From Abyssalbus ytuae (lineage in GTDB: Bacteria; Bacteroidota; Bacteroidia; Flavobacteriales; Flavobacteriaceae): 64,000 nt of DNA. Below the pieces are notes generated by a model. It worked only from the letters and a program-made list of their open reading frames with translations. It did no database searches and had not been told where the DNA came from. Numbering within the stretch: the first letter of the stretch is position 1; every line of letters begins with the position of its first letter. The stretch covers positions 2,170,001 through 2,234,000 of the forward strand of contig NZ_CP094358.1 of NCBI RefSeq assembly GCF_022807975.1, given 5' to 3'. The position numbers were made by a program, and so were the translations under genes. Below, in pieces: positions 1 to 64,000 of this stretch.

Positions 1-63
1 ATAGAAGACAGAACACTGATTTTAACCGATTATTCACCCCAAAAGCATCTTTTGGAAAAATAA
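1..63 (+). CDS. C-terminal end of an unidentified gene (partial)
   Basis: The first reading frame is open from base 1 to a TAA at 61-63 and gives the last 20 residues of a protein ending in HLLEK. It lies 12 bases ahead of the next start on the same strand. The fragment is too short to assign to a family. It may share a transcript with the serine hydrolase downstream. Confidence 0.45.
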   Translation: MEDRTLILTDYSPQKHLLEK

Positions 64-75
64 CCACACTTTACT

Positions 76-1236
76 ATGAAGCTGTTAACCAAAAACTTTA
101 CCCTGTTTTATCTTGTATTTTTTGTTTCCTTCAGTTTAAAAGCACAGCAATATTATTTCCCCGAAAAAGGGGAAATATGGAAGGAAAAGTTACCATCTGA
201 TTTCAATATAGCTGAAAGCCGTTTGAAAAAAGCTGTAGACTTTGCTTTACAAAATGAATATTCAGGCTCTAAAGATCTGCGTATAGCCATACTTGAAGGT
301 TTTGCCCATGAACCGTTTCACAAGATCCTGGGTCCTGCCCAAAAACGAGGCGGCCCTGCAGGAATAATTCTTAAAAACGGATATATGATTGCAAAATGGG
401 GTGATATAAAAAAGGTTGATATGACATTTAGTGTTACAAAAAGTTATTTGTCTTCCGTAGCGGGTATAGCAATTGATGACAAACTCATCTCTTCAACCAA
501 TGATTTTGTAAAAGATTATGTATGGGATGAAACCTTTATTGGCACCCATAATTCTAAAATTACATGGGATCATTTACTAACACAGTCTTCTGACTGGTCA
601 GGAACCCTATGGAATCAATATGACTGGGCAGACAGGCCTCCCCGTGAAGGAAGCATTGATGACTGGAAAAACAGAACCTATAATGAACCCGGTACCGTGT
701 TTGAGTATAACGATGTAAGGGTAAATTTGCTTGCTTATGCCCTGTTACAGGTATGGAGAAAACCGTTGCCGATGGTACTTAAAGAAAAAATTATGGATCC
801 GATTGGGGCTTCATCCACATGGAGATGGTACGGGTACGAAAACTCATGGGTGAATGTAGACGGTATAAAAGTGCAGTCGGTATCAGGCGGCGGGCATTCC
901 GGTGGCGGTATTTTTATCAATACCGAAGATCATGCACGCTTTGGGTTATTGTTTTTAAACAATGGTAAATGGAAAGAGAAACAAATTATAAGTGAAAACT
1001 GGCTGAAGAAAGCTACTACTCCTTCGCAGGCAAATGTTAATTACGGATATATGTGGTGGCTTAATAAAAAAGGGAACAGGCATTGGGAAGGAGTGCCGGA
1101 ATCAGTTTATTACGCAGCCGGCTTCGGCGGTAACTTTATTGTAATTGATAAAGCTCACGACCTGGTTATTGTAACCCGGTGGCTGGAACCCTCAAAGGCG
1201 GGGGATTTTGTAAAATTGGTTATGGATGCTTTATAA
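76..1236 (+). CDS. Secreted serine hydrolase, beta-lactamase/class C-like fold
   Basis: The 386-residue protein begins with a signal peptide (hydrophobic residues 8-20, cleavage near LKAQ at 20-24), so it should act in the periplasm or outside. The penicillin-binding/esterase family motifs are visible: SVTK at 119-122 (nucleophile Ser and general-base Lys), YND at 211-213, and HSGG at 274-277 in place of the KTG box. Members include esterases, D-amino acid peptidases and beta-lactamases, and the sequence alone does not give the substrate. The gene is followed after 10 bases by an acetyltransferase and may be co-transcribed with it. Two further hydrolases of this superfamily lie in the window. 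Confidence 0.85.
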   Translation: MKLLTKNFTLFYLVFFVSFSLKAQQYYFPEKGEIWKEKLPSDFNIAESRLKKAVDFALQNEYSGSKDLRIAILEGFAHEPFHKILGPAQKRGGPAGIILKNGYMIAKWGDIKKVDMTFSVTKSYLSSVAGIAIDDKLISSTNDFVKDYVWDETFIGTHNSKITWDHLLTQSSDWSGTLWNQYDWADRPPREGSIDDWKNRTYNEPGTVFEYNDVRVNLLAYALLQVWRKPLPMVLKEKIMDPIGASSTWRWYGYENSWVNVDGIKVQSVSGGGHSGGGIFINTEDHARFGLLFLNNGKWKEKQIISENWLKKATTPSQANVNYGYMWWLNKKGNRHWEGVPESVYYAAGFGGNFIVIDKAHDLVIVTRWLEPSKAGDFVKLVMDAL

Positions 1237-1246
1237 GAAATAAGTA

Positions 1247-1762
1247 ATGGACCTCAATTTTGTACGTTGTACTGCCGGCGACATAGAAATTCTTTTTGAA
1301 ATTTCGAGACAAACCTTTATTGATGCTTTTGAAGAACAAAATGATCCTCAAGATTTTTGGGAGTATATGGATGAAGCTTTTAATAAAGAAGTACTCCTTA
1401 CCCAGTTAAAAAAACAGGACTCACATTTTTATTTTGCTTTTATTGAGAATAAACTTGCAGGTTACTTTAAAATAAATGAATCGGGTGCCCAAAGCGATAT
1501 AAATGACCCTGATTCAATTGAACTGGAACGCATTTATGTACTAAAAGATTTTCAGGGAAGAAGAATAGGGGAAAAACTTTTAAAAAAAGTGATTTCCTTA
1601 TCAAAAGAAAAGAAGGTTAAATTTATTTGGTTAGGGGTGTGGGAACATAACCCGGGGGCAATAAAGTTTTATAAACGGAATGGTTTTAAAAAATTTGGAG
1701 AACATCCTTATGCCATTGGTAAAGACATTCAAACCGACTGGCTGATGAGGTTGGAAATATAA
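1247..1762 (+). CDS. GNAT-family N-acetyltransferase
   Basis: The 171-residue protein has the GNAT layout. The acetyl-CoA binding motif A is ELERIYVLKDFQGRRIGEKL near 112-131, with the Q-G-R-R-I-G pyrophosphate loop. It is followed by the motif B region WLGVWEHNPGAIKFYKRNGF near 140-159, typical of RimI/PaiA-like enzymes. It should transfer an acetyl group from acetyl-CoA to an amine, and the acceptor cannot be predicted. It starts 10 bases after the serine hydrolase and ends at a strong hairpin shared with the convergent sdhB. Confidence 0.88.
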   Translation: MDLNFVRCTAGDIEILFEISRQTFIDAFEEQNDPQDFWEYMDEAFNKEVLLTQLKKQDSHFYFAFIENKLAGYFKINESGAQSDINDPDSIELERIYVLKDFQGRRIGEKLLKKVISLSKEKKVKFIWLGVWEHNPGAIKFYKRNGFKKFGEHPYAIGKDIQTDWLMRLEI

Positions 1763-1798
1763 AAACCGAAACCACAAACTTATGATTTCGGTTTTTTT
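1761..1798. terminator. Bidirectional rho-independent terminator between the GNAT gene and sdhB
   Basis: An 11-bp perfect inverted repeat (aaaaaccgaaa at 1761-1771, tttcggttttt at 1786-1796) is followed by further T residues on the plus strand. The minus strand also has a T-run, so it can end both convergent transcripts. Confidence 0.8.
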
Positions 1799-1817
1799 AC
1801 TTGTTTGTATAACATTA

Positions 1818-2564
1818 TTATTTAATAACAGAAGCTTTCAGGTATTCCCTGTTCATCCGGGCTATATTTTCAAGTGAGATCCCTTTAGGACATTCTATTT
1901 CACAAGCACCGGTATTTGTACAATTTCCAAATCCTTCCAGATCCATTTGACGTACCATATTTAATACCCTGTCGGTAGCTTCAACCTGTCCTTGCGGCAA
2001 TAAGGCAAATTGCGATACTTTTGCCGAGGTAAACAGCATTGCACTTGCATTTTTACAGGCAGCTACACACGCTCCGCATCCTATACAGGTAGCAGCATCA
2101 AAAGCCTCGTCGGCATCGTGTTTATTGATAGGGATGTTATTTGCATCAACAGTATTCCCTGAAGTATTTACCGAAATGTATCCACCAGCCTGCTGGATTC
2201 TGTCAAAAGAGCTCCTGTCAACAATAAGGTCTTTAACCACCGGAAAAGCTTTTGCCCTGAATGGTTCAATATAAATGGTGTCTCCGTCTTTAAACTTACG
2301 CATATGGAGCTGGCATGTAGTAATACCCCTGTCCGGGCCATGTGGCTCACCATTTATTTGTAAAGAACACATACCACAAATTCCTTCACGGCAGTCATGG
2401 TCAAATTCTACAGGTTCTTCACCTTTGGCAACCAAACTTTCATTCAACACATCCAGCATCTCCAGAAAAGACATGTCAGGTGAAACATCATCCATTAGGT
2501 ATTCTACCATTTGCCCTTTGGAATCGGCATCTTTTTGACGCCATATTTTAAGTTTTAACTTCAT
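1818..2564 (-). CDS. sdhB: Succinate dehydrogenase iron-sulfur subunit
   Basis: This is the electron-transfer subunit of respiratory complex II, passing electrons from the flavoprotein to quinone through three Fe-S clusters. The 248 residues contain all ligands: C58, C63, C66 and C84 for [2Fe-2S]; C160, C163 and C166 with C225 for [4Fe-4S]; and C170, C215 and C221 for [3Fe-4S]. The length is normal for the Bacteroidota/epsilonproteobacterial type with a single membrane subunit. It is the last gene of sdhC-sdhA-sdhB. Unusually, about 460 bases containing a dead gene separate it from sdhA, so it depends either on read-through or on a promoter inside that insert. Confidence 0.97.
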
Positions 2565-2635
2565 AGCTTCGCTATTTGGTATAGTTATTAAAAATTGAGT
2601 TGCTAAGTTATTTTTTAGAAACTCTCAATTTATTA

Positions 2636-2990
2636 TCAATTTTTCCGATTTTTCAAATATTTAATATAGTCCTTCAATATAAATAAGACTTTTTCATAAA
2701 TCATTTTCATCTATGTAACCTTCATCAAAAGTAATATTACCGTGATCTGAAGTTTCATTTAATGATCCTTCTTGCAATTCTGCAAAATTGAATATTTTCA
2801 TGAAAATGATATCTTCCAAACCTTTCAGAAATATTTGTCCCAATGGATCGGGAAGATCTTCTTATCTGACTTATCAAATTATATTTTTCATTATCAGGTA
2901 ATTTAGGTATAATCTTTTTACTTATGAAGCTTCTTAATTCTCTTTCTTTTTTCCATCATTCCAAACCTTCAAACTTCCTAAAACTTTCTA
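2636..2990 (-). pseudogene. Decayed four-helix-bundle protein gene (S23/IVP family) between sdhA and sdhB
   Basis: Reading the minus strand across three frames recovers a recognisable four-helix-bundle (23S rRNA intervening-sequence) protein. The pieces are KKERELRSFI, then IIPKLPDNEKYNLISQIRRS, SRSIGTNISERFGRYHFHEN, IQFCRIARGSLNE, FDEGYI and the family's usual end YIKYLKNRKN before a stop at 2636-2638. Damage includes a TGA just before the WKK segment, a one-base insertion in the ARGSLNE codons, another frame change before YIKYL, and no clear start codon. It fills most of the otherwise unexplained gap between sdhA and sdhB. Family recognition is from memory of flavobacterial homologues; the N-terminal boundary is approximate. 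Confidence 0.8.
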
Positions 2991-3028
2991 CTAAATAACC
3001 CAATAATTATGAACGATTTATTGGCTAA

Positions 3029-5032
3029 CTATTTATAACTTCTGGTCTTAACTTCAATATTTTCGTATACCAATTCTTCTTTATGAAGAACAGCATCTTT
3101 AGGTTCTCCTTTGTATTCCCAGGCGGCCACATATTTGAAATTAACATCATCACGCATGGCTTCTCCTTCTTCAGTTTGATACTCTTCCCTGAAATGGCCT
3201 CCGCACGATTCATTTCTATGCAAAGCATCTTTAGCAAATAATTCTCCTAACTCAAGAAAATCGGCTACTCTTAAAGCTTTTTCCAATTCTGAGTTTTTAT
3301 CGTTTGCTAGACCGGGCACTTTTACATTTTTGTAAAAATCATCTCTTAATTCTCTTATTTCTTCAATTGCTTCCTGTAGTCCCTGGGCATTTCTGGCCAT
3401 ACCACACTTATTCCACATTATTTTTCCTAATTTTTTGTGGTAATGGTCAACTGAATGTGTTCCGTTATTATTAATAAACTTTTCAATCTGATCTTTCACA
3501 TTTTTCTCGGCTTCATCAAATTCGGGAGAATCGGTAGGAATTGCTCCAGTACGTATATCTTGAGAAAGATAATCACCAATAGTATAAGGAAGTACAAAAT
3601 AACCGTCGGCTAACCCCTGCATTAAAGCCGATGCGCCTAAACGGTTAGCTCCGTGATCAGAAAAATTGGCTTCACCGGTACAATAACATCCGGGAATTGT
3701 AGTCATCAAATTGTAATCTACCCAAACACCTCCCATAGTATAATGAACTGCAGGATATATTTTCATTGGTGTTTTATAAGGGTTTTCATCTACTATTTTT
3801 TCATACATCTGGAAAAGGTTTCCATATTTAGCTTCAATCACTTCCTCTCCCAGTTTTCTTATTTCAGCATCGGTTGGATTTTTCATACCGCTGGTAGCTG
3901 CTTTTTCACTACCGTATCTCATTATGGCAGCGGCAAAATCAAGATATACGGCTTCACCTGTTGCGTTTACACCAAATCCGGCATCACATCTTTCCTTAGC
4001 TGCTCTTGAGGCTACATCCCTTGGTACTAAGTTACCAAACGACGGATATCTTCTTTCCAAATAGTAATCCCTGTCTTCTTCAGCTAATTCTGTAGGTTTT
4101 AATTTACCTTCCCGTATTGCTTTGGCATCTTCCAGTTTTTTAGGCACCCAGATTCGTCCGTCATTTCTTAATGACTCTGACATAAGGGTTAATTTTGACT
4201 GGTGATCACCTGAAACAGGAATACAGGTAGGGTGAATTTGTGTATAACAAGGATTTGCAAAATAAGCACCTCTTTTGTGTATTTTCCAGGAAGCTGTTAC
4301 GTTACTCCCCATAGCATTGGTGGAAAGGAAAAATACATTTCCATAACCTCCTGAAGCTATAACTACTGCGTGTGCCGAATGCCTTTCTATTTCACCTGTA
4401 ATTAAATCCCTGGCAATAATACCCCTCGCTTTACCGTCAACAATAACTACATCCAGCATTTCGTGACGATTGTACATTTTGATTTTTCCCCGGTTTATTT
4501 GCCTGTTCATTGCCGAATAGGCACCTAATAGTAATTGTTGTCCGGTTTGTCCTTTTGCATAAAATGTACGGGAAACCAATACACCTCCAAATGAACGGTT
4601 ATCCAACAGGCCCCCGTATTCTCTTGCAAAGGGTACTCCCTGGGCCACGCACTGGTCAATAATATTAGCTGAAACTTCTGCCAAACGGTATACGTTGGCC
4701 TCGCGTGAACGATAATCGCCCCCTTTTACAGTATCGTAAAATAACCTGTATGTTGAGTCGCCATCACCCTGATAATTTTTTGCAGCATTAATACCTCCCT
4801 GAGCGGCAATAGAGTGTGCTCTTCTGGGAGAATCCTGATAACAAAATGCTTTTACATTATATCCCAGTTCTGCTAATGTTGCCGCTGCGGCTCCTCCTGC
4901 CAGTCCTGTACCAACAATGATAACATCAATATTACGTTTGTTGGCCGGGTTAACAAGATTTATATCGTTTTTATGTTTAGTCCACTTATTAGCTAATTCG
5001 CCTTGTGGTATTTTAGAATCTAAAACTGCCAT
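3029..5032 (-). CDS. sdhA: Succinate dehydrogenase/fumarate reductase flavoprotein subunit
   Basis: This is the catalytic subunit of complex II and oxidises succinate to fumarate in the TCA cycle at the inner face of the membrane. The 667 residues show an FAD Rossmann motif GTGLAGG at 41-47, the covalent-FAD histidine region [10 protein letters not shown] at 71-80 (H73) and the substrate-site stretch QIHPTCIPV. The length fits the long Bacteroidota form. It starts 14 bases after sdhC, in the same operon. The stop is followed by a degenerate four-helix-bundle gene rather than directly by sdhB. Confidence 0.97.
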
Positions 5033-5046
5033 ACTTAAATTATGTT

Positions 5047-5706
5047 TTAGTGTGCGTTAAAGTAATGGAAAAGTGCTATAAAAATAAATCCTAACGGGAT
5101 TAAGATAGCATATAAATTTCCAAGTTTTTTTATAGCCGGTGTATATTTATTGTTGAAACCAACCGATTGAAATGCAGATTGAAAACCATGCAATAAATGA
5201 AGGGCAAGCAAAACAAAAGCCAGTACATATGCCCCAACCCTGACCGGATTATGGAATTTTTCAATCAGTTCATGATAATACCTTGTCGGATCTTCGGGAT
5301 TATGCTGAATATATTTATAATTTAATTCAGGCAACCAGAAATCTATAAAATGTAACAGAAGAAATGCCAGAACAACAAGTCCGCTGTATATCATGTTTCT
5401 GGACATCCATGTTGAATTTTCGCTTCCCGCATATTTTACATAACCAACAGATCTTGCGCTTTTGTTTCTGGCTTCCAGGATAAAACCCATTACAAAGTGA
5501 AATACAACCCCGAAAATCAAAACAGGCTGCATTAAAAACTGTATAAGAGGATTAGTCCCCATAAAATGAGAAAACTCATTGAATGAGTCAGGACTTATAA
5601 CAGAAGTGAGATTGATTACGAAATGCAGAAGTAAAAAAATCAATAAAAAGAATGCTGAAAGTGCCATAGCAACCTTTCTGGCAATTGATGAATTTAAAAC
5701 ACTCAT
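5047..5706 (-). CDS. sdhC: Succinate dehydrogenase cytochrome b subunit (single-subunit b558 type)
   Basis: The 219-residue membrane anchor has five hydrophobic helices and several histidines within or next to them (LLLHF, HFVMGF, LLHFIDF, LHLLHGF), as expected for the di-haem cytochrome b of Bacteroidota succinate dehydrogenase. No separate sdhD is present or needed. An in-frame ATG lies 13 codons upstream, but the start at 5704-5706 (MSVLNSS) matches the family, and the upstream ATG overlaps the promoter -7 element. It is the first gene of sdhC-sdhA-sdhB. Confidence 0.95.
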
Positions 5707-5734
5707 TGGTTTTTTTGGTTTGTTTTTGGACGAA

Positions 5735-5766
5735 CAAAAATACATTACAACTTAATTAATAACAAA
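5735..5766 (-). promoter_or_regulatory. Predicted Bacteroidota-type promoter of the sdh operon
   Basis: On the minus strand a TTTG (-33 element, 5763-5766) precedes TATTTTTG (-7 element TAnnTTTG, 5735-5742) with 20 bases between. The spacing suits the Bacteroidota primary sigma factor. It would give a 5' leader of about 25 bases before sdhC. Confidence 0.55.
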
Positions 5767-5959
5767 CTTTAAGGATTGTTTTAAAATGAATTTAGAATGA
5801 TTTAAAATAGCTTATCTCCGAAAAAACCGGAATGCTATTTAATTACGGAAAAATTACAGCTTCAAATAAGACTAATATATCTTTTACAATGATTTTCACA
5901 GTTTACATTTTTTGGTGGCATTTTATCTTCTTAATTTTGAAAAAAACAAAACAACAAAC

Positions 5960-7249
5960 ATGAAATATCACCCTATAAGCAATAAGCTTTTTATAAAAAA
6001 TCGCATAAAATTTATAAAACAAATGAAGTCTAAAAGCCTGGCGGTTTTTAACTCCAACGATATTTATCCGGTAGGTGCAGACAGTACTTTGCCCTTTGCA
6101 CAGCAGCGGGACATTTTTTATTTAAGCGGTGCAGACCAGGAAGAAACTATTTTACTGTTGTTTCCTGATGCTTTGGAAGAAAAACACCGTGAAATACTCT
6201 TTGTTCGTGAAACCAACGAGCATATTGCTATTTGGGAAGGAGAAAAATTGACCAAAGACAAAGCCACTGAAGTTTCCGGAATAAAAACAATTTACTGGTT
6301 AAAAGACTTTCAAAAAATCTTTCATGATGTAATGACAGAAGCCGAAACCATATATTTTAATACCAATGAACATTACAGGCAAGCTGTTGAAACTCAAACC
6401 CGGGAAGATCGCTTTATAAAATGGTGTAAAGAAAAATATCCTGCCCATAAATGGGAAAAAAGCAATCCCATTTTACAAAAGATTAGAGGGGTAAAAGAAC
6501 CGGAAGAAATTGAACTTATCCAGCAGGCGTGTAACATTACCGAAAAAGGGTTTAAAAGGGTTTTACAATTTATAAAACCAGGTATATGGGAATACGAAAT
6601 TGAGGCAGAGTACATGCATGAATTTTTAAGAAACAGGTCAAAAGGTTTTGCATATACTCCTATTATAGCTTCAGGGAATAATGCGAATGTGTTACATTAC
6701 ATTCAAAATAACCAGCAATGTAAAGACGGGGATTTGCTTTTAATGGATGTAGGTGCGGAATATGCTAATTACAGTAGTGACATGACACGTACAGTACCTG
6801 TGAACGGCAAATTTACTTCACGGCAAAAAGAAGTTTATAATGCAGTGTTGCGTGTTAAAAACGAAGCCACCAGGATGTTGGTTCCCGGCACCTTATGGAA
6901 AGAATATCATATTGAAGTTGGAAAAATAATGACATCTGAGCTTTTAGGATTAGGACTATTGGATAAAGCCGATGTACAAAGCGAAGACCCTGATTGGCCG
7001 GCATATAAAAAATATTTTATGCATGGGACCAGTCACCATATGGGGTTAGACACTCACGATTATGGTGAACTTAAAACACCTATGGAAGCTAACATGGTTT
7101 TTACGGTAGAACCAGGTATATATATTCCTGAAGAAAAAATGGGTGTAAGAATAGAAGATGATGTGGTTATACAGGAAAAAGGAGAGCCTTTCAACCTTAT
7201 GAAAAATATTCCTGTTGAAGTAGATGAGATAGAAGATTATATGAACTAA
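5960..7249 (+). CDS. pepP: Xaa-Pro aminopeptidase (aminopeptidase P, M24B)
   Basis: This cytosolic di-metal peptidase removes an N-terminal residue that precedes proline. The 429 residues consist of the aminopeptidase P N-terminal domain (about 1-150) and a pita-bread M24 domain. Metal ligands are visible in LLMDVGAEY and YSSDMTRT (two Asp), HGTSHHMG (His), FTVEPGIY (Glu) and VRIEDDV (Glu). I chose the ATG at 5960 (MKYHPISNK) because homologues begin there; an ATG 16 codons upstream adds unrelated sequence. It is followed after 12 bases by an alpha/beta hydrolase on the same strand. Confidence 0.93.
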   Translation: MKYHPISNKLFIKNRIKFIKQMKSKSLAVFNSNDIYPVGADSTLPFAQQRDIFYLSGADQEETILLLFPDALEEKHREILFVRETNEHIAIWEGEKLTKDKATEVSGIKTIYWLKDFQKIFHDVMTEAETIYFNTNEHYRQAVETQTREDRFIKWCKEKYPAHKWEKSNPILQKIRGVKEPEEIELIQQACNITEKGFKRVLQFIKPGIWEYEIEAEYMHEFLRNRSKGFAYTPIIASGNNANVLHYIQNNQQCKDGDLLLMDVGAEYANYSSDMTRTVPVNGKFTSRQKEVYNAVLRVKNEATRMLVPGTLWKEYHIEVGKIMTSELLGLGLLDKADVQSEDPDWPAYKKYFMHGTSHHMGLDTHDYGELKTPMEANMVFTVEPGIYIPEEKMGVRIEDDVVIQEKGEPFNLMKNIPVEVDEIEDYMN

Positions 7250-7261
7250 AATACCAATAGC

Positions 7262-8044
7262 ATGCCCATTTTGCACTACAAAGGCATTAATATTTTTTTT
7301 ACTGATGAAGGCAAGGGAAATGCCGTAGTACTGCTTCATGGTTTTCTTGAAAATTCCGCGATGTGGGATGACATAAAGGAATCACTAAAAATAAATAACC
7401 GGATTATTACGATCGACCTGCCGGGACACGGACAAACCGGGTGTCTCGGTTATGTGCATACCATGGAAATGATGGCTGAAACCGTAGAAGCAGTCCTGCA
7501 ACATCTCAAAATACGTAAAAGTACAATTATAGGGCATTCTATGGGAGGATATGTGGCGTTGGCCTATGCTGAGAAAAACCCTGATGGTCTAAAGGGCCTT
7601 GTGCTTATGAATTCAACTTCACGAGCTGATACGGAAGAGAAGAAAAAAAACCGTGACAGGGCAATAAAAGCAGTTCGGGAAAATCATAGAAGCTTTATCA
7701 GGTTATCAATATCCAACCTGTTCAGGCCGAAAAACCGCAAAGTTTTTTCTGAAGAAGTCAACAAAACAAAAAAAGAAGCTTTAAAAACCCCTGTGCAGGG
7801 TATTATTGCTGCGTTAGAAGGAATGAAAAACCGTAATGACAGAGAGGTTTTACTTCATTTTTCGCCTTACAAAAAAATGATGATTATTGGCAAAAAAGAT
7901 CCGGTTTTAGATTATGCTTCCCTGATTGAACAAACACAAAATTCTGATATAGAAATAATTGAATGTCCTGACGGTCATATGAGTCATATAGAAAATAAAA
8001 AAAATGTAGTCCCGGCTCTTAAAAATTTCTTAAAAACCCCTTGA
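7262..8044 (+). CDS. Alpha/beta-fold hydrolase
   Basis: The 260-residue cytosolic protein has the standard alpha/beta hydrolase signs: an oxyanion-hole HGF segment (VVLLHGFLENS, 23-33), a nucleophile elbow GHSMGGY near 92-98, a late Asp in KKDPVLD and the catalytic His in DGHMSHIEN. It resembles small-molecule esterases and MhpC/BioH-like proteins; the substrate is unknown. It follows pepP by 12 bases, suggesting co-transcription. Confidence 0.88.
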   Translation: MPILHYKGINIFFTDEGKGNAVVLLHGFLENSAMWDDIKESLKINNRIITIDLPGHGQTGCLGYVHTMEMMAETVEAVLQHLKIRKSTIIGHSMGGYVALAYAEKNPDGLKGLVLMNSTSRADTEEKKKNRDRAIKAVRENHRSFIRLSISNLFRPKNRKVFSEEVNKTKKEALKTPVQGIIAALEGMKNRNDREVLLHFSPYKKMMIIGKKDPVLDYASLIEQTQNSDIEIIECPDGHMSHIENKKNVVPALKNFLKTP

Positions 8045-8094
8045 CTTATATGTAGAATAATCTTTATATTTAAAGACCTAAATCTTAAACTGCC

Positions 8095-8343
8095 ATGAAA
8101 AATTCTGCACCCAAATCAAATCTGCATTTTGCAGATGTTTGCTGTAAAGTTTTTGGTCACAATTACAAAAAATCGAGAACTGTTACAAGTTACATTACCG
8201 AATACAGATGTACACGCTGCAATGCTGAAGCAACAACTGATGAAAAAGGCAATCTTCTTAAATTAACCCCTCAGTTAAAAGATATTAATGAAACCTTAAT
8301 ATATCTTTGCAAAAAGAAAAGGTCGGCTGCTGCCAGTATTTAA
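8095..8343 (+). CDS. Small conserved cysteine protein, possible zinc ribbon
   Basis: The 82-residue protein has C16-C17, H22 and a C39-x2-C42 knuckle (YRCTRCNAEAT), a pattern compatible with one bound zinc. The basic C-terminus could contact nucleic acid. Similar short proteins of unknown function occur in flavobacteria, resembling the small prophage-type DUF1660 proteins, although no other phage gene is nearby. Its stop overlaps the end of the convergent thiL by 4 bases. I cannot assign a function. Confidence 0.7.
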   Translation: MKNSAPKSNLHFADVCCKVFGHNYKKSRTVTSYITEYRCTRCNAEATTDEKGNLLKLTPQLKDINETLIYLCKKKRSAAASI

Positions 8344-9389
8344 TCATCTTTTAGAGCATTCCATCCCCGAGCAGTAATAGGAATTTTAGTGTTTTCCCTG
8401 GTTACTAAATTAATTCCTTCATTTTCGTCTGCCATATATCCAATAACGGTTAAGTTAGGATTTGCTTTTATTTTCGGATAATCTTCCTGCGAAATTGTAA
8501 ACAAAAGTTCGTAATCCTCACCACCGCTAAGGGCTACTGTAGTACTGTCAATATTAAACTCCTCACAGGTTAAAATAGACTGGGGGTCTAAAGGAATTTT
8601 TTCTTCATATAAATTGCATCCTGTTTTTGATTGCCGACAAATATGAATTATTTCAGATGACAAACCGTCGCTTATATCGATCATAGAAGTAGGTTTTACA
8701 TTGAGGGCTTTAAGAAGTTCAACCACATCTTTTCTTGCTTCAGGTTTTAATTGTCTTTCAATAATGTATGAATAACCGCTTAAATCGGGTTGGTTATTTG
8801 GATTTACCTTAAAAACTTCCTTTTCGCGTTCTAACACCTGCAACCCCAAATACGCACCGCCTAAATCGCCCGAAACTACCAATAAATCATTTGAATTAGC
8901 TCCATTTCTGTAGGTAATATCTGTTTCATTGGCTTCACCGATTGCGGTGACTGAAATTATAAGTCCTTTGTTAGACGACGAAGTATCTCCGCCTATAATA
9001 TCAACACCATATTGTTTAGCGGCCAGTTCCATGCCTGAATATAATTCTTCAACAGCTTCTAAAGTAAAACGATTGGAAATAGCTATAGAAACAGTAATGT
9101 GGGTAGGATTGGCATTCATGGCACAAATGTCAGAAATATTTACCACTACAGCTTTATACCCCAAATGTTTTAAGGGCACATAACTCAAATCAAAATGTAC
9201 TCCTTCAACAAGAAAATCGGTAGAGACCACCACTTTTTTATTTTCGAAATCTAACACAGCAGCATCGTCTCCCACACCCTTTATAGTTGATTTTTGTTTA
9301 ATTTTAAAATTCTTGCTTAAATGTTCTATTAATCCGAACTCTCCAAGTTCGGATAAAGGTGTTAATTTTTTATTTTTATCTTCCAGCAT
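8340..9389 (-). CDS. thiL: Thiamine-monophosphate kinase
   Basis: ThiL phosphorylates thiamine monophosphate to the cofactor thiamine diphosphate using ATP. The 349-residue protein has the AIRS/ThiL-type N-terminal ATP-binding loop (KGVGDDAAVLDF near 38-49), the Asp-rich segment VNISDICAMNA and IIGGDTSSSN for metal binding, and a C-terminal GGEDYELLF motif. No other thiamine genes are adjacent. A TAnnTTTG box ends only five bases before the ATG, suggesting a leaderless or nearly leaderless transcript. Confidence 0.93.
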   Translation of the reverse strand: MLEDKNKKLTPLSELGEFGLIEHLSKNFKIKQKSTIKGVGDDAAVLDFENKKVVVSTDFLVEGVHFDLSYVPLKHLGYKAVVVNISDICAMNANPTHITVSIAISNRFTLEAVEELYSGMELAAKQYGVDIIGGDTSSSNKGLIISVTAIGEANETDITYRNGANSNDLLVVSGDLGGAYLGLQVLEREKEVFKVNPNNQPDLSGYSYIIERQLKPEARKDVVELLKALNVKPTSMIDISDGLSSEIIHICRQSKTGCNLYEEKIPLDPQSILTCEEFNIDSTTVALSGGEDYELLFTISQEDYPKIKANPNLTVIGYMADENEGINLVTRENTKIPITARGWNALKDD

Positions 9390-9393
9390 GTTG

Positions 9394-9401
9394 CAAAGGT
9401 A
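9394..9401 (-). promoter_or_regulatory. Predicted -7 element of thiL, implying a near-leaderless mRNA
   Basis: The minus strand reads TACCTTTG (TAnnTTTG) five bases upstream of the thiL ATG at 9387-9389. Transcription would begin at or within a few bases of the start codon. No clear -33 TTTG is seen. Confidence 0.4.
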
Positions 9402-9465
9402 AGTTTATTTATAACTATTCTCATAACCGAAATCTATTCAATAATTTATTATATTAATACTATGT

Positions 9466-9499
9466 TTTGTATTTAAAACTAACAAATACCTTATCTTTG
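9466..9499 (+). promoter_or_regulatory. Predicted promoter of the SUF operon
   Basis: TTTG at 9466-9469 and TATCTTTG at 9492-9499 fit the -33/-7 Bacteroidota promoter with a 22-base spacer. The start codon of the first SUF gene is 29 bases downstream. No IscR or Fur box is obvious. Confidence 0.5.
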
Positions 9500-9528
9500 T
9501 CAACTATTTAGAAATAATCTATTTAAAG

Positions 9529-9858
9529 ATGATAAAAGTATCTGATACAGCTAAGAAAAAAATTGCTGAATTAATGTCTGACGATGGTTTTAATGTGGCA
9601 AATGACTTTGTGCGTGTTGGTGTGAAAAGCGGTGGTTGTAGCGGATTATCCTACGAACTCAAATTTGATAAGAATAAAGCCGAAAACGACAAAGTTTTTG
9701 AAGATAACGCTGTTAAAATTGTGGTGGATAAAAAAAGCTTTCTTTATTTGGTAGGTACAACATTAGAATATTCAGGAGGGTTAAATGGAAAAGGTTTTGT
9801 GTTTAATAATCCTAATGCTCAAAGAACCTGTGGTTGTGGGGAAAGTTTTTCTTTATAA
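9529..9858 (+). CDS. sufA: A-type iron-sulfur carrier protein (SufA/IscA/HesB family)
   Basis: This is a small Fe-S carrier that receives clusters from the SufBCD scaffold and passes them to client enzymes. The 109 residues contain the three invariant cysteines: C37 in GGCSGLSY, and C101 and C103 in the CGCG motif near the end. It opens the SUF operon, 20 bases ahead of sufB. The A-type family does not separate cleanly into SufA, IscA and ErpA by sequence, so the symbol follows the context. Confidence 0.92.
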
Positions 9859-9878
9859 TTTTAAGTGAATACGGAATA

Positions 9879-11324
9879 ATGGCATATACTGAAGAGGAAT
9901 TAAAAAAAGAACTCGAAACTAAGGAATACGAATACGGGTTTTATACTGATATAGAATCAGAAACGTTTCCTGTGGGTTTAAATGAAGATATTGTAAAAGC
10001 AATCTCGAAAAAGAAAAATGAACCGGAATGGATGACGGAATGGAGGTTGGAATCTTTTCGTGCATGGAGTGAAATGATAGAACCGGATTGGGCAAATATT
10101 AAATATAAGAAACCCGATTTTCAGGCAATTTCATATTATTCTGCTCCTAAGAAAAAACCAAAATATAATAGCCTGGACGAGGTAGATCCCGAATTATTAG
10201 AGACTTTTAAAAAGCTTGGTATTTCATTAGATGAACAGAAAAAACTTGCAGGAGTGGCAGTGGATGTAGTTATGGATTCCGTGTCAGTAGCTACAACTTT
10301 CAAGAAGACTTTAGCAGAAAAAGGGATTATATTTTGTTCAATTTCAGAAGCAATACAGGAACATCCGGAATTAGTAAAAAAATATATAGGTACCGTGGTC
10401 CCGCAAAAAGATAATTTTTACGCAGCTTTAAATTCGGCTGTATTTTCAGACGGATCTTTCTGTTATATTCCCAAAGGTGTTCGCTGCCCCATGGAGTTAT
10501 CTACTTATTTCAGGATAAACCAAGCCGGAACAGGACAGTTTGAAAGAACACTTGTTATTGCTGATGAGGGTAGTTATGTTAGCTACCTGGAAGGGTGTAC
10601 CGCACCGATGCGCGATGAAAATCAGCTACATGCAGCAGTAGTGGAGTTGATAGCCCTAGATGATGCTGAAATAAAATATTCTACGGTACAAAACTGGTTT
10701 CCGGGGGATAAAGAGGGTAAAGGTGGTGTTTTTAATTTTGTTACCAAACGTGGCCTTTGCGAAAAAAATGCCAAAATAAGCTGGACCCAGGTTGAAACCG
10801 GATCGGCTGTCACATGGAAATATCCTTCGTGCATATTAAAAGGAGATAATTCCATAGGTGAATTTTATTCTATAGCGGTTACCAACAATTATCAGCAGGC
10901 CGATACAGGTACAAAAATGATTCACCTGGGCAAAAACACTAAGAGCACAATAATATCCAAAGGTATATCTGCAGGAAAATCTCAAAACAGTTACCGTGGC
11001 TTAGTTCAGGTAAATAGTAGAGCTGAAAATGCCCGTAACTTTTCTCAGTGTGATTCTCTGTTGATGGGAAATGAATGTGGCGCACATACTTTTCCCTACA
11101 TAGAAGCTAAAAATAAAACAGCTCAGATAGAGCATGAAGCTACTACAAGTAAAATAGGTGAAGACCAGATTTTTTACTGTAACCAGAGAGGAATTGATAC
11201 AGAAAAAGCAATTGCCCTGATTGTTAACGGATTCAGTAAAGAAGTGTTAAACAAACTACCTATGGAATTTGCGGTTGAAGCACAAAAATTATTAGAAATT
11301 TCCTTAGAAGGATCAGTAGGGTAA
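9879..11324 (+). CDS. sufB: Fe-S cluster assembly scaffold protein SufB
   Basis: SufB is the scaffold subunit of the SufBC2D complex on which nascent Fe-S clusters form. The 481-residue protein ends in the conserved beta-helix core, with YLEGCTAP and the [20 protein letters not shown] stretch that carries the cluster/sulfur-transfer cysteines. I start it at the ATG at 9879 (MAYTEEEL), as in homologues; an upstream in-frame ATG would overlap sufA. Normally sufC follows closely, but here a broken four-helix-bundle gene sits in between. Confidence 0.96.
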
Positions 11325-11350
11325 AATTTGATATTGAAAATTTAAAATTA

Positions 11351-11669
11351 ATGGCTACAGTAACTGTATTTGAAGAATTGGAAGTTTGGCAAAAAGCAAG
11401 GGAATTCGCCAAAGAAATTTTTAATGTTGCCACAAATGATAAGTTTAAAAATGATTTCAAATTAATAAATCAAATTCTTGACTCTTCAGGTTCAATTATG
11501 GATAATATTGCTGAAGGTTTTGAACGCGAAGGAAATAAAGAGTTTATTCATTTTCTCACAATTATACAGATCTTTTGACAGAAATTACATAAACGAAGAA
11601 GAATTAAATAATTTAAAAAGTATGAGTGTAGAGTTAAGTAAATCACTTTCAGGCTTCATTAAATATTAA
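11351..11669 (+). pseudogene. Frameshifted four-helix-bundle protein gene (S23/IVP family) between sufB and sufC
   Basis: The frame starting at 11351 encodes [18 protein letters not shown], then [20 protein letters not shown] and IHFL, then runs into TGA at 11576-11578. The following reading frame resumes the family sequence as [18 protein letters not shown] and ends SLSGFIKY at 11669. Compared with the usual form (…FIQFLYIAKGSLGEVRSQLYRA…), about 12 codons are missing at the junction near 11556 and the phase is lost. A single deletion of about 35 bp explains this. It lies between two genes whose products form one complex. Confidence 0.85.
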
Positions 11670-11730
11670 AAAAAATCAAATATAAAAGGTAATAAATTTG
11701 TTTGATCTTCAATCAGAATTGAATTTCAAA

Positions 11731-11758
11731 TATTAAATATTAAATATTAAATGTTAAA
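11731..11758 (+). repeat. 7-bp tandem repeat (TATTAAA x3 plus one variant) spanning the sufC start codon
   Basis: Three exact copies of TATTAAA (11731-11751) and a fourth with one change (TGTTAAA, 11752-11758) run through the ribosome entry region. The ATG of sufC uses the last base of copy three. No Shine-Dalgarno sequence is visible. Loss or gain of a unit would alter the leader. Confidence 0.75.
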
Positions 11759-12503
11759 GATTAACAATTTACATGCAGGGGTAGAAGATAAAGAAATACT
11801 TAAAGGAATAAACCTGGAAGTTAAACCAGGTGAAGTGCATGCAATAATGGGGCCTAATGGTTCAGGTAAAAGTACACTTGCTTCGGTAATTGCAGGAAAT
11901 GAAAATTTTGAAATAACCAAAGGAACTGTTTCTTTGGATGGCGATGAACTTAATGAACTTGCCCCTGAAGAACGAGCTCATAAAGGTATTTTTCTTTCCT
12001 TTCAATATCCTGTTGAAATACCTGGTGTTACGGTTACTAATTTTATGAAAACCGCTATCAATGAAACCAGAAAAGCACAAGGACTGGAAGAAATGCCGGC
12101 TAATGAAATGCTTAAAAAAATCCGCGAAAAATCAGAATTATTGGAAATAGACCGAAAATTTTTATCCCGCTCCTTAAATGAAGGATTTTCAGGGGGTGAA
12201 AAAAAGCGGAATGAAATTTTTCAAATGGCTATGTTAGAACCAAGACTCGCCATTCTTGATGAAACAGATTCCGGGTTGGATATTGATGCATTGCGTATAG
12301 TTGCCAACGGTGTTAATAAACTAAAAAACAAAGACAATGCAGTGATTGTAATTACTCACTATCAGCGTTTGCTGGATTATATTGTTCCTGATTATGTTCA
12401 TGTGTTATTTAATGGTAAAATAGTTAAGTCAGGAGGAAAAGAACTTGCAACTGATTTAGAAGAAAAGGGTTACGACTGGATAAAACAAGAAGCTGAAGTG
12501 TAG
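11751..12503 (+). CDS. sufC: Fe-S cluster assembly ATPase SufC
   Basis: SufC is the ABC-type ATPase of SufBC2D and drives conformational change during cluster assembly; it is cytosolic, not a transporter. The 250 residues show Walker A GPNGSGKST (34-42), the SufC signature GFSGGEKKRNEI, Walker B LAILDETDSGLDID and the H-loop ITHYQRLL. The start falls inside a 7-bp tandem repeat. It lies 81 bases downstream of the broken gene separating it from sufB and 82 bases before sufD. Confidence 0.97.
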   Translation: MLKINNLHAGVEDKEILKGINLEVKPGEVHAIMGPNGSGKSTLASVIAGNENFEITKGTVSLDGDELNELAPEERAHKGIFLSFQYPVEIPGVTVTNFMKTAINETRKAQGLEEMPANEMLKKIREKSELLEIDRKFLSRSLNEGFSGGEKKRNEIFQMAMLEPRLAILDETDSGLDIDALRIVANGVNKLKNKDNAVIVITHYQRLLDYIVPDYVHVLFNGKIVKSGGKELATDLEEKGYDWIKQEAEV

Positions 12504-12585
12504 TAAAAATGAGTAAGCAGTAGCAGTAAACTTCTACATCATTTAAATGGTGATAAAGGTATACTGAAACTGAAAAGTAAAAAAA

Positions 12586-13902
12586 ATGGAATTAAAAGAT
12601 AAACTTATATCATCATTTATGGCTTTTGAAGGCCAGGTAGACATTGATTCTCCTGTTCATGAAATACGTTCGGAAGCTATAAAATTATTTGAAGAAAAAG
12701 GCTTTCCGACTAAAAAAGAAGAAGCCTGGAAATATACTTCCTTAAACAGTTTATTAAAAAACAATTACAGCGTATTCCCTAAAAAGGAAACGGCTTTAGA
12801 TTTTAAAGACATAAAAAAGTATTTTATACACGATATAGATTCTTATAAGATAGTTTTTATTGACGGTATTTATAGTTCCCACCTTTCTGCTACATCACAT
12901 GACGGACTGGATGTATGCTTAATGAGTGCTGCCCTGGCAAAACCAAAGTATAAAATTATAATTGACAATTATTTTAATAAAGTAGCCGATAAGAAAGACA
13001 GCTTAACCTCATTAAATACCGCATTTTCAAGAGAGGGAGCCTTTATAAATATTCCTAAAGGGAAAATAGTGGATAAGCCTGTGCAGATAATTCATTTTGC
13101 TACCGGCACTGAAACAGCTTTAATGCTGCAACCAAGAAATCTTGTAATTGTAGGAGAAAATGCCCATGTGCAAATAGTGGAAAGGCATCAAAGCCTTACG
13201 AAAAACCCTGTGCTAACCAATTCGGTTACAGAAATTTTTGCCAATAAAAACTCTATTGTTGACTACTATAAAATACAAAACGATGCAGAAACGGCTTCGT
13301 TAATTGATAATACTTATATCACTCAGAAAAGAAACAGCCATGCATCTGTACATACTTTTTCTATGGGTGGTAATCTCACCAGAAATAATTTGAATTTCTA
13401 CCATCAGGACGAACGTATTGATTCTACCTTAAAAGGGGTAACCATTATAGGGAACAAACAGCATACAGACCATAGTACTTTGGTACATCATGCGCATCCG
13501 AATTGTGAAAGCCACCAGGATTATAAAGGAATTTATGCTGATAAAAGTACCGGTGTTTTTAATGGAAAAATAATTGTAGATAAAATTGCCCAGAAAACAA
13601 ATGCTTTTCAGCAAAACAATAATATTTTAATAGATGATAAAGCTTCGATTAACAGTAAACCTCAATTGGAAATTTTTGCTGATGATGTAAAATGTTCACA
13701 CGGGTGCACTATAGGGCAACTTGATGAAGAAGCTCTTTTTTATTTAAAATCCAGGGGTATTCCTGCAAAAGAAGCAAAAGCATTGCTCATGTATGGTTTT
13801 GCAAACAATGTACTGGAAAGTGTTAAAATTCCGGAGCTTAAAACAAAAATTAAGAAGCAAATTGCAATGAAGTTGGGAGTTAACCTAGGCTTTAATTTAT
13901 AG
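12586..13902 (+). CDS. sufD: Fe-S cluster assembly protein SufD
   Basis: SufD is the SufB paralogue that completes the SufBC2D scaffold and is needed for iron entry. The 438 residues have the family N-terminal helical domain (KKEEAWKYTSL near 44-54) and the C-terminal beta-helix with HADHSTLVHHAHPN-like histidines (here HTDHSTLVHHAHPNCESHQD) and CSHGCTIGQLDEEALFYLKS. It is followed immediately by a strong hairpin, so the first SUF transcript ends here and sufS is expressed separately. Confidence 0.95.
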   Translation: MELKDKLISSFMAFEGQVDIDSPVHEIRSEAIKLFEEKGFPTKKEEAWKYTSLNSLLKNNYSVFPKKETALDFKDIKKYFIHDIDSYKIVFIDGIYSSHLSATSHDGLDVCLMSAALAKPKYKIIIDNYFNKVADKKDSLTSLNTAFSREGAFINIPKGKIVDKPVQIIHFATGTETALMLQPRNLVIVGENAHVQIVERHQSLTKNPVLTNSVTEIFANKNSIVDYYKIQNDAETASLIDNTYITQKRNSHASVHTFSMGGNLTRNNLNFYHQDERIDSTLKGVTIIGNKQHTDHSTLVHHAHPNCESHQDYKGIYADKSTGVFNGKIIVDKIAQKTNAFQQNNNILIDDKASINSKPQLEIFADDVKCSHGCTIGQLDEEALFYLKSRGIPAKEAKALLMYGFANNVLESVKIPELKTKIKKQIAMKLGVNLGFNL

Positions 13903-13905
13903 TAA

Positions 13906-13929
13906 AAAAGCCTCCGACAGGAGGCTTTT
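13906..13929. terminator. Bidirectional terminator after sufD and the DUF779 gene
   Basis: A 10-bp perfect stem (aaaagcctcc at 13906-13915, ggaggctttt at 13920-13929) with a GACA loop and flanking A/T runs sits between the two convergent stops. Confidence 0.85.
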
Positions 13930-13935
13930 GAAATT

Positions 13936-14316
13936 TTAAAAATTTACCCCTGTCTTAACGGGAGTCAGGTTTTTTAACTCGTTTTCAGTAAAAATTTTGG
14001 ATTTAATTACAAACCGTATTCCCAAAGGAATTTCCAACGAAAAACTTGATCCTCTACCTGGTGTTATATCTAAAGTTAGCTGTGTATGCTTCCAGTAATC
14101 AAACTGGTCTTTAGACATATAAAAATTACACCCATGTACCTGCCCAAGCCATATATCGTTTTCATTAATCATTAGCTCGCCTTTTGGAAAACACATGGGT
14201 GATGATCCGTCACAACATCCTCCGCTTTGATGAAATATCAACTCTCCGTGTTTTTCTCGGAGCTCATCAATTACACCTTTGGCTTTGTTTGTTATTAAGA
14301 CTCTTTGTATTTGCAT
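13936..14316 (-). CDS. DUF779 family protein, partner of aldehyde dehydrogenase
   Basis: The 126-residue protein has the conserved DUF779 segment HQSGGCCDGSSPMCFPKGE near 30-48, with three cysteines that could bind a metal, and IWLGQVHGCNFYMS further on. The function is unknown. The family is repeatedly found beside ExaC-type aldehyde dehydrogenases, as here, where it begins 13 bases after the dehydrogenase stop on the same strand. A role in maturation or activity of that enzyme is inference. Confidence 0.9.
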   Translation of the reverse strand: MQIQRVLITNKAKGVIDELREKHGELIFHQSGGCCDGSSPMCFPKGELMINENDIWLGQVHGCNFYMSKDQFDYWKHTQLTLDITPGRGSSFSLEIPLGIRFVIKSKIFTENELKNLTPVKTGVNF

Positions 14317-14329
14317 TTGTATTTTTTAT

Positions 14330-15853
14330 TTAAAAAAACCCTAATGCTTTTTTATCATAAGAAATAAGCATATTTTTAGTTTGCCTGTAGTGGTCCAGCA
14401 TCATTTTATGTGTTTCTCTTCCTATGCCCGATTTTTTGTATCCTCCAAACGGGGCATGGGCCGGATAACTATGATAATTATTTACCCAAACCCTTCCGGC
14501 TTTTATTTGTCGGGATATTTGGTAGGCCTGATGCATATCCCGTGTCCATACTCCTGCACCTAATCCGTAAAGTGTATCATTAGCAATTTCCAGGGCTTCG
14601 GCTTCATCTTTGAATGTAGTTACACATACAACCGGCCCGAAAATTTCTTCCTGGAACACACGCATTTTGTTATTTCCTTTAAAAATTGTGGGTTGTATGT
14701 AGTACCCGCCTTCCAGGTTTTCATTATACGCTGGTTCACCACCTGTTAAGACTTCACATCCTTCATCCTTACCAATACTTAAATAATTAAGTATTTTTTC
14801 ATATTGATCATTAGAAGCCTGTGCCCCCATCATGGTTTCAGGATCTAAAGGATGGCCCAGTTTTATAGCTTTGGTGCGTTCTATTACTCTTTCAATAAAC
14901 TTATCATAAATGCTTTCCTGTATGAGCATTCGTGACGGGCAAGTACACACTTCTCCCTGATTTAAAGCAAACATTACAGCGCCTTCCAGGCATTTATCAA
15001 AAAAGTCGTCATCACCGTCCATAACACTTTCAAAAAATATGTTGGGTGATTTTCCTCCCAGTTCCAAGGTGACAGGAATGATATTTTTTGATGCATATTG
15101 CATTATTAATTGCCCGGTGGTAGTTTCACCTGTAAAGGCAACTTTATTTATGCGGGGGTTTGAGGCAAGAGGTTTTCCGGCTTCAATACCAAATCCGTTT
15201 ACAATGTTTAAAACCCCCTCGGGAAGTATGCCTTCTATTAATTCCATCAGAACAAGAATTCCCACAGGAGTTTGCTCTGCTGGCTTTAATACCACACAGT
15301 TACCCGCCGCCAGAGCCGGAGCAACTTTCCAGGCAGCCATTAATAAAGGAAAGTTCCAGGGGATTATCTGGCCAACTACTCCCAGAGGTTCCCATACATT
15401 TACACTTACAGTAGCGGAATCAAGTTCACTTACAGAGCCTTCTTCTGCTCTTATAACCCCGGCAAAGTACCGGAAATGATCTATTGCCAAAGGCAAATCA
15501 GCCACCCTGGTTTCTCTAATTGGTTTTCCGTTATCCCAGGTTTCGGTTTTGGCAAGCAGTTCAAGGTTTTGCTCCATTACATTAGCAATTTTTAACAAAA
15601 GATTACTCCGGTATGCGGCTGATGAATTATTCCATTCCGGTGCTGCTTTCCAGGCCGCATCAAGAGCCTTTTCTATGTCTTCTTCTGTAGATCTTGGTAT
15701 TTTGGTAAAACTTTTACCATCTACCGGCGAGATGTTTTCAAAATATTGTCCGTTAACAGGGGGCACCCACTTGCCCCCAATATAATTGTCGTATTGGTTT
15801 TTAAATTTAGGCTTCTCAACACTCTTACTGGTTAATATTTCTGTACTGCTCAT
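14330..15853 (-). CDS. NAD(P)-dependent aldehyde dehydrogenase (ExaC/acetaldehyde dehydrogenase type)
   Basis: The enzyme oxidises an aldehyde to its carboxylic acid. The 507 residues contain the cofactor segment [14 protein letters not shown], the catalytic Glu in [11 protein letters not shown] and the catalytic Cys in [11 protein letters not shown]; the second Cys in CTC is typical of this subgroup. The C-terminal [12 protein letters not shown] is also present. With DUF779 downstream and a divergent AraC-type regulator upstream, the module resembles inducible acetaldehyde or medium-chain aldehyde oxidation loci. The true substrate is not shown by the sequence. Confidence 0.93.
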
Positions 15854-15909
15854 AAGTAATAAGTTTTATAATTAGTTTTTTGAAATTATGTAAAACCAGT
15901 GTTAAAAGC

Positions 15910-15948
15910 ATGAATAATTCTGTCAATGATATGAACAATACATTCAAT
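15910..15948. promoter_or_regulatory. Candidate AraC-type operator: imperfect 18-bp direct repeat, 21-bp period
   Basis: atgaataattctgtcaat (15910-15927) and atgaacaatacattcaat (15931-15948) agree at 14 of 18 positions and start 21 bases apart, two helical turns. They lie in the divergent gap between the aldehyde dehydrogenase and the AraC-family gene. Direct repeats of this period are typical of AraC-family binding sites. Confidence 0.4.
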
Positions 15949-16040
15949 ATTTACCAAAATCTTAATTTTTTATTAAATTTATTTTGTAATTTATAAATTT
16001 TAAACATATTTAATGTTAATTTCTCAATTAAGAATATAAA

Positions 16041-16943
16041 ATGCAGCTGTCGGAAAATTTTTTTAAAAACAGGAAAATAAATTCTCTTGTAGAAAATAAA
16101 ACTTCATACGTGGTAGATAATGCCGCTATGCATATTTTTGAGACCCATGAACAGGCAGAAAGAGTTTTGTTAAAATTTGATAATCCTGTTTTGGCAAGTA
16201 TGCTTGAAGGTAAAAAAGTAATGCATTTAAAAAATGAAAACCCTTTTGATTTTTTCCCGGGCGAATCAATCATATTACCTTCTAATGAATTGATGTGTAT
16301 TGACTTTCCTGAAGCCGACCTTAACAATCCTACCCGATGCCTGGCTATGTGTATTGCTGAAGAAAAGATAAAGGAAATTTTAAATGTGATGAATGAAACC
16401 ATGCCAAAAGATGATCGGTCTGAATGGACTTTGATAGATTACAACTTTCATTTTAATAATGATAAAGGTATTTATTACATAATACAAAGACTTATTTATT
16501 TGTTTACGGAAAACCATCCTTCAAAAGAGATTTTTGTAAATAATATGATAAAAGAACTCATTATAAGGATTCTGCAAACAAACCGAAGAAAATTATATGA
16601 AGATAAGCATGTATCCACAGACAGCAGATTGTATTATATTACCAAATACATTCAAAATAATATACACCAAAACCTGACAGTTGAAGAGCTTAGTAAAAAA
16701 GCATGTATGAGTGAATCGTCCCTTTACCGTTCATTTAAAAACGAGTTAGGCCTGACACCGGTAGAATTTATCAATAATGAAAGGATAAAACTTGCTGCAA
16801 AGCTTTTACAGGATCCGAAAAGAAAAGTAAAAGAAGTCTTTACAGAATGTGGGTTTGAAAGCAGGTCTTACTTTAACAGGGTTTTCAGAAAAGTAAAAAA
16901 AGTTTCTCCTACTCAATATCAGCAAACTTATTTTACTTATTAG
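16041..16943 (+). CDS. AraC-family transcriptional regulator
   Basis: The 300-residue protein has an N-terminal sensing domain (about 1-190) and two C-terminal AraC helix-turn-helix motifs: TVEELSKKACMSESSLYRSF near 213-232 and VKEVFTECGFESRSYFNRVF near 265-284, ending with SPTQYQQ. It is transcribed away from the aldehyde dehydrogenase/DUF779 pair across 187 bases that hold an operator-like direct repeat. The obvious inference is that it activates that pair in response to an aldehyde or alcohol. Its 3' end overlaps the convergent serine hydrolase by 11 bases. Confidence 0.9.
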   Translation: MQLSENFFKNRKINSLVENKTSYVVDNAAMHIFETHEQAERVLLKFDNPVLASMLEGKKVMHLKNENPFDFFPGESIILPSNELMCIDFPEADLNNPTRCLAMCIAEEKIKEILNVMNETMPKDDRSEWTLIDYNFHFNNDKGIYYIIQRLIYLFTENHPSKEIFVNNMIKELIIRILQTNRRKLYEDKHVSTDSRLYYITKYIQNNIHQNLTVEELSKKACMSESSLYRSFKNELGLTPVEFINNERIKLAAKLLQDPKRKVKEVFTECGFESRSYFNRVFRKVKKVSPTQYQQTYFTY

Positions 16944-18273
16944 TCTCTACACTATTTATTACTTCCTTTAAAAATTTATTAAAGTTTATATTACTTAACC
17001 CCAATCTTACAATCACCATATCATGCGAAGGTATTATAAAAACCCGTTGTCCCTGAAAACCATCGGCATAATAAACATCTGTGGGAACATCGGGCATAAC
17101 CGAACTATCATTTTGCCAAAATTGTGTTGCGTAAGTACCGTTGGAAGAAGGATAAGATTCAGTTACATTTTTTATCCATGATTCTTCAAACACCTGATCT
17201 CCGTTCCAGTTACCCTTATGCAAATAAAGAAGGCCAAACTTAGCCCAGTCCCTGGTGGTAGCCCAGCCATAGGATGAACCCACAAAATTTCCGGACATAT
17301 CGGTTTCAATTAGGGCAGAATTCATCCCTATTCTGTCAAAAAAGTTTTTATAAGGGAAATCTATATATGCCTGGTAGTTTTTAAATTGTTTACGTAAAAT
17401 TCCGGATAATAAATTAGTGGTTCCGGAAGAATAATAAAAATTTTCCCCGGGTTTATGAGATAAGGGTTTAATTAATTGAGAACGGCTCATATTTTCTTCT
17501 AAAAACAACATTTTAGTTACATCCGAAATCTTTTCATAATTTTCCTCCCATTCCAAACCACTGCTCATGTTAAGAAGATGATTTATTGTTATTTGAGAAC
17601 GGTCATCGTTTTTCCACTCTTCAATCGGAGCCGCATTTTCAATGTTAATTTCACCCTGACACTGTAATATTCCGTACAAAGTACTCAACCAACTTTTTGT
17701 CATGGACCATCCCAGTAGTTTTGAATTTTTATCAAATCCATCAGCATATTTTTCGGCAATAATATGATCTTTATACACTACCAGTACAGACCGGGTTTTT
17801 TTTATGTTCTCTCCGGTATTATCAAAAGCACTGTCTATGACTTTATTTAATAATCTATAATTTATATTGCTAAAAACCGAGTCTGTTGCTTCCCCGTTTC
17901 CATAAGGAAATGGAATGGTATCACTAACCCTGGTTCTTTTTGGTTTAGGAAAATCCCTGTGAATATCAAAATCATCATTAATAAGGACACTGCCCAATCC
18001 TTCCCTGTAAAAAGCTTTTCTTTTCATGAATCCGTACACGGAAGCTTCTGTAATTTTCTCTTCGGTATCTACTTCATCTTTTGCAATATTAACAGGAGAA
18101 AAATTATTATCAGTAGCATTGGTAAATTCTAAATTCCTGTTACCAATAAATATACTTGAATTCGTCATTTTGGCAGAGTACCCTGATATAATGTTTAATC
18201 GCGGATAATTAAGATATATAATTACAACTATTAGCAATAGTACTAATAAAAGCAGACGTTTAAAGATTTTCAT
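16933..18273 (-). CDS. Membrane-anchored serine hydrolase, beta-lactamase-like
   Basis: The 446-residue protein starts with one hydrophobic helix (residues 5-23) and no lipobox, so it is probably anchored with its catalytic domain in the periplasm. The class C-like fold shows SMTKSW (nucleophile Ser and Lys) near 194-199, YYSSGTTN for the second motif, and YADGFQGQ near the C-terminus. Substrate unknown. It has a paralogue in this window at 26515-27669. It lies in the segment that separates sufD from sufS, next to the aldehyde module. Confidence 0.85.
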   Translation of the reverse strand: MKIFKRLLLLVLLLIVVIIYLNYPRLNIISGYSAKMTNSSIFIGNRNLEFTNATDNNFSPVNIAKDEVDTEEKITEASVYGFMKRKAFYREGLGSVLINDDFDIHRDFPKPKRTRVSDTIPFPYGNGEATDSVFSNINYRLLNKVIDSAFDNTGENIKKTRSVLVVYKDHIIAEKYADGFDKNSKLLGWSMTKSWLSTLYGILQCQGEINIENAAPIEEWKNDDRSQITINHLLNMSSGLEWEENYEKISDVTKMLFLEENMSRSQLIKPLSHKPGENFYYSSGTTNLLSGILRKQFKNYQAYIDFPYKNFFDRIGMNSALIETDMSGNFVGSSYGWATTRDWAKFGLLYLHKGNWNGDQVFEESWIKNVTESYPSSNGTYATQFWQNDSSVMPDVPTDVYYADGFQGQRVFIIPSHDMVIVRLGLSNINFNKFLKEVINSVETNK

Positions 18274-18332
18274 GATAATACGTTTAAATAAAAGTCTTTC
18301 AAAGATATCAAAATATAAAACTAAATAGTTAG

Positions 18333-18340
18333 TACATTTG
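18333..18340 (+). promoter_or_regulatory. Predicted -7 element for sufS
   Basis: TACATTTG matches TAnnTTTG and ends 24 bases before the sufS ATG. A -33 TTTG is not clear; TTTC at 18298-18301 is the nearest candidate. It supports separate transcription of sufS. Confidence 0.4.
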
Positions 18341-18364
18341 CTGTTGATTTAAGAATTTGAATAC

Positions 18365-19579
18365 ATGCCAGATATAAATAAAATTCGTGAAGATTTTCCG
18401 ATCCTGAAAAGAAAGGTAAATGGTTATCCCCTCATATATTTAGATAATGCAGCCACATCGCAAACGCCCAAACAGGTCATTGATACTATTGTAGGTTATT
18501 ATTCAAACTATAATGCCAACATACATAGGGGAGTCCATACACTTTCGCAGGAGGCTACCGAAAAATATGAAGAGGCCAGAATAAAAATTCAGAAACATTT
18601 CAATGCTACAAAACCATATGAGATAATTTTTACTTCAGGTACTACACACGGAATAAATTTGGTAGCTACAGGATTTTCAGATTTTCTAAAAGAAGGCGAC
18701 GAAATAATAGTATCGGCATTAGAACATCATTCGAATATAGTACCATGGCAAATGCTTTGTGAACGCACAGGGGCTGTATTGAAAGTAATTCCCATGAATG
18801 AGGATGGAGAGTTGATAATGTCCGAATATGATAAAATACTTTCGCCAAATACTAAGCTCGTATTTTGCAATCATATATCAAATGCTCTTGGAACCATTAA
18901 TCCGGTACAGGAAATAATAGACAAAGCACATCAGTTTGGAGCTGCTGTTTTAATTGATGGTGCTCAGGCTGCCCCACATTTAAAGATAGATGTGCAGGCT
19001 CTGGATGTGGATTTTTATGTTGCCTCGGCACATAAAATGTGTGGACCCACCGGTGTGGGCATGCTTTACGGAAAAGAAGAATGGTTAAAAAAGCTTCCTC
19101 CTTACCAGGGTGGAGGAGAAATGATAGCAGAAGTAACTTTTGAAAAAACTACTTATGCTGATTTGCCTCACAAATTTGAAGCCGGCACTCCAAATATATG
19201 TGGCGGTATTGCATTTGGTGCAGCGATAGATTATTTAAATTCAATAGATCTTGATGAAATTAAGGCTTATGAGGATGAACTCCTTGCATATGCCACAGAA
19301 AAATTATCTTCAATTTTAGGCCTGAAAATTTATGGTACTTCAGAAAATAAAACTTCTGTTATTTCTTTTAATATAGAAGGTATACATCCTTATGACATTG
19401 GCAGCATAGTAGATAAGCTGGGTATAGCAGTAAGAACAGGTCACCACTGTGCTCAGCCAATTATGGATTACTACAAAATACCAGGTACGGTAAGAGCCAG
19501 TTTTGCCTTTTATAATACAAAAGAAGAAATAGACAACTTTGTAGAGGCTGTAAATCGTGCCCAACTTATGTTATCGTAA
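18365..19579 (+). CDS. sufS: SufS-type cysteine desulfurase (class V aminotransferase fold)
   Basis: SufS is a PLP enzyme that removes sulfur from cysteine as a persulfide, giving alanine, and supplies it through SufE to SufBCD. The 404 residues include the PLP lysine in ASAHKMCGPTGVG, the PLP-binding DGAQAAPH and the active Cys in RTGHHCAQP near 360. That Cys context is the group II (SufS/CsdA) form. The gene is cut off from sufBCD by four other genes and appears to have its own promoter. Confidence 0.96.
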   Translation: MPDINKIREDFPILKRKVNGYPLIYLDNAATSQTPKQVIDTIVGYYSNYNANIHRGVHTLSQEATEKYEEARIKIQKHFNATKPYEIIFTSGTTHGINLVATGFSDFLKEGDEIIVSALEHHSNIVPWQMLCERTGAVLKVIPMNEDGELIMSEYDKILSPNTKLVFCNHISNALGTINPVQEIIDKAHQFGAAVLIDGAQAAPHLKIDVQALDVDFYVASAHKMCGPTGVGMLYGKEEWLKKLPPYQGGGEMIAEVTFEKTTYADLPHKFEAGTPNICGGIAFGAAIDYLNSIDLDEIKAYEDELLAYATEKLSSILGLKIYGTSENKTSVISFNIEGIHPYDIGSIVDKLGIAVRTGHHCAQPIMDYYKIPGTVRASFAFYNTKEEIDNFVEAVNRAQLMLS

Positions 19580-19691
19580 CAATCTGAAAAAGTAGACTTT
19601 ATCTCCAAAAAAGTACGGTTTTTCCGTATTAAATTAATGTTAATTTTTATTAGCTTACCATCGCTAATTTATAATTAAAAACTTAGAACTT

Positions 19692-20675
19692 ATGAAAAAA
19701 GTCATTTTGAGCATGGCTGTTTTGGCCATGTTGATGTTTTCTTGTGAAAAATCGGATCCTGTTAATGGAGAAGAAAACAATCTTAATTCGGAAAATCAGG
19801 AAACTTTTTCGATTGCTAAAGATCATTGTGGAACAATGGGAGTTTTGTCTGAAAAAATGAGTGAAGATCCTACTCTTGAGGTAAAAATGCAGGCAATAGA
19901 GCAATTTACCCAACAAGCTATTAAAAGTGGGTTAACCAAAAGGATTGCTTCCGATGGTGTATTGGAAATTCCTGTGGTTTTTCATGTAATTTACCGGACA
20001 AGCAGCGAAAATATTCCTAATTCGCAATTACAGGACCAACTTGATATTCTTAATGAAGACTTTAATATGAACAACCCCGGAAGAAATACTATCCCGGGTG
20101 AATTTACCCCTGTTGAAGCTAATATAGGGGTTCGTTTTGTTTTACAGGATGTTATAAGAAAGTATAATTCCAAAAGAAGATGGAACCCGGATGACAGAAT
20201 GAAGTTTACTTCCCAAGGGGGAAGTGATGTAGTGAATCCGCAGGAATATTTAAATATCTGGATTGTAAACAATATGCCGTATCAGGGAGGAAATATTCTT
20301 GGTTATGCCCAGTTTCCAGGAGGTAGCTGGTCTACCGATGGTGTAGTGCTCGATTACAGGGTTACGGGTTATACTGCCTGGGGTTTTACCGGTCGGACTG
20401 CCACACATGAAGTAGGCCACTGGATGAACCTTCGCCATATTTGGGGTGATGGTGGTTGTGGAGCTTCAGACTTTGTTGCCGACACTCCTGATTCTGATGG
20501 TCCCAGCAGTGGCTGCCCGATTTATCCTCAAGTTAATTGCGGCACCAATGATATGACTATGAATTTCATGGATTATTCCAATGATGAATGTATGAACATG
20601 TTTACTTTAGGCCAAAAAGACAGAATGATGGCAGTTTTTGCTAATGGAGGGTTCAGGGAGCAAATGGCACAATAA
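19692..20675 (+). CDS. M43 (pappalysin-like) zinc metalloprotease, lipoprotein
   Basis: The 327-residue protein has a lipoprotein signal with Cys18 (LMFSC) and the metzincin zinc motif HEVGHWMNLRHIWGD near 236-250; the Met-turn lies in MNFMDYSNDECMNMFTLGQ. M43 enzymes are extracellular endopeptidases. It lacks a T9SS sorting domain, so it should stay lipid-anchored. It is a paralogue of the exported protease at 39788-41971, sharing VIY..S.ENI near the start and the whole catalytic core. It sits between sufS and sufE with no obvious functional link, and a terminator follows it. Confidence 0.9.
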   Translation: MKKVILSMAVLAMLMFSCEKSDPVNGEENNLNSENQETFSIAKDHCGTMGVLSEKMSEDPTLEVKMQAIEQFTQQAIKSGLTKRIASDGVLEIPVVFHVIYRTSSENIPNSQLQDQLDILNEDFNMNNPGRNTIPGEFTPVEANIGVRFVLQDVIRKYNSKRRWNPDDRMKFTSQGGSDVVNPQEYLNIWIVNNMPYQGGNILGYAQFPGGSWSTDGVVLDYRVTGYTAWGFTGRTATHEVGHWMNLRHIWGDGGCGASDFVADTPDSDGPSSGCPIYPQVNCGTNDMTMNFMDYSNDECMNMFTLGQKDRMMAVFANGGFREQMAQ

Positions 20676-20697
20676 TTTTTTTCATTTTTGATTTTAG

Positions 20698-20722
20698 AAG
20701 ACGCCAATTTTGGCGTCTTTTT
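20698..20722 (+). terminator. Rho-independent terminator after the M43 lipoprotein gene
   Basis: A 9-bp perfect stem (aagacgcca at 20698-20706, tggcgtctt at 20711-20719) is followed by a T-run. Confidence 0.85.
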
Positions 20723-20751
20723 TGTATTATTAATATATAAAACAAAATACT

Positions 20752-21186
20752 ATGAAATTTATAAGTTTAATATTCCTGACAGTCATTACCCTTAAAGGAT
20801 GTTCACAGGAAAAATCTGCTCAGGAAAATAATATAGTGGTAGAATATGAAGCATCATCCCGAGGCTTTTTTAACCAAATAAAAGTTACGAAAGATTCGAT
20901 ATATAAAAGTAATGACAGGAGTGAAAAAAGTATGAGATCTACACTGTGTACTGATTCTCAATGGAAAAAAATAACAGCTAAAATAGAAGGAATTGATATA
21001 GATAAGCTGGAAACTCTTGAACCCCCTACCGACAAAAGAACGTATGATGCAGCTGCACATGCTACTCTTACCATTAAAAAAAATGATTCAGTATATAAAA
21101 CACAAACTTTTGATTCAGGAAATCCGCCTAAAGAAATAGAATCATTGGTTAAAGCTATCCTAACATTAGGAAAAACTGTTGAATAG
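20752..21186 (+). CDS. Putative lipoprotein of unknown function
   Basis: The 144-residue protein begins with a short hydrophobic segment and a Cys17 lipobox-like site (ITLKGC), so it is probably a lipid-anchored periplasmic protein. The rest is mostly predicted beta structure with a conserved-looking HATLTIKKNDSVYKTQTFD stretch near 103-121. I do not recognise a characterised family. It follows a terminator and lies 39 bases before sufE, so it may lead the sufE transcript. Confidence 0.75.
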   Translation: MKFISLIFLTVITLKGCSQEKSAQENNIVVEYEASSRGFFNQIKVTKDSIYKSNDRSEKSMRSTLCTDSQWKKITAKIEGIDIDKLETLEPPTDKRTYDAAAHATLTIKKNDSVYKTQTFDSGNPPKEIESLVKAILTLGKTVE

Positions 21187-21225
21187 CAGTAATTGTTGTT
21201 GTATTTTTGTCCGAAAGTAATTAAA

Positions 21226-21648
21226 ATGACTATACAGGAAATTCAGGAAGATATTGTTGATGAGTTCTCCATGTTTGATGATTGGATGCAACGTTACGAA
21301 TACATGATTGAGTTAGGAAAATCTCTTCCTCTTATTGAGGAAAAATATAAAATGGATGATAACCTCATAAAAGGTTGCCAGAGTAAGGTATGGGTGCATG
21401 CCCGGCTGAATGATGATAAACTGGTTTTCACAGCTGATAGTGATGCCATAATAACCAAAGGTATTATTGCCATACTCATCAGGGTTTTTTCTAATCAAAA
21501 GCCCAAGGATATAATTGATGCCGACACAGAATTTATAGATAAAATTGGTTTGAAAGAACATTTATCTCCTACACGGGCAAATGGCCTTGTAAGTATGATT
21601 AAGCAGTTAAAAATGTATGCAATAGCATATCAAACCCAGTTAAATTAA
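21226..21648 (+). CDS. sufE: Cysteine desulfuration protein SufE
   Basis: SufE accepts persulfide sulfur from SufS and hands it to SufB. The 140 residues include the acceptor cysteine in DNLIKGCQSKVWV (Cys51) and the family helix EFIDKIGLKEHLSPTRANGL. The ATG at 21226 (MTIQEIQ) is preferred over an in-frame ATG 11 codons upstream because homologues begin there. It is followed after 6 bases by the DUF59 gene, then directly by DUF2480. Confidence 0.95.
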   Translation: MTIQEIQEDIVDEFSMFDDWMQRYEYMIELGKSLPLIEEKYKMDDNLIKGCQSKVWVHARLNDDKLVFTADSDAIITKGIIAILIRVFSNQKPKDIIDADTEFIDKIGLKEHLSPTRANGLVSMIKQLKMYAIAYQTQLN

Positions 21649-21654
21649 GAAAGT

Positions 21655-21981
21655 ATGAGTGAAACTACTATAAATACCACGGAATTAGGTGAAAAAATTG
21701 TAAGAGTGTTAAAAACTATTTATGATCCCGAGATACCTGTAGACATCTATGAATTGGGCCTTATTTATGATGTTTTTGTTAATCAGGATTATGAAGTAAA
21801 AATATTAATGACACTCACATCTCCTAACTGTCCTGTAGCAGAAACCCTACCTGTAGAGGTTGAGGAAAAAATCAAATCCATTGATGAAATTAAGGATACC
21901 GAAGTAGAAATAACTTTTGACCCCCCATGGAGCCAGGACTTAATGAGTGAAGAAGCAAAGTTGGAGTTAGGATTATTATAA
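21655..21981 (+). CDS. MIP18/DUF59 (SufT-like) Fe-S assembly factor
   Basis: The 108-residue protein is a single MIP18/PaaD-like domain: DPEIPVDIYELGLIYDV (24-40), the TSPNCPVAETLP loop with the conserved Cys, and the FDPPWSQDLMSEEAKLELG tail. Related proteins (SufT, the N-terminal part of bacterial ApbC/Mrp, PaaD) help mature or deliver Fe-S clusters. It sits between sufE and DUF2480 with spacings of 6 and 0 bases. Placement in the cluster-delivery branch of SUF is a strong contextual inference. Confidence 0.92.
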   Translation: MSETTINTTELGEKIVRVLKTIYDPEIPVDIYELGLIYDVFVNQDYEVKILMTLTSPNCPVAETLPVEVEEKIKSIDEIKDTEVEITFDPPWSQDLMSEEAKLELGLL

Positions 21982-22488
21982 ATGGCGGGTGAAATTATAA
22001 ATAGGGTAGCGCAAAGTAAACTGGTTACTTTTAACCTTGAGGATTTTTATCCGGAAGGGAAAAGAATACTTTTTGATATTTCTGACTGGTTATTAGAAGG
22101 GCTCATTTTAAAAGAAAATGATTTTAGGGAGAATGTTAAACAAAACGATTGGCAACAATATAAAGATACCTATGTAGCATTAACCTGTTCTACAGATGCC
22201 ATTATCCCTGCCTGGGCTTATATGCTTATTACCACACATCTTACTCCCTTTACGAAAAAAGTTATAGTAGGAAACCTGAACGATTTGGAAATTTCTATTT
22301 ATAATGAAATTATAGATAAGTTAGATCTTTCTGCTTTAAAAGACTTACCCGTTATAGTAAAAGGATGTTCCAGTAAGCCTGTGCCACAAAATGCCTATAT
22401 TTCCCTGGTTCAAAAACTTCAGCCTATAGCTAAAAGCATTATGTACGGAGAGGCATGCTCTTCAGTTCCGTTATTTAAAAGAAAATAA
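21982..22488 (+). CDS. DUF2480 family protein linked to SUF, three-cysteine protein
   Basis: The 168-residue soluble protein begins at the base after the DUF59 stop, so translation is likely coupled. It has exactly three cysteines, C69 (ALTCSTDA), C129 (KGCSSKPVP) and C159 (EACSSVPLF), each followed by Ser. Spaced cysteines in a SUF operon suggest metal or Fe-S ligation, but this is inference. DUF2480 is a Bacteroidota family with no known activity. No signal peptide or membrane segment is visible. Confidence 0.88.
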   Translation: MAGEIINRVAQSKLVTFNLEDFYPEGKRILFDISDWLLEGLILKENDFRENVKQNDWQQYKDTYVALTCSTDAIIPAWAYMLITTHLTPFTKKVIVGNLNDLEISIYNEIIDKLDLSALKDLPVIVKGCSSKPVPQNAYISLVQKLQPIAKSIMYGEACSSVPLFKRK

Positions 22489-22582
22489 CGAACACTTTAT
22501 CGAGTTTCATTATAAAAACCCTGTTATTATTTGAAGTATAATCTGCCTTAAAATTACTTTTAGGGTCAAAATTAACTTACAT

Positions 22583-23461
22583 ATGAAAAAAATCTTATTT
22601 GTATTGAGCTTATTGGCCGGAATTTATGTAACCTATGCTCAGGAAGAATCAACTGATGAACCAAAGGAAGGCTGGACTACCGCCGGAAACATTTCATTAT
22701 TATTTAATCAATCGGCCTTTAATGCCGAATGGCTTGGTGGGGGTACCAGTAACATAGCCGGAAACCTTGCTGTTTCTTATGACTTTAATTATTTAAAGGA
22801 TGATTGGACATGGGACAACAAGATTTTGGTAGATTATGGTCTGACTAAGGTTAAAGACGATGACTTTACCAAAAAAACGAATGACCGTTTGGAGTTTAAC
22901 TCCCTATTAGGTAAAAAAGCATCGGGGAACTGGTATTATTCTGCTTTTATGAATTTTAAAACACAAATTGCTAAAGGTTATGCATACGGAGAAGATGAAT
23001 TTGGTAACGAAATAAGGACCGAAATAACTCATTTCTTTTCTCCTGCTTATTTACAATTTGGTCCCGGTATGTTGTGGAAAAAAAGTGATAATCTAAAAGT
23101 GAATATTGCCCCGGCTACTGCAAGACTTATTTTTGTTGATAAGGATTTTACCCTGCCTGATGATGCTTATTTTGGGGTAGAAGAAGGTAAAAGCTCTCGT
23201 TTTGAATTTGGAGCGTCCTTATCGGCTTATGCAAAATTTGATGTGATGACAAATGTATCAATGGAAAACATTTTAAACCTGTACTCTAACTATTTGGAAG
23301 ATCCACAAAATGTTGACATAGATTATACTATGAACCTTGTTATGAAAATCAATAAGTATTTGTCAACCAATCTTACTTTTCAGGCTATTTATGATGATAA
23401 TGCTATCGCCGCTTTTCAGATTAGAGAAATGTTCGGGTTAGGCATTAACTACGGATTTTAA
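22583..23461 (+). CDS. DUF3078 family outer-membrane-type beta protein
   Basis: The 292-residue protein has a signal peptide (residues 1-19, cleaved after TYAQ). A region of alternating aromatic and polar residues follows (WTTAGNISLLFNQSAFNAEW, later LSTNLTFQAIYDDNAIAAFQ) and it ends GLGINYGF with a terminal aromatic, as in outer-membrane beta-barrels. DUF3078 is widespread in Bacteroidota and uncharacterised. It closes the sufE-DUF59-DUF2480 group after a 94-base gap and ends near a strong terminator. Conserved linkage to SUF may be positional only. Confidence 0.88.
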   Translation: MKKILFVLSLLAGIYVTYAQEESTDEPKEGWTTAGNISLLFNQSAFNAEWLGGGTSNIAGNLAVSYDFNYLKDDWTWDNKILVDYGLTKVKDDDFTKKTNDRLEFNSLLGKKASGNWYYSAFMNFKTQIAKGYAYGEDEFGNEIRTEITHFFSPAYLQFGPGMLWKKSDNLKVNIAPATARLIFVDKDFTLPDDAYFGVEEGKSSRFEFGASLSAYAKFDVMTNVSMENILNLYSNYLEDPQNVDIDYTMNLVMKINKYLSTNLTFQAIYDDNAIAAFQIREMFGLGINYGF

Positions 23462-23498
23462 TATAATTTTATTGATTTGTTTAAAGTTAGCTGAACAG

Positions 23499-23526
23499 AA
23501 AAAGCCCTTGTACAAGGGCTTTTTTT
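23499..23526. terminator. Bidirectional terminator overlapping the hflX stop codon
   Basis: A near-perfect palindrome with arms aaaaagcccttgt and acaagggcttttt carries T-runs on both strands. It ends the DUF3078 transcript and, on the minus strand, begins within the stop codon of hflX at 23525-23527. Confidence 0.8.
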
Positions 23527-24739
23527 AAATGTTTTCGCTAATATGTTCCGGGTAAAGAAAATTATTGTACGGAAACCGGGTAATATGAATTTTCCTGACT
23601 TCTTCATATACTCTGTTTCTGAATTCTTCGAGGTTTTCTTTATTTAAAGCCGAAATAAAAAGTACATTATCACCCATTTTACCCATCCATGTTTTTTTCC
23701 ACTCTTTCAGGGTAAAATGTCTGCTTGTTTTTTCTGTTATCAAGTCATCTTCTTCTATGGTGTCATGACTGTATTGATCAATTTTATTAAACACCATAAT
23801 AGTAGGTTTGTTGGCACTTTTAATTTCAGTTAATATTTGATTTACGGATGCAATATGTTCTTCAAAATTAGGGTGTGATATATCTACAACATGCAATAAA
23901 AGATCTGCTTCCCTTACTTCATCCAATGTGCTTTTAAAAGACTCTACCAGTTGTGTGGGGAGTTTTCTAATAAAACCAACCGTGTCGCTTAGCAAGAAAG
24001 GAAGATTTCCTATCACCACTTTTCTCACGGTCGTATCTAACGTAGCAAAAAGTTTGTTTTCGGCAAAAACTTCACTTTTACTAATAACGTTCATTAAAGT
24101 TGACTTTCCCACGTTGGTATAACCTACCAGCGCAACACGAACTAAAGCGCCCCGGTTACTACGTTGGGTCGCCATTTGTTTGTCAATTTTCTCTAATTTC
24201 TTTTTTAATAACGCTATCCGGTCACGCACAATACGTCTGTCGGTTTCTATCTCTGTTTCACCCGGCCCACGCATACCAATACCACCACGCTGTCGCTCAA
24301 GGTGAGTCCAGAGGCCTGTTAACCGCGGTAATAAATACTGGTATTGAGCCAATTCAACCTGTGTCCTTGCATAACTGGTTTGTGCCCTTTGAGCAAAAAT
24401 GTCAAGTATTAAACTGGTACGGTCCAGAATTTTGGCCCTCAGAATTTTTTCTATATTTTTTTGCTGAGCCGGTGTTAACTCGTCATCAAAAATTACCGTG
24501 CCTATTTCGTTTTCCTTAACAAAGGTTTCAACTTCTTCCATTTTTCCGGCACCTATAAATGTTTTAGGATTTGGAATATCTATTTTTTGGGTAAATCTTT
24601 TTACCACTTCCCCACCTGCAGTGTAAGCTAAAAATTCAAGTTCATCTAAATATTCCTTACACTTTTCTTCATCCTGTTCCTGGTTAATCACACCAATAAG
24701 AACAACCTTTTCATAATCTAATGTTTTCTTTTCTAGCAT
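23525..24739 (-). CDS. hflX: Ribosome-associated GTPase HflX
   Basis: HflX is a GTPase that splits stalled or stress-inactivated 70S ribosomes. The 404 residues have the HflX N-terminal domain with the glycine-rich QRGGIGMRGPGETEIETDRR segment near 165-184, then the G domain: G1 GYTNVGKST, G3 DTVGFIRKLP and G4 FNKIDQ. I chose the ATG at 24739 (MLEKKTLDY); an ATG nine codons upstream overlaps the -7 promoter box. It is monocistronic, with its stop inside a terminator palindrome. Confidence 0.94.
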   Translation of the reverse strand: MLEKKTLDYEKVVLIGVINQEQDEEKCKEYLDELEFLAYTAGGEVVKRFTQKIDIPNPKTFIGAGKMEEVETFVKENEIGTVIFDDELTPAQQKNIEKILRAKILDRTSLILDIFAQRAQTSYARTQVELAQYQYLLPRLTGLWTHLERQRGGIGMRGPGETEIETDRRIVRDRIALLKKKLEKIDKQMATQRSNRGALVRVALVGYTNVGKSTLMNVISKSEVFAENKLFATLDTTVRKVVIGNLPFLLSDTVGFIRKLPTQLVESFKSTLDEVREADLLLHVVDISHPNFEEHIASVNQILTEIKSANKPTIMVFNKIDQYSHDTIEEDDLITEKTSRHFTLKEWKKTWMGKMGDNVLFISALNKENLEEFRNRVYEEVRKIHITRFPYNNFLYPEHISENI

Positions 24740-24755
24740 AAATCCGTTTAAACTA

Positions 24756-24763
24756 CAAAGGTA
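24756..24763 (-). promoter_or_regulatory. Predicted -7 element of hflX
   Basis: The minus strand reads TACCTTTG, matching TAnnTTTG, 16 bases upstream of the chosen ATG. It supports that start over the longer in-frame alternative. Confidence 0.45.
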
Positions 24764-24819
24764 CACAATTGATTACTTTTGATTTTAGTATTTTTAACAA
24801 TTGAAAGAATATTATGTAG

Positions 24820-25794
24820 ATGAAGCATTTTTATTTTAAAGAAAAGGATAAAACCAACATCCATACCGTAGCTTTTTATAACCTGGAAAATTTATTTGAT
24901 ACGGAAAATGATCCTCTTACCCTGGATGATGATTTTACACCACGCGGATTTAAAAACTGGAATAAAAAGCGGTATGAAAAAAAGCTTTATAAGCTTGGCA
25001 AAGCTATCTCAAGTGTGGGTTACCATAAAGCACACAAATCCCCGGCCGTAGTAGGTCTGGCAGAAATAGAAAATAAAAAGGTAATTCAAGACCTTGTTAA
25101 CTCCAGGCATTTAAAAGAAAAAGATTTTGATATCATACACTATGAATCACCTGATGAAAGAGGGATTGATACCGGTTTTATTTATCAAAAAAGGCATTTT
25201 GAAGTTTTAAAATCCGAGGTTGAACCCCTTTTAGTCTATGATGAATTAGGGGTACGGGATTATACCCGCGATATTTTGCATGTAACGGGGGTTTTAAATA
25301 ATGAACCGGTTCATATATTAGTAAATCATTGGCCGTCCAGGCGGGACGGTGCAGAACTTACTTCTTATAAACGGATTGAAGCTGCGAAAACAGTTCATCA
25401 AATAATTGAAAGAGTAAAAGCTGTAGAAGCTAACCCCAGTTTTATTATTATGGGCGATTTTAATGACGATCCTTTTTCTGAAAGTATCAAGCAACATCTT
25501 GTTACTCCAGAATTGTATAACCCTATGGAAAAATTATTAAATCCTTATAAAAGGGGAAGTCTTAACCATAAGTTTAACTGGAATTTATTTGACCAGATTA
25601 TATTTTCCACTAATTTTTTTGATATTGAAGAGGATACCCATGCTTTTGCCCATGCCGATATTTTTGACGAAAAGTTTCTGGCAGAGTGGAAAGGTAAATA
25701 TAAAGGCAACCCTTTCAGAACCTATGCGGGCAGAAAATATTTAGGTGGTTACAGTGACCATTTTCCAGTATATATTCAGTTGAAGAAGTATTAA
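24820..25794 (+). CDS. Endonuclease/exonuclease/phosphatase (EEP) family protein
   Basis: The 324-residue protein has the EEP fold motifs: FYNLENLFD (19-27), the metal Glu in VGLAEIENK, the catalytic stretch NHWPSRRDGAE, GDFNDDPFS and the terminal YSDHFPVY. Such metal-dependent enzymes cleave phosphodiesters in nucleic acids or lipids, or remove phosphates. No signal peptide is seen, although many flavobacterial relatives are secreted, so the location is uncertain. It is transcribed divergently from hflX. Confidence 0.88.
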   Translation: MKHFYFKEKDKTNIHTVAFYNLENLFDTENDPLTLDDDFTPRGFKNWNKKRYEKKLYKLGKAISSVGYHKAHKSPAVVGLAEIENKKVIQDLVNSRHLKEKDFDIIHYESPDERGIDTGFIYQKRHFEVLKSEVEPLLVYDELGVRDYTRDILHVTGVLNNEPVHILVNHWPSRRDGAELTSYKRIEAAKTVHQIIERVKAVEANPSFIIMGDFNDDPFSESIKQHLVTPELYNPMEKLLNPYKRGSLNHKFNWNLFDQIIFSTNFFDIEEDTHAFAHADIFDEKFLAEWKGKYKGNPFRTYAGRKYLGGYSDHFPVYIQLKKY

Positions 25795-25811
25795 GGAATT
25801 GGAGTTTAAAA

Positions 25812-26525
25812 TTACACATGAAGAATCTCCTCATTAACTAAAATCTCATTACCTCTTAGCCTCAACAAAATTTGGGCTACTGCTATCACATCTTTTTCGC
25901 AATATGTTATTATTTTATCAATATCTTTTTCATTATAATACACATCTCTCACCATACCGCCGTCAATATCATCTTTAGGAGAAGGGATTCCTAATACGTT
26001 GGTTAAGAGCCTTAAAGAAGTAAAGTGTTTGTAGTCGCCAAATTTCCATAGTTCCATGGTATCCAAATGGGCCACTTCCCATGGTTTTTTACCAAACAAG
26101 TTTAATTTTGATGGTACAGCTATGTTGTTTATAATCATTCTTCTGGCTATATATGGAAAATCAAATTCTTTACCGTTATGGGCACATAATAAATGATGAG
26201 GTCTGTTAAAATGGGTTTCGGTGAGTGACTTAAAATCTTTTAATATTTTCACTTCATCGCCATGAAAAGTAGTAACCCTGAAGTTTCTTATATCGCCCTT
26301 AAAAACAAAATAACCAACAGAGATACAAATAATTTTACCGAATTCGGCCCAAATACCTGCCCGTTCATAAAATTCTTCAGCTGTAAAATCTTCTTTTCGC
26401 TGATATGATGATTTTTGTTCCCATAGCTCCTTTTTTTCCTTGTCAAGGTCATTAAAATCAATTTTTTCCGGAACTGTTTCAATATCCAGAAAGAGTATGT
26501 TTTCCAATAAAATTTTATTTAACAT
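25812..26525 (-). CDS. DnaQ-like 3'-5' exonuclease, PolB-exonuclease related
   Basis: The 237-residue protein has the DEDD exonuclease motifs: LFLDIETVPE near 12-21 (first Asp and Glu), CAHNGKEFDFPYIARR in the middle (Asp), and YCEKDVIAVAQILLRL near the C-terminus (Tyr/Asp, DEDDy form). It matches the stand-alone exonuclease family related to the proofreading domain of DNA polymerase B. It probably trims single-stranded DNA in repair or replication. Its start overlaps the end of the upstream serine hydrolase gene by 11 bases, so the two are coupled. Confidence 0.88.
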   Translation of the reverse strand: MLNKILLENILFLDIETVPEKIDFNDLDKEKKELWEQKSSYQRKEDFTAEEFYERAGIWAEFGKIICISVGYFVFKGDIRNFRVTTFHGDEVKILKDFKSLTETHFNRPHHLLCAHNGKEFDFPYIARRMIINNIAVPSKLNLFGKKPWEVAHLDTMELWKFGDYKHFTSLRLLTNVLGIPSPKDDIDGGMVRDVYYNEKDIDKIITYCEKDVIAVAQILLRLRGNEILVNEEILHV

Positions 26526-27669
26526 TTTCCATCATTTTATATGCTTCTTCTATGTAGGTTGCTATATCAGGGGTAAAAGAGGCTACTGCATTTCCTTCGC
26601 CTTTAGAATGCCCCAATCTGACAATAATTACATTGTCCTGGGGTTGTACAATAACATATTGTCCTAAATGGCCTCGCATCATGAAAAAAGATCTACCTGA
26701 ATGTTCTTTTAACCACCATCCATAACCATATTGAGGAGATGTTTTAAAACGTGGGGTTACGGATTTGGCAATAAAAGCCGAATCCAGTAATTGTTTGCCA
26801 TTCCATTTACCATGATCTTTGTACAACTTCCCGAATCGTGCAAAATCCAAGGCACTGGCGGCTATACAGCAATAGGCTTTTTCGTGGCCTTCTTCTTCGC
26901 TGTCTACCTGCCATAAGGCTTCGTTGGCTCCCATAGGTTTCCAGAAATTTTCACTCAAATAAGCTGAAAGTGATTTTCCTGTTGCTTTTTGAAGTATTAA
27001 TCCTAACAATTGGGTGTCGCCGCTGGCATATTTATATGCTGTGCCGGGTGTTCTAACTATTTTTCTGCCGAGCATGACTTTTTCCAGATCATCATCAAAA
27101 TACGCTCTTGTAGTTATTGAAAAAGGAGAGTAGTAAGCTTCATCCCAGTCAGATCCTGATGCCATGGAAGAAAGGTCACCCACCGTAAGTTTGGAAGCCA
27201 GACCATCTTTAAATTCCGGATAAAAATCACTTACAGGCTGGTTTAAACTTTTAATTTTTCCCTGCATGATGGCTTTTCCCAACATAGCTGAAACCATACT
27301 TTTAGCCATTGAAAAGGAGTTGGTTTTTGAAGTTTTGCTTCCTTCGTCATAATATTTTTCAAACCAAATACTGTCATTTTTAATAATTACAAAGGCCACT
27401 GTGCCTAATTGTTTGTTTAACGTGCTTAATTTTTGAGTTTCTTTTACAGAATTATAATTTTTGTGAACCGGCCAGGGTTGAGGAATTGCTGCTTTTATTA
27501 CATGATTGTCAAATTCTTTATAATCGTCTAAAAAAGCTGTGGTATGGCCTTGCAGATAAATTGTTCTTACCGCTTTTATAAGATAATCGTAATCAAAGAT
27601 ATACAAAAAAGCTATGAGCAATAAAAAAAAGAGAACGACTCCTCCAATAATTTTCTTTAATACCTGCAT
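26515..27669 (-). CDS. Membrane-anchored serine hydrolase, beta-lactamase-like
   Basis: The 384-residue protein has an N-terminal hydrophobic anchor (residues 7-25) and a periplasmic class C-like domain with SMAKSM near 125-130 (nucleophile and Lys), YASGDTQ as the second motif and RGHLGQY near the end. It resembles the protein at 16933-18273 in layout and motifs (both keep a GW.KEHSG or similar core late in the chain). The substrate is unknown. It overlaps the start of the exonuclease gene. Confidence 0.86.
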   Translation of the reverse strand: MQVLKKIIGGVVLFFLLLIAFLYIFDYDYLIKAVRTIYLQGHTTAFLDDYKEFDNHVIKAAIPQPWPVHKNYNSVKETQKLSTLNKQLGTVAFVIIKNDSIWFEKYYDEGSKTSKTNSFSMAKSMVSAMLGKAIMQGKIKSLNQPVSDFYPEFKDGLASKLTVGDLSSMASGSDWDEAYYSPFSITTRAYFDDDLEKVMLGRKIVRTPGTAYKYASGDTQLLGLILQKATGKSLSAYLSENFWKPMGANEALWQVDSEEEGHEKAYCCIAASALDFARFGKLYKDHGKWNGKQLLDSAFIAKSVTPRFKTSPQYGYGWWLKEHSGRSFFMMRGHLGQYVIVQPQDNVIIVRLGHSKGEGNAVASFTPDIATYIEEAYKMMENVK

Positions 27670-27709
27670 TTATTTTCCAGTTGGTTAGAAAGTAAATATA
27701 AGTTTTTTA

Positions 27710-28186
27710 TCAAAATAGAGATTGCTGTGCAGGAGGATTTTCATGTTCGAGCAGCCATTTTTTTCGCCATAATCCACCGGCATACCCGGTTAAGGAACCG
27801 TCAGCACCTATTACGCGATGGCACGGAACGATAATCCAAAACGGATTTTTACCGTTTGCCGATGCTACAGCCCTTATGGCTTTTACATCGCCCAGTTTTT
27901 TTGAAAGCTGAAGATAAGAAGTAGTTTTTCCAAAGGGGATTTCGGTAAGGGCCTGCCAAACCCTTTTTTGAAAATCCGTGCCTTCAGGATTTAGTGTCAG
28001 GCTGAAACTTTGCCTTTTCCCGTCAAAATATTCCTGAAGCTGATATACACAATCCTGTAGGTGTTCCGGGATTACATCAGATTCTTTTTCTTCGGTATCT
28101 AAAATAGAAACGGAAGAAATTCCATTTTCATCTCCTGTAATTTTAGCAATTCCTAATGGGGTTTTTATGAAAGCTTTTTCTTTCAT
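27710..28186 (-). CDS. ogt: Methylated-DNA-[protein]-cysteine S-methyltransferase
   Basis: This suicide DNA-repair protein transfers the alkyl group from O6-alkylguanine (and O4-alkylthymine) to its own cysteine. The 158 residues have the active-site motif IIVPCHRVIG near 120-129, the upstream helix-turn-helix KRVWQALTEIPFGKTTSY, and the late GYAGGLWRKKWLLEHE segment. It lacks the Ada-type methylphosphotriester domain. Its ATG overlaps the stop of the upstream CNNM-type gene (TAATG), so translation is coupled. Confidence 0.94.
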   Translation of the reverse strand: MKEKAFIKTPLGIAKITGDENGISSVSILDTEEKESDVIPEHLQDCVYQLQEYFDGKRQSFSLTLNPEGTDFQKRVWQALTEIPFGKTTSYLQLSKKLGDVKAIRAVASANGKNPFWIIVPCHRVIGADGSLTGYAGGLWRKKWLLEHENPPAQQSLF

Positions 28187-29292
28187 TATTCATTTTCCTG
28201 ATTAGAATTTTTAGCGGCATCATCATCTAACAAGCCGAATTTTCTTGCCCTGTTTTTCCAGCTTTTTCTGGCATAATCCTGTAAATCGGCTACGCTGTCG
28301 CTTTCATCCATAATTTCTAAGCCCAATAATGTTTCAATAACATCTTCCATGGTTACCAACCCACTAACTGAACCATATTCATCTACCACGAGTGCTATTT
28401 GTTCTTTTTGACTAATGAATTTTTCGAAAAGCTCTGGTATAGGCAGGTTTCTTTTTGTAACAAGCAAAGGCCGTTTAATTTCACTTAACTTTTTTTGGCC
28501 ATTACCATATATAATTTCTTCCAGAATATTATCTTTTAACACAAAACCGGTAATATTATCACCTTTATCTTTGTATACAGGTATCCTGGAAAACCGCAGG
28601 TTGGGATGCTTATCAAAAAAATCTTGTATGGTTTGGTCTTCCGAAGCTATTTGCATCACACTCCGCGGGGTCATTACATCTTTGGCCAGTATTTCATCAA
28701 ATTTTAGCAGGTTTTTAATTACTGTAGATTCTGATTCCTGAAATACACCTTCCTGATGGGCAATATCTGCCATGGCTGTAAAATCTTCCCTGCTAAAAAC
28801 AGATCCGTGAGCGTGTTTGCCACCAATGATTTTGGTGGTAAGTTGAAGAAGCCAGAGTATGCCGGTCCATTTTAAAGGAAAAATTAATATTCTCAATGCT
28901 TTGGAAGTAAAATTGGCGAGTTGTTTCCAAAAAGTAGCTCCTATGGTTTTAGGAATAATTTCAGAAACCACTAAAATCAAAATGGTCATTATTGCGGAAA
29001 CAATACCGACTATATTTACCCCTGCAATTTCTACTTTATACGGAAGTTTTTCAGCCTGCACCCCTACTAAAATAGCGCCTACAGTATGAGCTATAGTGTT
29101 TAAGGTTAAGATTGCTATAAGAGGTTTATCTACATCTTTTTTTAGTTTTTCCAGTGAATAAGCATAGCTTTTTCCTTCGCTCTTTTTTACATTGAGAAAA
29201 GTGGGAGTTATACTAAGCAAAACAGCTTCTAAAATTGAACATAAAAAAGAAAAGAAGATAGAAACAAATGCATAGATTATAAGAAGTGCCAT
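28186..29292 (-). CDS. CNNM-domain (DUF21) membrane protein with paired CBS domains
   Basis: The 368-residue protein has an N-terminal CNNM transmembrane domain (about 1-160, several hydrophobic helices including SIFFSFLCSILEAVLLS). Two CBS domains follow: one around DVMTPRSVMQIASEDQTIQD near 205-224, the second around KEQIALVVDEYGSVSGLVTM near 300-319. A charged tail ends the protein. Relatives are CorC/CNNM-type magnesium or divalent-cation transport proteins once called hemolysins. The usual C-terminal CorC_HlyC domain is missing, as in many Bacteroidota members. The following repair gene is coupled to it. Confidence 0.88.
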   Translation of the reverse strand: MALLIIYAFVSIFFSFLCSILEAVLLSITPTFLNVKKSEGKSYAYSLEKLKKDVDKPLIAILTLNTIAHTVGAILVGVQAEKLPYKVEIAGVNIVGIVSAIMTILILVVSEIIPKTIGATFWKQLANFTSKALRILIFPLKWTGILWLLQLTTKIIGGKHAHGSVFSREDFTAMADIAHQEGVFQESESTVIKNLLKFDEILAKDVMTPRSVMQIASEDQTIQDFFDKHPNLRFSRIPVYKDKGDNITGFVLKDNILEEIIYGNGQKKLSEIKRPLLVTKRNLPIPELFEKFISQKEQIALVVDEYGSVSGLVTMEDVIETLLGLEIMDESDSVADLQDYARKSWKNRARKFGLLDDDAAKNSNQENE

Positions 29293-29335
29293 TTATAAAT
29301 AATTTGTATAGTTAAGTTAAAGTTAGTGATTTATT

Positions 29336-29701
29336 CTAGCTTAGATCTTTCTTAAATTTTTCCAGAAGCTCCCTCGAAAAATTAGTGATAACTTCATTTT
29401 CTTCCCTGTTTATTCCATCAGAAGCTTCGGCTATTTTTTCCAAAGCATAAATTATGAAGTCATATTCATAGTCCGGGCCATTATCTTTATAAACTTCCAG
29501 TACTTTTTTGTAAACTTCATCAACGGAGCTGTTTTTTTCTCTTTCATAATCGAAAGACCATTTAATCTCCTTTCCCATGGGATGTTGGTTGATAATTTCT
29601 TCAAGAATTTTTACTTCTTGTTTCTGAATCAACCCGTCTTTAGTGGCTACTACATAAAGCAATTCTCCAAAAGCCCTGTAAAATCTTTCTCTGCTTACCA
29701 T
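29336..29701 (-). CDS. TerB-like small helical protein
   Basis: The 121-residue, highly charged helical protein resembles the TerB (tellurite-resistance B) domain: a long helix ELLYVVATKDGLIQKQEVKI near 13-32 with acidic residues suited to metal binding, and a symmetrical later stretch EKIAEASDGINREENEVITN. No other ter genes are near, so tellurite resistance should not be assumed. Stand-alone TerB domains are thought to be periplasmic or cytosolic metal-sensing modules. It lies 43 bases downstream of nothing on its strand and is probably monocistronic. Confidence 0.7.
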   Translation of the reverse strand: MVSRERFYRAFGELLYVVATKDGLIQKQEVKILEEIINQHPMGKEIKWSFDYEREKNSSVDEVYKKVLEVYKDNGPDYEYDFIIYALEKIAEASDGINREENEVITNFSRELLEKFKKDLS

Positions 29702-29782
29702 GTTTACTCTGTCTAATTTGAGTAAAATAAATTTAACCTATTTATTTAAAAAGTTAAATGAGTAACTCAAAAAGTTACTTAA

Positions 29783-30769
29783 TTATAAAAGTTTTACCAC
29801 ATCTTTTGCAAAATAACTTGCTATAATATCGGCGCCGGCTCTTTTTATAGCTATAATTTGCTCCATCATTACAGCATCATGATCCAGCCAGCCCTTTTCG
29901 GCAGCTGCCTTTAACATGGCATATTCTCCGCTTACCTGATAAACGGCTACAGGAACTTCCACTTCATTTTTTATTTCCCGGACTATATCTAAATAGCATA
30001 ATCCCGGTTTTACCATGACGATATCGGCTCCTTCGTCAATATCCATTTCCGTTTCACGTAAAGCTTCAAAACGATTAGCAGGATCCATCTGATAGGTTTT
30101 TTTATCTTTTGGCACATTTTTTATATTTACCGGTGCAGAATCTAATGCATCCCTAAAAGGCCCGTAAAATGCTGATGCATATTTGGCACTGTAACTCATA
30201 ATTCCGGTATTTATAAGCCCTTCGTCTTCCAAAGCTTCCCGTATTTCGAGTATGCGGCCATCCATCATGTCGCTGGGAGCTACAAAATTGGCTCCTGCAA
30301 GTGCATGAGAAACACTCATTTGTGCCAAAACTGCCGAGGTTTCATCATTTAGTATTTGCCCGTTTTCCACAATTCCGTCGTGACCATAGGAAGAATAGGG
30401 ATCCAGAGCTACATCGGTCATAACCAGCATATCGGGAACAGCATTTTTAACTGTTTTAATAGCACGTTGCATTAATCCGTTTACATTAACGGCTTCTGTG
30501 CCTTTATTATCCTTTAATTTATCGGGGACTTTCACAAAAAGTAAAACCGATTTCAACCCTAAATTCCAAAGTTCTTTTACTTCTTTTTCGAGTAAATCCA
30601 AGCTAAGGCGGAAATAATTGGGCATAGAAGGAATTTCTTCTTTAATGTTTTTACCTTCCACCACAAAAAGGGGCACCAAAAAATCATTGGGTGTTATAAT
30701 GGTTTCACGAACTAAGGAACGGATCGATTCATTAGAGCGAAGTCTTCGGTTTCTTCTTAATGGGAACAT
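29783..30769 (-). CDS. hemB: Porphobilinogen synthase (delta-aminolevulinic acid dehydratase)
   Basis: HemB condenses two 5-aminolevulinate molecules to porphobilinogen. The 328 residues include both catalytic lysines: one in MSYSAKYASAFYGPFRDA near 198-215 and the Schiff-base Lys in ADIVMVKPGL near 250-259. The metal region near 115-130 reads MTDVALDPYSSYGHDG and lacks the three-Cys zinc site, so this is the magnesium-type enzyme. It is the last gene of the hem operon, 22 bases after hemF, although it acts first among the common pathway steps here after HemA/HemL. Confidence 0.96.
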   Translation of the reverse strand: MFPLRRNRRLRSNESIRSLVRETIITPNDFLVPLFVVEGKNIKEEIPSMPNYFRLSLDLLEKEVKELWNLGLKSVLLFVKVPDKLKDNKGTEAVNVNGLMQRAIKTVKNAVPDMLVMTDVALDPYSSYGHDGIVENGQILNDETSAVLAQMSVSHALAGANFVAPSDMMDGRILEIREALEDEGLINTGIMSYSAKYASAFYGPFRDALDSAPVNIKNVPKDKKTYQMDPANRFEALRETEMDIDEGADIVMVKPGLCYLDIVREIKNEVEVPVAVYQVSGEYAMLKAAAEKGWLDHDAVMMEQIIAIKRAGADIIASYFAKDVVKLL

Positions 30770-30791
30770 TTTTTGTTTATAAAGTTAATAA

Positions 30792-31697
30792 TTAAACCCA
30801 CTCCACGGGGTTTTTTAATACTTTCAATAGTTTTTCTTCTTCACTTCCTGTTTCTGGATGATGGTCATATACCCACTGTACATGTGGAGGGAGGCTCATT
30901 AAAATACTTTCGATACGGCCATTGGTTTTAAGCCCGAACAAAGTGCCTTTATCGTGAACCAGGTTGAATTCTACATAACGACCTCTCCTGATTTCCTGCC
31001 AATCCCTGTGTTTACGGGTAAAGGGGATATCTTTTCTTTTTTCTACAATAGGAACATAGGCATCTAGAAAGCTGTTTCCTACTTCTGTTACAAAATTGTA
31101 CCAGCCCTCCATGTTCATCATTTTCGTTGCCCTGCAGTAATCAAAAAACAAGCCGCCAATTCCCCTGGCTTCACCACGGTGGTGATTAAAAAAATATTCA
31201 TCACACTTTTGTTTGTATTCCGGATAAAATTGTGGGTTATGCTTATCGCAAGCAGTTTTACAAACTTTGTGAAAATGTTGCGCATCATCCTCAAACAAAT
31301 AATAGGGAGTTAAATCCTGGCCTCCTCCAAACCAACTATCTATAACAGCCCCTTGTTTATTATACATTTCAAAATAGCGCCAGTTGGCATGTACGGTGGG
31401 AACAAAAGGGTTTTTTGGATGAATAACCAAACTCAGTCCACAGGCAAAAAAATTGACTTCTCCCACATTAAAATATTGTTGCATGGCTTTGGGAAGTGAA
31501 CCATGTACTGCGGAAATGTTCACTCCGCCTTTTTCAAAAACATTTCCGTTTTGGATAACGCGGGTTTTTCCACCACCGCCTTCGTGACGCTCCCATATAT
31601 CCTGATGAAACGTTGCTTTTCCGTCTATTTTTTCCAGGGTTGAAGTTATTTTGTCTTGCAGTTTTTGTATGTAATCGTAAAATGTATCTTTCATCAT
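30792..31697 (-). CDS. hemF: Oxygen-dependent coproporphyrinogen III oxidase
   Basis: HemF decarboxylates coproporphyrinogen III to protoporphyrinogen IX with molecular oxygen. The 301 residues carry the family signature FGGGQDLTPYYLFEDDAQHF near 122-141, HVNWRYFEM-like AVHANWRYFEM, and RGIGGLFFDYCRA. It shows that the organism makes haem aerobically; no hemN is seen in this window. It lies between the DUF6973 gene (4-base gap) and hemB (22 bases). Two adjacent ATGs allow a one-residue difference in the start. Confidence 0.96.
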   Translation of the reverse strand: MMKDTFYDYIQKLQDKITSTLEKIDGKATFHQDIWERHEGGGGKTRVIQNGNVFEKGGVNISAVHGSLPKAMQQYFNVGEVNFFACGLSLVIHPKNPFVPTVHANWRYFEMYNKQGAVIDSWFGGGQDLTPYYLFEDDAQHFHKVCKTACDKHNPQFYPEYKQKCDEYFFNHHRGEARGIGGLFFDYCRATKMMNMEGWYNFVTEVGNSFLDAYVPIVEKRKDIPFTRKHRDWQEIRRGRYVEFNLVHDKGTLFGLKTNGRIESILMSLPPHVQWVYDHHPETGSEEEKLLKVLKNPVEWV

Positions 31698-31701
31698 CTT
31701 T

Positions 31702-32202
31702 TTAATCCGTTATATGCACCATTGAACTTTTTAAAATGCTTATTTCTTCCGGAGAGTTTACTTTTTTACTTAGTTTTGCTTTCTCTACTAATACGTTTAT
31801 GATTTCTTCCTGAGACACCATTGAATTTTTTTTATAAAGCTCTTTATATATATTTCTGCCAAAACTATTATTATGCAAATCCATTTTCCTGGCTAATGTT
31901 TCATTTGGCGAAAATTCTTCGTGCCAGTCGGTTACTCTTTTTGCCCATAATAAACTTTTTTGGAAATTTTTATTCCATTTAATCATTTCACTTACCAATA
32001 AGGCATTCCAAAGAGCATGTCTGAAGGCATTAGCACTGTTATTTTCATGATGCCTGCCTGAATATATTTTATTACTTACTTTCCAGCAGTTAATAGTGGC
32101 TTTCAAGGAAGGATAAATCATTAAAGGATTGGGGGCAAACAATTTAATCAGGCCAAAAAGTTGTGTAAATTTTAATGATCTTAATAGCTGGAAGGTGGTC
32201 AT
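31702..32202 (-). CDS. DUF6973-type protein inside the hem operon
   Basis: The 166-residue protein is cytosolic by sequence. It has a recognisable core: [15 protein letters not shown] near 55-69, a VTDWHEEF segment and [13 protein letters not shown] near 108-120. The conserved Arg, His, Asp and Asn pattern suggests a metal site or enzyme, but no activity is known to me. It overlaps hemE by 4 bases (ATGA-type) and ends 4 bases before hemF, so it is certainly co-translated with haem enzymes. A role in tetrapyrrole synthesis is inference from position only. Confidence 0.85.
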
Positions 32203-33221
32203 GAGTACTCTTTTACCGCTTCAATAAAAGCTTTGGCATGATCTACGGGGATGTTAGGTAAAATACCATGTCCTAAATTTACTATATACTTATCTTTCCC
32301 GAATTCATCTATCATCTGTTGTGTCATTTTTTTAATGACAGGAATGGGTGAAAGTAATCGAGAGGGGTCAAAATTACCCTGTAAGGTAATATTGCCTCCG
32401 GTTAAATACCTTGCATTTTGTGGGGAGCATGTCCAGTCCACCCCCAATGCAGAAGCTTTACTTTTAGACATTTCGTTTAAAGCAAACCAGCAACCTTTTC
32501 CAAAAACGATTACTTCTGTTAGAGGAGCCAGAGCTTCCACAATCTGATTTATATATTTCCAGGAAAATTCCTGATAATCGGTTGGTGATAACATTCCTCC
32601 CCAGGAATCGAAAACCTGAACAGCGTTAACCCCGTTTTTCACTTTTTCTTTTAAATAGAGAATTGTTGTATCTGTTATTTTTTGCAGCAGAGCGTGAGCA
32701 GCTTCAGGCTGGGAAAAACAGAATCCTTTTGCCATGTCAAAATTTTTGGAACCTTGTCCCTGTACTGCATAACAAAGAATTGTCCATGGCGAACCTGCAA
32801 AACCGATTAACGGAACTTCATCATTCAACATTTCTTTAGTGAGCTTAATAGCGTCCATTACATAGCCCAGCTCTTCATTTATGTCCGGAATTACAACTTG
32901 CTCCACATCTTTTGCAGAGCGGACCGGATTTGGCAGCCACGGACCTACACCTTCTTTCATCTCCACTTCTATATTCATTGCCTGAGGAATAACCAGTATA
33001 TCCGAAAAAAGGATGGCTGCATCCGGTTGTACAATGCGTATTGGCTGTACTGTTATTTCGGCTGCTAATTCCGGGGTGCGGCACCTTGTAAAAAAGTCGT
33101 ATTTGTCACGAAGGGCTCTGAACTCCGGCAAATATCTACCGGCCTGTCGCATCATCCATACGGGGGGACGTTGAACAGTTTCTCCTTTTAAAGCTTTTAA
33201 AAATAAGTCGTTCTTAATCAT
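32199..33221 (-). CDS. hemE: Uroporphyrinogen decarboxylase
   Basis: HemE removes four carboxyl groups from uroporphyrinogen III to give coproporphyrinogen III. The 340 residues carry the family N-terminal signature [15 protein letters not shown] near 19-33, the catalytic Asp in [12 protein letters not shown], the second signature [16 protein letters not shown], and the C-terminal NLGHGILPN. It overlaps hemD by 8 bases upstream and the DUF6973 gene by 4 bases downstream. Confidence 0.97.
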
Positions 33222-33873
33222 TCTGTTTATAATGTTTAACTACCTGAACAATTACATTTTCTATCGTGGTTTTGTTGGCAGTTATTATATTATTGGTATA
33301 TTTTTTTGCTTCTGCTTCAGTGGTTTTTCCAATGCAAAAAACCAGTAGGTCTTCAAATAAATTCTGTTTGGTGAAACTCTCAACGGCACTCGGGCTAAAG
33401 AACATGACTGCATCAAAATCTCCCTGTATGGTTCTGGAAGTTAATTCGGTTTTATATACCTGTACTTCTCTTAAATTAACGCCGTATTTTTTTAAAATAC
33501 CGGGTAACTCTTCTCTTCTTTTATCACCACAAAAAAAAGTAAAACTTTTTTCCGGATGATTTTCAATTATTTTTTTAGCTAATGCTTTTGCCTGATATGC
33601 TTTTTCAACTACTTTAAATCCGGCATCATTTAATAAAGCTTCTGTTTTATCGCCCACACAAAAGCAGTTATCAATTTTAATTTTCTTTTTCACAGTAGAC
33701 TTAACCGCATTTTGACTTGTAAAAATAACATTTTCGATGTGAGAATCTGTTTCAAAGTTTAATGGGACAGTTTCAATAAAATTGGCTTCAATAAACGAAA
33801 TATCTGCATTTAACAACAATTCTTTTTGAGCTTGGGTTAGTTTTTTGGTTGATATTATCCTGGCGATACTCAT
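33214..33873 (-). CDS. hemD: Uroporphyrinogen-III synthase
   Basis: HemD closes and inverts ring D of hydroxymethylbilane to form uroporphyrinogen III. The family is poorly conserved. The 219-residue length, the [14 protein letters not shown] segment near 48-61, a late [14 protein letters not shown] motif and the [13 protein letters not shown] ending are characteristic. The position between hemC and hemE with overlaps of 4 and 8 bases confirms the call. Confidence 0.93.
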
Positions 33874-34784
33874 TTTAATTCAGCTTTAATTTTAACCATT
33901 AATTCCTTTCCGCCTTCAGCTAATACCTGTTGGGCACATTTTTTTCCTAAATCTTTATAATTGGTTACCGCTATTGATTTTTCAATTTCTATTTTTTGTG
34001 CTCCGTCTAATGAAAATAAAACTCCTTTAAATTGAATGACATTATTTTTAATAGAGGCTAAAGCTCCGATTGGTGCAGTACAGCCTCCTTCCAGTTCTCT
34101 TAAAAACTGCCGTTCAATATGAGTACATATCTCAGTGTTTTTATCGTTTAGTTTGGCCAGTGCTTCCAAAGAAAAATTATCATTTTTCATTGCTACCACA
34201 ACCATAGCTCCCTGGGCAGGGGCAGGAACCATCCAGTCTAAAACAATATTTTTTTCAGGTTTGAGGTTTATGCGTTCCAAGCCTGCTTTTGCAAATATGG
34301 CCCCATCCCAGTTGTTAGCATCAAGTTTTTTTAAACGGCTATTTACATTGCCCCGTAAATCTTCCACTTCATGACTTGGATATTTGTGAAGCCATTGTGC
34401 TTTTCGGCGTAAACTTCCGGTAGCTATTGTTGCTTTACTTTCCAAAAAGCTCAAATCTTTTTTATAAACCAGAATATCTTCGGTGTCTGCCCTTTTTAAA
34501 ACTGCGGCCTGAACTATTCCTTTGGGCAAAGCGGTAGGAACATCTTTCATGCTGTGTACGGCTATGTCAACATCGCGGTTTATCATAGCTATATCTAATG
34601 TTTTGGTAAAAATTCCGGTTATTCCTAATTCGTACAGAGGTTTATCCAACACTAAATCACCGGTTGATTTTACCGGAATTAACTGTGTTTTGTAACCTAA
34701 GTCTTCGAGTTGTGTTTTTACGGTATTAGCCTGCCAGAGAGCCAGTTCACTGTCCCGGGTGCCTATTTTAATTATTTTGCTCAT
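33870..34784 (-). CDS. hemC: Hydroxymethylbilane synthase (porphobilinogen deaminase)
   Basis: HemC polymerises four porphobilinogens on a dipyrromethane cofactor. The 304 residues contain KIGTRDSELALWQA near 5-18, the loop VHSMKDVPT, RRKAQW, and the cofactor-attachment Cys in LEGGCTAPIGA near 245. It overlaps both hemA (4 bases) and hemD (4 bases), giving a tightly coupled operon. Confidence 0.97.
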   Translation of the reverse strand: MSKIIKIGTRDSELALWQANTVKTQLEDLGYKTQLIPVKSTGDLVLDKPLYELGITGIFTKTLDIAMINRDVDIAVHSMKDVPTALPKGIVQAAVLKRADTEDILVYKKDLSFLESKATIATGSLRRKAQWLHKYPSHEVEDLRGNVNSRLKKLDANNWDGAIFAKAGLERINLKPEKNIVLDWMVPAPAQGAMVVVAMKNDNFSLEALAKLNDKNTEICTHIERQFLRELEGGCTAPIGALASIKNNVIQFKGVLFSLDGAQKIEIEKSIAVTNYKDLGKKCAQQVLAEGGKELMVKIKAELK

Positions 34785-36031
34785 TTAACGTTTTCTAACT
34801 GAAATACTTTTTTAATAAGCTCAATACTTTCATCTGAGTTTGAATTGTCTTTCAGATGATTTGCAAACTGTGTAGTTATTTTTTGAATAATCCTGTTGCT
34901 TATTATTTCGGCCTGTTCATTGTTAAACCCTTCAATTTTTTTTCGCTGGAAGTCAATTTCAGCATCTTTAAGATTTTTCAATTTTTTCTTAAGTGCTTTT
35001 ATAGTAGGAGCAAATTTTCGCGTTTCTAACCATTTTATGAATTCATCTTTAACTTCAGTGATGATAACTTCGGCCTGAGGAATAAATTCTTTTCTTTTTT
35101 CTAAAGTTTCATCGGTAATTTGCGAAAGATGATCAAGATGCACCAGGGTTACATTATCTAAATCAATCACATCGTCCGAAACATTTTTGGGGATTGAAAG
35201 GTCTAAAATAAGTAAAGGTTTTTTGGTGTGAATAAGATCCTTGGAAATAGTAGCATGTTGTGCCCCGGTGGCAACAATAATGATATCACTATTTAAAATT
35301 TCGGCTTGTAAATCGCAGTAATCTTTAACGGTTAAGTTAAATTTTCCTGCTACTTTTTCGGCTTTATCTTTTGTACGGTTAATAAGGGTAATATGATTAT
35401 TCTTAGTGTGCTTTATAAGATTTTCGCAAGTATTACGGCCAATTTTACCAGTGCCAAACAATAAAATATTTTTGTTGGACACATTTTCAACATTGTTTAA
35501 AATATATTGAACAGAGGCAAATGAAACCGAGGTGGCTCCTGAAGAAATATCAGTTTCATTTTTTATACGTTTGCTTGCCTGTATAACAGAGTTTACCAAT
35601 CTTTCAATAAACGGGTTGGCTAATCCATATTTTCTTGACAGGTAAAAACTTTGTTTTAGCTGGCTTATAATTTCAAAATCGCCTAATATCTGGCTGTCTA
35701 AACCAGTACCTACCCGAAACAAATGAAATATGGCATCGTAATTTTTATAAACATAAGCCACTTTTTGAAATTCTTCAACAGTGCCCAATGAGTTACCGCA
35801 CAGTAATTGTATTAACTGAAAAGGATGTTGGGCAAAGCCGTGTATTTCCGTCCGGTTACAGGTAGAAGTAACCAGGATACCGTCAATACCTGCCGATTTT
35901 GCCTGGGTAAGAAGGGCTTTTTTACTTTCATTATCCAAACTGAATTTCCCTCTTATCTCAGCATCAGCCTTTTTATAGCTAAGCCCTACGGTATAAAATG
36001 AATTATGTTTTGAAATATTGTAATGTTCCAT
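34781..36031 (-). CDS. hemA: Glutamyl-tRNA reductase
   Basis: HemA reduces glutamyl-tRNA to glutamate-1-semialdehyde with NADPH, the committed step of C5-pathway tetrapyrrole synthesis. The 416 residues contain the catalytic Cys58 in TSTCNRTEIHGF, the VGTGLDSQILGDFEI motif, an NADPH Rossmann loop LFGTGKIGRNT, and the C-terminal dimerisation helices. It heads a seven-gene operon running to hemB. It is transcribed divergently from an AraC-type regulator, with 207 bases between, where the operon control is expected. Confidence 0.97.
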   Translation of the reverse strand: MEHYNISKHNSFYTVGLSYKKADAEIRGKFSLDNESKKALLTQAKSAGIDGILVTSTCNRTEIHGFAQHPFQLIQLLCGNSLGTVEEFQKVAYVYKNYDAIFHLFRVGTGLDSQILGDFEIISQLKQSFYLSRKYGLANPFIERLVNSVIQASKRIKNETDISSGATSVSFASVQYILNNVENVSNKNILLFGTGKIGRNTCENLIKHTKNNHITLINRTKDKAEKVAGKFNLTVKDYCDLQAEILNSDIIIVATGAQHATISKDLIHTKKPLLILDLSIPKNVSDDVIDLDNVTLVHLDHLSQITDETLEKRKEFIPQAEVIITEVKDEFIKWLETRKFAPTIKALKKKLKNLKDAEIDFQRKKIEGFNNEQAEIISNRIIQKITTQFANHLKDNSNSDESIELIKKVFQLENVK

Positions 36032-36055
36032 TCAATATTATCAGAAAATCGGCAA

Positions 36056-36063
36056 CAAAAATA
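36056..36063 (-). promoter_or_regulatory. Predicted -7 element of the hem operon
   Basis: The minus strand reads TATTTTTG (TAnnTTTG), 24 bases before the hemA ATG. No matching TTTG -33 element is clear, which would suit a promoter needing an activator. Confidence 0.4.
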
Positions 36064-36159
36064 AAAGGAGAATCATAAAAAAAATAACGCTTAAAGAACT
36101 ATTAATATCGTTTAAGGTGTTTTCGATTTAATTTTAAGTACAAACTCGATAAAATGGTG

Positions 36160-36167
36160 TAAATTTG
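36160..36167 (+). promoter_or_regulatory. Predicted -7 element of the AraC-type regulator gene
   Basis: TAAATTTG matches TAnnTTTG. The start codon is 71 bases downstream, and three TTCTAAA/TTTAGAA half-sites lie between this box and the ATG, in the untranslated leader region. Confidence 0.35.
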
Positions 36168-36181
36168 AGTGAAATCAACCA

Positions 36182-36213
36182 TTCTAAAAGTTCTTATTTA
36201 GAATTTTTCTAAA
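36182..36213. promoter_or_regulatory. Candidate operator: three TTCTAAA half-sites between hemA and the regulator
   Basis: TTCTAAA at 36182-36188, its complement TTTAGAA at 36197-36203 and TTCTAAA again at 36207-36213. The last two form a perfect 7-bp inverted repeat with a 3-base spacer. The two direct copies start 25 bases apart. The cluster lies upstream of both divergent genes. Confidence 0.45.
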
Positions 36214-36238
36214 CAAGACCACTAAAATATAAACTCAA

Positions 36239-37126
36239 ATGGAAGAAAAAAATAACGCTCAAGGAACTCTTGAGGAAATCAATTTGGAAGAAGGTTTTAC
36301 TATTTTAAAGATCCAAAATGAAACTTCTGGAAATCAAGTTGTTATAAGAGAAATAAACAGTAGTTATATTCAGTTTCATTTATGTTTAAAGGGGAGTTCA
36401 AAATTTAATTTTAATAATGGGCTTTATTCTTTAAACGTTGATGAAGAAACAACCTTACTGCTGTATAACCCGGAAAGGGATTTGCCTATAAACCTGGAAC
36501 TTGGGCCTAAAACCTGGTTAATATCAATTCTTATTTCTATTAAAAAGTTCCACTCTTTATTTTCAATGGAAGCTGATTATATTCATTTTTTAAGTGAAGA
36601 AAACAGGGGTAAAAAATATTATACAAACACCCCAATTACCCCTGCTATGGCCGTAGTGTTAAGTCAAATAATGAATTATAATCTCAACAGTTCGGTAAAA
36701 ACCCTTTACTTAAAGGGAAAAGCCTATGAGCTTATAAGCTTATATTTTAACAAGCCTGAAGAAGCTGATTTGGAACAATGCCCTTTCCTGCTTGATGAAG
36801 ATAATGTGAGAAGAATTAGAAAGGCAAAAGATATTATAATAGCGCGAATGACCGAACCACCCACTCTGCAGGAACTTGCTGATGAGATCGGGCTTAACCT
36901 GAAAAAGTTAAAAGAAGGATTTAAACAAATTTACGGTGATTCGGTTTATAGCTTTTTGTTTGATTATAAAATGGAGTATGCCCGTAAAATGCTGGATAGC
37001 GGGGAACACAATGTTAATGAGGTAGGCCTGAAAGTGGGGTACAGTACCGCCAGTCATTTTATTTCTGCTTTTAAGAAAAAATACGGGACCACCCCCAAAA
37101 AATACACTTCCGCCCCCAGTAATTAA
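36239..37126 (+). CDS. AraC-family regulator divergent from the hem operon
   Basis: The 295-residue protein has an N-terminal ligand-type domain (about 1-190) and a C-terminal AraC DNA-binding domain: PTLQELADEIGLNLKKLKEG near 210-229 and VNEVGLKVGYSTASHFISAF near 260-279, ending KKYGTTPKKY. It resembles the PchR-like regulators that respond to iron chelates, though that is a resemblance only. Its location opposite hemA makes it a candidate regulator of haem synthesis. A 155-base gap separates it from the ThuA gene. Confidence 0.9.
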   Translation: MEEKNNAQGTLEEINLEEGFTILKIQNETSGNQVVIREINSSYIQFHLCLKGSSKFNFNNGLYSLNVDEETTLLLYNPERDLPINLELGPKTWLISILISIKKFHSLFSMEADYIHFLSEENRGKKYYTNTPITPAMAVVLSQIMNYNLNSSVKTLYLKGKAYELISLYFNKPEEADLEQCPFLLDEDNVRRIRKAKDIIIARMTEPPTLQELADEIGLNLKKLKEGFKQIYGDSVYSFLFDYKMEYARKMLDSGEHNVNEVGLKVGYSTASHFISAFKKKYGTTPKKYTSAPSN

Positions 37127-37281
37127 AGTTGTTTTTTTAATAACAAAAAAGCTTTTAACATATACAAAAAGTTACTTTTAAAATAAAAAACGTATCTTGG
37201 TGAGCAATGCTTGTCTTATTGGACAAAAACAGAAAAATAAAAAATTCTCTAACATTAATATCAACTATAAAATTGTAAAAA

Positions 37282-38007
37282 ATGAAGTATTTTTTGCCCT
37301 TAATATTTTGTGTAGTTTTAATAAGTTGCTCCTCTCCTAACGAAAACGTATTAGTCTTTACAAAAACAGCAGGGTTTAGACATGAATCTATTGAAACAGG
37401 AGTTAAATTGATGAAAGACTTAGGAGCCGAAAACAATTTCACTGTTTATAATACTGAAGATGCTTCGGTATTTCATGCAGACTCACTCGCCAAATTTAAC
37501 CTGGTGATATTTTTAAACACCAGTGGTAATATTCTGAATAAAGAGCAGCAAAATGCATTTAAATCATATATAAATAACGGTGGAAGTTTTATGGGAATAC
37601 ATGGTGCTGCCGATACAGAAAACCGATGGAAATGGTTTACTCAACTATTAGGTGCCAGTTTTGCAAGTCATCCAAAAAATCCAAATGTGAGGCAGGCTAC
37701 TATAAATGTTTTAAGAACAGAACATAACTCATGCAGGCATCTTAATTATGAGTGGGTACGTTATGATGAATGGTATAATTTTTCCCATATTAGCCCAAAT
37801 ATTACAGTTTTAATGAAGCTTGATGAATCTACTTATAAAGGAGGAAGAAATGGCAGGAATCACCCTATTGCATGGTATCAGGAATTTGAAGGCGGACGGT
37901 CATTTTATACAGGTGGAGGACATACGGAACAATGCTATTCTGAAGAAGCTTTTGTTAAACATCTTCTGGGCGGAATAGAGTTTTGTTTAAGAAGGGAATC
38001 TAATTAA
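37282..38007 (+). CDS. ThuA-like domain lipoprotein
   Basis: The 241-residue protein starts with a lipoprotein signal (Cys16 in LISC) and continues as a single ThuA (trehalose-utilisation) glutamine-amidotransferase-like domain: NVLVFTKTAGFRHESIETG near 23-41, FMGIHGAADTE, YTGGGHTEQCY and a final HLLGGIEFCL. ThuA proteins are linked to turnover of keto-sugars or glycosides, but the exact reaction is uncertain. It is followed after 23 bases by an ABC ATPase gene. Confidence 0.88.
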   Translation: MKYFLPLIFCVVLISCSSPNENVLVFTKTAGFRHESIETGVKLMKDLGAENNFTVYNTEDASVFHADSLAKFNLVIFLNTSGNILNKEQQNAFKSYINNGGSFMGIHGAADTENRWKWFTQLLGASFASHPKNPNVRQATINVLRTEHNSCRHLNYEWVRYDEWYNFSHISPNITVLMKLDESTYKGGRNGRNHPIAWYQEFEGGRSFYTGGGHTEQCYSEEAFVKHLLGGIEFCLRRESN

Positions 38008-38030
38008 TAAAGATTACAGAATGTTTTTTA

Positions 38031-39716
38031 ATGACAGAAAAACTTTTATCAATAAAAAATTTGTGTATCAGTTTTAAAACTGATCATGGTTATAATTCTG
38101 TAATTAAAAATATTTCATACAGTTTAGACAAAAACCGGATTGTTGCGATTGTGGGGGAATCCGGCAGCGGTAAATCGGTAAGTTCATTAGCTGTCATGGG
38201 GTTGCTTCCCCAGGCAAAAGTGAAGGTTAAAGGGGAAGTTTTATTTAAAAATAACAATCTTTTAAAAACTACTCAAAAGCAACTTCGAAATATAAGAGGT
38301 AAAAAAATCAGCATGATTTTTCAGGAACCTATGAGTTCTTTAAATCCGTCTTTATCATGCGGATATCAGGTTGTTGAAATAATAAAACAACATCTTGGGT
38401 TGTCTGAAAAAGAAGCAAAAAACGATACCCTGGAATTATTTAGAAAAGTAAAATTACCCCGACCGGAAAAAATTTTTGAAAGTTATCCTCATCAAATAAG
38501 CGGGGGTCAAAAACAGCGGGTTATGATCGCTATGGCAATTGCATGTAAACCGGATATTCTTATTGCCGATGAACCCACAACCGCTTTGGATGTAACCGTT
38601 CAGAAAAAAATAATTTTGCTTTTAAAAGGACTGCAGCAGGAAACCCGGATGAGCATCATTTTTATTTCTCATGATTTGCCCCTGGTGTCGGAAATTGCAG
38701 ATAAAATAATTGTAATGTATAAAGGGAAGATCGTAGAAGAAGGTAATACAGCCGATATTTTTAAGTTTCCAAAACACTCCTATACAAAAGCTTTGCTAAA
38801 TTCCAGGCCTTCTTTAAATAAAAGACTGAAAAAATTACCTACGGTTAATGATTTTTTAGAGAACACATTCAAAGAAGAAGTTGTTACTTTTCAAGAAAGA
38901 AAAGAAAAACATCTTAAAATATATAGCAAACCTCCATTGCTGGAAATAATTAACCTGGAAAAAGAATACTTTTCGAAACCATCAATTTTTAATAAAACAA
39001 CATCTGTTAAAGCAGTTGATGATGTAAGTTTTAAAGTCTATGAAGGAGAAACATTAGGCTTGGTCGGAGAAAGTGGTTGTGGAAAATCCACATTGGGAAA
39101 TGCCATCCTTCAGTTAGACCGAGCAACAGCCGGTAGCGTTTTTTATAAGGGGGTGGATTTAACTAAATTATCTAAAAATGATATAAGGTCATTGCGAAAG
39201 GATATTCAGATAATTTTTCAGGACCCTTATTCATCATTAAATCCAAAAATTTCAATTGGCAAAGCAATTATGGAGCCCATGAAAGTTCATAATTTGTACA
39301 ATAATGAAAAGGAAAGAAAACAAAAAGCAATTGAAATTCTGAACCGTGTGGGGCTGGAAGAAGAATATTTTAACAGATATCCGCATGAGTTTAGCGGGGG
39401 TCAAAGACAGCGTATTGGTATAGCCCGTACTATAGCTTTACAACCCAAACTTATTGTATGCGACGAATCTGTTTCGGCATTAGATATATCTGTTCAGGCC
39501 CAGGTTTTAAACCTGTTAAATGAACTAAAAGAAAGATTTGGCTTTACATATATATTTATTTCGCATGATCTTGCTGTTGTAAAATATATGTCAGATCAGC
39601 TTTTGGTTATGAATAAAGGACAAATTGAAGAAATAGGAGAAGCAGATTCAATATATGCTCATCCTAAAAAGGCCTATACCAAGAAGCTCATTAAGGCTAT
39701 TCCTAAAGAATTTTAA
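38031..39716 (+). CDS. Fused double-ATPase of an oligopeptide/nickel-type ABC importer
   Basis: The 561-residue protein contains two complete ABC modules of the DppD-DppF/YejF type. The first has Walker A GESGSGKSV near 41-49, ISGGQKQR and LIADEPTTALD. The second has Walker A GESGCGKST near 347-355, FSGGQRQR and LIVCDESVSALD. Each ends with a peptide-transporter C-terminal tail (HSYTKALL, KAYTKKLI). It should power uptake of peptides or similar solutes. The permease and binding protein genes are not adjacent, so partners must lie elsewhere. A terminator follows. Confidence 0.93.
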   Translation: MTEKLLSIKNLCISFKTDHGYNSVIKNISYSLDKNRIVAIVGESGSGKSVSSLAVMGLLPQAKVKVKGEVLFKNNNLLKTTQKQLRNIRGKKISMIFQEPMSSLNPSLSCGYQVVEIIKQHLGLSEKEAKNDTLELFRKVKLPRPEKIFESYPHQISGGQKQRVMIAMAIACKPDILIADEPTTALDVTVQKKIILLLKGLQQETRMSIIFISHDLPLVSEIADKIIVMYKGKIVEEGNTADIFKFPKHSYTKALLNSRPSLNKRLKKLPTVNDFLENTFKEEVVTFQERKEKHLKIYSKPPLLEIINLEKEYFSKPSIFNKTTSVKAVDDVSFKVYEGETLGLVGESGCGKSTLGNAILQLDRATAGSVFYKGVDLTKLSKNDIRSLRKDIQIIFQDPYSSLNPKISIGKAIMEPMKVHNLYNNEKERKQKAIEILNRVGLEEEYFNRYPHEFSGGQRQRIGIARTIALQPKLIVCDESVSALDISVQAQVLNLLNELKERFGFTYIFISHDLAVVKYMSDQLLVMNKGQIEEIGEADSIYAHPKKAYTKKLIKAIPKEF

Positions 39717-39733
39717 GTGTTAATCCATAAAAT

Positions 39734-39772
39734 AAAAACCACGCTCCTGAATTTCAAAAGCGTGGTTTTTTT
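39734..39772. terminator. Terminator between the ABC ATPase and the exported M43 protease
   Basis: A 12-bp perfect stem (aaaaaccacgct at 39734-39745, agcgtggttttt at 39759-39770) is flanked by A- and T-runs. It can serve both convergent genes. Confidence 0.85.
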
Positions 39773-39787
39773 ATATTAAATCAATTG

Positions 39788-41971
39788 TTATTCTTTTATA
39801 AAGCGTTTAGTTGCTTTTTTACCATCGGCTTGTAGATTGATCATATAAGTACCTCTGCTTAATTGAGATACATCAATAGCTTTGGTAGAGGTTTCTCCTT
39901 TAGATACTTCCTGTCCAAGCATATTTATAATACTATACGTTATCTTTGAAGCAGTTGTTTTAACATTTATAAAGTTTCCAAAAACAGGATTAGGATACAT
40001 TATAAAAACAGAAGAATTATCTGTCTTTGCAATTACATCAATTGTATCTTGCCTGTTTGCATTCCCCAAACAGAAGTTATCGGATTGGGAAGAGCTAAAC
40101 GACCCCCCGGTCACCAATACAGTACCAGTGTCGGTATTGGTCAGGGTGTAGGACCCGTTTCCATAACTACAGCACATACCATCTCCATAGCTGTCATAGA
40201 ACACCAATGTATAGCAACCATCATCAATACACCCCGTAAGGTTTAAGGTAGAACCATCGGCCTGATCACCATAAGTTCCTCCTGAATAGGCAACAGCCCC
40301 ATTGCTGTCCAATATTTCCCAGCTGGTTTCTTCAGGATAATTATCAAAAGTGATGGAAAGGCTGATGTTGGTACATTCTGTGCCTCCACCTCCGCTACTG
40401 TCGGTTGTTAAGGTAATTGCGTCTATGGCCATATCGCTTGTATAGCTGGAACCTGTTACCCCGTTAAACCTTAGTTTAACTGTATCGCCTAAATAGGCAG
40501 ATAAGTTGACACTGGCAGTAAACCAGCTATCCCCCTGGTTTCCTGTGGTACTCCATAGGGAAGCCCATGTAGATCCGTTATCGATACTTGCTTCCAGGGT
40601 AAGGGTACCCATACTGCTGCCATACATGTGGTAGCTGAACTCAAAAGTTGCCTGAGCAGCGGAAGTTAAATCAAAACAGGGAGAATTTAGAAAGGCTGTT
40701 TTGTTGGGGTATCCGGTACCACTGGTTGATGATTCAATGAACATATAGAAACTTCCGTCGGCACCGGATGAAGGTCCGGTACTGCTGGATGGGGTTCCAC
40801 CTGAATCACGGGTCCAGTCTAAATTATCGTTTGAATCCTGAGTCCATGCCCCAATTCCGCTTTCAAAGGTTTCAGAATAAGGGAAAGTTGAAATTTCACC
40901 GGTACAGTTGGAAGAGGTTTGACAAGGCTCGCATGAACCACCGCAGTCCACACCGGTTTCATCCCCGTTTTGGATACCGTCCGAACAGGTTGGGGTTGAT
41001 CCACCTCCATCACACTTATCGGATAAGGCAAGACTTCTTCTTACTCCTCCTTCTGCCAAAACAGCACGCATTCTGTCTTTTTGTCCCTGGGTGTACAAGT
41101 TCATACATGAATCATCTGAATAATCCATATAATTCTGAACCATATCTACTGATCCACATGAAGAATGACCTGTACTGCATCCATAATTTGCAGCATCTGA
41201 AGTGGGTGTATCACTAACAAAATCATCTACACTACAACCACCATCACCCCATATATGGCGTAAATTGAAATAGTGCCCGACTTCGTGTGTGGTGGTTCTT
41301 CCCAAATCAAAGGGTGAAGACAGATAGAATCCGGATCCTTTGGCAGAACTTCCAAAATACTGAGGGCCCATAACAACTCCGTCGGTTGCCGCACTTCCTC
41401 CGGGAAATTGAGCATAGCCAAGGATTCCTCCTCCTATGTTGCATACCCACATATTCAAATATTGAGAAGTATCCCATGGGTCAACTCCTCCCTGAGCAGA
41501 ACTTTTCATTGCGTCATTAGTTCCCCATGAGGTTGTGGTGGAAGATTTTCTCGTGATTCCGGTAGTAGAATTTCCATTAGGATCCACTGTAGCCAGGCAA
41601 AACTCTATCTCTGTATCAGCAGCCTGAGACCATGTATTGTCTGCATCACTATTTAACCTCCTGAAATCTTCGTTTAATACATCTATTTGAGATTGTATTT
41701 GAGCCGTGCTGATATTTTCCTGAGAGTTACTGTAAATAACATGAACCACAACCGGAATGGTTATTATTGAACCATCAATACGACTTAATTCCCTGTTTTT
41801 AATAGCCTTTTGAGTAAAATTTTCAATTTCTGCCATTCTTTGTTTTAAAGCCGGATTCTTTTTCATCCGTTTTTCCAGGGACTCCATGGAAGCACAATTT
41901 CTTTGTTGTGCTAAAACACTTCCAAAAGCTGCAAAAAGAAAAAATGCAGCAATAGTAATTTTTTTAATCAT
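39788..41971 (-). CDS. Type IX-secreted M43 zinc metalloprotease
   Basis: The 727-residue protein has a signal peptide (1-22), a propeptide-like region and a metzincin catalytic domain with HEVGHYFNLRHIWGD from residue 229 and the Met-turn NYMDYSDDSCMNLYTQGQ. A Cys-rich segment (TPTCSDGIQNGDETGVDCGG near 330) follows. Next come a MAM-like beta-sandwich (FPYSETFESGIGAWTQ to MAIDAITL), a second Cys-containing beta domain and a C-terminal T9SS type A sorting domain ending KRFIKE. It should be exported and released or surface-attached. Residues 326-636 are almost identical to residues 555-865 of the S8 protease upstream. Confidence 0.93.
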   Translation of the reverse strand: MIKKITIAAFFLFAAFGSVLAQQRNCASMESLEKRMKKNPALKQRMAEIENFTQKAIKNRELSRIDGSIITIPVVVHVIYSNSQENISTAQIQSQIDVLNEDFRRLNSDADNTWSQAADTEIEFCLATVDPNGNSTTGITRKSSTTTSWGTNDAMKSSAQGGVDPWDTSQYLNMWVCNIGGGILGYAQFPGGSAATDGVVMGPQYFGSSAKGSGFYLSSPFDLGRTTTHEVGHYFNLRHIWGDGGCSVDDFVSDTPTSDAANYGCSTGHSSCGSVDMVQNYMDYSDDSCMNLYTQGQKDRMRAVLAEGGVRRSLALSDKCDGGGSTPTCSDGIQNGDETGVDCGGSCEPCQTSSNCTGEISTFPYSETFESGIGAWTQDSNDNLDWTRDSGGTPSSSTGPSSGADGSFYMFIESSTSGTGYPNKTAFLNSPCFDLTSAAQATFEFSYHMYGSSMGTLTLEASIDNGSTWASLWSTTGNQGDSWFTASVNLSAYLGDTVKLRFNGVTGSSYTSDMAIDAITLTTDSSGGGGTECTNISLSITFDNYPEETSWEILDSNGAVAYSGGTYGDQADGSTLNLTGCIDDGCYTLVFYDSYGDGMCCSYGNGSYTLTNTDTGTVLVTGGSFSSSQSDNFCLGNANRQDTIDVIAKTDNSSVFIMYPNPVFGNFINVKTTASKITYSIINMLGQEVSKGETSTKAIDVSQLSRGTYMINLQADGKKATKRFIKE
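40064..40996 (-). repeat. Long near-identical repeat, copy A (inside the M43 protease gene)
   Basis: This block aligns without gaps to 42638-43570 (constant offset 2574), with about eight mismatches by eye over 933 bases. It encodes the Cys-rich linker, the MAM-like domain and the next beta domain. Identity drops abruptly at both ends. Confidence 0.92.
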
Positions 41972-42358
41972 TTAGTTAAGGATTTAGGTTTAAAAAATAA
42001 TTTTTAAGCCTATTCTTAGATTTTGAGAGGGAGGGAGTAATAAAACGAGAGGTTACTTCTTTTAAGAAAGTATTAATAAATAAACTTGTAAAATAAAATA
42101 GTAATTCTCTCACTTTTAAGTTTTTAAATTCTGATTTTCAAATCTAAAAAAATAAGTTAAATTTTCATAAAATTTTCTAAATTTTTGTTACAAACATAAA
42201 GTTTTTATCTTTTTTTTGAATTTTATAACAACAAAAGTGCATTAGTCTAAGGATTGTGTATTGTAAATTTTAATCCTGCGGAATTTTTAAAATTCCGCAG
42301 GATAAGAAAAATAATATTTTGAGTTTTTTCAAAAAGTTTTATAAGTAAAACTTTGTAT
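41972..42358. other. Intergenic region between the two exported proteases
   Basis: These 387 bases are very A/T-rich. They hold the terminator of the S8 gene (42273-42303) and must contain the promoter of the M43 gene on the minus strand. I could not identify a convincing TAnnTTTG box there. No coding potential is visible. Confidence 0.5.
42273..42303 (-). terminator. Terminator of the S8 protease gene
   Basis: A 15-bp perfect inverted repeat (42273-42287 and 42289-42303, arm atcctgcggaatttt) has one central base and lies 55 bases past the stop codon. In practice the A/T centre would form the loop. A T-rich stretch follows on the minus strand. Confidence 0.75.
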
Positions 42359-45232
42359 TTACTCTTTAATAAAACGCTTAGACACCGTTTTACTATTTAT
42401 TTGCATATTTATAATATGAAGTCCTTTATTTAAAGTGGAAACATTGATTGATTTATTATTTGTTTCTCCTTCTAAAACTATTTGTCCCAGAGTATTAACA
42501 ATATTGTATTTAACTACAGAAGCAGATGTTTTTAAATTTAAAATATTTCCTTTTACAGGAACAGGATAAACAACAACATCCAATATTTCTTCATTTATAT
42601 CTGAAGCAGTATACATTAAATTACTTTGTGTGGTGTCCCCCAAACAGAAGTTATCGGATTGGGAAGAGCTAAACGACCCCCCGGTCACCAATACAGTACC
42701 AGTGTCGGTATTGGTCAGGGTGTAGGACCCGTTTCCATAATTACAACACATACCATCTCCATAACTGTCATAGAACACCAATGTATAGCAACCATCATCA
42801 ATACACCCGGTAAGGTTTAAGGTAGAACCATCGGCCTGATCACCATAAGTTCCTCCTGAATAGGCAACAGCCCCATTGCTGTCCAATATTTCCCAGCTGG
42901 TTTCTTCAGGATAATTATCAAAAGTGATGGAAAGGCTGATGTTGGTACATTCTGTGCTTCCACCTCCGCTACTGTCGGTTGTTAAGCTAATTGCGTCTAT
43001 GGCCATATCGCTTGTATAGCTGGAACCTGTTACCCCGTTAAACCTTAGTTTAACTGTATCGCCTAAATAGGCAGATAAGTTGACACTGGCAGTAAACCAG
43101 CTATCCCCCTGGTTTCCTGTGGTACTCCATAGGGAAGCCCATGTAGATCCGTTATCGGTACTTGCTTCCAGGGTAAGGGTACCCATACTGCTGCCATACA
43201 TGTGGTAGCTGAACTCAAAAGTTGCCTGAGCAGCGGAAGTTAAATCAAAACAGGGAGAATTTAGAAAGGCTGTTTTGTTGGGGTATCCGGTACCACTGGT
43301 TGATGATTCAATGAACATATAGAAACTTCCGTCGGCACCGGATGAAGGTCCGGTACTGCTGGATGGGGTTCCAGCTGAATCACGGGTCCAGTCTAAATTA
43401 TCGTTTGAATCCTGAGTCCATGCCCCAATTCCGCTTTCAAAGGTTTCAGAATAAGGGAAAGTTGAAATTTCACCGGTACAGTTGGAAGAGGTTTGACAAG
43501 GCTCGCATGAACCACCGCAGTCCACACCGGTTTCATCCCCGTTTTGGATACCGTCCGAACAGGTTGGGGTGGAACCTGAACTGTTTATTCCAGTCACTAT
43601 TAATGTAAAAGCTTGGCTTCCCGTACTGAGAGTTCCTTTATGAGTAACTGTGATGGTATAACTGCCGGAGGCAGCTTCAACATCTACCCTTTCATAGGGA
43701 TCAACATCATTATCTCCTTTTCCGTTGGTAGTTAACCCTGTTAATTTCCAGGGTGTATAAGTGGTTGATCCTTTGGTTACCCTAATATCCAAATCATTCA
43801 CTAAAACGGGAGTAGACGAATTAGTTACTGTAGTAGTTGTGCCTGGTAAATCTGTCCATGAAACAGACGCAATCAAATCGTTAACATTGTCAGAATCTAC
43901 GGTAATCTGATAAGTTTGCCCGTTGGTTAGGGTTAATTCCTGAATTAATGAAGTACTGCCATTATTGGTAATAGACATGGCAGCATTTTTTGAATTTAAC
44001 AGTCCCCAGCCATAAACAGCATCAGGCCCGGCAGGTCCTGCATCGTCAGCAGTATGTAATGCTATTCCTTTTAAAGAGGCGGCTCTTAAAAAAGATCCGT
44101 TTACATTGTTGGCATGTTCCTGAAGTAAAAGTAAAGATCCTGCTACATTTGGAGATGCCATCGAAGTTCCTGTTAAACTATAGTAATCGGCATCATTTCT
44201 ATGAAGAGTAGAAATTACATCTGTTCCGTTGCCGGTAATATCCGGTTTTATACGAAAATCATCAGTAGGTCCTTCACTGCTGCTGCTGTTTATTGTCACC
44301 GAAATAAGATTTCCGCTACTATCAACATTTGCATCCTGTGCATTGGCTACTACCAAATTATTTTTAGATGTAGAGTGGCCGGTTAATTTATCGTAACTTG
44401 AATTACCTCCCAGAGGAGCACCGTTAGCGGTGTTATCATCTCCGTCATTTCCGGCAGCCACTACCATTAAATAATAGGGGGCATTGTACATGAGTTCATC
44501 CCAGTCTCTTGAATCATCAATATAACCACCAAAGTAATAATCGGGTAACCAAGCTTCTCCGGTATCGGGGTCTCTTGTAGCATATCCATAAGAGTGGTTT
44601 GATATTAACATACCGTTATTGGCGGCAGAAGTAGCTTCAGAAATATCGCTGTTCCAGTCATAGCCTATTGCCTGTGCATAGGGAGCCATGCCTTTTGCGT
44701 TTGCCTGAACACCCGATGCTATTATAGTTCCTGTAACATGAGCAGAATGATAATGAACTGTAGTTGTTCCATCTCCCACAGAGAATCTGTTTGTGCCTCC
44801 TGCACCATCATATTCCTGATGAGTTGCCAGGGCCAAACCGCCGTCCCAAATATGAGCAATCATATTCTGGCCGTTAAGGCTTAAGCCCAGGGAACCTCCC
44901 GAGTTTAAATGATTTGTCCTTGTGGAAAAGGATGCGTCTGCATTAAAGGTAGTATAATAAACTGGCCGACCTTCTTCCGATACTTTTTGTAGTTCCAGGT
45001 AAGTGTTGTTTTTACTAATTGTAACCGGCCAGTTATTTATTTTAGCCAATTGAAGGGCTCTTTGTTTTTCATTCCCTTCTTTTTGCTGGAATTTGTTTTT
45101 CAGCTGTAAAATTTGTTGTTTATTATACCGCTCTGTAATAATTTTTTTTTGAGGCCCGGTTTGGGCAAATAAGGACTGAAACAGACCTAACGAACAGACC
45201 AAAAGAAAACTTTTGATGTAGCTTTTTTTCAT
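42359..45232 (-). CDS. Type IX-secreted S8 (subtilisin-like) serine protease
   Basis: The 957-residue protein has a signal peptide (1-24) and a subtilase domain with Asp130 (AHIWDGG), His165 (HSAHVTGTI) and Ser357 (GTSMASPNVAG). A jelly-roll domain of the kind found behind KP43-type subtilases spans about 425-545 and ends YTITVTHKGTL...FTLIVTG. Then come the Cys-rich linker, the MAM-like domain and a second beta domain (555-865) shared with the M43 protease, and a T9SS type A sorting domain ending KRFIKE. It should be an exported protease with add-on binding domains. Confidence 0.94.
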   Translation of the reverse strand: MKKSYIKSFLLVCSLGLFQSLFAQTGPQKKIITERYNKQQILQLKNKFQQKEGNEKQRALQLAKINNWPVTISKNNTYLELQKVSEEGRPVYYTTFNADASFSTRTNHLNSGGSLGLSLNGQNMIAHIWDGGLALATHQEYDGAGGTNRFSVGDGTTTVHYHSAHVTGTIIASGVQANAKGMAPYAQAIGYDWNSDISEATSAANNGMLISNHSYGYATRDPDTGEAWLPDYYFGGYIDDSRDWDELMYNAPYYLMVVAAGNDGDDNTANGAPLGGNSSYDKLTGHSTSKNNLVVANAQDANVDSSGNLISVTINSSSSEGPTDDFRIKPDITGNGTDVISTLHRNDADYYSLTGTSMASPNVAGSLLLLQEHANNVNGSFLRAASLKGIALHTADDAGPAGPDAVYGWGLLNSKNAAMSITNNGSTSLIQELTLTNGQTYQITVDSDNVNDLIASVSWTDLPGTTTTVTNSSTPVLVNDLDIRVTKGSTTYTPWKLTGLTTNGKGDNDVDPYERVDVEAASGSYTITVTHKGTLSTGSQAFTLIVTGINSSGSTPTCSDGIQNGDETGVDCGGSCEPCQTSSNCTGEISTFPYSETFESGIGAWTQDSNDNLDWTRDSAGTPSSSTGPSSGADGSFYMFIESSTSGTGYPNKTAFLNSPCFDLTSAAQATFEFSYHMYGSSMGTLTLEASTDNGSTWASLWSTTGNQGDSWFTASVNLSAYLGDTVKLRFNGVTGSSYTSDMAIDAISLTTDSSGGGSTECTNISLSITFDNYPEETSWEILDSNGAVAYSGGTYGDQADGSTLNLTGCIDDGCYTLVFYDSYGDGMCCNYGNGSYTLTNTDTGTVLVTGGSFSSSQSDNFCLGDTTQSNLMYTASDINEEILDVVVYPVPVKGNILNLKTSASVVKYNIVNTLGQIVLEGETNNKSINVSTLNKGLHIINMQINSKTVSKRFIKE
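42638..43570 (-). repeat. Long near-identical repeat, copy B (inside the S8 protease gene)
   Basis: This is the partner of 40064-40996: same strand, same reading frame, ungapped, about 99 percent identical by eye. Outside these limits the two genes differ fully, except for weak similarity in the sorting domains. Confidence 0.92.
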
Positions 45233-45525
45233 AATTTTTAAAAATTAAATAGTGATAAAAATTAGTTAATCGCCTATTCGTAAGATATTTATGAAGGGAA
45301 TAAGAAAAATGAGAAATCTTTTTAAGGAAGGGAATAAAAGATATAGCTGTAATGCTAAAAAATGGGGCTCTCATTTTTAATGAATTGAATTAATTGTGCT
45401 AAAATTAACAATTATTTAATATAATCCTAATTAAAAATTTAAAATATTGTTAAATGTTATGAATTTTTAAAATTATAGCAATGGATTTTAATTTTATAGA
45501 AAAAATGAGGCATATTTTATAAAAT

Positions 45526-46182
45526 TTAATAAATCATCTCAGGGATTTCTCCTACAATTATTAAATTCCCTTCGGTGGCTTTTTTGATTTCCTCTACTGA
45601 AACGCCGGGAGCTCTTTCCAACAGTTTAAACCCTTCTTTTGTAACTTCAATTACAGCCAGGTTGGTGACTATTTTTTTAACGCAATTAACCCCGGTTAAA
45701 GGTAACGAGCACTTTTTTAAAAGTTTAGATGCGCCTGCTTTATTGGTGTGCATCATAGCTACAATGATGTTTTCTGCAGAAGCTACCAAATCCATAGCAC
45801 CCCCCATACCTTTTACCATTTTACCAGGGATTTTCCAATTTGCGATATCACCGTTTTCTGATACCTCCATTGCACCCAAAATGGTGAGGTCTACATGTTT
45901 TCCTCTAATCATTCCGAAACTCAAGGAAGAATCAAAGAAAGAAGCTCCGGGTAGAGTAGTAATAGTTTGTTTTCCGGCATTTATTATATCCGGATCTTCT
46001 TCTCCTTCATAAGGGAAAGGTCCCATTCCCAACACCCCGTTTTCACTTTGAAATTCAACACTAATACCTCGGGGAATATAGTTTGCAACCAGGGTGGGAA
46101 TACCAATTCCAAGATTTACATAATATCCGTCTTTTAGCTCTTTGGCAATACGTTGAGCTATTTGTTCTTTATTCAAGCTCAT
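45526..46182 (-). CDS. scoB: 3-oxoacid CoA-transferase subunit B
   Basis: This is the B subunit of a two-subunit CoA transferase moving CoA between succinyl-CoA and acetoacetate (or a similar acid). The 218 residues contain the catalytic Glu in FQSENGVLGMGPFP near 43-56, GIGIPTLVANYIP near 22-34 and the GGAMDLV motif. It starts 2 bases after the A subunit gene. Acetoacetate as the substrate is the family default, not proven here. Confidence 0.93.
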   Translation of the reverse strand: MSLNKEQIAQRIAKELKDGYYVNLGIGIPTLVANYIPRGISVEFQSENGVLGMGPFPYEGEEDPDIINAGKQTITTLPGASFFDSSLSFGMIRGKHVDLTILGAMEVSENGDIANWKIPGKMVKGMGGAMDLVASAENIIVAMMHTNKAGASKLLKKCSLPLTGVNCVKKIVTNLAVIEVTKEGFKLLERAPGVSVEEIKKATEGNLIIVGEIPEMIY

Positions 46183-46184
46183 AA

Positions 46185-46886
46185 TCAGTTTCTTTTTTTT
46201 ACAGTGCGTTGCTCAATTCTTTTTTCATATTTTTCTCCCTGAAAAATACGTTGTATAAAAATGCCGGGGATATGTATTTGGTTAGGATCGAGATGCCCTG
46301 CAGGAACCAGTTCTTCTACCTCGGCTACAGTAATTTTTGCCGCGCCACACATAACAGGATTAAAATTTCTGGCTGTTCCTTTAAAGATTAAATTTCCGGC
46401 TTCATCTCCTTTCCAGGCTTTCACAAATGAAAAATCTGCTTTAAAAGCGTGTTCCAGCACATACATTTTGTTGTCAAATTCTTTGGTTTCTTTACCTTCA
46501 GCCACTTCGGTTCCATATCCGGCGGGAGTATAAAATGCCGGAATACCTGTTTGGGCTGCCCGGCATCTCTCAGCTAGAGTACCCTGTGGAATAAGTTCTA
46601 CTTCCAGTTCCCCGCTTAACATTTGGCGTTCAAATTCATCATTCTCACCAACATAAGAAGAAATCATTTTTTTGATCTGGTGTTTTTGAAGCAATAACCC
46701 AAGGCCAAAATCATCTACCCCTGCATTATTTGAAATACAGGTTATATTTTTAGTACCTAATTTAACAAGATGTGAGATGCTGTTTTCCGGTATACCACAC
46801 AAACCAAAACCACCAAGCATGAAAGTCATGCCATCTTTAACTCCGTGAAGGGCTTCTGAAACACTATTAACTTTCTTGATTATCAT
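46185..46886 (-). CDS. scoA: 3-oxoacid CoA-transferase subunit A
   Basis: This is the A subunit of the CoA transferase. The 233 residues have the glycine-rich family signature [15 protein letters not shown] near 22-36, the [12 protein letters not shown] loop and [20 protein letters not shown]. It forms a two-gene unit with subunit B and would function in ketone-body or branched-chain acid metabolism in the cytosol. Confidence 0.93.
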
Positions 46887-46961
46887 TTTTCATATTTTTT
46901 GTAAAATACAAAAATAAATGAAAGCTAATGAGTGATTTTTTTAATAAATTTTAATGAAATG

Positions 46962-49325
46962 TTAGAAATCTATATTTAGTTCTTCTTCTTCAAATTCTTC
47001 TTCCACTTCTCCTTCTTCATTTCCTTCATCTACTTTTTCACAATCTACTTTTATAGAAAGAATTTCTGGTTCTTCAAATTCTCCTTCAGATACATTTAAA
47101 TCATTGTCGGCATAACATTTTTTCATATAAAGGGCCCATATAGGTAATGCCATACTGGCTCCTTGTCCATAGGTAATTGTTTTAAAATGCGTGGCTCTGT
47201 CTTCACCCCCAACCCATACTCCTGTAACCAGGTTTGGGACCATTCCCATAAACCAGCCATCACTCTGGTTTTGTGTAGTACCTGTTTTTCCGGCTATAGG
47301 GTTTGTGAATTCGTAAGGATATCCGGTGATGATTTCTTTATATTCCGTTCGGTTTTTGCCATAGGTATGTCTTAAACGGGTACCGGATCCTCCTTCGGTT
47401 ACCCCCTCCATAAGTTTCACGGTGGTATAGGCAACTTCTTTACTTAAAACATCTTTTGTCTCGGGAATATATTCATAAAGTATAGTACCGTTTTTATCTT
47501 CAATACGGGTTACCATAACGGGTTTTACATACACTCCCTGGTTTGCGAATGTTCCATATGCGCCTACCATTTCATAAACCGTAATATCAGGTGTTCCCAA
47601 GGCTATTGAGGGTACCGGTAATATCTCGGCTTCTACCCCAAGTTTTTTTACCAGATTGGCTACCGGTTCGGGACCTACCTGATCCATTAATTGGGCAGTT
47701 ATGCTATTTACAGAGTTAGCCAATGCATATTTAAGAGTCATCATTTTTGCCGAATATTTTCCGTCAGAATTTTTCGGGCACCAGGGCTCTTCATTGCCAT
47801 ATTTATGTGCTTCTATACAATGCAGTATGTCGGGAAGTGAATCGCAGGGAGATTTGTGTAACTGGTCTATTGCTGTGGCGTAAACAAAAGGCTTAAATGT
47901 TGAGCCTGCTTGTCTTGCTCCCTGTTTTACCTGGTCATATTGGAAGTGTTTATAATTCACACCACCCACCCAGGCTTTAACATGTCCGGTTTGAGGTTCC
48001 ATAGACATCATTCCGGCTCTTAAATAGTGCTTGTAATATCTTATAGAATCAAGCGGCGTCATTATGGTGTCAATTTCTCCTTCCCAGGAGAAAATGCTCA
48101 TTTTTGTTTTTTTGTCAAAAGAAGCTCTTATTTCTTTATCCTCTTTTTTAAGATCGTATTTCATGTGCCGCCACCGCTCTGACTGTTTAATGGCCCTTTC
48201 TAAAATGCCTTGTACTTCAGAAGGCTCAATATCGGTAAACGGGGCTGTGGGATTTCTCTTTTTAGTGTTCTGAACAAAAAATTCTGCCTGAAGCCTTTTC
48301 ATATGTTCGTTAACTGCTTCTTCCGCATATTTTTGCATTCTTGAATCAATAGTAGTAAAAACCCTTAATCCGTCTAAATAAATATCATATTTACCTCCTT
48401 CTGGCTTAGGGTTTTTATCTGTCCAGTCCTTCAGCCAGTCCCGTAAATATTCCCTGAAATAGGTTGCAATTCCTTCGCGGTGCGATTCCGGATGAAAATC
48501 TATATCTAAAGGAACTGCCTGAAGAGAGTCTTTTTCTTTTGCGGTCAAATATCCGTTTTTATACATTTGTGATAATACCACATTTCTACGGTTGGTTACT
48601 CCTTCAGGATTTCTCATGGGGTTGTATAGGGAAGAGTTTTTAAACATACCTACCAACATGGCGGATTCCTGAATATTCAGTGAATCAGGTTCTTTACCAA
48701 AATAAATGCGGGAAGCAGAGCGTATACCATCAGCATTATAACCAAAATCATAAATATTAAAATACATGGCTATAATTTCTTCTTTGGTATAATTACGTTC
48801 TAAACGTGTAGCAATAACCCATTCTTTAATTTTTTGAGTTATAGCTTCCCATTTATTTTTAGATCTGACCCCTACAAATAACTGCCGTGACAATTGTTGT
48901 GAAATAGTACTGGCTCCTCCTTTTTTACCCATGTAAAAAACGGCTCTTAATGTTCCTCTTGCATCAATACCGGAATGATCATAAAAACGTTCATCTTCGG
49001 TAGCAATTAAAGCATCGATCAGGTGTTTGGGTAAGTCTTTATATGGAACAGGAGTTCGGTTATCCCTTAAATAATATTTGCCCAGGGTTTCTCCATCGGA
49101 AGAAAATACTTCGGTAGCCAGATTGGTTTGCGGGTTTTCAAGAATTTCGAAGGTTGGCATGGAACCAAAAACACCAAAAGATGCCAACACAAATATTAAA
49201 AAAACCGAAAACACTCCCAGTAAAAACAAACTCCAGAAACCTATAATGTACTTTTTAAAGCCTTGTTTTGAATTGTTTGTTTTTCTTTGTTTCACTTTCT
49301 CTTTTGCAAAAAGCTTTTTAAGCAT
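46962..49325 (-). CDS. Class A penicillin-binding protein (PBP1A), bifunctional
   Basis: This enzyme polymerises and crosslinks peptidoglycan. The 787 residues have a short cytosolic head, one membrane helix (about 28-52), a GT51 glycosyltransferase domain (catalytic Glu in ATEDERFYDHSG, then GGASTISQQLSRQLF) and a transpeptidase with STFK (GSTFKPFVYA), SVN (ANSVNSITAQ) and KTG (GKTGTTQNQSDGWF). The C-terminus ends in a glutamate-rich tail (VEEEFEEEELNIDF). It starts 10 bases after the gldH stop, in a ricT-gldH-PBP unit. Confidence 0.95.
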   Translation of the reverse strand: MLKKLFAKEKVKQRKTNNSKQGFKKYIIGFWSLFLLGVFSVFLIFVLASFGVFGSMPTFEILENPQTNLATEVFSSDGETLGKYYLRDNRTPVPYKDLPKHLIDALIATEDERFYDHSGIDARGTLRAVFYMGKKGGASTISQQLSRQLFVGVRSKNKWEAITQKIKEWVIATRLERNYTKEEIIAMYFNIYDFGYNADGIRSASRIYFGKEPDSLNIQESAMLVGMFKNSSLYNPMRNPEGVTNRRNVVLSQMYKNGYLTAKEKDSLQAVPLDIDFHPESHREGIATYFREYLRDWLKDWTDKNPKPEGGKYDIYLDGLRVFTTIDSRMQKYAEEAVNEHMKRLQAEFFVQNTKKRNPTAPFTDIEPSEVQGILERAIKQSERWRHMKYDLKKEDKEIRASFDKKTKMSIFSWEGEIDTIMTPLDSIRYYKHYLRAGMMSMEPQTGHVKAWVGGVNYKHFQYDQVKQGARQAGSTFKPFVYATAIDQLHKSPCDSLPDILHCIEAHKYGNEEPWCPKNSDGKYSAKMMTLKYALANSVNSITAQLMDQVGPEPVANLVKKLGVEAEILPVPSIALGTPDITVYEMVGAYGTFANQGVYVKPVMVTRIEDKNGTILYEYIPETKDVLSKEVAYTTVKLMEGVTEGGSGTRLRHTYGKNRTEYKEIITGYPYEFTNPIAGKTGTTQNQSDGWFMGMVPNLVTGVWVGGEDRATHFKTITYGQGASMALPIWALYMKKCYADNDLNVSEGEFEEPEILSIKVDCEKVDEGNEEGEVEEEFEEEELNIDF

Positions 49326-49335
49326 TCTGTTATAT

Positions 49336-49812
49336 TTATTTTTTATTTTCTATTGTTATTCCTACGTCTGTTATTCCCTGTAATACTTCAAGGCCTGCTA
49401 TCTCACCGTTTTTTCGCATAGCATGTTCGATTGTAAGTTTACATTCTCCTTCTGCCGGAAAAGTTACATTTTCTTTATACCACAGTTTACTTTCTTTTAG
49501 CGAAAACCCTTCTCCAAGCCAATTTCCGTTAGCTTCAGCCATTTTGTATTCTAACGTATCGGAAATAATTTCATTGTTTGGCAAACTCATATTGGCAATT
49601 AAAAAAATGTTGCTGAAAGGGTATTTTTCATTATTTCTTAAATGAATAAAAATATCATATTTATTGATTGTATCGGGGGTTTTAAATGAAAAATCTATTT
49701 TATTATTTTTATGCCATCCGTTTTCAATATTATGATATTCTGCAAAAAAAGTGTTTGAATTGCAGGAAAAAAATAAAACTACAAGTAAAAGAATAATTGT
49801 TTTATTGAGCAT
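49336..49812 (-). CDS. gldH: Gliding motility lipoprotein GldH
   Basis: GldH is an envelope lipoprotein needed for gliding and linked with the Bacteroidota gliding/T9SS machinery. The 158 residues start with a lipoprotein signal with Cys17 (LFFSC) and then FFAEYHNIENGWHKN, which I recognise as the GldH N-terminus. An in-frame ATG 23 codons upstream would remove the signal from the N-terminus, so I start at 49812. The start overlaps the end of ricT by 11 bases. It fits with the two T9SS substrates encoded upstream. Confidence 0.9.
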   Translation of the reverse strand: MLNKTIILLLVVLFFSCNSNTFFAEYHNIENGWHKNNKIDFSFKTPDTINKYDIFIHLRNNEKYPFSNIFLIANMSLPNNEIISDTLEYKMAEANGNWLGEGFSLKESKLWYKENVTFPAEGECKLTIEHAMRKNGEIAGLEVLQGITDVGITIENKK

Positions 49813-50962
49813 TTTTAGGTTTTCTTTTATTTCTGTTTTTATGCTTTTTATTCCTGCTGCGTTTATTTTTTGGTTTGTCAAAACGTGTTAAACTGTCTTG
49901 CCCTACCACATTTTCAAACTCTTTTTTATTTTCTTCTGCAAGTTCATGTGAATATTCTTCTAAACTTGTTACTTTTTGTTTCTTTTTATTTAGCTCTATT
50001 ATTTCATGAACCTGATGAATAGTTAATTTATGCCAGTTAACAAAATCATCATCGTAAGCATACCACATTAATCCTTTAAAAATATCTACTTTTTGACAAC
50101 CTGCTAAACCTTTTTCTGTTTTTAACTTTATTTCCTGATCCGGAAAGTCCTGTAATGCATCCAGATAAGCATCCAATTCATAGTTTAAACAACATTTAAG
50201 TTTGCCGCATTGTCCGGCCAGTTTTTGCGGATTAAGTGACAAATGCTGATATCTTGCCGAAGATGTATTAACCGATCTGAAATCGGTAAGCCAGGTAGAG
50301 CAACACAGCTCCCTGCCACAAGAACCTATCCCTCCGAGTCTTGAAGCTTCCTGCCTGTAGCCTATTTGCCTCATTTCAATACGAATACTGAAGGCTCTTG
50401 CCATATCTTTAATAAGCTGACGAAAATCTACCCGGTCTTCTGCAGTGTAATAAAAAGTAGCTTTTGATCCGTCACCCTGGTATTCCACGTCAGAAATTTT
50501 CATTTCTAAGTTCAGGGCAATAGCCAATTCTCTTGATCTTTTTTGAACTTCGGCTTCTTTGTTTCTTGATGCCTGCCAGATATCTATATCTTTCTGAGTA
50601 GCCTTACGGTAAATTTTTGGTAAATTTTCATCTTTCCAATCCACCTTTTTTCGTTTCATTTGTACTTTTACCAATTCTCCTGTAAGAGTAACTATGCCTA
50701 CATCATGTCCCGGAGAAACTTCAGTGGCAACTACATCACCAATGGAAAGTGAAAGATTTTCGGTATTTCTGAAAAATTCTTTTCTGCTATTTTTAAATCG
50801 TACCTCAATGCAATCAAAAGGTTTCTGACCACTGGGGAGCGACATATTAGAAAGCCAATCAAAAACAGTAAGTTTGTTACAACCATCCGATCCGCATGTG
50901 CCATTATTTTTGCATCCTCGTGGTTGTTTGCCCTTACTGGTTGAACAACTGCTACAACCCAT
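49802..50962 (-). CDS. ricT: PSP1-domain protein RicT
   Basis: The PSP1/RicT family in Bacillus works with RicA and RicF in an Fe-S-containing complex that affects RNA processing. The 386 residues contain the PSP1 core (SIGDVVATEVSPGHDVGIVT near 68-87) and cysteine motifs GGIGSCGRELCCSTWL and LAGQCGKLKCCL. The N-terminus adds C3, C6, C17, C23 and C28, and the tail is Lys/Arg-rich (KNKRSRNKKHKNRN). I start at 50962 (MGCSSC), as in relatives; an upstream ATG would add 19 residues. No ricA or ricF is nearby. Confidence 0.9.
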   Translation of the reverse strand: MGCSSCSTSKGKQPRGCKNNGTCGSDGCNKLTVFDWLSNMSLPSGQKPFDCIEVRFKNSRKEFFRNTENLSLSIGDVVATEVSPGHDVGIVTLTGELVKVQMKRKKVDWKDENLPKIYRKATQKDIDIWQASRNKEAEVQKRSRELAIALNLEMKISDVEYQGDGSKATFYYTAEDRVDFRQLIKDMARAFSIRIEMRQIGYRQEASRLGGIGSCGRELCCSTWLTDFRSVNTSSARYQHLSLNPQKLAGQCGKLKCCLNYELDAYLDALQDFPDQEIKLKTEKGLAGCQKVDIFKGLMWYAYDDDFVNWHKLTIHQVHEIIELNKKKQKVTSLEEYSHELAEENKKEFENVVGQDSLTRFDKPKNKRSRNKKHKNRNKRKPKNAQ

Positions 50963-51175
50963 AATTTTATATGTTGACTCACAAAGGCTGCTATTAGTGC
51001 ATTTGTGAGGAAGGTTCATAAATTTTTATAAAAATGTAAATATAATATTTATTATTCAGAACAAAAACCCGATACTTTTTAAGTAAGTTTACTTTTATGC
51101 CTTTAATCCTGAATATTTATCACGCAATAAATCTCTTTTCCAAATTAATTTAAGTAATGGAAATACCAGGTATAA

Positions 51176-51406
51176 TTATTTTTTTTTCGTAGAAATGATT
51201 TTTACCGGGCAAGCTTTTTGGGCTTGATAGCACTCTTCAAAAGCAGAGTCGTCATTAGTTTTTACTGTATGGAAGCCTTTTTTTTCTGATGATCCCAACA
51301 AAACACTCTTTCCGTCCTTTTTAGACATTCTAAAATGAGCAGGAGCTATTTCTACACAATAGTTGCAGCCAATACATTTATTGCGCTGTAAAGTAACTAT
51401 AACCAT
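51176..51406 (-). CDS. Ferredoxin, single [4Fe-4S], coupled to a U32 protein
   Basis: The 76-residue electron carrier has C11-x2-C14-x2-C17 (CIGCNYC) and C66 followed by Pro (KACPVKI), enough for one [4Fe-4S] cluster, plus an extra C59. Its ATG shares one base with the stop of the U32 gene (TAATG), so translation is coupled. In E. coli a ferredoxin-like protein, YfhL, is required with the U32 protein TrhP/YegQ for tRNA uridine hydroxylation. That makes this ferredoxin the likely electron donor here (inference). Confidence 0.9.
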   Translation of the reverse strand: MVIVTLQRNKCIGCNYCVEIAPAHFRMSKKDGKSVLLGSSEKKGFHTVKTNDDSAFEECYQAQKACPVKIISTKKK

Positions 51407-52647
51407 TAGGCGGGAACTATTTTGTAAAGCTTATCAGAAGGCCTCACCCTGAAAGAGGTAGGAATGGTAACCGAATCTCCTTTTTTGGCGGTTTCCAGAT
51501 TTTCATCATTTACCAGCATTTCCGAAAGTTCAATTTCTTCTACCCCTGTTGTGGGGCCGGTAATTAATAATTTATCGCCTAATTTTAAGTCAAAAGCTTC
51601 TATTTTAAACTCTGCTATGCCGGTTTTTGGATAAAAGTGCATTCCTTTGCCAATATACACCTTTTTTTGGGTTGCCTGCGAACCCGGTCCGTCACTCCAC
51701 TCTCCTAGTTTTTGGCCCAGGTAATAACCACTCCAGAACCCCCGGTTATATACTTTTTCCAGCTCTTTCATCCAGTTGTTCACCTTCTCCTTGGTATAGG
51801 TGTTCTCATAATAAGCATCTATAGCCTCCCGGTAAGTTTTAATTACTGAGGCCACATATTCCGGAGCTCTTCCTCTTCCTTCAATTTTAAGGACTTTTGC
51901 CCCAGTGTCAATTACCTGATCCAGAAAATCTAAAGTGCATAAGTCTTTAGGTGACATCATGTATTCATTATCAATTTCTATTTCAAAGCCACTTTCCTGG
52001 TCCACCACAGTGTATTTTTTTCTGCAGTTTTGTTTACATGCCCCACGGTTGGCCGAAGAATTATGAGAATGTAAACTCAAATAACATTTACCCGAAACCG
52101 CCATACAAAGAGCCCCGTGTCCGAAAATTTCTATTTCTACCAAATTTCCCGAAGGCCCTTTAATATTTTCTTTCTCTATCTGGCTACAAATTTGTTTTAC
52201 CTGCCTTAAGCTTAGTTCCCGGCTCATTACCATGGTATCAGCAAACATGGAATAAAACCTCACCGTTTCAATATTTGTAATATTAATTTGGGTAGAAATA
52301 TGCACCTCCATATTTATTTGCCTGGCATAAGCAATAACAGCCTGATCCATAGCAATAACAGCCGTAATATCAACTTTTTTTGCTTCGTTAAGTAATGTTT
52401 TTATTATAGAAAGGTCATGATCGTATATTATCGTATTGAGGGTAAGATATGTTCTTACGTTTTTTTCTTTACATCTTCTGGCTATTTCCTGCAGGTCGGC
52501 AATAGTAAAATTAATGCTGGCACGAGCCCGCATGTTAAGCTGCTCTACACCAAAATACACAGAATCTGCCCCATTATCTAAAGCTGCCTGTAAGGATTCA
52601 AAATTTCCTGCAGGAGCCATTAGTTCTATTTTCCCACTCTTTGTCAT
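51406..52647 (-). CDS. U32-family protein, TrhP/YegQ-like tRNA hydroxylation enzyme
   Basis: The 413-residue protein has the U32 signature EIFGHGALCMAVSGKCYLS near 170-188, the cysteine cluster NRGACKQNCRKKY and the LKIEGRGRAPEYV motif. All of these align by eye with E. coli TrhP (YegQ), which makes 5-hydroxyuridine at tRNA position 34 using prephenate. U32 proteins were long annotated as collagenase-like peptidases. I start at the ATG at 52647 (MTKSGKIELMAP); the upstream ATG precedes the promoter. The coupled ferredoxin supports the tRNA role over a peptidase role. Confidence 0.88.
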   Translation of the reverse strand: MTKSGKIELMAPAGNFESLQAALDNGADSVYFGVEQLNMRARASINFTIADLQEIARRCKEKNVRTYLTLNTIIYDHDLSIIKTLLNEAKKVDITAVIAMDQAVIAYARQINMEVHISTQINITNIETVRFYSMFADTMVMSRELSLRQVKQICSQIEKENIKGPSGNLVEIEIFGHGALCMAVSGKCYLSLHSHNSSANRGACKQNCRKKYTVVDQESGFEIEIDNEYMMSPKDLCTLDFLDQVIDTGAKVLKIEGRGRAPEYVASVIKTYREAIDAYYENTYTKEKVNNWMKELEKVYNRGFWSGYYLGQKLGEWSDGPGSQATQKKVYIGKGMHFYPKTGIAEFKIEAFDLKLGDKLLITGPTTGVEEIELSEMLVNDENLETAKKGDSVTIPTSFRVRPSDKLYKIVPA

Positions 52648-52669
52648 TAATTTACTGTTTTTGAGGGCG

Positions 52670-52696
52670 CAAAGATACACTTTTTTAAAAAACAAA
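52670..52696 (-). promoter_or_regulatory. Predicted promoter of the U32-ferredoxin operon
   Basis: The minus strand has TTTG (52693-52696) and TATCTTTG (52670-52677), with a spacer of 15 bases, shorter than usual. The ATG at 52647 is 22 bases downstream. The -33 box touches the foot of a terminator hairpin. Confidence 0.45.
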
Positions 52697-52729
52697 AGGA
52701 ACTTTAGGCAGTCATCCAAAGTTCCTTTT
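52694..52729 (-). terminator. Terminator hairpin before the U32 promoter
   Basis: A 12-bp perfect stem (aaaaggaacttt at 52694-52705, aaagttcctttt at 52718-52729) with a 12-base loop is followed on the minus strand by GTTTTTT. It should end the transcript of the lipoprotein gene upstream. Confidence 0.8.
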
Positions 52730-52775
52730 AAGGTTAAACTCTTTATTGTTTTTTGGCAATAAAGAGTTTAACCTT
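52730..52775. repeat. 19-bp perfect inverted repeat directly abutting the terminator
   Basis: Arms aaggttaaactctttattg (52730-52748) and its exact complement (52757-52775) enclose an 8-base loop. It touches the next hairpin with no gap. No long T-run follows, so it may be an RNA stabiliser, a processing site or an insertion-derived palindrome rather than a terminator. Confidence 0.7.
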
Positions 52776-52897
52776 CTTTAACCCTACTATTTTATCTATG
52801 AACAGCAGGTTTCTTTTTTCATAAGCAGTTTTTCCCCAAACCCTTAAGGTTTCATTGCTTTTGTAAAATGATGCAGAAAAATTAAAAAGGTTGCGTG

Positions 52898-53290
52898 CTA
52901 ATTAAAACAAGTTGAATTATCCGGCCATATAAGCTGTTGATTTTCCATAACCTCCGGGGTTATATCTCCGGGATTTGAACCGATATTTCCTAAAAGATCT
53001 CCATAACAATCATAAACAGGCATAATGGAATTGCATGACGGACAACAGTTACCTTGAATAATAACCACTTCATTATTGTACAAAGCTTTTGAAAAATAGA
53101 AAAATTCTTGTTTTGTAAATGTTTGTGCGGAATAGTCAGCGATCATTTCTTCTAACCAGTTTAAGTCAGTATCAGAACAAATGCCTTCTTTTTTTAAAAA
53201 TCCGTCAGGAGAGTCACCAGTACTATCAGAATCATTGAAACATGAAAAAAATAGCACCGGAAATAAAAATAAGAAAAGAATGTTTTTCAT
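52898..53290 (-). CDS. Putative lipoprotein of unknown function
   Basis: The 130-residue protein has a lipoprotein signal with Cys17 (LFFSC) and a D/S-rich tether (FNDSDSTGDSPDG). It then has a compact domain with a CCPSCNSIMPVYDCYG segment near 81-96 and more cysteines near both ends (CSDTD, TCFN), suggesting disulfides or a bound metal. A WPDNSTCFN-type ending is common in small flavobacterial lipoproteins. I recognise no characterised family. It lies alone, followed by two hairpins and divergent from recA. Confidence 0.72.
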   Translation of the reverse strand: MKNILFLFLFPVLFFSCFNDSDSTGDSPDGFLKKEGICSDTDLNWLEEMIADYSAQTFTKQEFFYFSKALYNNEVVIIQGNCCPSCNSIMPVYDCYGDLLGNIGSNPGDITPEVMENQQLIWPDNSTCFN

Positions 53291-53415
53291 CTGTTTAAAA
53301 AATTTTGCCTAATTAATTTTTCATAAAGATGTTCATATTAAAAAAAAGTTGCTTAACCAATTATGAAAAAGAAGTGTTATTTTAGCAGGAATCAAAAAAC
53401 CACAAATAAGAGAAG

Positions 53416-54423
53416 ATGAGTTCGGAAAAAGACGCTAAACTAAAAGCACTTAAATTAACATTAGATAAACTTGATAAAGCTTACGGAAAAGGGGCTGTAA
53501 TGAAGATGGGTGATTCTGCGGTGGAAGAAGTTGAGGTTATCCCTACGGGTTCAATAGGCCTGGATATAGCTTTAGGAGTAGGGGGTTATCCCAAAGGAAG
53601 AATTATAGAAATATACGGTCCTGAATCATCCGGTAAAACTACTTTAACTTTACATGCAATAGCCGAAGCTCAAAAAGCAGGGGGCATAGCTGCCTTTATA
53701 GATGCCGAACATGCCTTTGACCGTTTTTATGCAGAAAAGTTAGGGATTGATATTGACAATCTCATCATTTCACAACCCGATCACGGAGAGCAGGCTTTGG
53801 AAATTGCCGATAACCTTATTCGTTCGGGAGCTATAGATATAGTTATTATAGATTCGGTGGCAGCCTTAACTCCTAAAAGTGAAATTGAAGGAGAAATGGG
53901 AGACTCCAAGATGGGATTACACGCTCGTCTGATGTCGCAGGCATTACGTAAGCTTACTGCCAGTATAAGTAAAACCAAATGTACCGTTATATTCATTAAT
54001 CAGTTAAGGGAAAAAATAGGAGTGATGTTTGGTAATCCCGAAACCACTACCGGTGGTAATGCTCTTAAATTTTATGCTTCGGTACGTTTAGATATACGAA
54101 GGTCTACACAAATAAAAGATACCGGGGGTGAAGTTTCCGGTAATAAAACAAGAGTGAAAGTGGTCAAAAATAAAGTGGCACCTCCTTTTAAATCTGCGGA
54201 ATTTGATATAATGTACGGAGAAGGTATATCACGTGTAGGCGAAATACTTGATTTAGGAGTAGAATATGAAATTATTAAAAAAAGTGGTTCCTGGTTTAGC
54301 TACGGAGACACAAAACTAGGGCAGGGAAGAGATGCAGTAAAAACACTGCTTCAGGACAATCCGGAGCTTCTTGAGGAACTGGAAGGAAAAATAAAAGAAG
54401 CGTTAAAAACACTCCAAAGTTAA
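53416..54423 (+). CDS. recA: Recombinase A
   Basis: RecA is the DNA strand-exchange protein of homologous recombination and the SOS co-protease. The 335 residues contain Walker [10 protein letters not shown] near 71-79, [12 protein letters not shown] (Walker B), the MSQALRKLT segment of loop 1 and loop 2 [21 protein letters not shown]. The C-terminal acidic tail is short. It is monocistronic, with a strong terminator 11 bases past the stop. I do not see a LexA-type box upstream. Confidence 0.98.
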
Positions 54424-54434
54424 AATTATATATC

Positions 54435-54461
54435 ATCCCGCTTTTACAGCGGGATTTTTTT
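54435..54461 (+). terminator. Rho-independent terminator of recA
   Basis: An 8-bp stem (atcccgct at 54435-54442, agcgggat at 54448-54455) with a 5-base loop is followed by a T-run. Confidence 0.88.
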
Positions 54462-54542
54462 CTTCTTTAATTAACATACACGTAATTTTACGCAACCTTT
54501 TTTCATATAACGCATCTAACATAATGAAATTAAAGTATTGTT

Positions 54543-54968
54543 ATGAAAAATATATTTGTTTCGTTTTTAGTTTTTGCGCTTATTTTAATGAGTTCATCTT
54601 GTAGTTTGGATGATGACCACCAATCTAATTTTCACTTTGAAGCTCTGGAAGTTGTTAGTGCAGATTTTCCTGAAACCTTTGAATATGGTAATATTTACCG
54701 TATTAATGTAACTTTTAACCGCCCCACTACTTGCCATTATTTTGAAGGATTTGATTTTAACAGGACCGGAGAAACCGAAAGGACCATTTATGGTGTAGCT
54801 TCGGTGCTTGAAGATGAAAAATGTGAAGATTTAACCGATTCTGAGGTAGAGAATTATTTTGATTTTGAAGTTATATATACAGGCACATATACCTTTAAAA
54901 TTTGGGCAGGAGTAAATGAAAATGATGAAGATGAATTTTTAATAATCGAAGTGCCGGTAGAAAATTAA
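54543..54968 (+). CDS. Putative lipoprotein of unknown function
   Basis: The 141-residue protein has a lipoprotein signal with Cys20 (MSSSC), an acidic tether (SLDDDHQSN) and then a single beta-rich domain: LEVVSADFPETFEYGNIYRI near 35-54, CHYFEGFDFN, and YTGTYTFKIWAGVNENDEDE near the end. It has the look of an Ig-like surface lipoprotein. It is followed after 21 bases by an ECF sigma factor gene, with which it may share a transcript. No characterised family is recognised. Confidence 0.78.
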   Translation: MKNIFVSFLVFALILMSSSCSLDDDHQSNFHFEALEVVSADFPETFEYGNIYRINVTFNRPTTCHYFEGFDFNRTGETERTIYGVASVLEDEKCEDLTDSEVENYFDFEVIYTGTYTFKIWAGVNENDEDEFLIIEVPVEN

Positions 54969-54989
54969 AAACCAAAACAAACCATATAG

Positions 54990-55532
54990 GTGAGTTTAGA
55001 AGAACTCATAAATAAATGTAAAAGCGGGGAAAGGAATGCTCAGGAGCAATTGTACAGGTTGTATGCCGGAAAGCTTTTTGGAGTATGTTTAAAGTATTCC
55101 CGCAACAAAGAAGAGGCAGAAGACAATCTGCAGGATAGTTTTTTGACCATTTTTAAAAAAATACAGCAATTTACATTTAAAGGTTCTTTTGAAGGCTGGC
55201 TGAGAAGGGTTACAGTAAACACAGTACTACAAAAATACCGTAAAGATGGAGTTTTTGATATTATCAATGACGATATACCTGAAGAGGTAGAAGTAGAAAT
55301 TGATGAAGATGAAGTGTCGTTGGATTATTTACTGAAGCTAATACAGGAATTACCGGACAGGTACAGGCTTACCTTTAGTATGTATGTTTTAGACGGATTT
55401 TCCCATAAAGAAATTGCCAAAATGCTGAATATTAGTGAAGGCACCTCTAAATCGAATCTTGCAAGGGCAAGAGGAATCTTAAAAAATAAGATAGAAGAGA
55501 AAGATTTAAAAAAAAAAGTGAATTCATTGTAA
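54990..55532 (+). CDS. ECF-family RNA polymerase sigma factor
   Basis: The 180-residue protein has sigma region 2 (LYAGKLFGVCLKYSRNKEEA near 23-42, then DNLQDSFLTIFKKIQQF) and region 4 (LPDRYRLTFSMYVLDGFSHK, then EIAKMLNISEGTSKSNLARA) with no region 1 or 3, as in extracytoplasmic-function sigma factors. It should direct RNA polymerase to an envelope-response regulon. The start is GTG at 54990; no ATG fits. The next gene, 4 bases downstream, encodes a membrane-spanning protein that is the likely anti-sigma partner. Confidence 0.93.
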   Translation: MSLEELINKCKSGERNAQEQLYRLYAGKLFGVCLKYSRNKEEAEDNLQDSFLTIFKKIQQFTFKGSFEGWLRRVTVNTVLQKYRKDGVFDIINDDIPEEVEVEIDEDEVSLDYLLKLIQELPDRYRLTFSMYVLDGFSHKEIAKMLNISEGTSKSNLARARGILKNKIEEKDLKKKVNSL

Positions 55533-55536
55533 AAAA

Positions 55537-57087
55537 ATGAGTAACAGAAAAAATATAGACAGACTGTTTCAGGAAAAGTTCAAAGATTTTGAAGTTTTCC
55601 CGGATGAGGATATTTGGAATAACATTCACCGGAAACTGGATGCGTCTCAAAAGAAAAAACGTAGCCTTTTACCTCTTTGGGTAAGATTAGGAGGTATAGC
55701 TGCAGGTGTAGCTTTACTGCTTAGCATAGGATATAATGTTTTCTATAATAGTGTGGAAAACAATCACATTCTTACAGATAAAAATAATACCCTGCCACAG
55801 GAAGTTAACGGGCAGGACAAAATTGAAACCGAAATTGAAAAAGAAAAAATTGAAGGAACCGGAAACCCCAGTCAGATAGTACATGAAGAAATAGTAAATA
55901 ATAACCCTTCCAAATCAAATTCATTATCAAATAAGGAAAAAGTTAACACCCCAATTGTAAACAGCATTAATAACAATATAGTTGCTACACCACATTCTGG
56001 AAAACAGAGGGCAACTCAGCGCATAACAAGTTCAGTTCAAAATAACAATCAGAATAATTTCCCCGATTCGGAAGTGGTTTCACAACAAAATGATGAAGCA
56101 TCAGATAAAAATAATCAGCAAATAGCCTTGAATGCTCCACAGGAAGAAGAAAAGGATGTGTCGCCATATTTTGCTGAAAATAAAAACATTAAAAAAGAAG
56201 AAACCGTTGGGAAGAAAAATGAACCTTCCTCTGAAAAATTGGAGAAGGCTGTAGCCCAACAAGAAACACAGAAAGAGAATGGAAAAAAATCGATTTTCAG
56301 TGTTATTGAAGAAAATGAGAAAGAAGTAAAAGAAACTGAGGTTGCTCAAAACCGGTGGAGCATTACCCCTAATGTAGCGCCGGTTTATTATAATACTCTC
56401 GGTGATGGTTCTCCCATTCATTCCCAGTTTTCTGATAATAATAAAGAAGGTGACATTAATATGAGTTACGGTATTAACATAGCGTACCAGATAACAGATA
56501 AATTAAGCGTAAGATCCGGTATAAATAAAGTTAATTTCGGTTATAATACCCGAGGAGTAGAGTTTACCTCATCAACCCAGGGAGTTGTGATTGGAAATGT
56601 AAATTATTCTTCCAGAGCTACCAATATAAAAGTGAGTGATAATATTACCAATAATTCATCCGACCTCCCTTCCCAGGATCCTTTAGTAGCCTTTGAAGCT
56701 GCTAATATTGCCAGGGTAGAATCGTATGAGGGTTATATGAACCAAACCTTTGGTTATTTGGAAGTTCCCCTGGAATTAAAATACCGCATTCTCAATAAAA
56801 AATTCGGAGTAAATGTTATAGGAGGGGTAAGCTCCCTGTTTTTGACTGATAATGAAATCACCCTGGAGTCTGAGGGTCTTGTAACGGAAATGGGGGAGGC
56901 CAACAACCTGAATGAGGTAAATTTTAGTACTAATATAGGGTTAGGTTTTGATTATAAATTCAGCAAATCATTGCAATTAAGTGTAGAACCTATGTTTAAA
57001 TACCAGTTAAATGCCTTCTCAAACAGTGACGGAGGGTTTAAACCTTATTCATTAGGAGTATACACAGGAATAAATTTTAAGTTTTAG
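55537..57087 (+). CDS. Predicted trans-envelope protein: anti-sigma-like N-terminus, linker, C-terminal beta-barrel
   Basis: The 516-residue protein has a short cytosolic N-terminus (LFQEKFKDFEVFPDEDIWNN near 8-27) resembling anti-sigma leaders, then one membrane helix (about 46-70). A very hydrophilic N/E/K/Q-rich linker runs to about 265. The C-terminal half reads like an outer-membrane beta-barrel (WSITPNVAPVYYNTL, MSYGINIAYQITDKLSVRSG, ending YTGINFKF with a terminal Phe). It lies 4 bases after the sigma factor. A role as its anti-sigma/sensor is inference. Similar sigma-linked proteins occur in Bacteroidota but I know of no characterised one. Confidence 0.8.
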   Translation: MSNRKNIDRLFQEKFKDFEVFPDEDIWNNIHRKLDASQKKKRSLLPLWVRLGGIAAGVALLLSIGYNVFYNSVENNHILTDKNNTLPQEVNGQDKIETEIEKEKIEGTGNPSQIVHEEIVNNNPSKSNSLSNKEKVNTPIVNSINNNIVATPHSGKQRATQRITSSVQNNNQNNFPDSEVVSQQNDEASDKNNQQIALNAPQEEEKDVSPYFAENKNIKKEETVGKKNEPSSEKLEKAVAQQETQKENGKKSIFSVIEENEKEVKETEVAQNRWSITPNVAPVYYNTLGDGSPIHSQFSDNNKEGDINMSYGINIAYQITDKLSVRSGINKVNFGYNTRGVEFTSSTQGVVIGNVNYSSRATNIKVSDNITNNSSDLPSQDPLVAFEAANIARVESYEGYMNQTFGYLEVPLELKYRILNKKFGVNVIGGVSSLFLTDNEITLESEGLVTEMGEANNLNEVNFSTNIGLGFDYKFSKSLQLSVEPMFKYQLNAFSNSDGGFKPYSLGVYTGINFKF

Positions 57088-57135
57088 GTTTTTAGTAGGT
57101 TAGGTTGGTCGTTGCCTTTAGCAAGCAACGGCAGT

Positions 57136-57173
57136 AAAAAAAGCGTTTCTCAGATTTTTGAAACGCTTTTTTT
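57136..57173. terminator. Bidirectional terminator overlapping the end of plsC
   Basis: Arms aaaaaaagcgtttc (57136-57149) and gaaacgctttttt (57160-57172) enclose the plsC stop codon at 57150-57152 in the loop. T-runs exist on both strands. A smaller hairpin (cgttgc/gcaacg, 57109-57129) lies just upstream on the plus strand. Confidence 0.8.
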
Positions 57174-57911
57174 TGTTTTGCTCACAAGCTCGTTATAAAT
57201 TATTTCCCTGGCCTGTGTTTTTATTTTTTCTTTGCTGTCGGGTTGTAACCCAGCCGTTTCAATAAATCTATGAATTTTAACCCTCATCCGGCCTGGGCTC
57301 CCGCTAAAAAAGTTATACGAAAAGCGTTTTTTATTATCCAAAAATGTCATGGGGACAATGGGTATCTGGTGTTCAATTGCCAACCGGAACGCACCATCTT
57401 TAAAATCATCTAATAGTACTTTTTCATCCGGCACACCTCCTTCAGGAAAAATACAGATGCTCAGTCCCTGTTTTAATCTTCTCTGTGCCCTTAAATATAC
57501 AGTCGACCTGCTTCGGGCATTCTCCCTGTCAACCAGAATACAAACCCTTTTATAAAAAAAACCGAAAACAGGAATTTTAGCCAGCTCTTTTTTCCCTACA
57601 AAAACAAAGGGATTTTTAGAAGCTTTCAGCATAAGCATAATGTCGGTCATACAGGTATGGTTGGCAATGAGCATATAACTTTTCCCCTTTACTATTTTTT
57701 GTTCTTTTTTTATCAGCGGTATAAAACCCATACCATATAAAATAATATTAGCCCAAATATTTCTGGCAATCCAGAAAAACTGAGGATAAAATTTTTCCGA
57801 AGAGCTCAAAATCACCAGTATGGGAAACAAAACAATAATGGGAATAGCAACCAGCACATAAAACCATATGCGCCATATTATGTAAAACACTCCTTTTAAA
57901 AGTTTAATCAT
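57150..57911 (-). CDS. plsC: 1-acyl-sn-glycerol-3-phosphate acyltransferase
   Basis: The enzyme adds the second acyl chain to lysophosphatidate, forming phosphatidate for membrane lipids. The 253 residues start with a membrane segment (8-36) and contain the HX4D motif HTCMTD (H85 and D90), the glycerol-phosphate site FPEGGVPDE near 160 and IPIVPMTFLDN. The ATG at 57911 (MIKLLKG) is preferred; the upstream ATG at 57929 falls in the divergent trpS promoter. The last codons lie in a terminator hairpin. Confidence 0.92.
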   Translation of the reverse strand: MIKLLKGVFYIIWRIWFYVLVAIPIIVLFPILVILSSSEKFYPQFFWIARNIWANIILYGMGFIPLIKKEQKIVKGKSYMLIANHTCMTDIMLMLKASKNPFVFVGKKELAKIPVFGFFYKRVCILVDRENARSRSTVYLRAQRRLKQGLSICIFPEGGVPDEKVLLDDFKDGAFRLAIEHQIPIVPMTFLDNKKRFSYNFFSGSPGRMRVKIHRFIETAGLQPDSKEKIKTQAREIIYNELVSKTKKSVSKI

Positions 57912-57928
57912 GTGGCCAAAAATAAACA

Positions 57929-57964
57929 TTTGTCATGTACATTCGGCAAAACATTTTACCTTTG
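57929..57964 (+). promoter_or_regulatory. Predicted promoter of trpS
   Basis: TTTG at 57929-57932 and TACCTTTG at 57957-57964 fit the -33/-7 Bacteroidota elements, with a 24-base spacer that is slightly long. The start codon at 57986 is 21 bases downstream. Confidence 0.45.
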
Positions 57965-57985
57965 TGGCGCTCGAAAAAATATTTT

Positions 57986-58954
57986 ATGGCAAGAATACTC
58001 ACAGGTATACAAAGTACAGGAACCCCGCATTTGGGAAATTTACTAGGTGCTATTATCCCGGCAATAGAAATGGCCAAAGACACAAAAAACGATTCTTTTT
58101 TATTTATTGCCGATATGCATTCCCTTACCCAGATAAAAGACGGGAAGCAATTACGTGAAAATACTTATGCCACTGCCGCCACCTGGCTCGCCTTCGGGCT
58201 TGATATTGACAAAACGGTTTTTTACCGGCAAAGTGATGTTCCTGAAGTTACCGAACTTTCATGGTATTTAAGTTGTTTTTACCCGTATCAACGTTTAACG
58301 CTGGCTCATTCTTTTAAGGATAAGGCCGACAGGCTGGAAGATGTAAACGCAGGTTTATTTACTTACCCTATGCTTATGGCTGCTGATATTTTGCTGTATG
58401 ATGCCGAAATTGTTCCGGTAGGTAAAGACCAGTTGCAGCATCTCGAAATGACCCGGGATGTGGTGGCAAGGTTTCATAACCAGATGGGGGAAACATTCGT
58501 GCTGCCGGAAGCGAAAGTTCAGGAAGAAACCATGTATATTCCGGGAACTGACGGACAAAAAATGAGCAAATCCAGAAATAACATTATAAATATATTTTTG
58601 CCGGACAAGCAACTGCGTAAACAAATAATGGGTATACAAACCGACAGCACCCCGTTGGAAGAACCGAAAGACACCGATACCTGTAACGTATTTGCCCTTT
58701 ACAAAATTTTGGCAGGGGCCAGCCAGGTTGAGGAAATGAAAAACAACTACGAAAAAGGGGGATATGGGTACGGCCATGCCAAACAGGCGTTGTACGAATT
58801 AATCACCCAAAAGTTTGCTGCAGAAAGAGAAAGGTTTAATTACTACCTGCAAAATTTACATGAAGTAGATGAGGCTTTGGCTTTGGGAGCCCAAAAAGCC
58901 AGAAAAGCAGGCGCTGAAGTTTTAAAAAGAGTACGCGAAAAGGTTGGCTATTAG
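57986..58954 (+). CDS. trpS: Tryptophanyl-tRNA synthetase
   Basis: The enzyme charges tRNA-Trp with tryptophan. The 322-residue class I synthetase has the HIGH-like motif TGTPHLGNLLGA near 11-22 and the KMSKS loop DGQKMSKSRNN near 190. The ATG at 57986 (MARILTG) follows the promoter, whereas an ATG 17 codons upstream would lie between the promoter elements. It is followed after 38 bases by an enoyl-CoA hydratase gene on the same strand. Confidence 0.96.
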   Translation: MARILTGIQSTGTPHLGNLLGAIIPAIEMAKDTKNDSFLFIADMHSLTQIKDGKQLRENTYATAATWLAFGLDIDKTVFYRQSDVPEVTELSWYLSCFYPYQRLTLAHSFKDKADRLEDVNAGLFTYPMLMAADILLYDAEIVPVGKDQLQHLEMTRDVVARFHNQMGETFVLPEAKVQEETMYIPGTDGQKMSKSRNNIINIFLPDKQLRKQIMGIQTDSTPLEEPKDTDTCNVFALYKILAGASQVEEMKNNYEKGGYGYGHAKQALYELITQKFAAERERFNYYLQNLHEVDEALALGAQKARKAGAEVLKRVREKVGY

Positions 58955-58992
58955 TTGGATTAATATTAATTTCATGCTGTAAAATATGTGAA

Positions 58993-59763
58993 ATGAATTT
59001 CGAAAATATCCTTGTAAACATTGACGAGAAAATTGCCTTAATTACCATTAACAGGCCATCAAAACTTAACGCTTTAAACAAATCTACTATCGAAGAACTT
59101 CACCAGGCTTTTAAAAGTCTTGATGCCGATAAAGATATACGGGTTATCATTATAACCGGCAGTGGTGAGAAAGCTTTTGTCGCCGGGGCCGATATTTCAG
59201 AGTTTTCAGGTTTTTCTGTTGAAGAAGGAAAAAAACTGGCTTCCGAAGGACAAAAAATTCTTTTTGATTTTATTGAAAACCTTTCTACCCCGGTTATTGC
59301 AGCCATAAACGGTTTTGCATTAGGAGGGGGGCTGGAGTTGGCCATGGCCTGCCATTTCAGGTTGGCCTCGGACAATGCCAGAATGGGACTGCCCGAAGTA
59401 TCCTTAGGGTTAATTCCCGGGTATGGGGGTACCCAGCGCTTACCACGCCTGATAGGAAAAGGCCGTGCAATGGAAATGATTATGACCGGCGGTATGATTG
59501 GTACCGAAGAGGCTCTTGCTTACGGATTAATAAATTATATGGTGGCCCTGGAACAGCTTATTGAACACTGCAAAAAAATTGCCCGTAAAATCATAGAAAA
59601 TTCACCTGTGGCTATAGCGGCTGCAATAAAAACCATTAATGCCGGTTTTGATAATACCGGTTTTACAGAAGAAATAGATACTTTTGGAGAATGTTTTGGC
59701 ACCTATGATTTTAAAGAGGGCACCTCAGCCTTTTTGGAAAAAAGAAAGGCTGATTTTTCATAA
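58993..59763 (+). CDS. Enoyl-CoA hydratase/isomerase (crotonase family)
   Basis: The 256-residue protein has the crotonase signature [20 protein letters not shown] near 97-116 (first catalytic Glu within GGGLELA) and the second Glu in [20 protein letters not shown] near 127-146; the oxyanion-hole segment [12 protein letters not shown] is also clear. It should hydrate a short-chain enoyl-CoA (3-hydroxybutyryl-CoA dehydratase-like). The exact substrate is not certain. It follows trpS and probably shares its transcript. Confidence 0.92.
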
Positions 59764-59833
59764 ATAGACCGAAGCACATAAAATTTTGCAGTTATTTATA
59801 TTTAGCGGGTTCCCATGTTGTTTAAGAATATTA

Positions 59834-60829
59834 TTAAGGGGTTTCCAAACCACTTGCCTCACCCCTCATATGCTTTCCATAAAGATATTCTGCTGCCGAG
59901 ACTGCCATTTTCCTCTGGTTATGCCCCACCTTAGGTACAAGTTGTAATTTCCAGTTAACCTTAGCATTTATCTTTTTGGCAATAGCGTTACTGGCATGGT
60001 AAAAAGATTGTGCCCTTGCTAACCGGTGTATTCCATATTTATCAGTAGTTGCAGAGCGTAATAACAAACCGCCCTTTTCATTTTCGTTATCCAGTTCTCC
60101 TATAAATAAGACCAGGTTTTTTTTAAAAGAATGTTTTAAATCTTTTTTAGTAAACCCTGAATTTTTCAATCCAAAGGGAATAGTCAGTTCTAAGTCAGGC
60201 AACGTATAAGAACCCGCGTTTGAAGCTAAAATTGTATTAGCTTTAGAAGCCGGAGAGAACAAAACGAAACGATGCAAAATTTGACCGCCTGCCGAATGCC
60301 CGAACATATCATAACTTTTTTGTGAGGACCCAGTAGCTTCTACAGCCATCTCAAAAAGCCGGTCAAAATCATTATAAATCCAGGTTTTTTTATTCAGATT
60401 TATTGTAAAGGCAAGCTTTTCTTCATCTAAAAACACATTATTGGAAGTGTTGTCAAAAGTTACACAGTCGGCAATATTTAAATCCTTCACAGTACCCCCT
60501 AAATGATAATCGCCATAAGGGTATTTACTCTCATCATAGCTGGGAGAAAGTATTAATACATTGTATTTTTCAGATGCTTCTACCCAGGAGTCACGATAGC
60601 TGTCGCCATTTCTTCCCGACCCCGGGACTACAATTAGAATTTTAGAATGTTTCTGAAATTTTCCCGGCAGGTAATAATACACATCAACAGAATCGGATTC
60701 ATGCCCGGAGCCTCCCGAAATTGTAAAAACGCCGGAACCTTTTTCAATACTGATCTCCTTTTGTGCAAAGCCATTCTTCATTATAAACAAAAGGAACAAA
60801 ACTGTTACTATAAACGGTGGGTTTTTCAT
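59834..60829 (-). CDS. Secreted alpha/beta-hydrolase-like protein
   Basis: The 331-residue protein starts with a signal peptide ending near GFAQ (the ATG at 60829 is chosen because an upstream one would bury the signal). The region HSKILIVVPGSGRNGDSYRD looks like an oxyanion hole and DMFGHSAGGQILHRF holds a GHSAGG nucleophile elbow; a late LVPKVGHNQRKM supplies the His. This fits the alpha/beta hydrolase fold, possibly an exported esterase or polyester depolymerase-like enzyme. No specific family is recognised. It lies divergent from a two-component system. Confidence 0.82.
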   Translation of the reverse strand: MKNPPFIVTVLFLLFIMKNGFAQKEISIEKGSGVFTISGGSGHESDSVDVYYYLPGKFQKHSKILIVVPGSGRNGDSYRDSWVEASEKYNVLILSPSYDESKYPYGDYHLGGTVKDLNIADCVTFDNTSNNVFLDEEKLAFTINLNKKTWIYNDFDRLFEMAVEATGSSQKSYDMFGHSAGGQILHRFVLFSPASKANTILASNAGSYTLPDLELTIPFGLKNSGFTKKDLKHSFKKNLVLFIGELDNENEKGGLLLRSATTDKYGIHRLARAQSFYHASNAIAKKINAKVNWKLQLVPKVGHNQRKMAVSAAEYLYGKHMRGEASGLETP

Positions 60830-61056
60830 AACAAATAAATTATATGTTATAACACCACAAAGAACAATCATTGAATGATATCTTATTTTCATTGCCCATA
60901 CACAACTTACATCAACTCATATTAAGTGTTTAAAAAATGACAAGTATTGTTTATCATTCATAAAAGCCGGTTAGCAGGTAATAAACACGAGTTCATAGGT
61001 TGTTGTTAACGGAAGAGAAAATTAGTAACTATTTTTGAGGGTATTCTTTTAATAAT

Positions 61057-62139
61057 ATGGGTGACATAAAAAAGATTTTAATCAACTACATACCTAAAAA
61101 GCGGTGGATGCTGCATGTGCTTTTCTGGATTATAATATTAACATTGCTCACCTTTGCCATTACCACCCCTTACGGAAATTACTATATTATATTTGTTCGC
61201 AATTTATTTATGCTCGTTCCGCAGCTGTTAGCATCATATTTGCTGGTTTATTATCAGGTGCCCAAACTTTTGTACAAGCACAGGTATTTTTGGTTCTTTT
61301 TATCTCTTTTTGTTTCCTGCTATCTGTTATCGGCCCTTGCCCGGGTAATTGTGATATATATTATTGAAGAATTATTCCGTCCCCCTCCGTTTACTAAAGA
61401 ATCAGTGGTTGAAATACTTAAAAACCCACGCATACTTTTTACCGGCTATTTTTTTAATGTCTACACCCCCGCTATTATAATGTTTATTACCCGGCTGGTA
61501 AAAGAAAAATTTGAGGAAGAAAAGAAACTGGAAACACTGGAAAAAGATAAAGTAAAAGCAGAGCTCAATTTTTTAAAGGCACAGATACATCCTCATTTTT
61601 TATTTAATACCCTAAATAATTTGTATGTACTGGCCCGGAAAAAATCTGATAAAGCCCCTGAAGCTATTTTAAAACTATCGGAAATATTAGATTATATTCT
61701 CTATGGCAACCCCCAAAAAGTTTCGGTAGAAAAAGAAATTCATCTTATTAAAAACTATATAAACCTCGAACAGTTAAGATATGGCGAAAGGTTGACAGTA
61801 ATTGTGAATGAAAAAATTGATAACCCCCATACACAAATGCCTCCTCTTATTTTAATTTCCATTATTGAAAATGCTTTTAAACACGGAGTGAACGGATTAA
61901 TAGAAAAACCTGAAATTAAAATAGACATTACCGTAAATAATTCCGAATTATTCTTTGAGGTATACAACACAAAACCAGCCGTTGCCCACAGCGGTAAAAA
62001 AGATTATAAAAATGGTATAGGCCTTAAAAATACAATCAGTCAGTTGCAGCTTTTATATCCCAAAAAACATACTTTGGAAATTAAAGATGGTGACGGGTTT
62101 TATATTGTAAAGTTGTATATAAACTTAAATATTACCTGA
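61057..62139 (+). CDS. LytS/YpdA-type sensor histidine kinase
   Basis: The 360-residue protein has four hydrophobic segments in its first 150 residues, then the His_kinase domain with the phosphoacceptor His180 in QIHPHFLFNTLNNLY, followed by an HATPase core (IIENAFKHG and NGIGLKNTISQL). It should autophosphorylate and signal to the response regulator 22 bases downstream. No periplasmic sensor domain is evident, so the signal may be sensed in the membrane. Confidence 0.94.
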   Translation: MGDIKKILINYIPKKRWMLHVLFWIIILTLLTFAITTPYGNYYIIFVRNLFMLVPQLLASYLLVYYQVPKLLYKHRYFWFFLSLFVSCYLLSALARVIVIYIIEELFRPPPFTKESVVEILKNPRILFTGYFFNVYTPAIIMFITRLVKEKFEEEKKLETLEKDKVKAELNFLKAQIHPHFLFNTLNNLYVLARKKSDKAPEAILKLSEILDYILYGNPQKVSVEKEIHLIKNYINLEQLRYGERLTVIVNEKIDNPHTQMPPLILISIIENAFKHGVNGLIEKPEIKIDITVNNSELFFEVYNTKPAVAHSGKKDYKNGIGLKNTISQLQLLYPKKHTLEIKDGDGFYIVKLYINLNIT

Positions 62140-62161
62140 AAAACTTTATATTTATAATAAT

Positions 62162-62878
62162 ATGAAAGTACAATGTTTAATAATTGATGACGAGCCGCTG
62201 GCAAGGTCTCTTATTGAAGATTATATCTCAACTTTTTCCTCTCTGGAAACCGTTGCTTCCTGTGATAACGCCATAAATGCTTTTGAAATTTTAAACACCA
62301 AAAAAATTGATTTGATTTTTCTGGACATCCGGATGCCTGTACTGGACGGTATGGAATTTGTAAAATCTTTAAAAAATCCGCCCAAAGTTATATTAACTAC
62401 CGCTTACCGGAAGTATGCCCCGGAAAGCTATGAACTTAATGTAATTGATTATCTTTTAAAACCCGTTTCTTTTGAACGGTTTATGAAAGCAGTAGACAAG
62501 TATTTTGAAAGCACCAAAACTTTACCCGCCCCTGCCTCCGATTTCCATAATGTAGGTGAGGAAGGGTATATATATGTGAACATGAACAAAAAGTATCATA
62601 AAATTTTATTTAATGATATTATATATGCCGAGAGCATAAAAGATTACTTAAAAATTCATACCCCGGAGAATAGTATAACTACAAAACGAAAAATAGGTGA
62701 TTTTGAAAAAGGGTTGCCTGCATTCTTTTTACGCACACATAAATCGTATATTATAAACACAAAAAAAATTACCGCTTTTACTGCCACCCATATAGAACTT
62801 GATAAAATTGAAATACCCATAGGGCAAACCTTTAAGCAAAAAGTATCCGGGTATTTACAGCAACAATTCCGCAGGTAA
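62162..62878 (+). CDS. LytTR-family response regulator
   Basis: The 238-residue protein has a receiver domain with the acidic pocket IIDDEP (7-12), the phosphorylated Asp55 in IFLDIRMP and the Lys in LLKPVSF near 105. A LytTR DNA-binding domain follows (IIYAESIKDYLKIHT, then FLRTHKSYIINTKKI). It is paired with the kinase upstream. Flavobacterial members often control only a few genes near them. Confidence 0.95.
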   Translation: MKVQCLIIDDEPLARSLIEDYISTFSSLETVASCDNAINAFEILNTKKIDLIFLDIRMPVLDGMEFVKSLKNPPKVILTTAYRKYAPESYELNVIDYLLKPVSFERFMKAVDKYFESTKTLPAPASDFHNVGEEGYIYVNMNKKYHKILFNDIIYAESIKDYLKIHTPENSITTKRKIGDFEKGLPAFFLRTHKSYIINTKKITAFTATHIELDKIEIPIGQTFKQKVSGYLQQQFRR

Positions 62879-62984
62879 AATATTTTTTGTTCATAACCCA
62901 GGTTTGTTTTAACATTTTCCGGCTTCTTATTTACCTATCTTTAGAAGACAAAAACTGCTGTTTTAATCCTTTAATTTGTTTTAA

Positions 62985-64000
62985 ATGAACTCAAAAACCT
63001 ACATAAAAGGGCGTGGGGCTCAATTGAACACTCCAAATAAATTTTTTGAACTCTCGCATCAGATGAGGGAAGATTTTTTGGAGTACTGCAGGTTAGAGGG
63101 AGAAGAAGCCGATAAAAATAAAACCGAATACCTGGAAGTTTTTCCTAAAACCATTGTCAACAAGGTAGACAGTCCCGACGTAGGTATGATGTACTCCCTG
63201 AACCCCTACCAGGGCTGCGAACACGGCTGCATTTACTGCTATGCCCGCAACACCCATGAGTACTGGGGGTACAGTGCAGGGCTGGACTTTGAAAGGAAGA
63301 TACTGGTTAAAAAAAATGCACCCCAACTGCTGGAAGAAAAAATAAAAAGAAAAAATTGGAAAACCCACCCCATAGTATTATCCGGCAATACAGATTGTTA
63401 CCAGCCTGCCGAGCAACAATATGCTATTACCCGCAAATGCCTGGAAATATTTTTAAGGTACAGGCACCCTGTGGGCATTATTACCAAAAATGCCTGGATT
63501 ACTCGCGACCTGGATATATTAAAAGAACTTGCACAGGATAACCTGGTGGGAGTAAACATTTCTATTACCTCTTTAAAAGAAGATACCCGCAGAATACTGG
63601 AGCCACGTACCGCCACTATAAAAAGAAGACTCGAAACCGTTGAGGTGCTCTCTAGAAACGGCATACCGGTAAACGTAATGCTGGCACCCATAATACCCGC
63701 CATAAACAGCCATGAAATACTGCCCCTGGCCAAAGCAGCCTCACAGCACGGGGCAAGGTCTATCGGGTTTACCGTGGTAAGGCTAAACGGGGCCATAGGG
63801 CAGATTTTTACTGACTGGGTTAAAAAAACCTTACCGGACAGAGCCGATAAAATTTTACACCAGATACAGGACTGCCATGGAGGTACATTAAATGACAGCC
63901 GTTATGGGTTAAGAACCCGGGGCGAAGGTAAAATAGCCCAGCATATACACACTTTAATTAAAATTGCCCGGCAAAAGTATTTTAAGGACAAAAACTTTCC
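62985..64000 (+). CDS. PA0069-family radical SAM protein (runs off the window)
   Basis: The frame opens at ATG 62985 and remains open to base 64000, giving 338 residues without a stop. The radical SAM cluster motif CxxxCxxC is CEHGCIYC near 79-86, preceded by YSLNPYQG and followed by YARNTHEYWG. Later PIVLSGNTDCYQPAEQQY and MLAPIIPAINSHE match the PA0069/SplB-like family of unknown function. It likely binds [4Fe-4S] and S-adenosylmethionine. The C-terminus is missing here. Confidence 0.92.
   Translation, partial: MNSKTYIKGRGAQLNTPNKFFELSHQMREDFLEYCRLEGEEADKNKTEYLEVFPKTIVNKVDSPDVGMMYSLNPYQGCEHGCIYCYARNTHEYWGYSAGLDFERKILVKKNAPQLLEEKIKRKNWKTHPIVLSGNTDCYQPAEQQYAITRKCLEIFLRYRHPVGIITKNAWITRDLDILKELAQDNLVGVNISITSLKEDTRRILEPRTATIKRRLETVEVLSRNGIPVNVMLAPIIPAINSHEILPLAKAASQHGARSIGFTVVRLNGAIGQIFTDWVKKTLPDRADKILHQIQDCHGGTLNDSRYGLRTRGEGKIAQHIHTLIKIARQKYFKDKNF

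Follow-up and report, generated by a model that had tools for sequence, protein, structure and literature searches.

Evidence for recent copying of a MAM-bearing module between two neighbouring T9SS protease genes of Abyssalbus ytuae

How do two adjacent protease genes with unrelated catalytic heads come to hold almost the same 933 bases of DNA? The question arises in a 64,000-nucleotide stretch of the Abyssalbus ytuae genome (contig NZ_CP094358.1, positions 2,170,001 to 2,234,000), referred to here as the window, in which an S8 protease gene is followed on the minus strand, after a gap of 387 bases, by an M43 protease gene. The block common to both genes encodes, in order, a Cys-rich linker, a MAM domain and a 107-residue domain, and it is flanked by unlike catalytic domains on one side and unlike sorting tails on the other. 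The linker and the last domain are called CSDG and Cmod, labels coined in this analysis. The features, in window positions, are as follows.

39788 to 41971, minus strand: M43 (pappalysin-like) metalloprotease gene, 727 amino acids, with T9SS type A sorting domain (Pfam, NCBIfam)
40997 to 41971, minus strand: N-terminal and catalytic part of the M43 protein, unshared (alignment, Pfam)
40064 to 40996, minus strand: shared block, M43 copy, residues 326-636, with CSDG linker, MAM and Cmod (alignment, Pfam, predicted structure)
40403 to 40870, minus strand: MAM domain (PF00629), M43 copy (Pfam)
40064 to 40384, minus strand: Cmod, M43 copy, 107 amino acids, a predicted beta-sandwich
39788 to 40063, minus strand: sorting tail of the M43 protein, unshared at the DNA level (alignment, Pfam, NCBIfam)
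42359 to 45232, minus strand: S8 (subtilase) protease gene, 957 amino acids, with T9SS type A sorting domain (Pfam, NCBIfam)
43571 to 45232, minus strand: N-terminal and catalytic part of the S8 protein, unshared (alignment, Pfam)
42638 to 43570, minus strand: shared block, S8 copy, residues 555-865 of 957 (alignment, Pfam)
42977 to 43444, minus strand: MAM domain (PF00629), S8 copy (Pfam)
42638 to 42958, minus strand: Cmod, S8 copy, a conserved domain
42359 to 42637, minus strand: sorting tail of the S8 protein, unshared at the DNA level (alignment, Pfam, NCBIfam)

Pfam finds Peptidase_S8, MAM and Por_Secre_tail in one protein and Peptidase_M43, MAM and Por_Secre_tail in the other. The M43 head scores 63.6 bits against PF05572 (cut-off 23), the S8 head 89.5 bits against PF00082 (cut-off 21.8), and the MAM domains 90.9 and 91.7 bits against PF00629 (cut-off 26.4). 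The T9SS type A sorting domain is recognized in both proteins by TIGR04183 (55.1 and 33.3 bits, cut-off 23) and by PF18962 (48.7 and 33.1 bits, cut-off 27), which marks both proteases as T9SS type A cargo with predicted export. The initial annotation of this locus, made from the letters alone, had held that the catalytic and sorting regions differ, and so they do: PF05572 stands against PF00082, and the Por_Secre_tail domains on both proteins have different sequences. Hmmscan of both proteins gave no Pfam match for the CSDG linker, and the window copy of Cmod has neither a Pfam match nor a PDB sequence match up to E 1, while invariant D, Y, G and C positions run through 38 aligned copies of this domain.

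Several further features accompany the pair. The zinc site of the M43 protease reads HEVGHYFNLRH in translation (gene 39788-41971, minus strand), with N at a position where the M43 zinc motif has G. A terminator-like hairpin with a 17-pair stem lies just 3' of the M43 gene (window 39770-39734, minus strand), and a promoter scan yielded 18 matches against 18.1 in shuffles, that is, no excess. A second M43 protease match falls in a 335-codon frame at window 19821-20669 on the plus strand, with no MAM domain there.

In the DNA alignment, window 40064-40996 matches 42638-43570 at an offset of 2574, over 933 bases without a gap and with eight mismatches, exactly as the initial annotation had described it. 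The mismatches lie at window positions 40167, 40172, 40190, 40235, 40384, 40413, 40584 and 40800; five of them change the amino acid and three are silent. At either end of the block the match breaks off sharply, with 10 of 30 and 7 of 30 identities in the first 30-bp bins wholly outside the block, so that a chance match of the two copies is out of the question. The block encodes 311 residues, starts and ends on codon boundaries, and is read in one frame common to both genes, starting at gene offsets of 975 and 1662, each divisible by 3. A crossover between the two direct repeats would therefore excise 2574 bp and leave a single in-frame gene with the S8 head and the M43 tail, an outcome predicted at the outset that is correct as arithmetic from offsets and frames.

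One account of such likeness is that strong protein-level selection has kept an old shared domain identical, and the wide occurrence of MAM-Cmod in Bacteroidota speaks in its favour. The synonymous divergence of the two copies contradicts it: by the NG86 method, dN is 0.0069 and dS 0.0145, so that the silent sites are conserved as well, as the initial annotation had read them when it argued for recent duplication or conversion rather than selection alone. Among the matches listed outside the own genome, moreover, none exceeds about 64% identity over most of the block, a ceiling drawn from an alignment of 55 and from 80 loci kept of at least 548, with matches listed for 299 family genomes. The protein is thus not under a constraint that keeps it identical, and this explanation deserves next to no credence. 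Among the matches listed (80 loci kept of at least 548 confirmed), the nearest modules in other genomes reach about 63-64% identity, and at least 136 of the 299 family genomes, the own genome counted, have some module match at E 1e-10. Among the proteins checked, the module or its MAM part occurs on S8, M43, M12B-like reprolysin, M4 and endonuclease I proteins. Modules of this kind are thus old and have been shuffled widely; what is recent is the close likeness of the window pair.

A second account is technical, namely that the assembler wrote one copy twice, a doubt that the initial annotation had itself raised as a collapsed or duplicated assembly. Repeats of such kind can break assemblies, as with the hagA, rgpA and kgp repeats according to PMC5266723, and in another genome (G178) two module copies both reach contig ends. 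The A. ytuae assembly, by contrast, is a single contig of 4,365,036 bp, in which each copy has its own flanks, the frames are intact and the copies differ at eight sites, three of them silent; an artefact is accordingly very unlikely. The whole genome holds the block at two places only in a DNA search, and a MAM search returned two domains, both inside the block copies, which answers the question of further copies. An open frame of 746 codons gives the third protein match in the own genome, over a stretch of the linker (query residues 2-35). The genome has 23 Por_Secre_tail matches, 22 of them above cut-off, and six such matches lie on one strand inside 12 kb (G000:C1:828470-840235).

Block sharing between neighbouring genes with unrelated heads recurs in other genomes, and this recurrence is the part that goes beyond the earlier reading of the locus. 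In G161, neighbouring M36 and Trypsin_2 genes share a block with 95.6% identity over 1336 bp, and in G082 a pair of neighbours, one an M14 gene and the other with a Sortilin-Vps10 match, shares 96.8% over 1508 bp, with a dS of 0.049. In Hp32 (L094), which comes from another collection and stands outside the counts given below, neighbouring S8 and M43 genes share 79% over 1226 bp; their module dS of 0.70 indicates that this sharing is old. Weaker cases include M36/M4 in G217 (82%), where an M43 gene sits between the two sharing genes, S8/M12B in G119 (77%) and M43/M12B in G130 (75%).

The effect of distance was examined in 62 pairs from 22 genomes, of which 15, the window pair included, are less than 8 kb apart and 47 are not; the window pair was excluded from the tests. 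A shared stretch of at least 300 bp is present in 9 of 14 near pairs against 8 of 47 dispersed ones (Fisher p 0.0013), and identity of at least 90% in 2 of 14 against 0 of 47 (p 0.0497), values that serve as support and not as a rate, since the regions were selected where matches to the window module cluster and the pairs are not independent. Both G178 copies reach contig ends; they were counted as dispersed but may lie side by side. No stretch of at least 300 bp is shared in five of the 14 near pairs, that of G068 included.

The age of such exchange can be judged in G161, where four proteins carry one type of MAM plus sorting-tail module: an M36, a trypsin-like and an M28 protein and an unassigned one of 735 residues (L199, L250, L308). 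Its congener G322 has the M36 orthologue (L307), cut by a contig end, while a second congener, G323, gave no match at E 1e-60. Over 88 residues, the catalytic end of the G322 protein is 96.6% identical to the G161 M36 protein and has no significant match in the other three G161 proteins. Between G161 and G322, dS is 1.27 for the catalytic end and 0.91 for the module, while within G161 the modules of the M36 and trypsin-like proteins differ by a dS of only 0.137. Since the within-genome value lies below the between-species value, the exchange is younger than the species split: the M36/trypsin-like exchange in G161 post-dates the separation from G322. Copies within the genome are here closer than orthologues, which is the pattern of concerted evolution.

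This comparison bears on whether the window pair reflects one recent copying or ongoing, repeated gene conversion in the A. ytuae genome. Repeated conversion would agree with the exchange seen in G161 after its split from G322, and a 933-bp direct repeat 2574 bp apart is suited to recombination. Of the eight mismatches, four lie inside 68 bp; the simulated p of 0.068 gives no clear clustering, which counts against repeated conversion, and clustering was dropped as evidence. Repeated conversion at this locus is entertained as a possibility that falls short of an expectation. The near-identity extends to silent sites, the block stops abruptly where domains end, the heads are unrelated and the pattern recurs in other genomes; together these findings support a recent transfer, by copying or conversion, of a MAM-bearing module from one T9SS cargo gene to another. 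The modular swapping of MAM-like domains among T9SS cargo that had been proposed from the sequence is supported by the same findings.

The direction of copying can be approached through the relatives of the two proteases, taken in whole-genome searches at no less than 400 bits to the window M43 part and no less than 580 bits for S8 proteins. With window proteins excluded, identical sequences counted once and close species left unmerged, the CSDG linker begins at most 20 residues away from the end of the catalytic part in 19 of 24 M43 relatives and in 0 of 28 S8 relatives. When all loci are taken, 30 of 36 M43 and 0 of 47 S8 relatives show this, a tally that includes loci found by the linker pattern and so favours linker carriers. 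A linker that adjoins the M43 but never the S8 catalytic end in relatives suggests that the block formed on the M43 gene and was most likely copied from there into the S8 gene. Among the 47 S8 relatives, 36 have MAM or Cmod, in 30 of them at least 340 residues past the catalytic part; in G068, the stretch from the S8 catalytic part to MAM/Cmod is taken up by fn3, GEVED and Ig-like domains. The same genome carries an S8 and then an M43 gene in the order and orientation of the window, with no shared stretch of 300 bp. Gene order without the shared block indicates that the S8-M43 neighbourhood is probably older than the block. As a separate observation on the linker, a 2182-codon frame at L084:2456-9001 contains dozens of tandem copies of a Cys-rich linker of about 25 residues.

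Other evidence would fit a reverse direction or an outside source, in which the module came from another Bacteroidota lineage, or was on the S8 gene first, and then entered both proteases. MAM-Cmod pairs are found in 6 of 36 M43 against 19 of 47 S8 relatives when all loci are considered, which counts against an M43 origin; among whole-genome loci the figures are 3 of 24 and 3 of 28. In the module tree, the window pair joins neither set of Flavobacteriaceae modules, S8 or M43, and sits on a long branch close to modules from other Bacteroidota, so that the MAM-Cmod part may derive from an outside source. The pair groups with eight modules from outside Flavobacteriaceae at SH-aLRT 96 in a first tree (two identical of 73 rows dropped) and 98 in a second (six long-branch rows of 71 dropped). 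Base composition points the same way, with a GC3 of 0.44 in the block against 0.29 and 0.31 in the heads and 0.18 and 0.14 in the tails, while the module-minus-head difference ranges from -0.078 to +0.019 in 29 rows of module-bearing relatives (two proteins appear twice). In 464 kb of the own genome, only 6 of 179 genes of at least 311 codons reach the GC3 of the block in some window.

Against this stand the long branch itself and an AU test in which grouping with the Flavobacteriaceae M43 modules is unrejected (p-AU 0.114), so that placement by the tree is not decisive; and 7% of 1100 own-genome windows of 311 codons reach the block GC3, which leaves foreign origin by base composition merely suggestive. 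Among the 12 own-genome windows of highest GC3, 11 lie in one gene. An open frame of at least 3710 codons, extending beyond the fetched stretch G000:C1:2908870-2919999 (L288), has windows with GC3 up to 0.58. The linker position, which favours M43, speaks against the reverse direction. An outside origin of the module is thus treated as a lead, and the reverse or outside route as a whole appears rather unlikely. For the sorting tails, phmmer scores of both against the relatives overlap and leave the lineages unseparated.

What the module does may be approached through its predicted structure. AlphaFold2 modelled the block with a mean pLDDT of 82.8; residues 1-28, which make up most of the linker, fall below 50. 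The MAM part matches the fold of a MAM crystal structure, 8yt7, at Z 21.1, and Cmod alone forms a confident beta-sandwich (pLDDT 88.5). The best fold matches of Cmod are calcium-dependent carbohydrate-binding modules of the CBM60 type, 2xfd and 2xhh, at Z 7.5, with a best Foldseek E of 0.007. This likeness was considered too weak to claim kinship, as a Z below 8 may reflect the mere common beta-sandwich, and Cmod differs from these modules in having no PDB sequence or Pfam match. MAM and adhesin domains bind partners, from which the shared module can be regarded as a putative binding or anchoring part common to the two enzymes.

Known systems offer partial parallels. Meprin-type MAM metalloproteases are animal proteins with astacin-type heads; they resemble the window pair in joining MAM to a metalloprotease head, and the window MAM matches promeprin beta at Z 18.8, whereas the pair has M43 and S8 heads and bacterial sorting tails. 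Nonreciprocal recombination between the two Arg-gingipain genes has reportedly been proposed in a paper cited by PMC8050853; it resembles the present case in that a portion of a T9SS protease gene is exchanged non-reciprocally, and differs from it in involving two genes for one kind of protease. The closer comparison is with hagA, rgpA and kgp of Porphyromonas gingivalis, in which, according to PMC5266723, identical repeats within and between genes encode adhesins, occur in combinatorial order and recombine between strains. In the same paper, RgpA and Kgp have one gingipain-type catalytic domain, and HagA is described as having none. The gingipain/HagA system, with its cleaved adhesin domains K1-K5, shares with the window pair both T9SS cargo and near-identical C-terminal modules across genes of one genome, and the window MAM part matches the Kgp K1, K3 and K2 structures at Z 16.7, 15.8 and 15.7. 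In contrast, the window heads belong to unrelated peptidase families (M43 and S8), the window genes are direct neighbours, and hmmscan gave MAM, M43, S8, Por_Secre_tail and GH114_assoc, with no gingipain or cleaved-adhesin Pfam domain at E 0.001. The window pair works like the gingipain/HagA system and stands outside it by its domains. A connection with AlpA1, the algicidal protease of Kordia algicida, was dropped, because AlpA1 is a 45-kDa protein according to PMC10565126, against 1262 codons in the module-bearing S8 frame of that species. Searches of an open-licence library returned, among the papers listed, no report of module sharing of such kind in flavobacteria, which leaves its absence unproven.

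Taken together, the best explanation, which we regard as probable, is that the DNA of the 311-residue module was copied non-reciprocally. The M43 gene is the most likely donor; in the S8 gene, the copy would have taken the place of that gene's own domains, which had linked its head to the sorting tail. An old S8-M43 neighbourhood on one strand would have come first, and linker, MAM and Cmod would have been assembled on the M43 gene. A copy of the M43 module would then have overwritten this linking stretch of the S8 gene, presumably by homologous recombination or gene conversion, which the short distance and the older homology of MAM-type modules would help. As a common binding or anchoring part, the module could give different enzymes one target.

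The silent-site comparison of a related species pair shows that T9SS proteases of unrelated peptidase families can pass C-terminal modules from gene to gene after a species split, and some relatives show a pattern in which exported enzymes seem to trade tails. In practical terms, such repeats can break draft assemblies, and trees built from these C-terminal regions can mislead. In biological terms, the finding raises the questions of whether the choice of substrate or surface lies with the module and by what means bacteria could re-aim a whole set of secreted enzymes. More speculatively, the exported-enzyme clusters of Flavobacteriaceae might act as an exchange array in which neighbouring T9SS cargo genes repeatedly overwrite each other's C-terminal binding modules, keeping the enzymes co-targeted. 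If this tentative proposal is true, different enzymes would stay on one target and switch target together, and G161, with one module type on four proteins, would represent an advanced state of the array.
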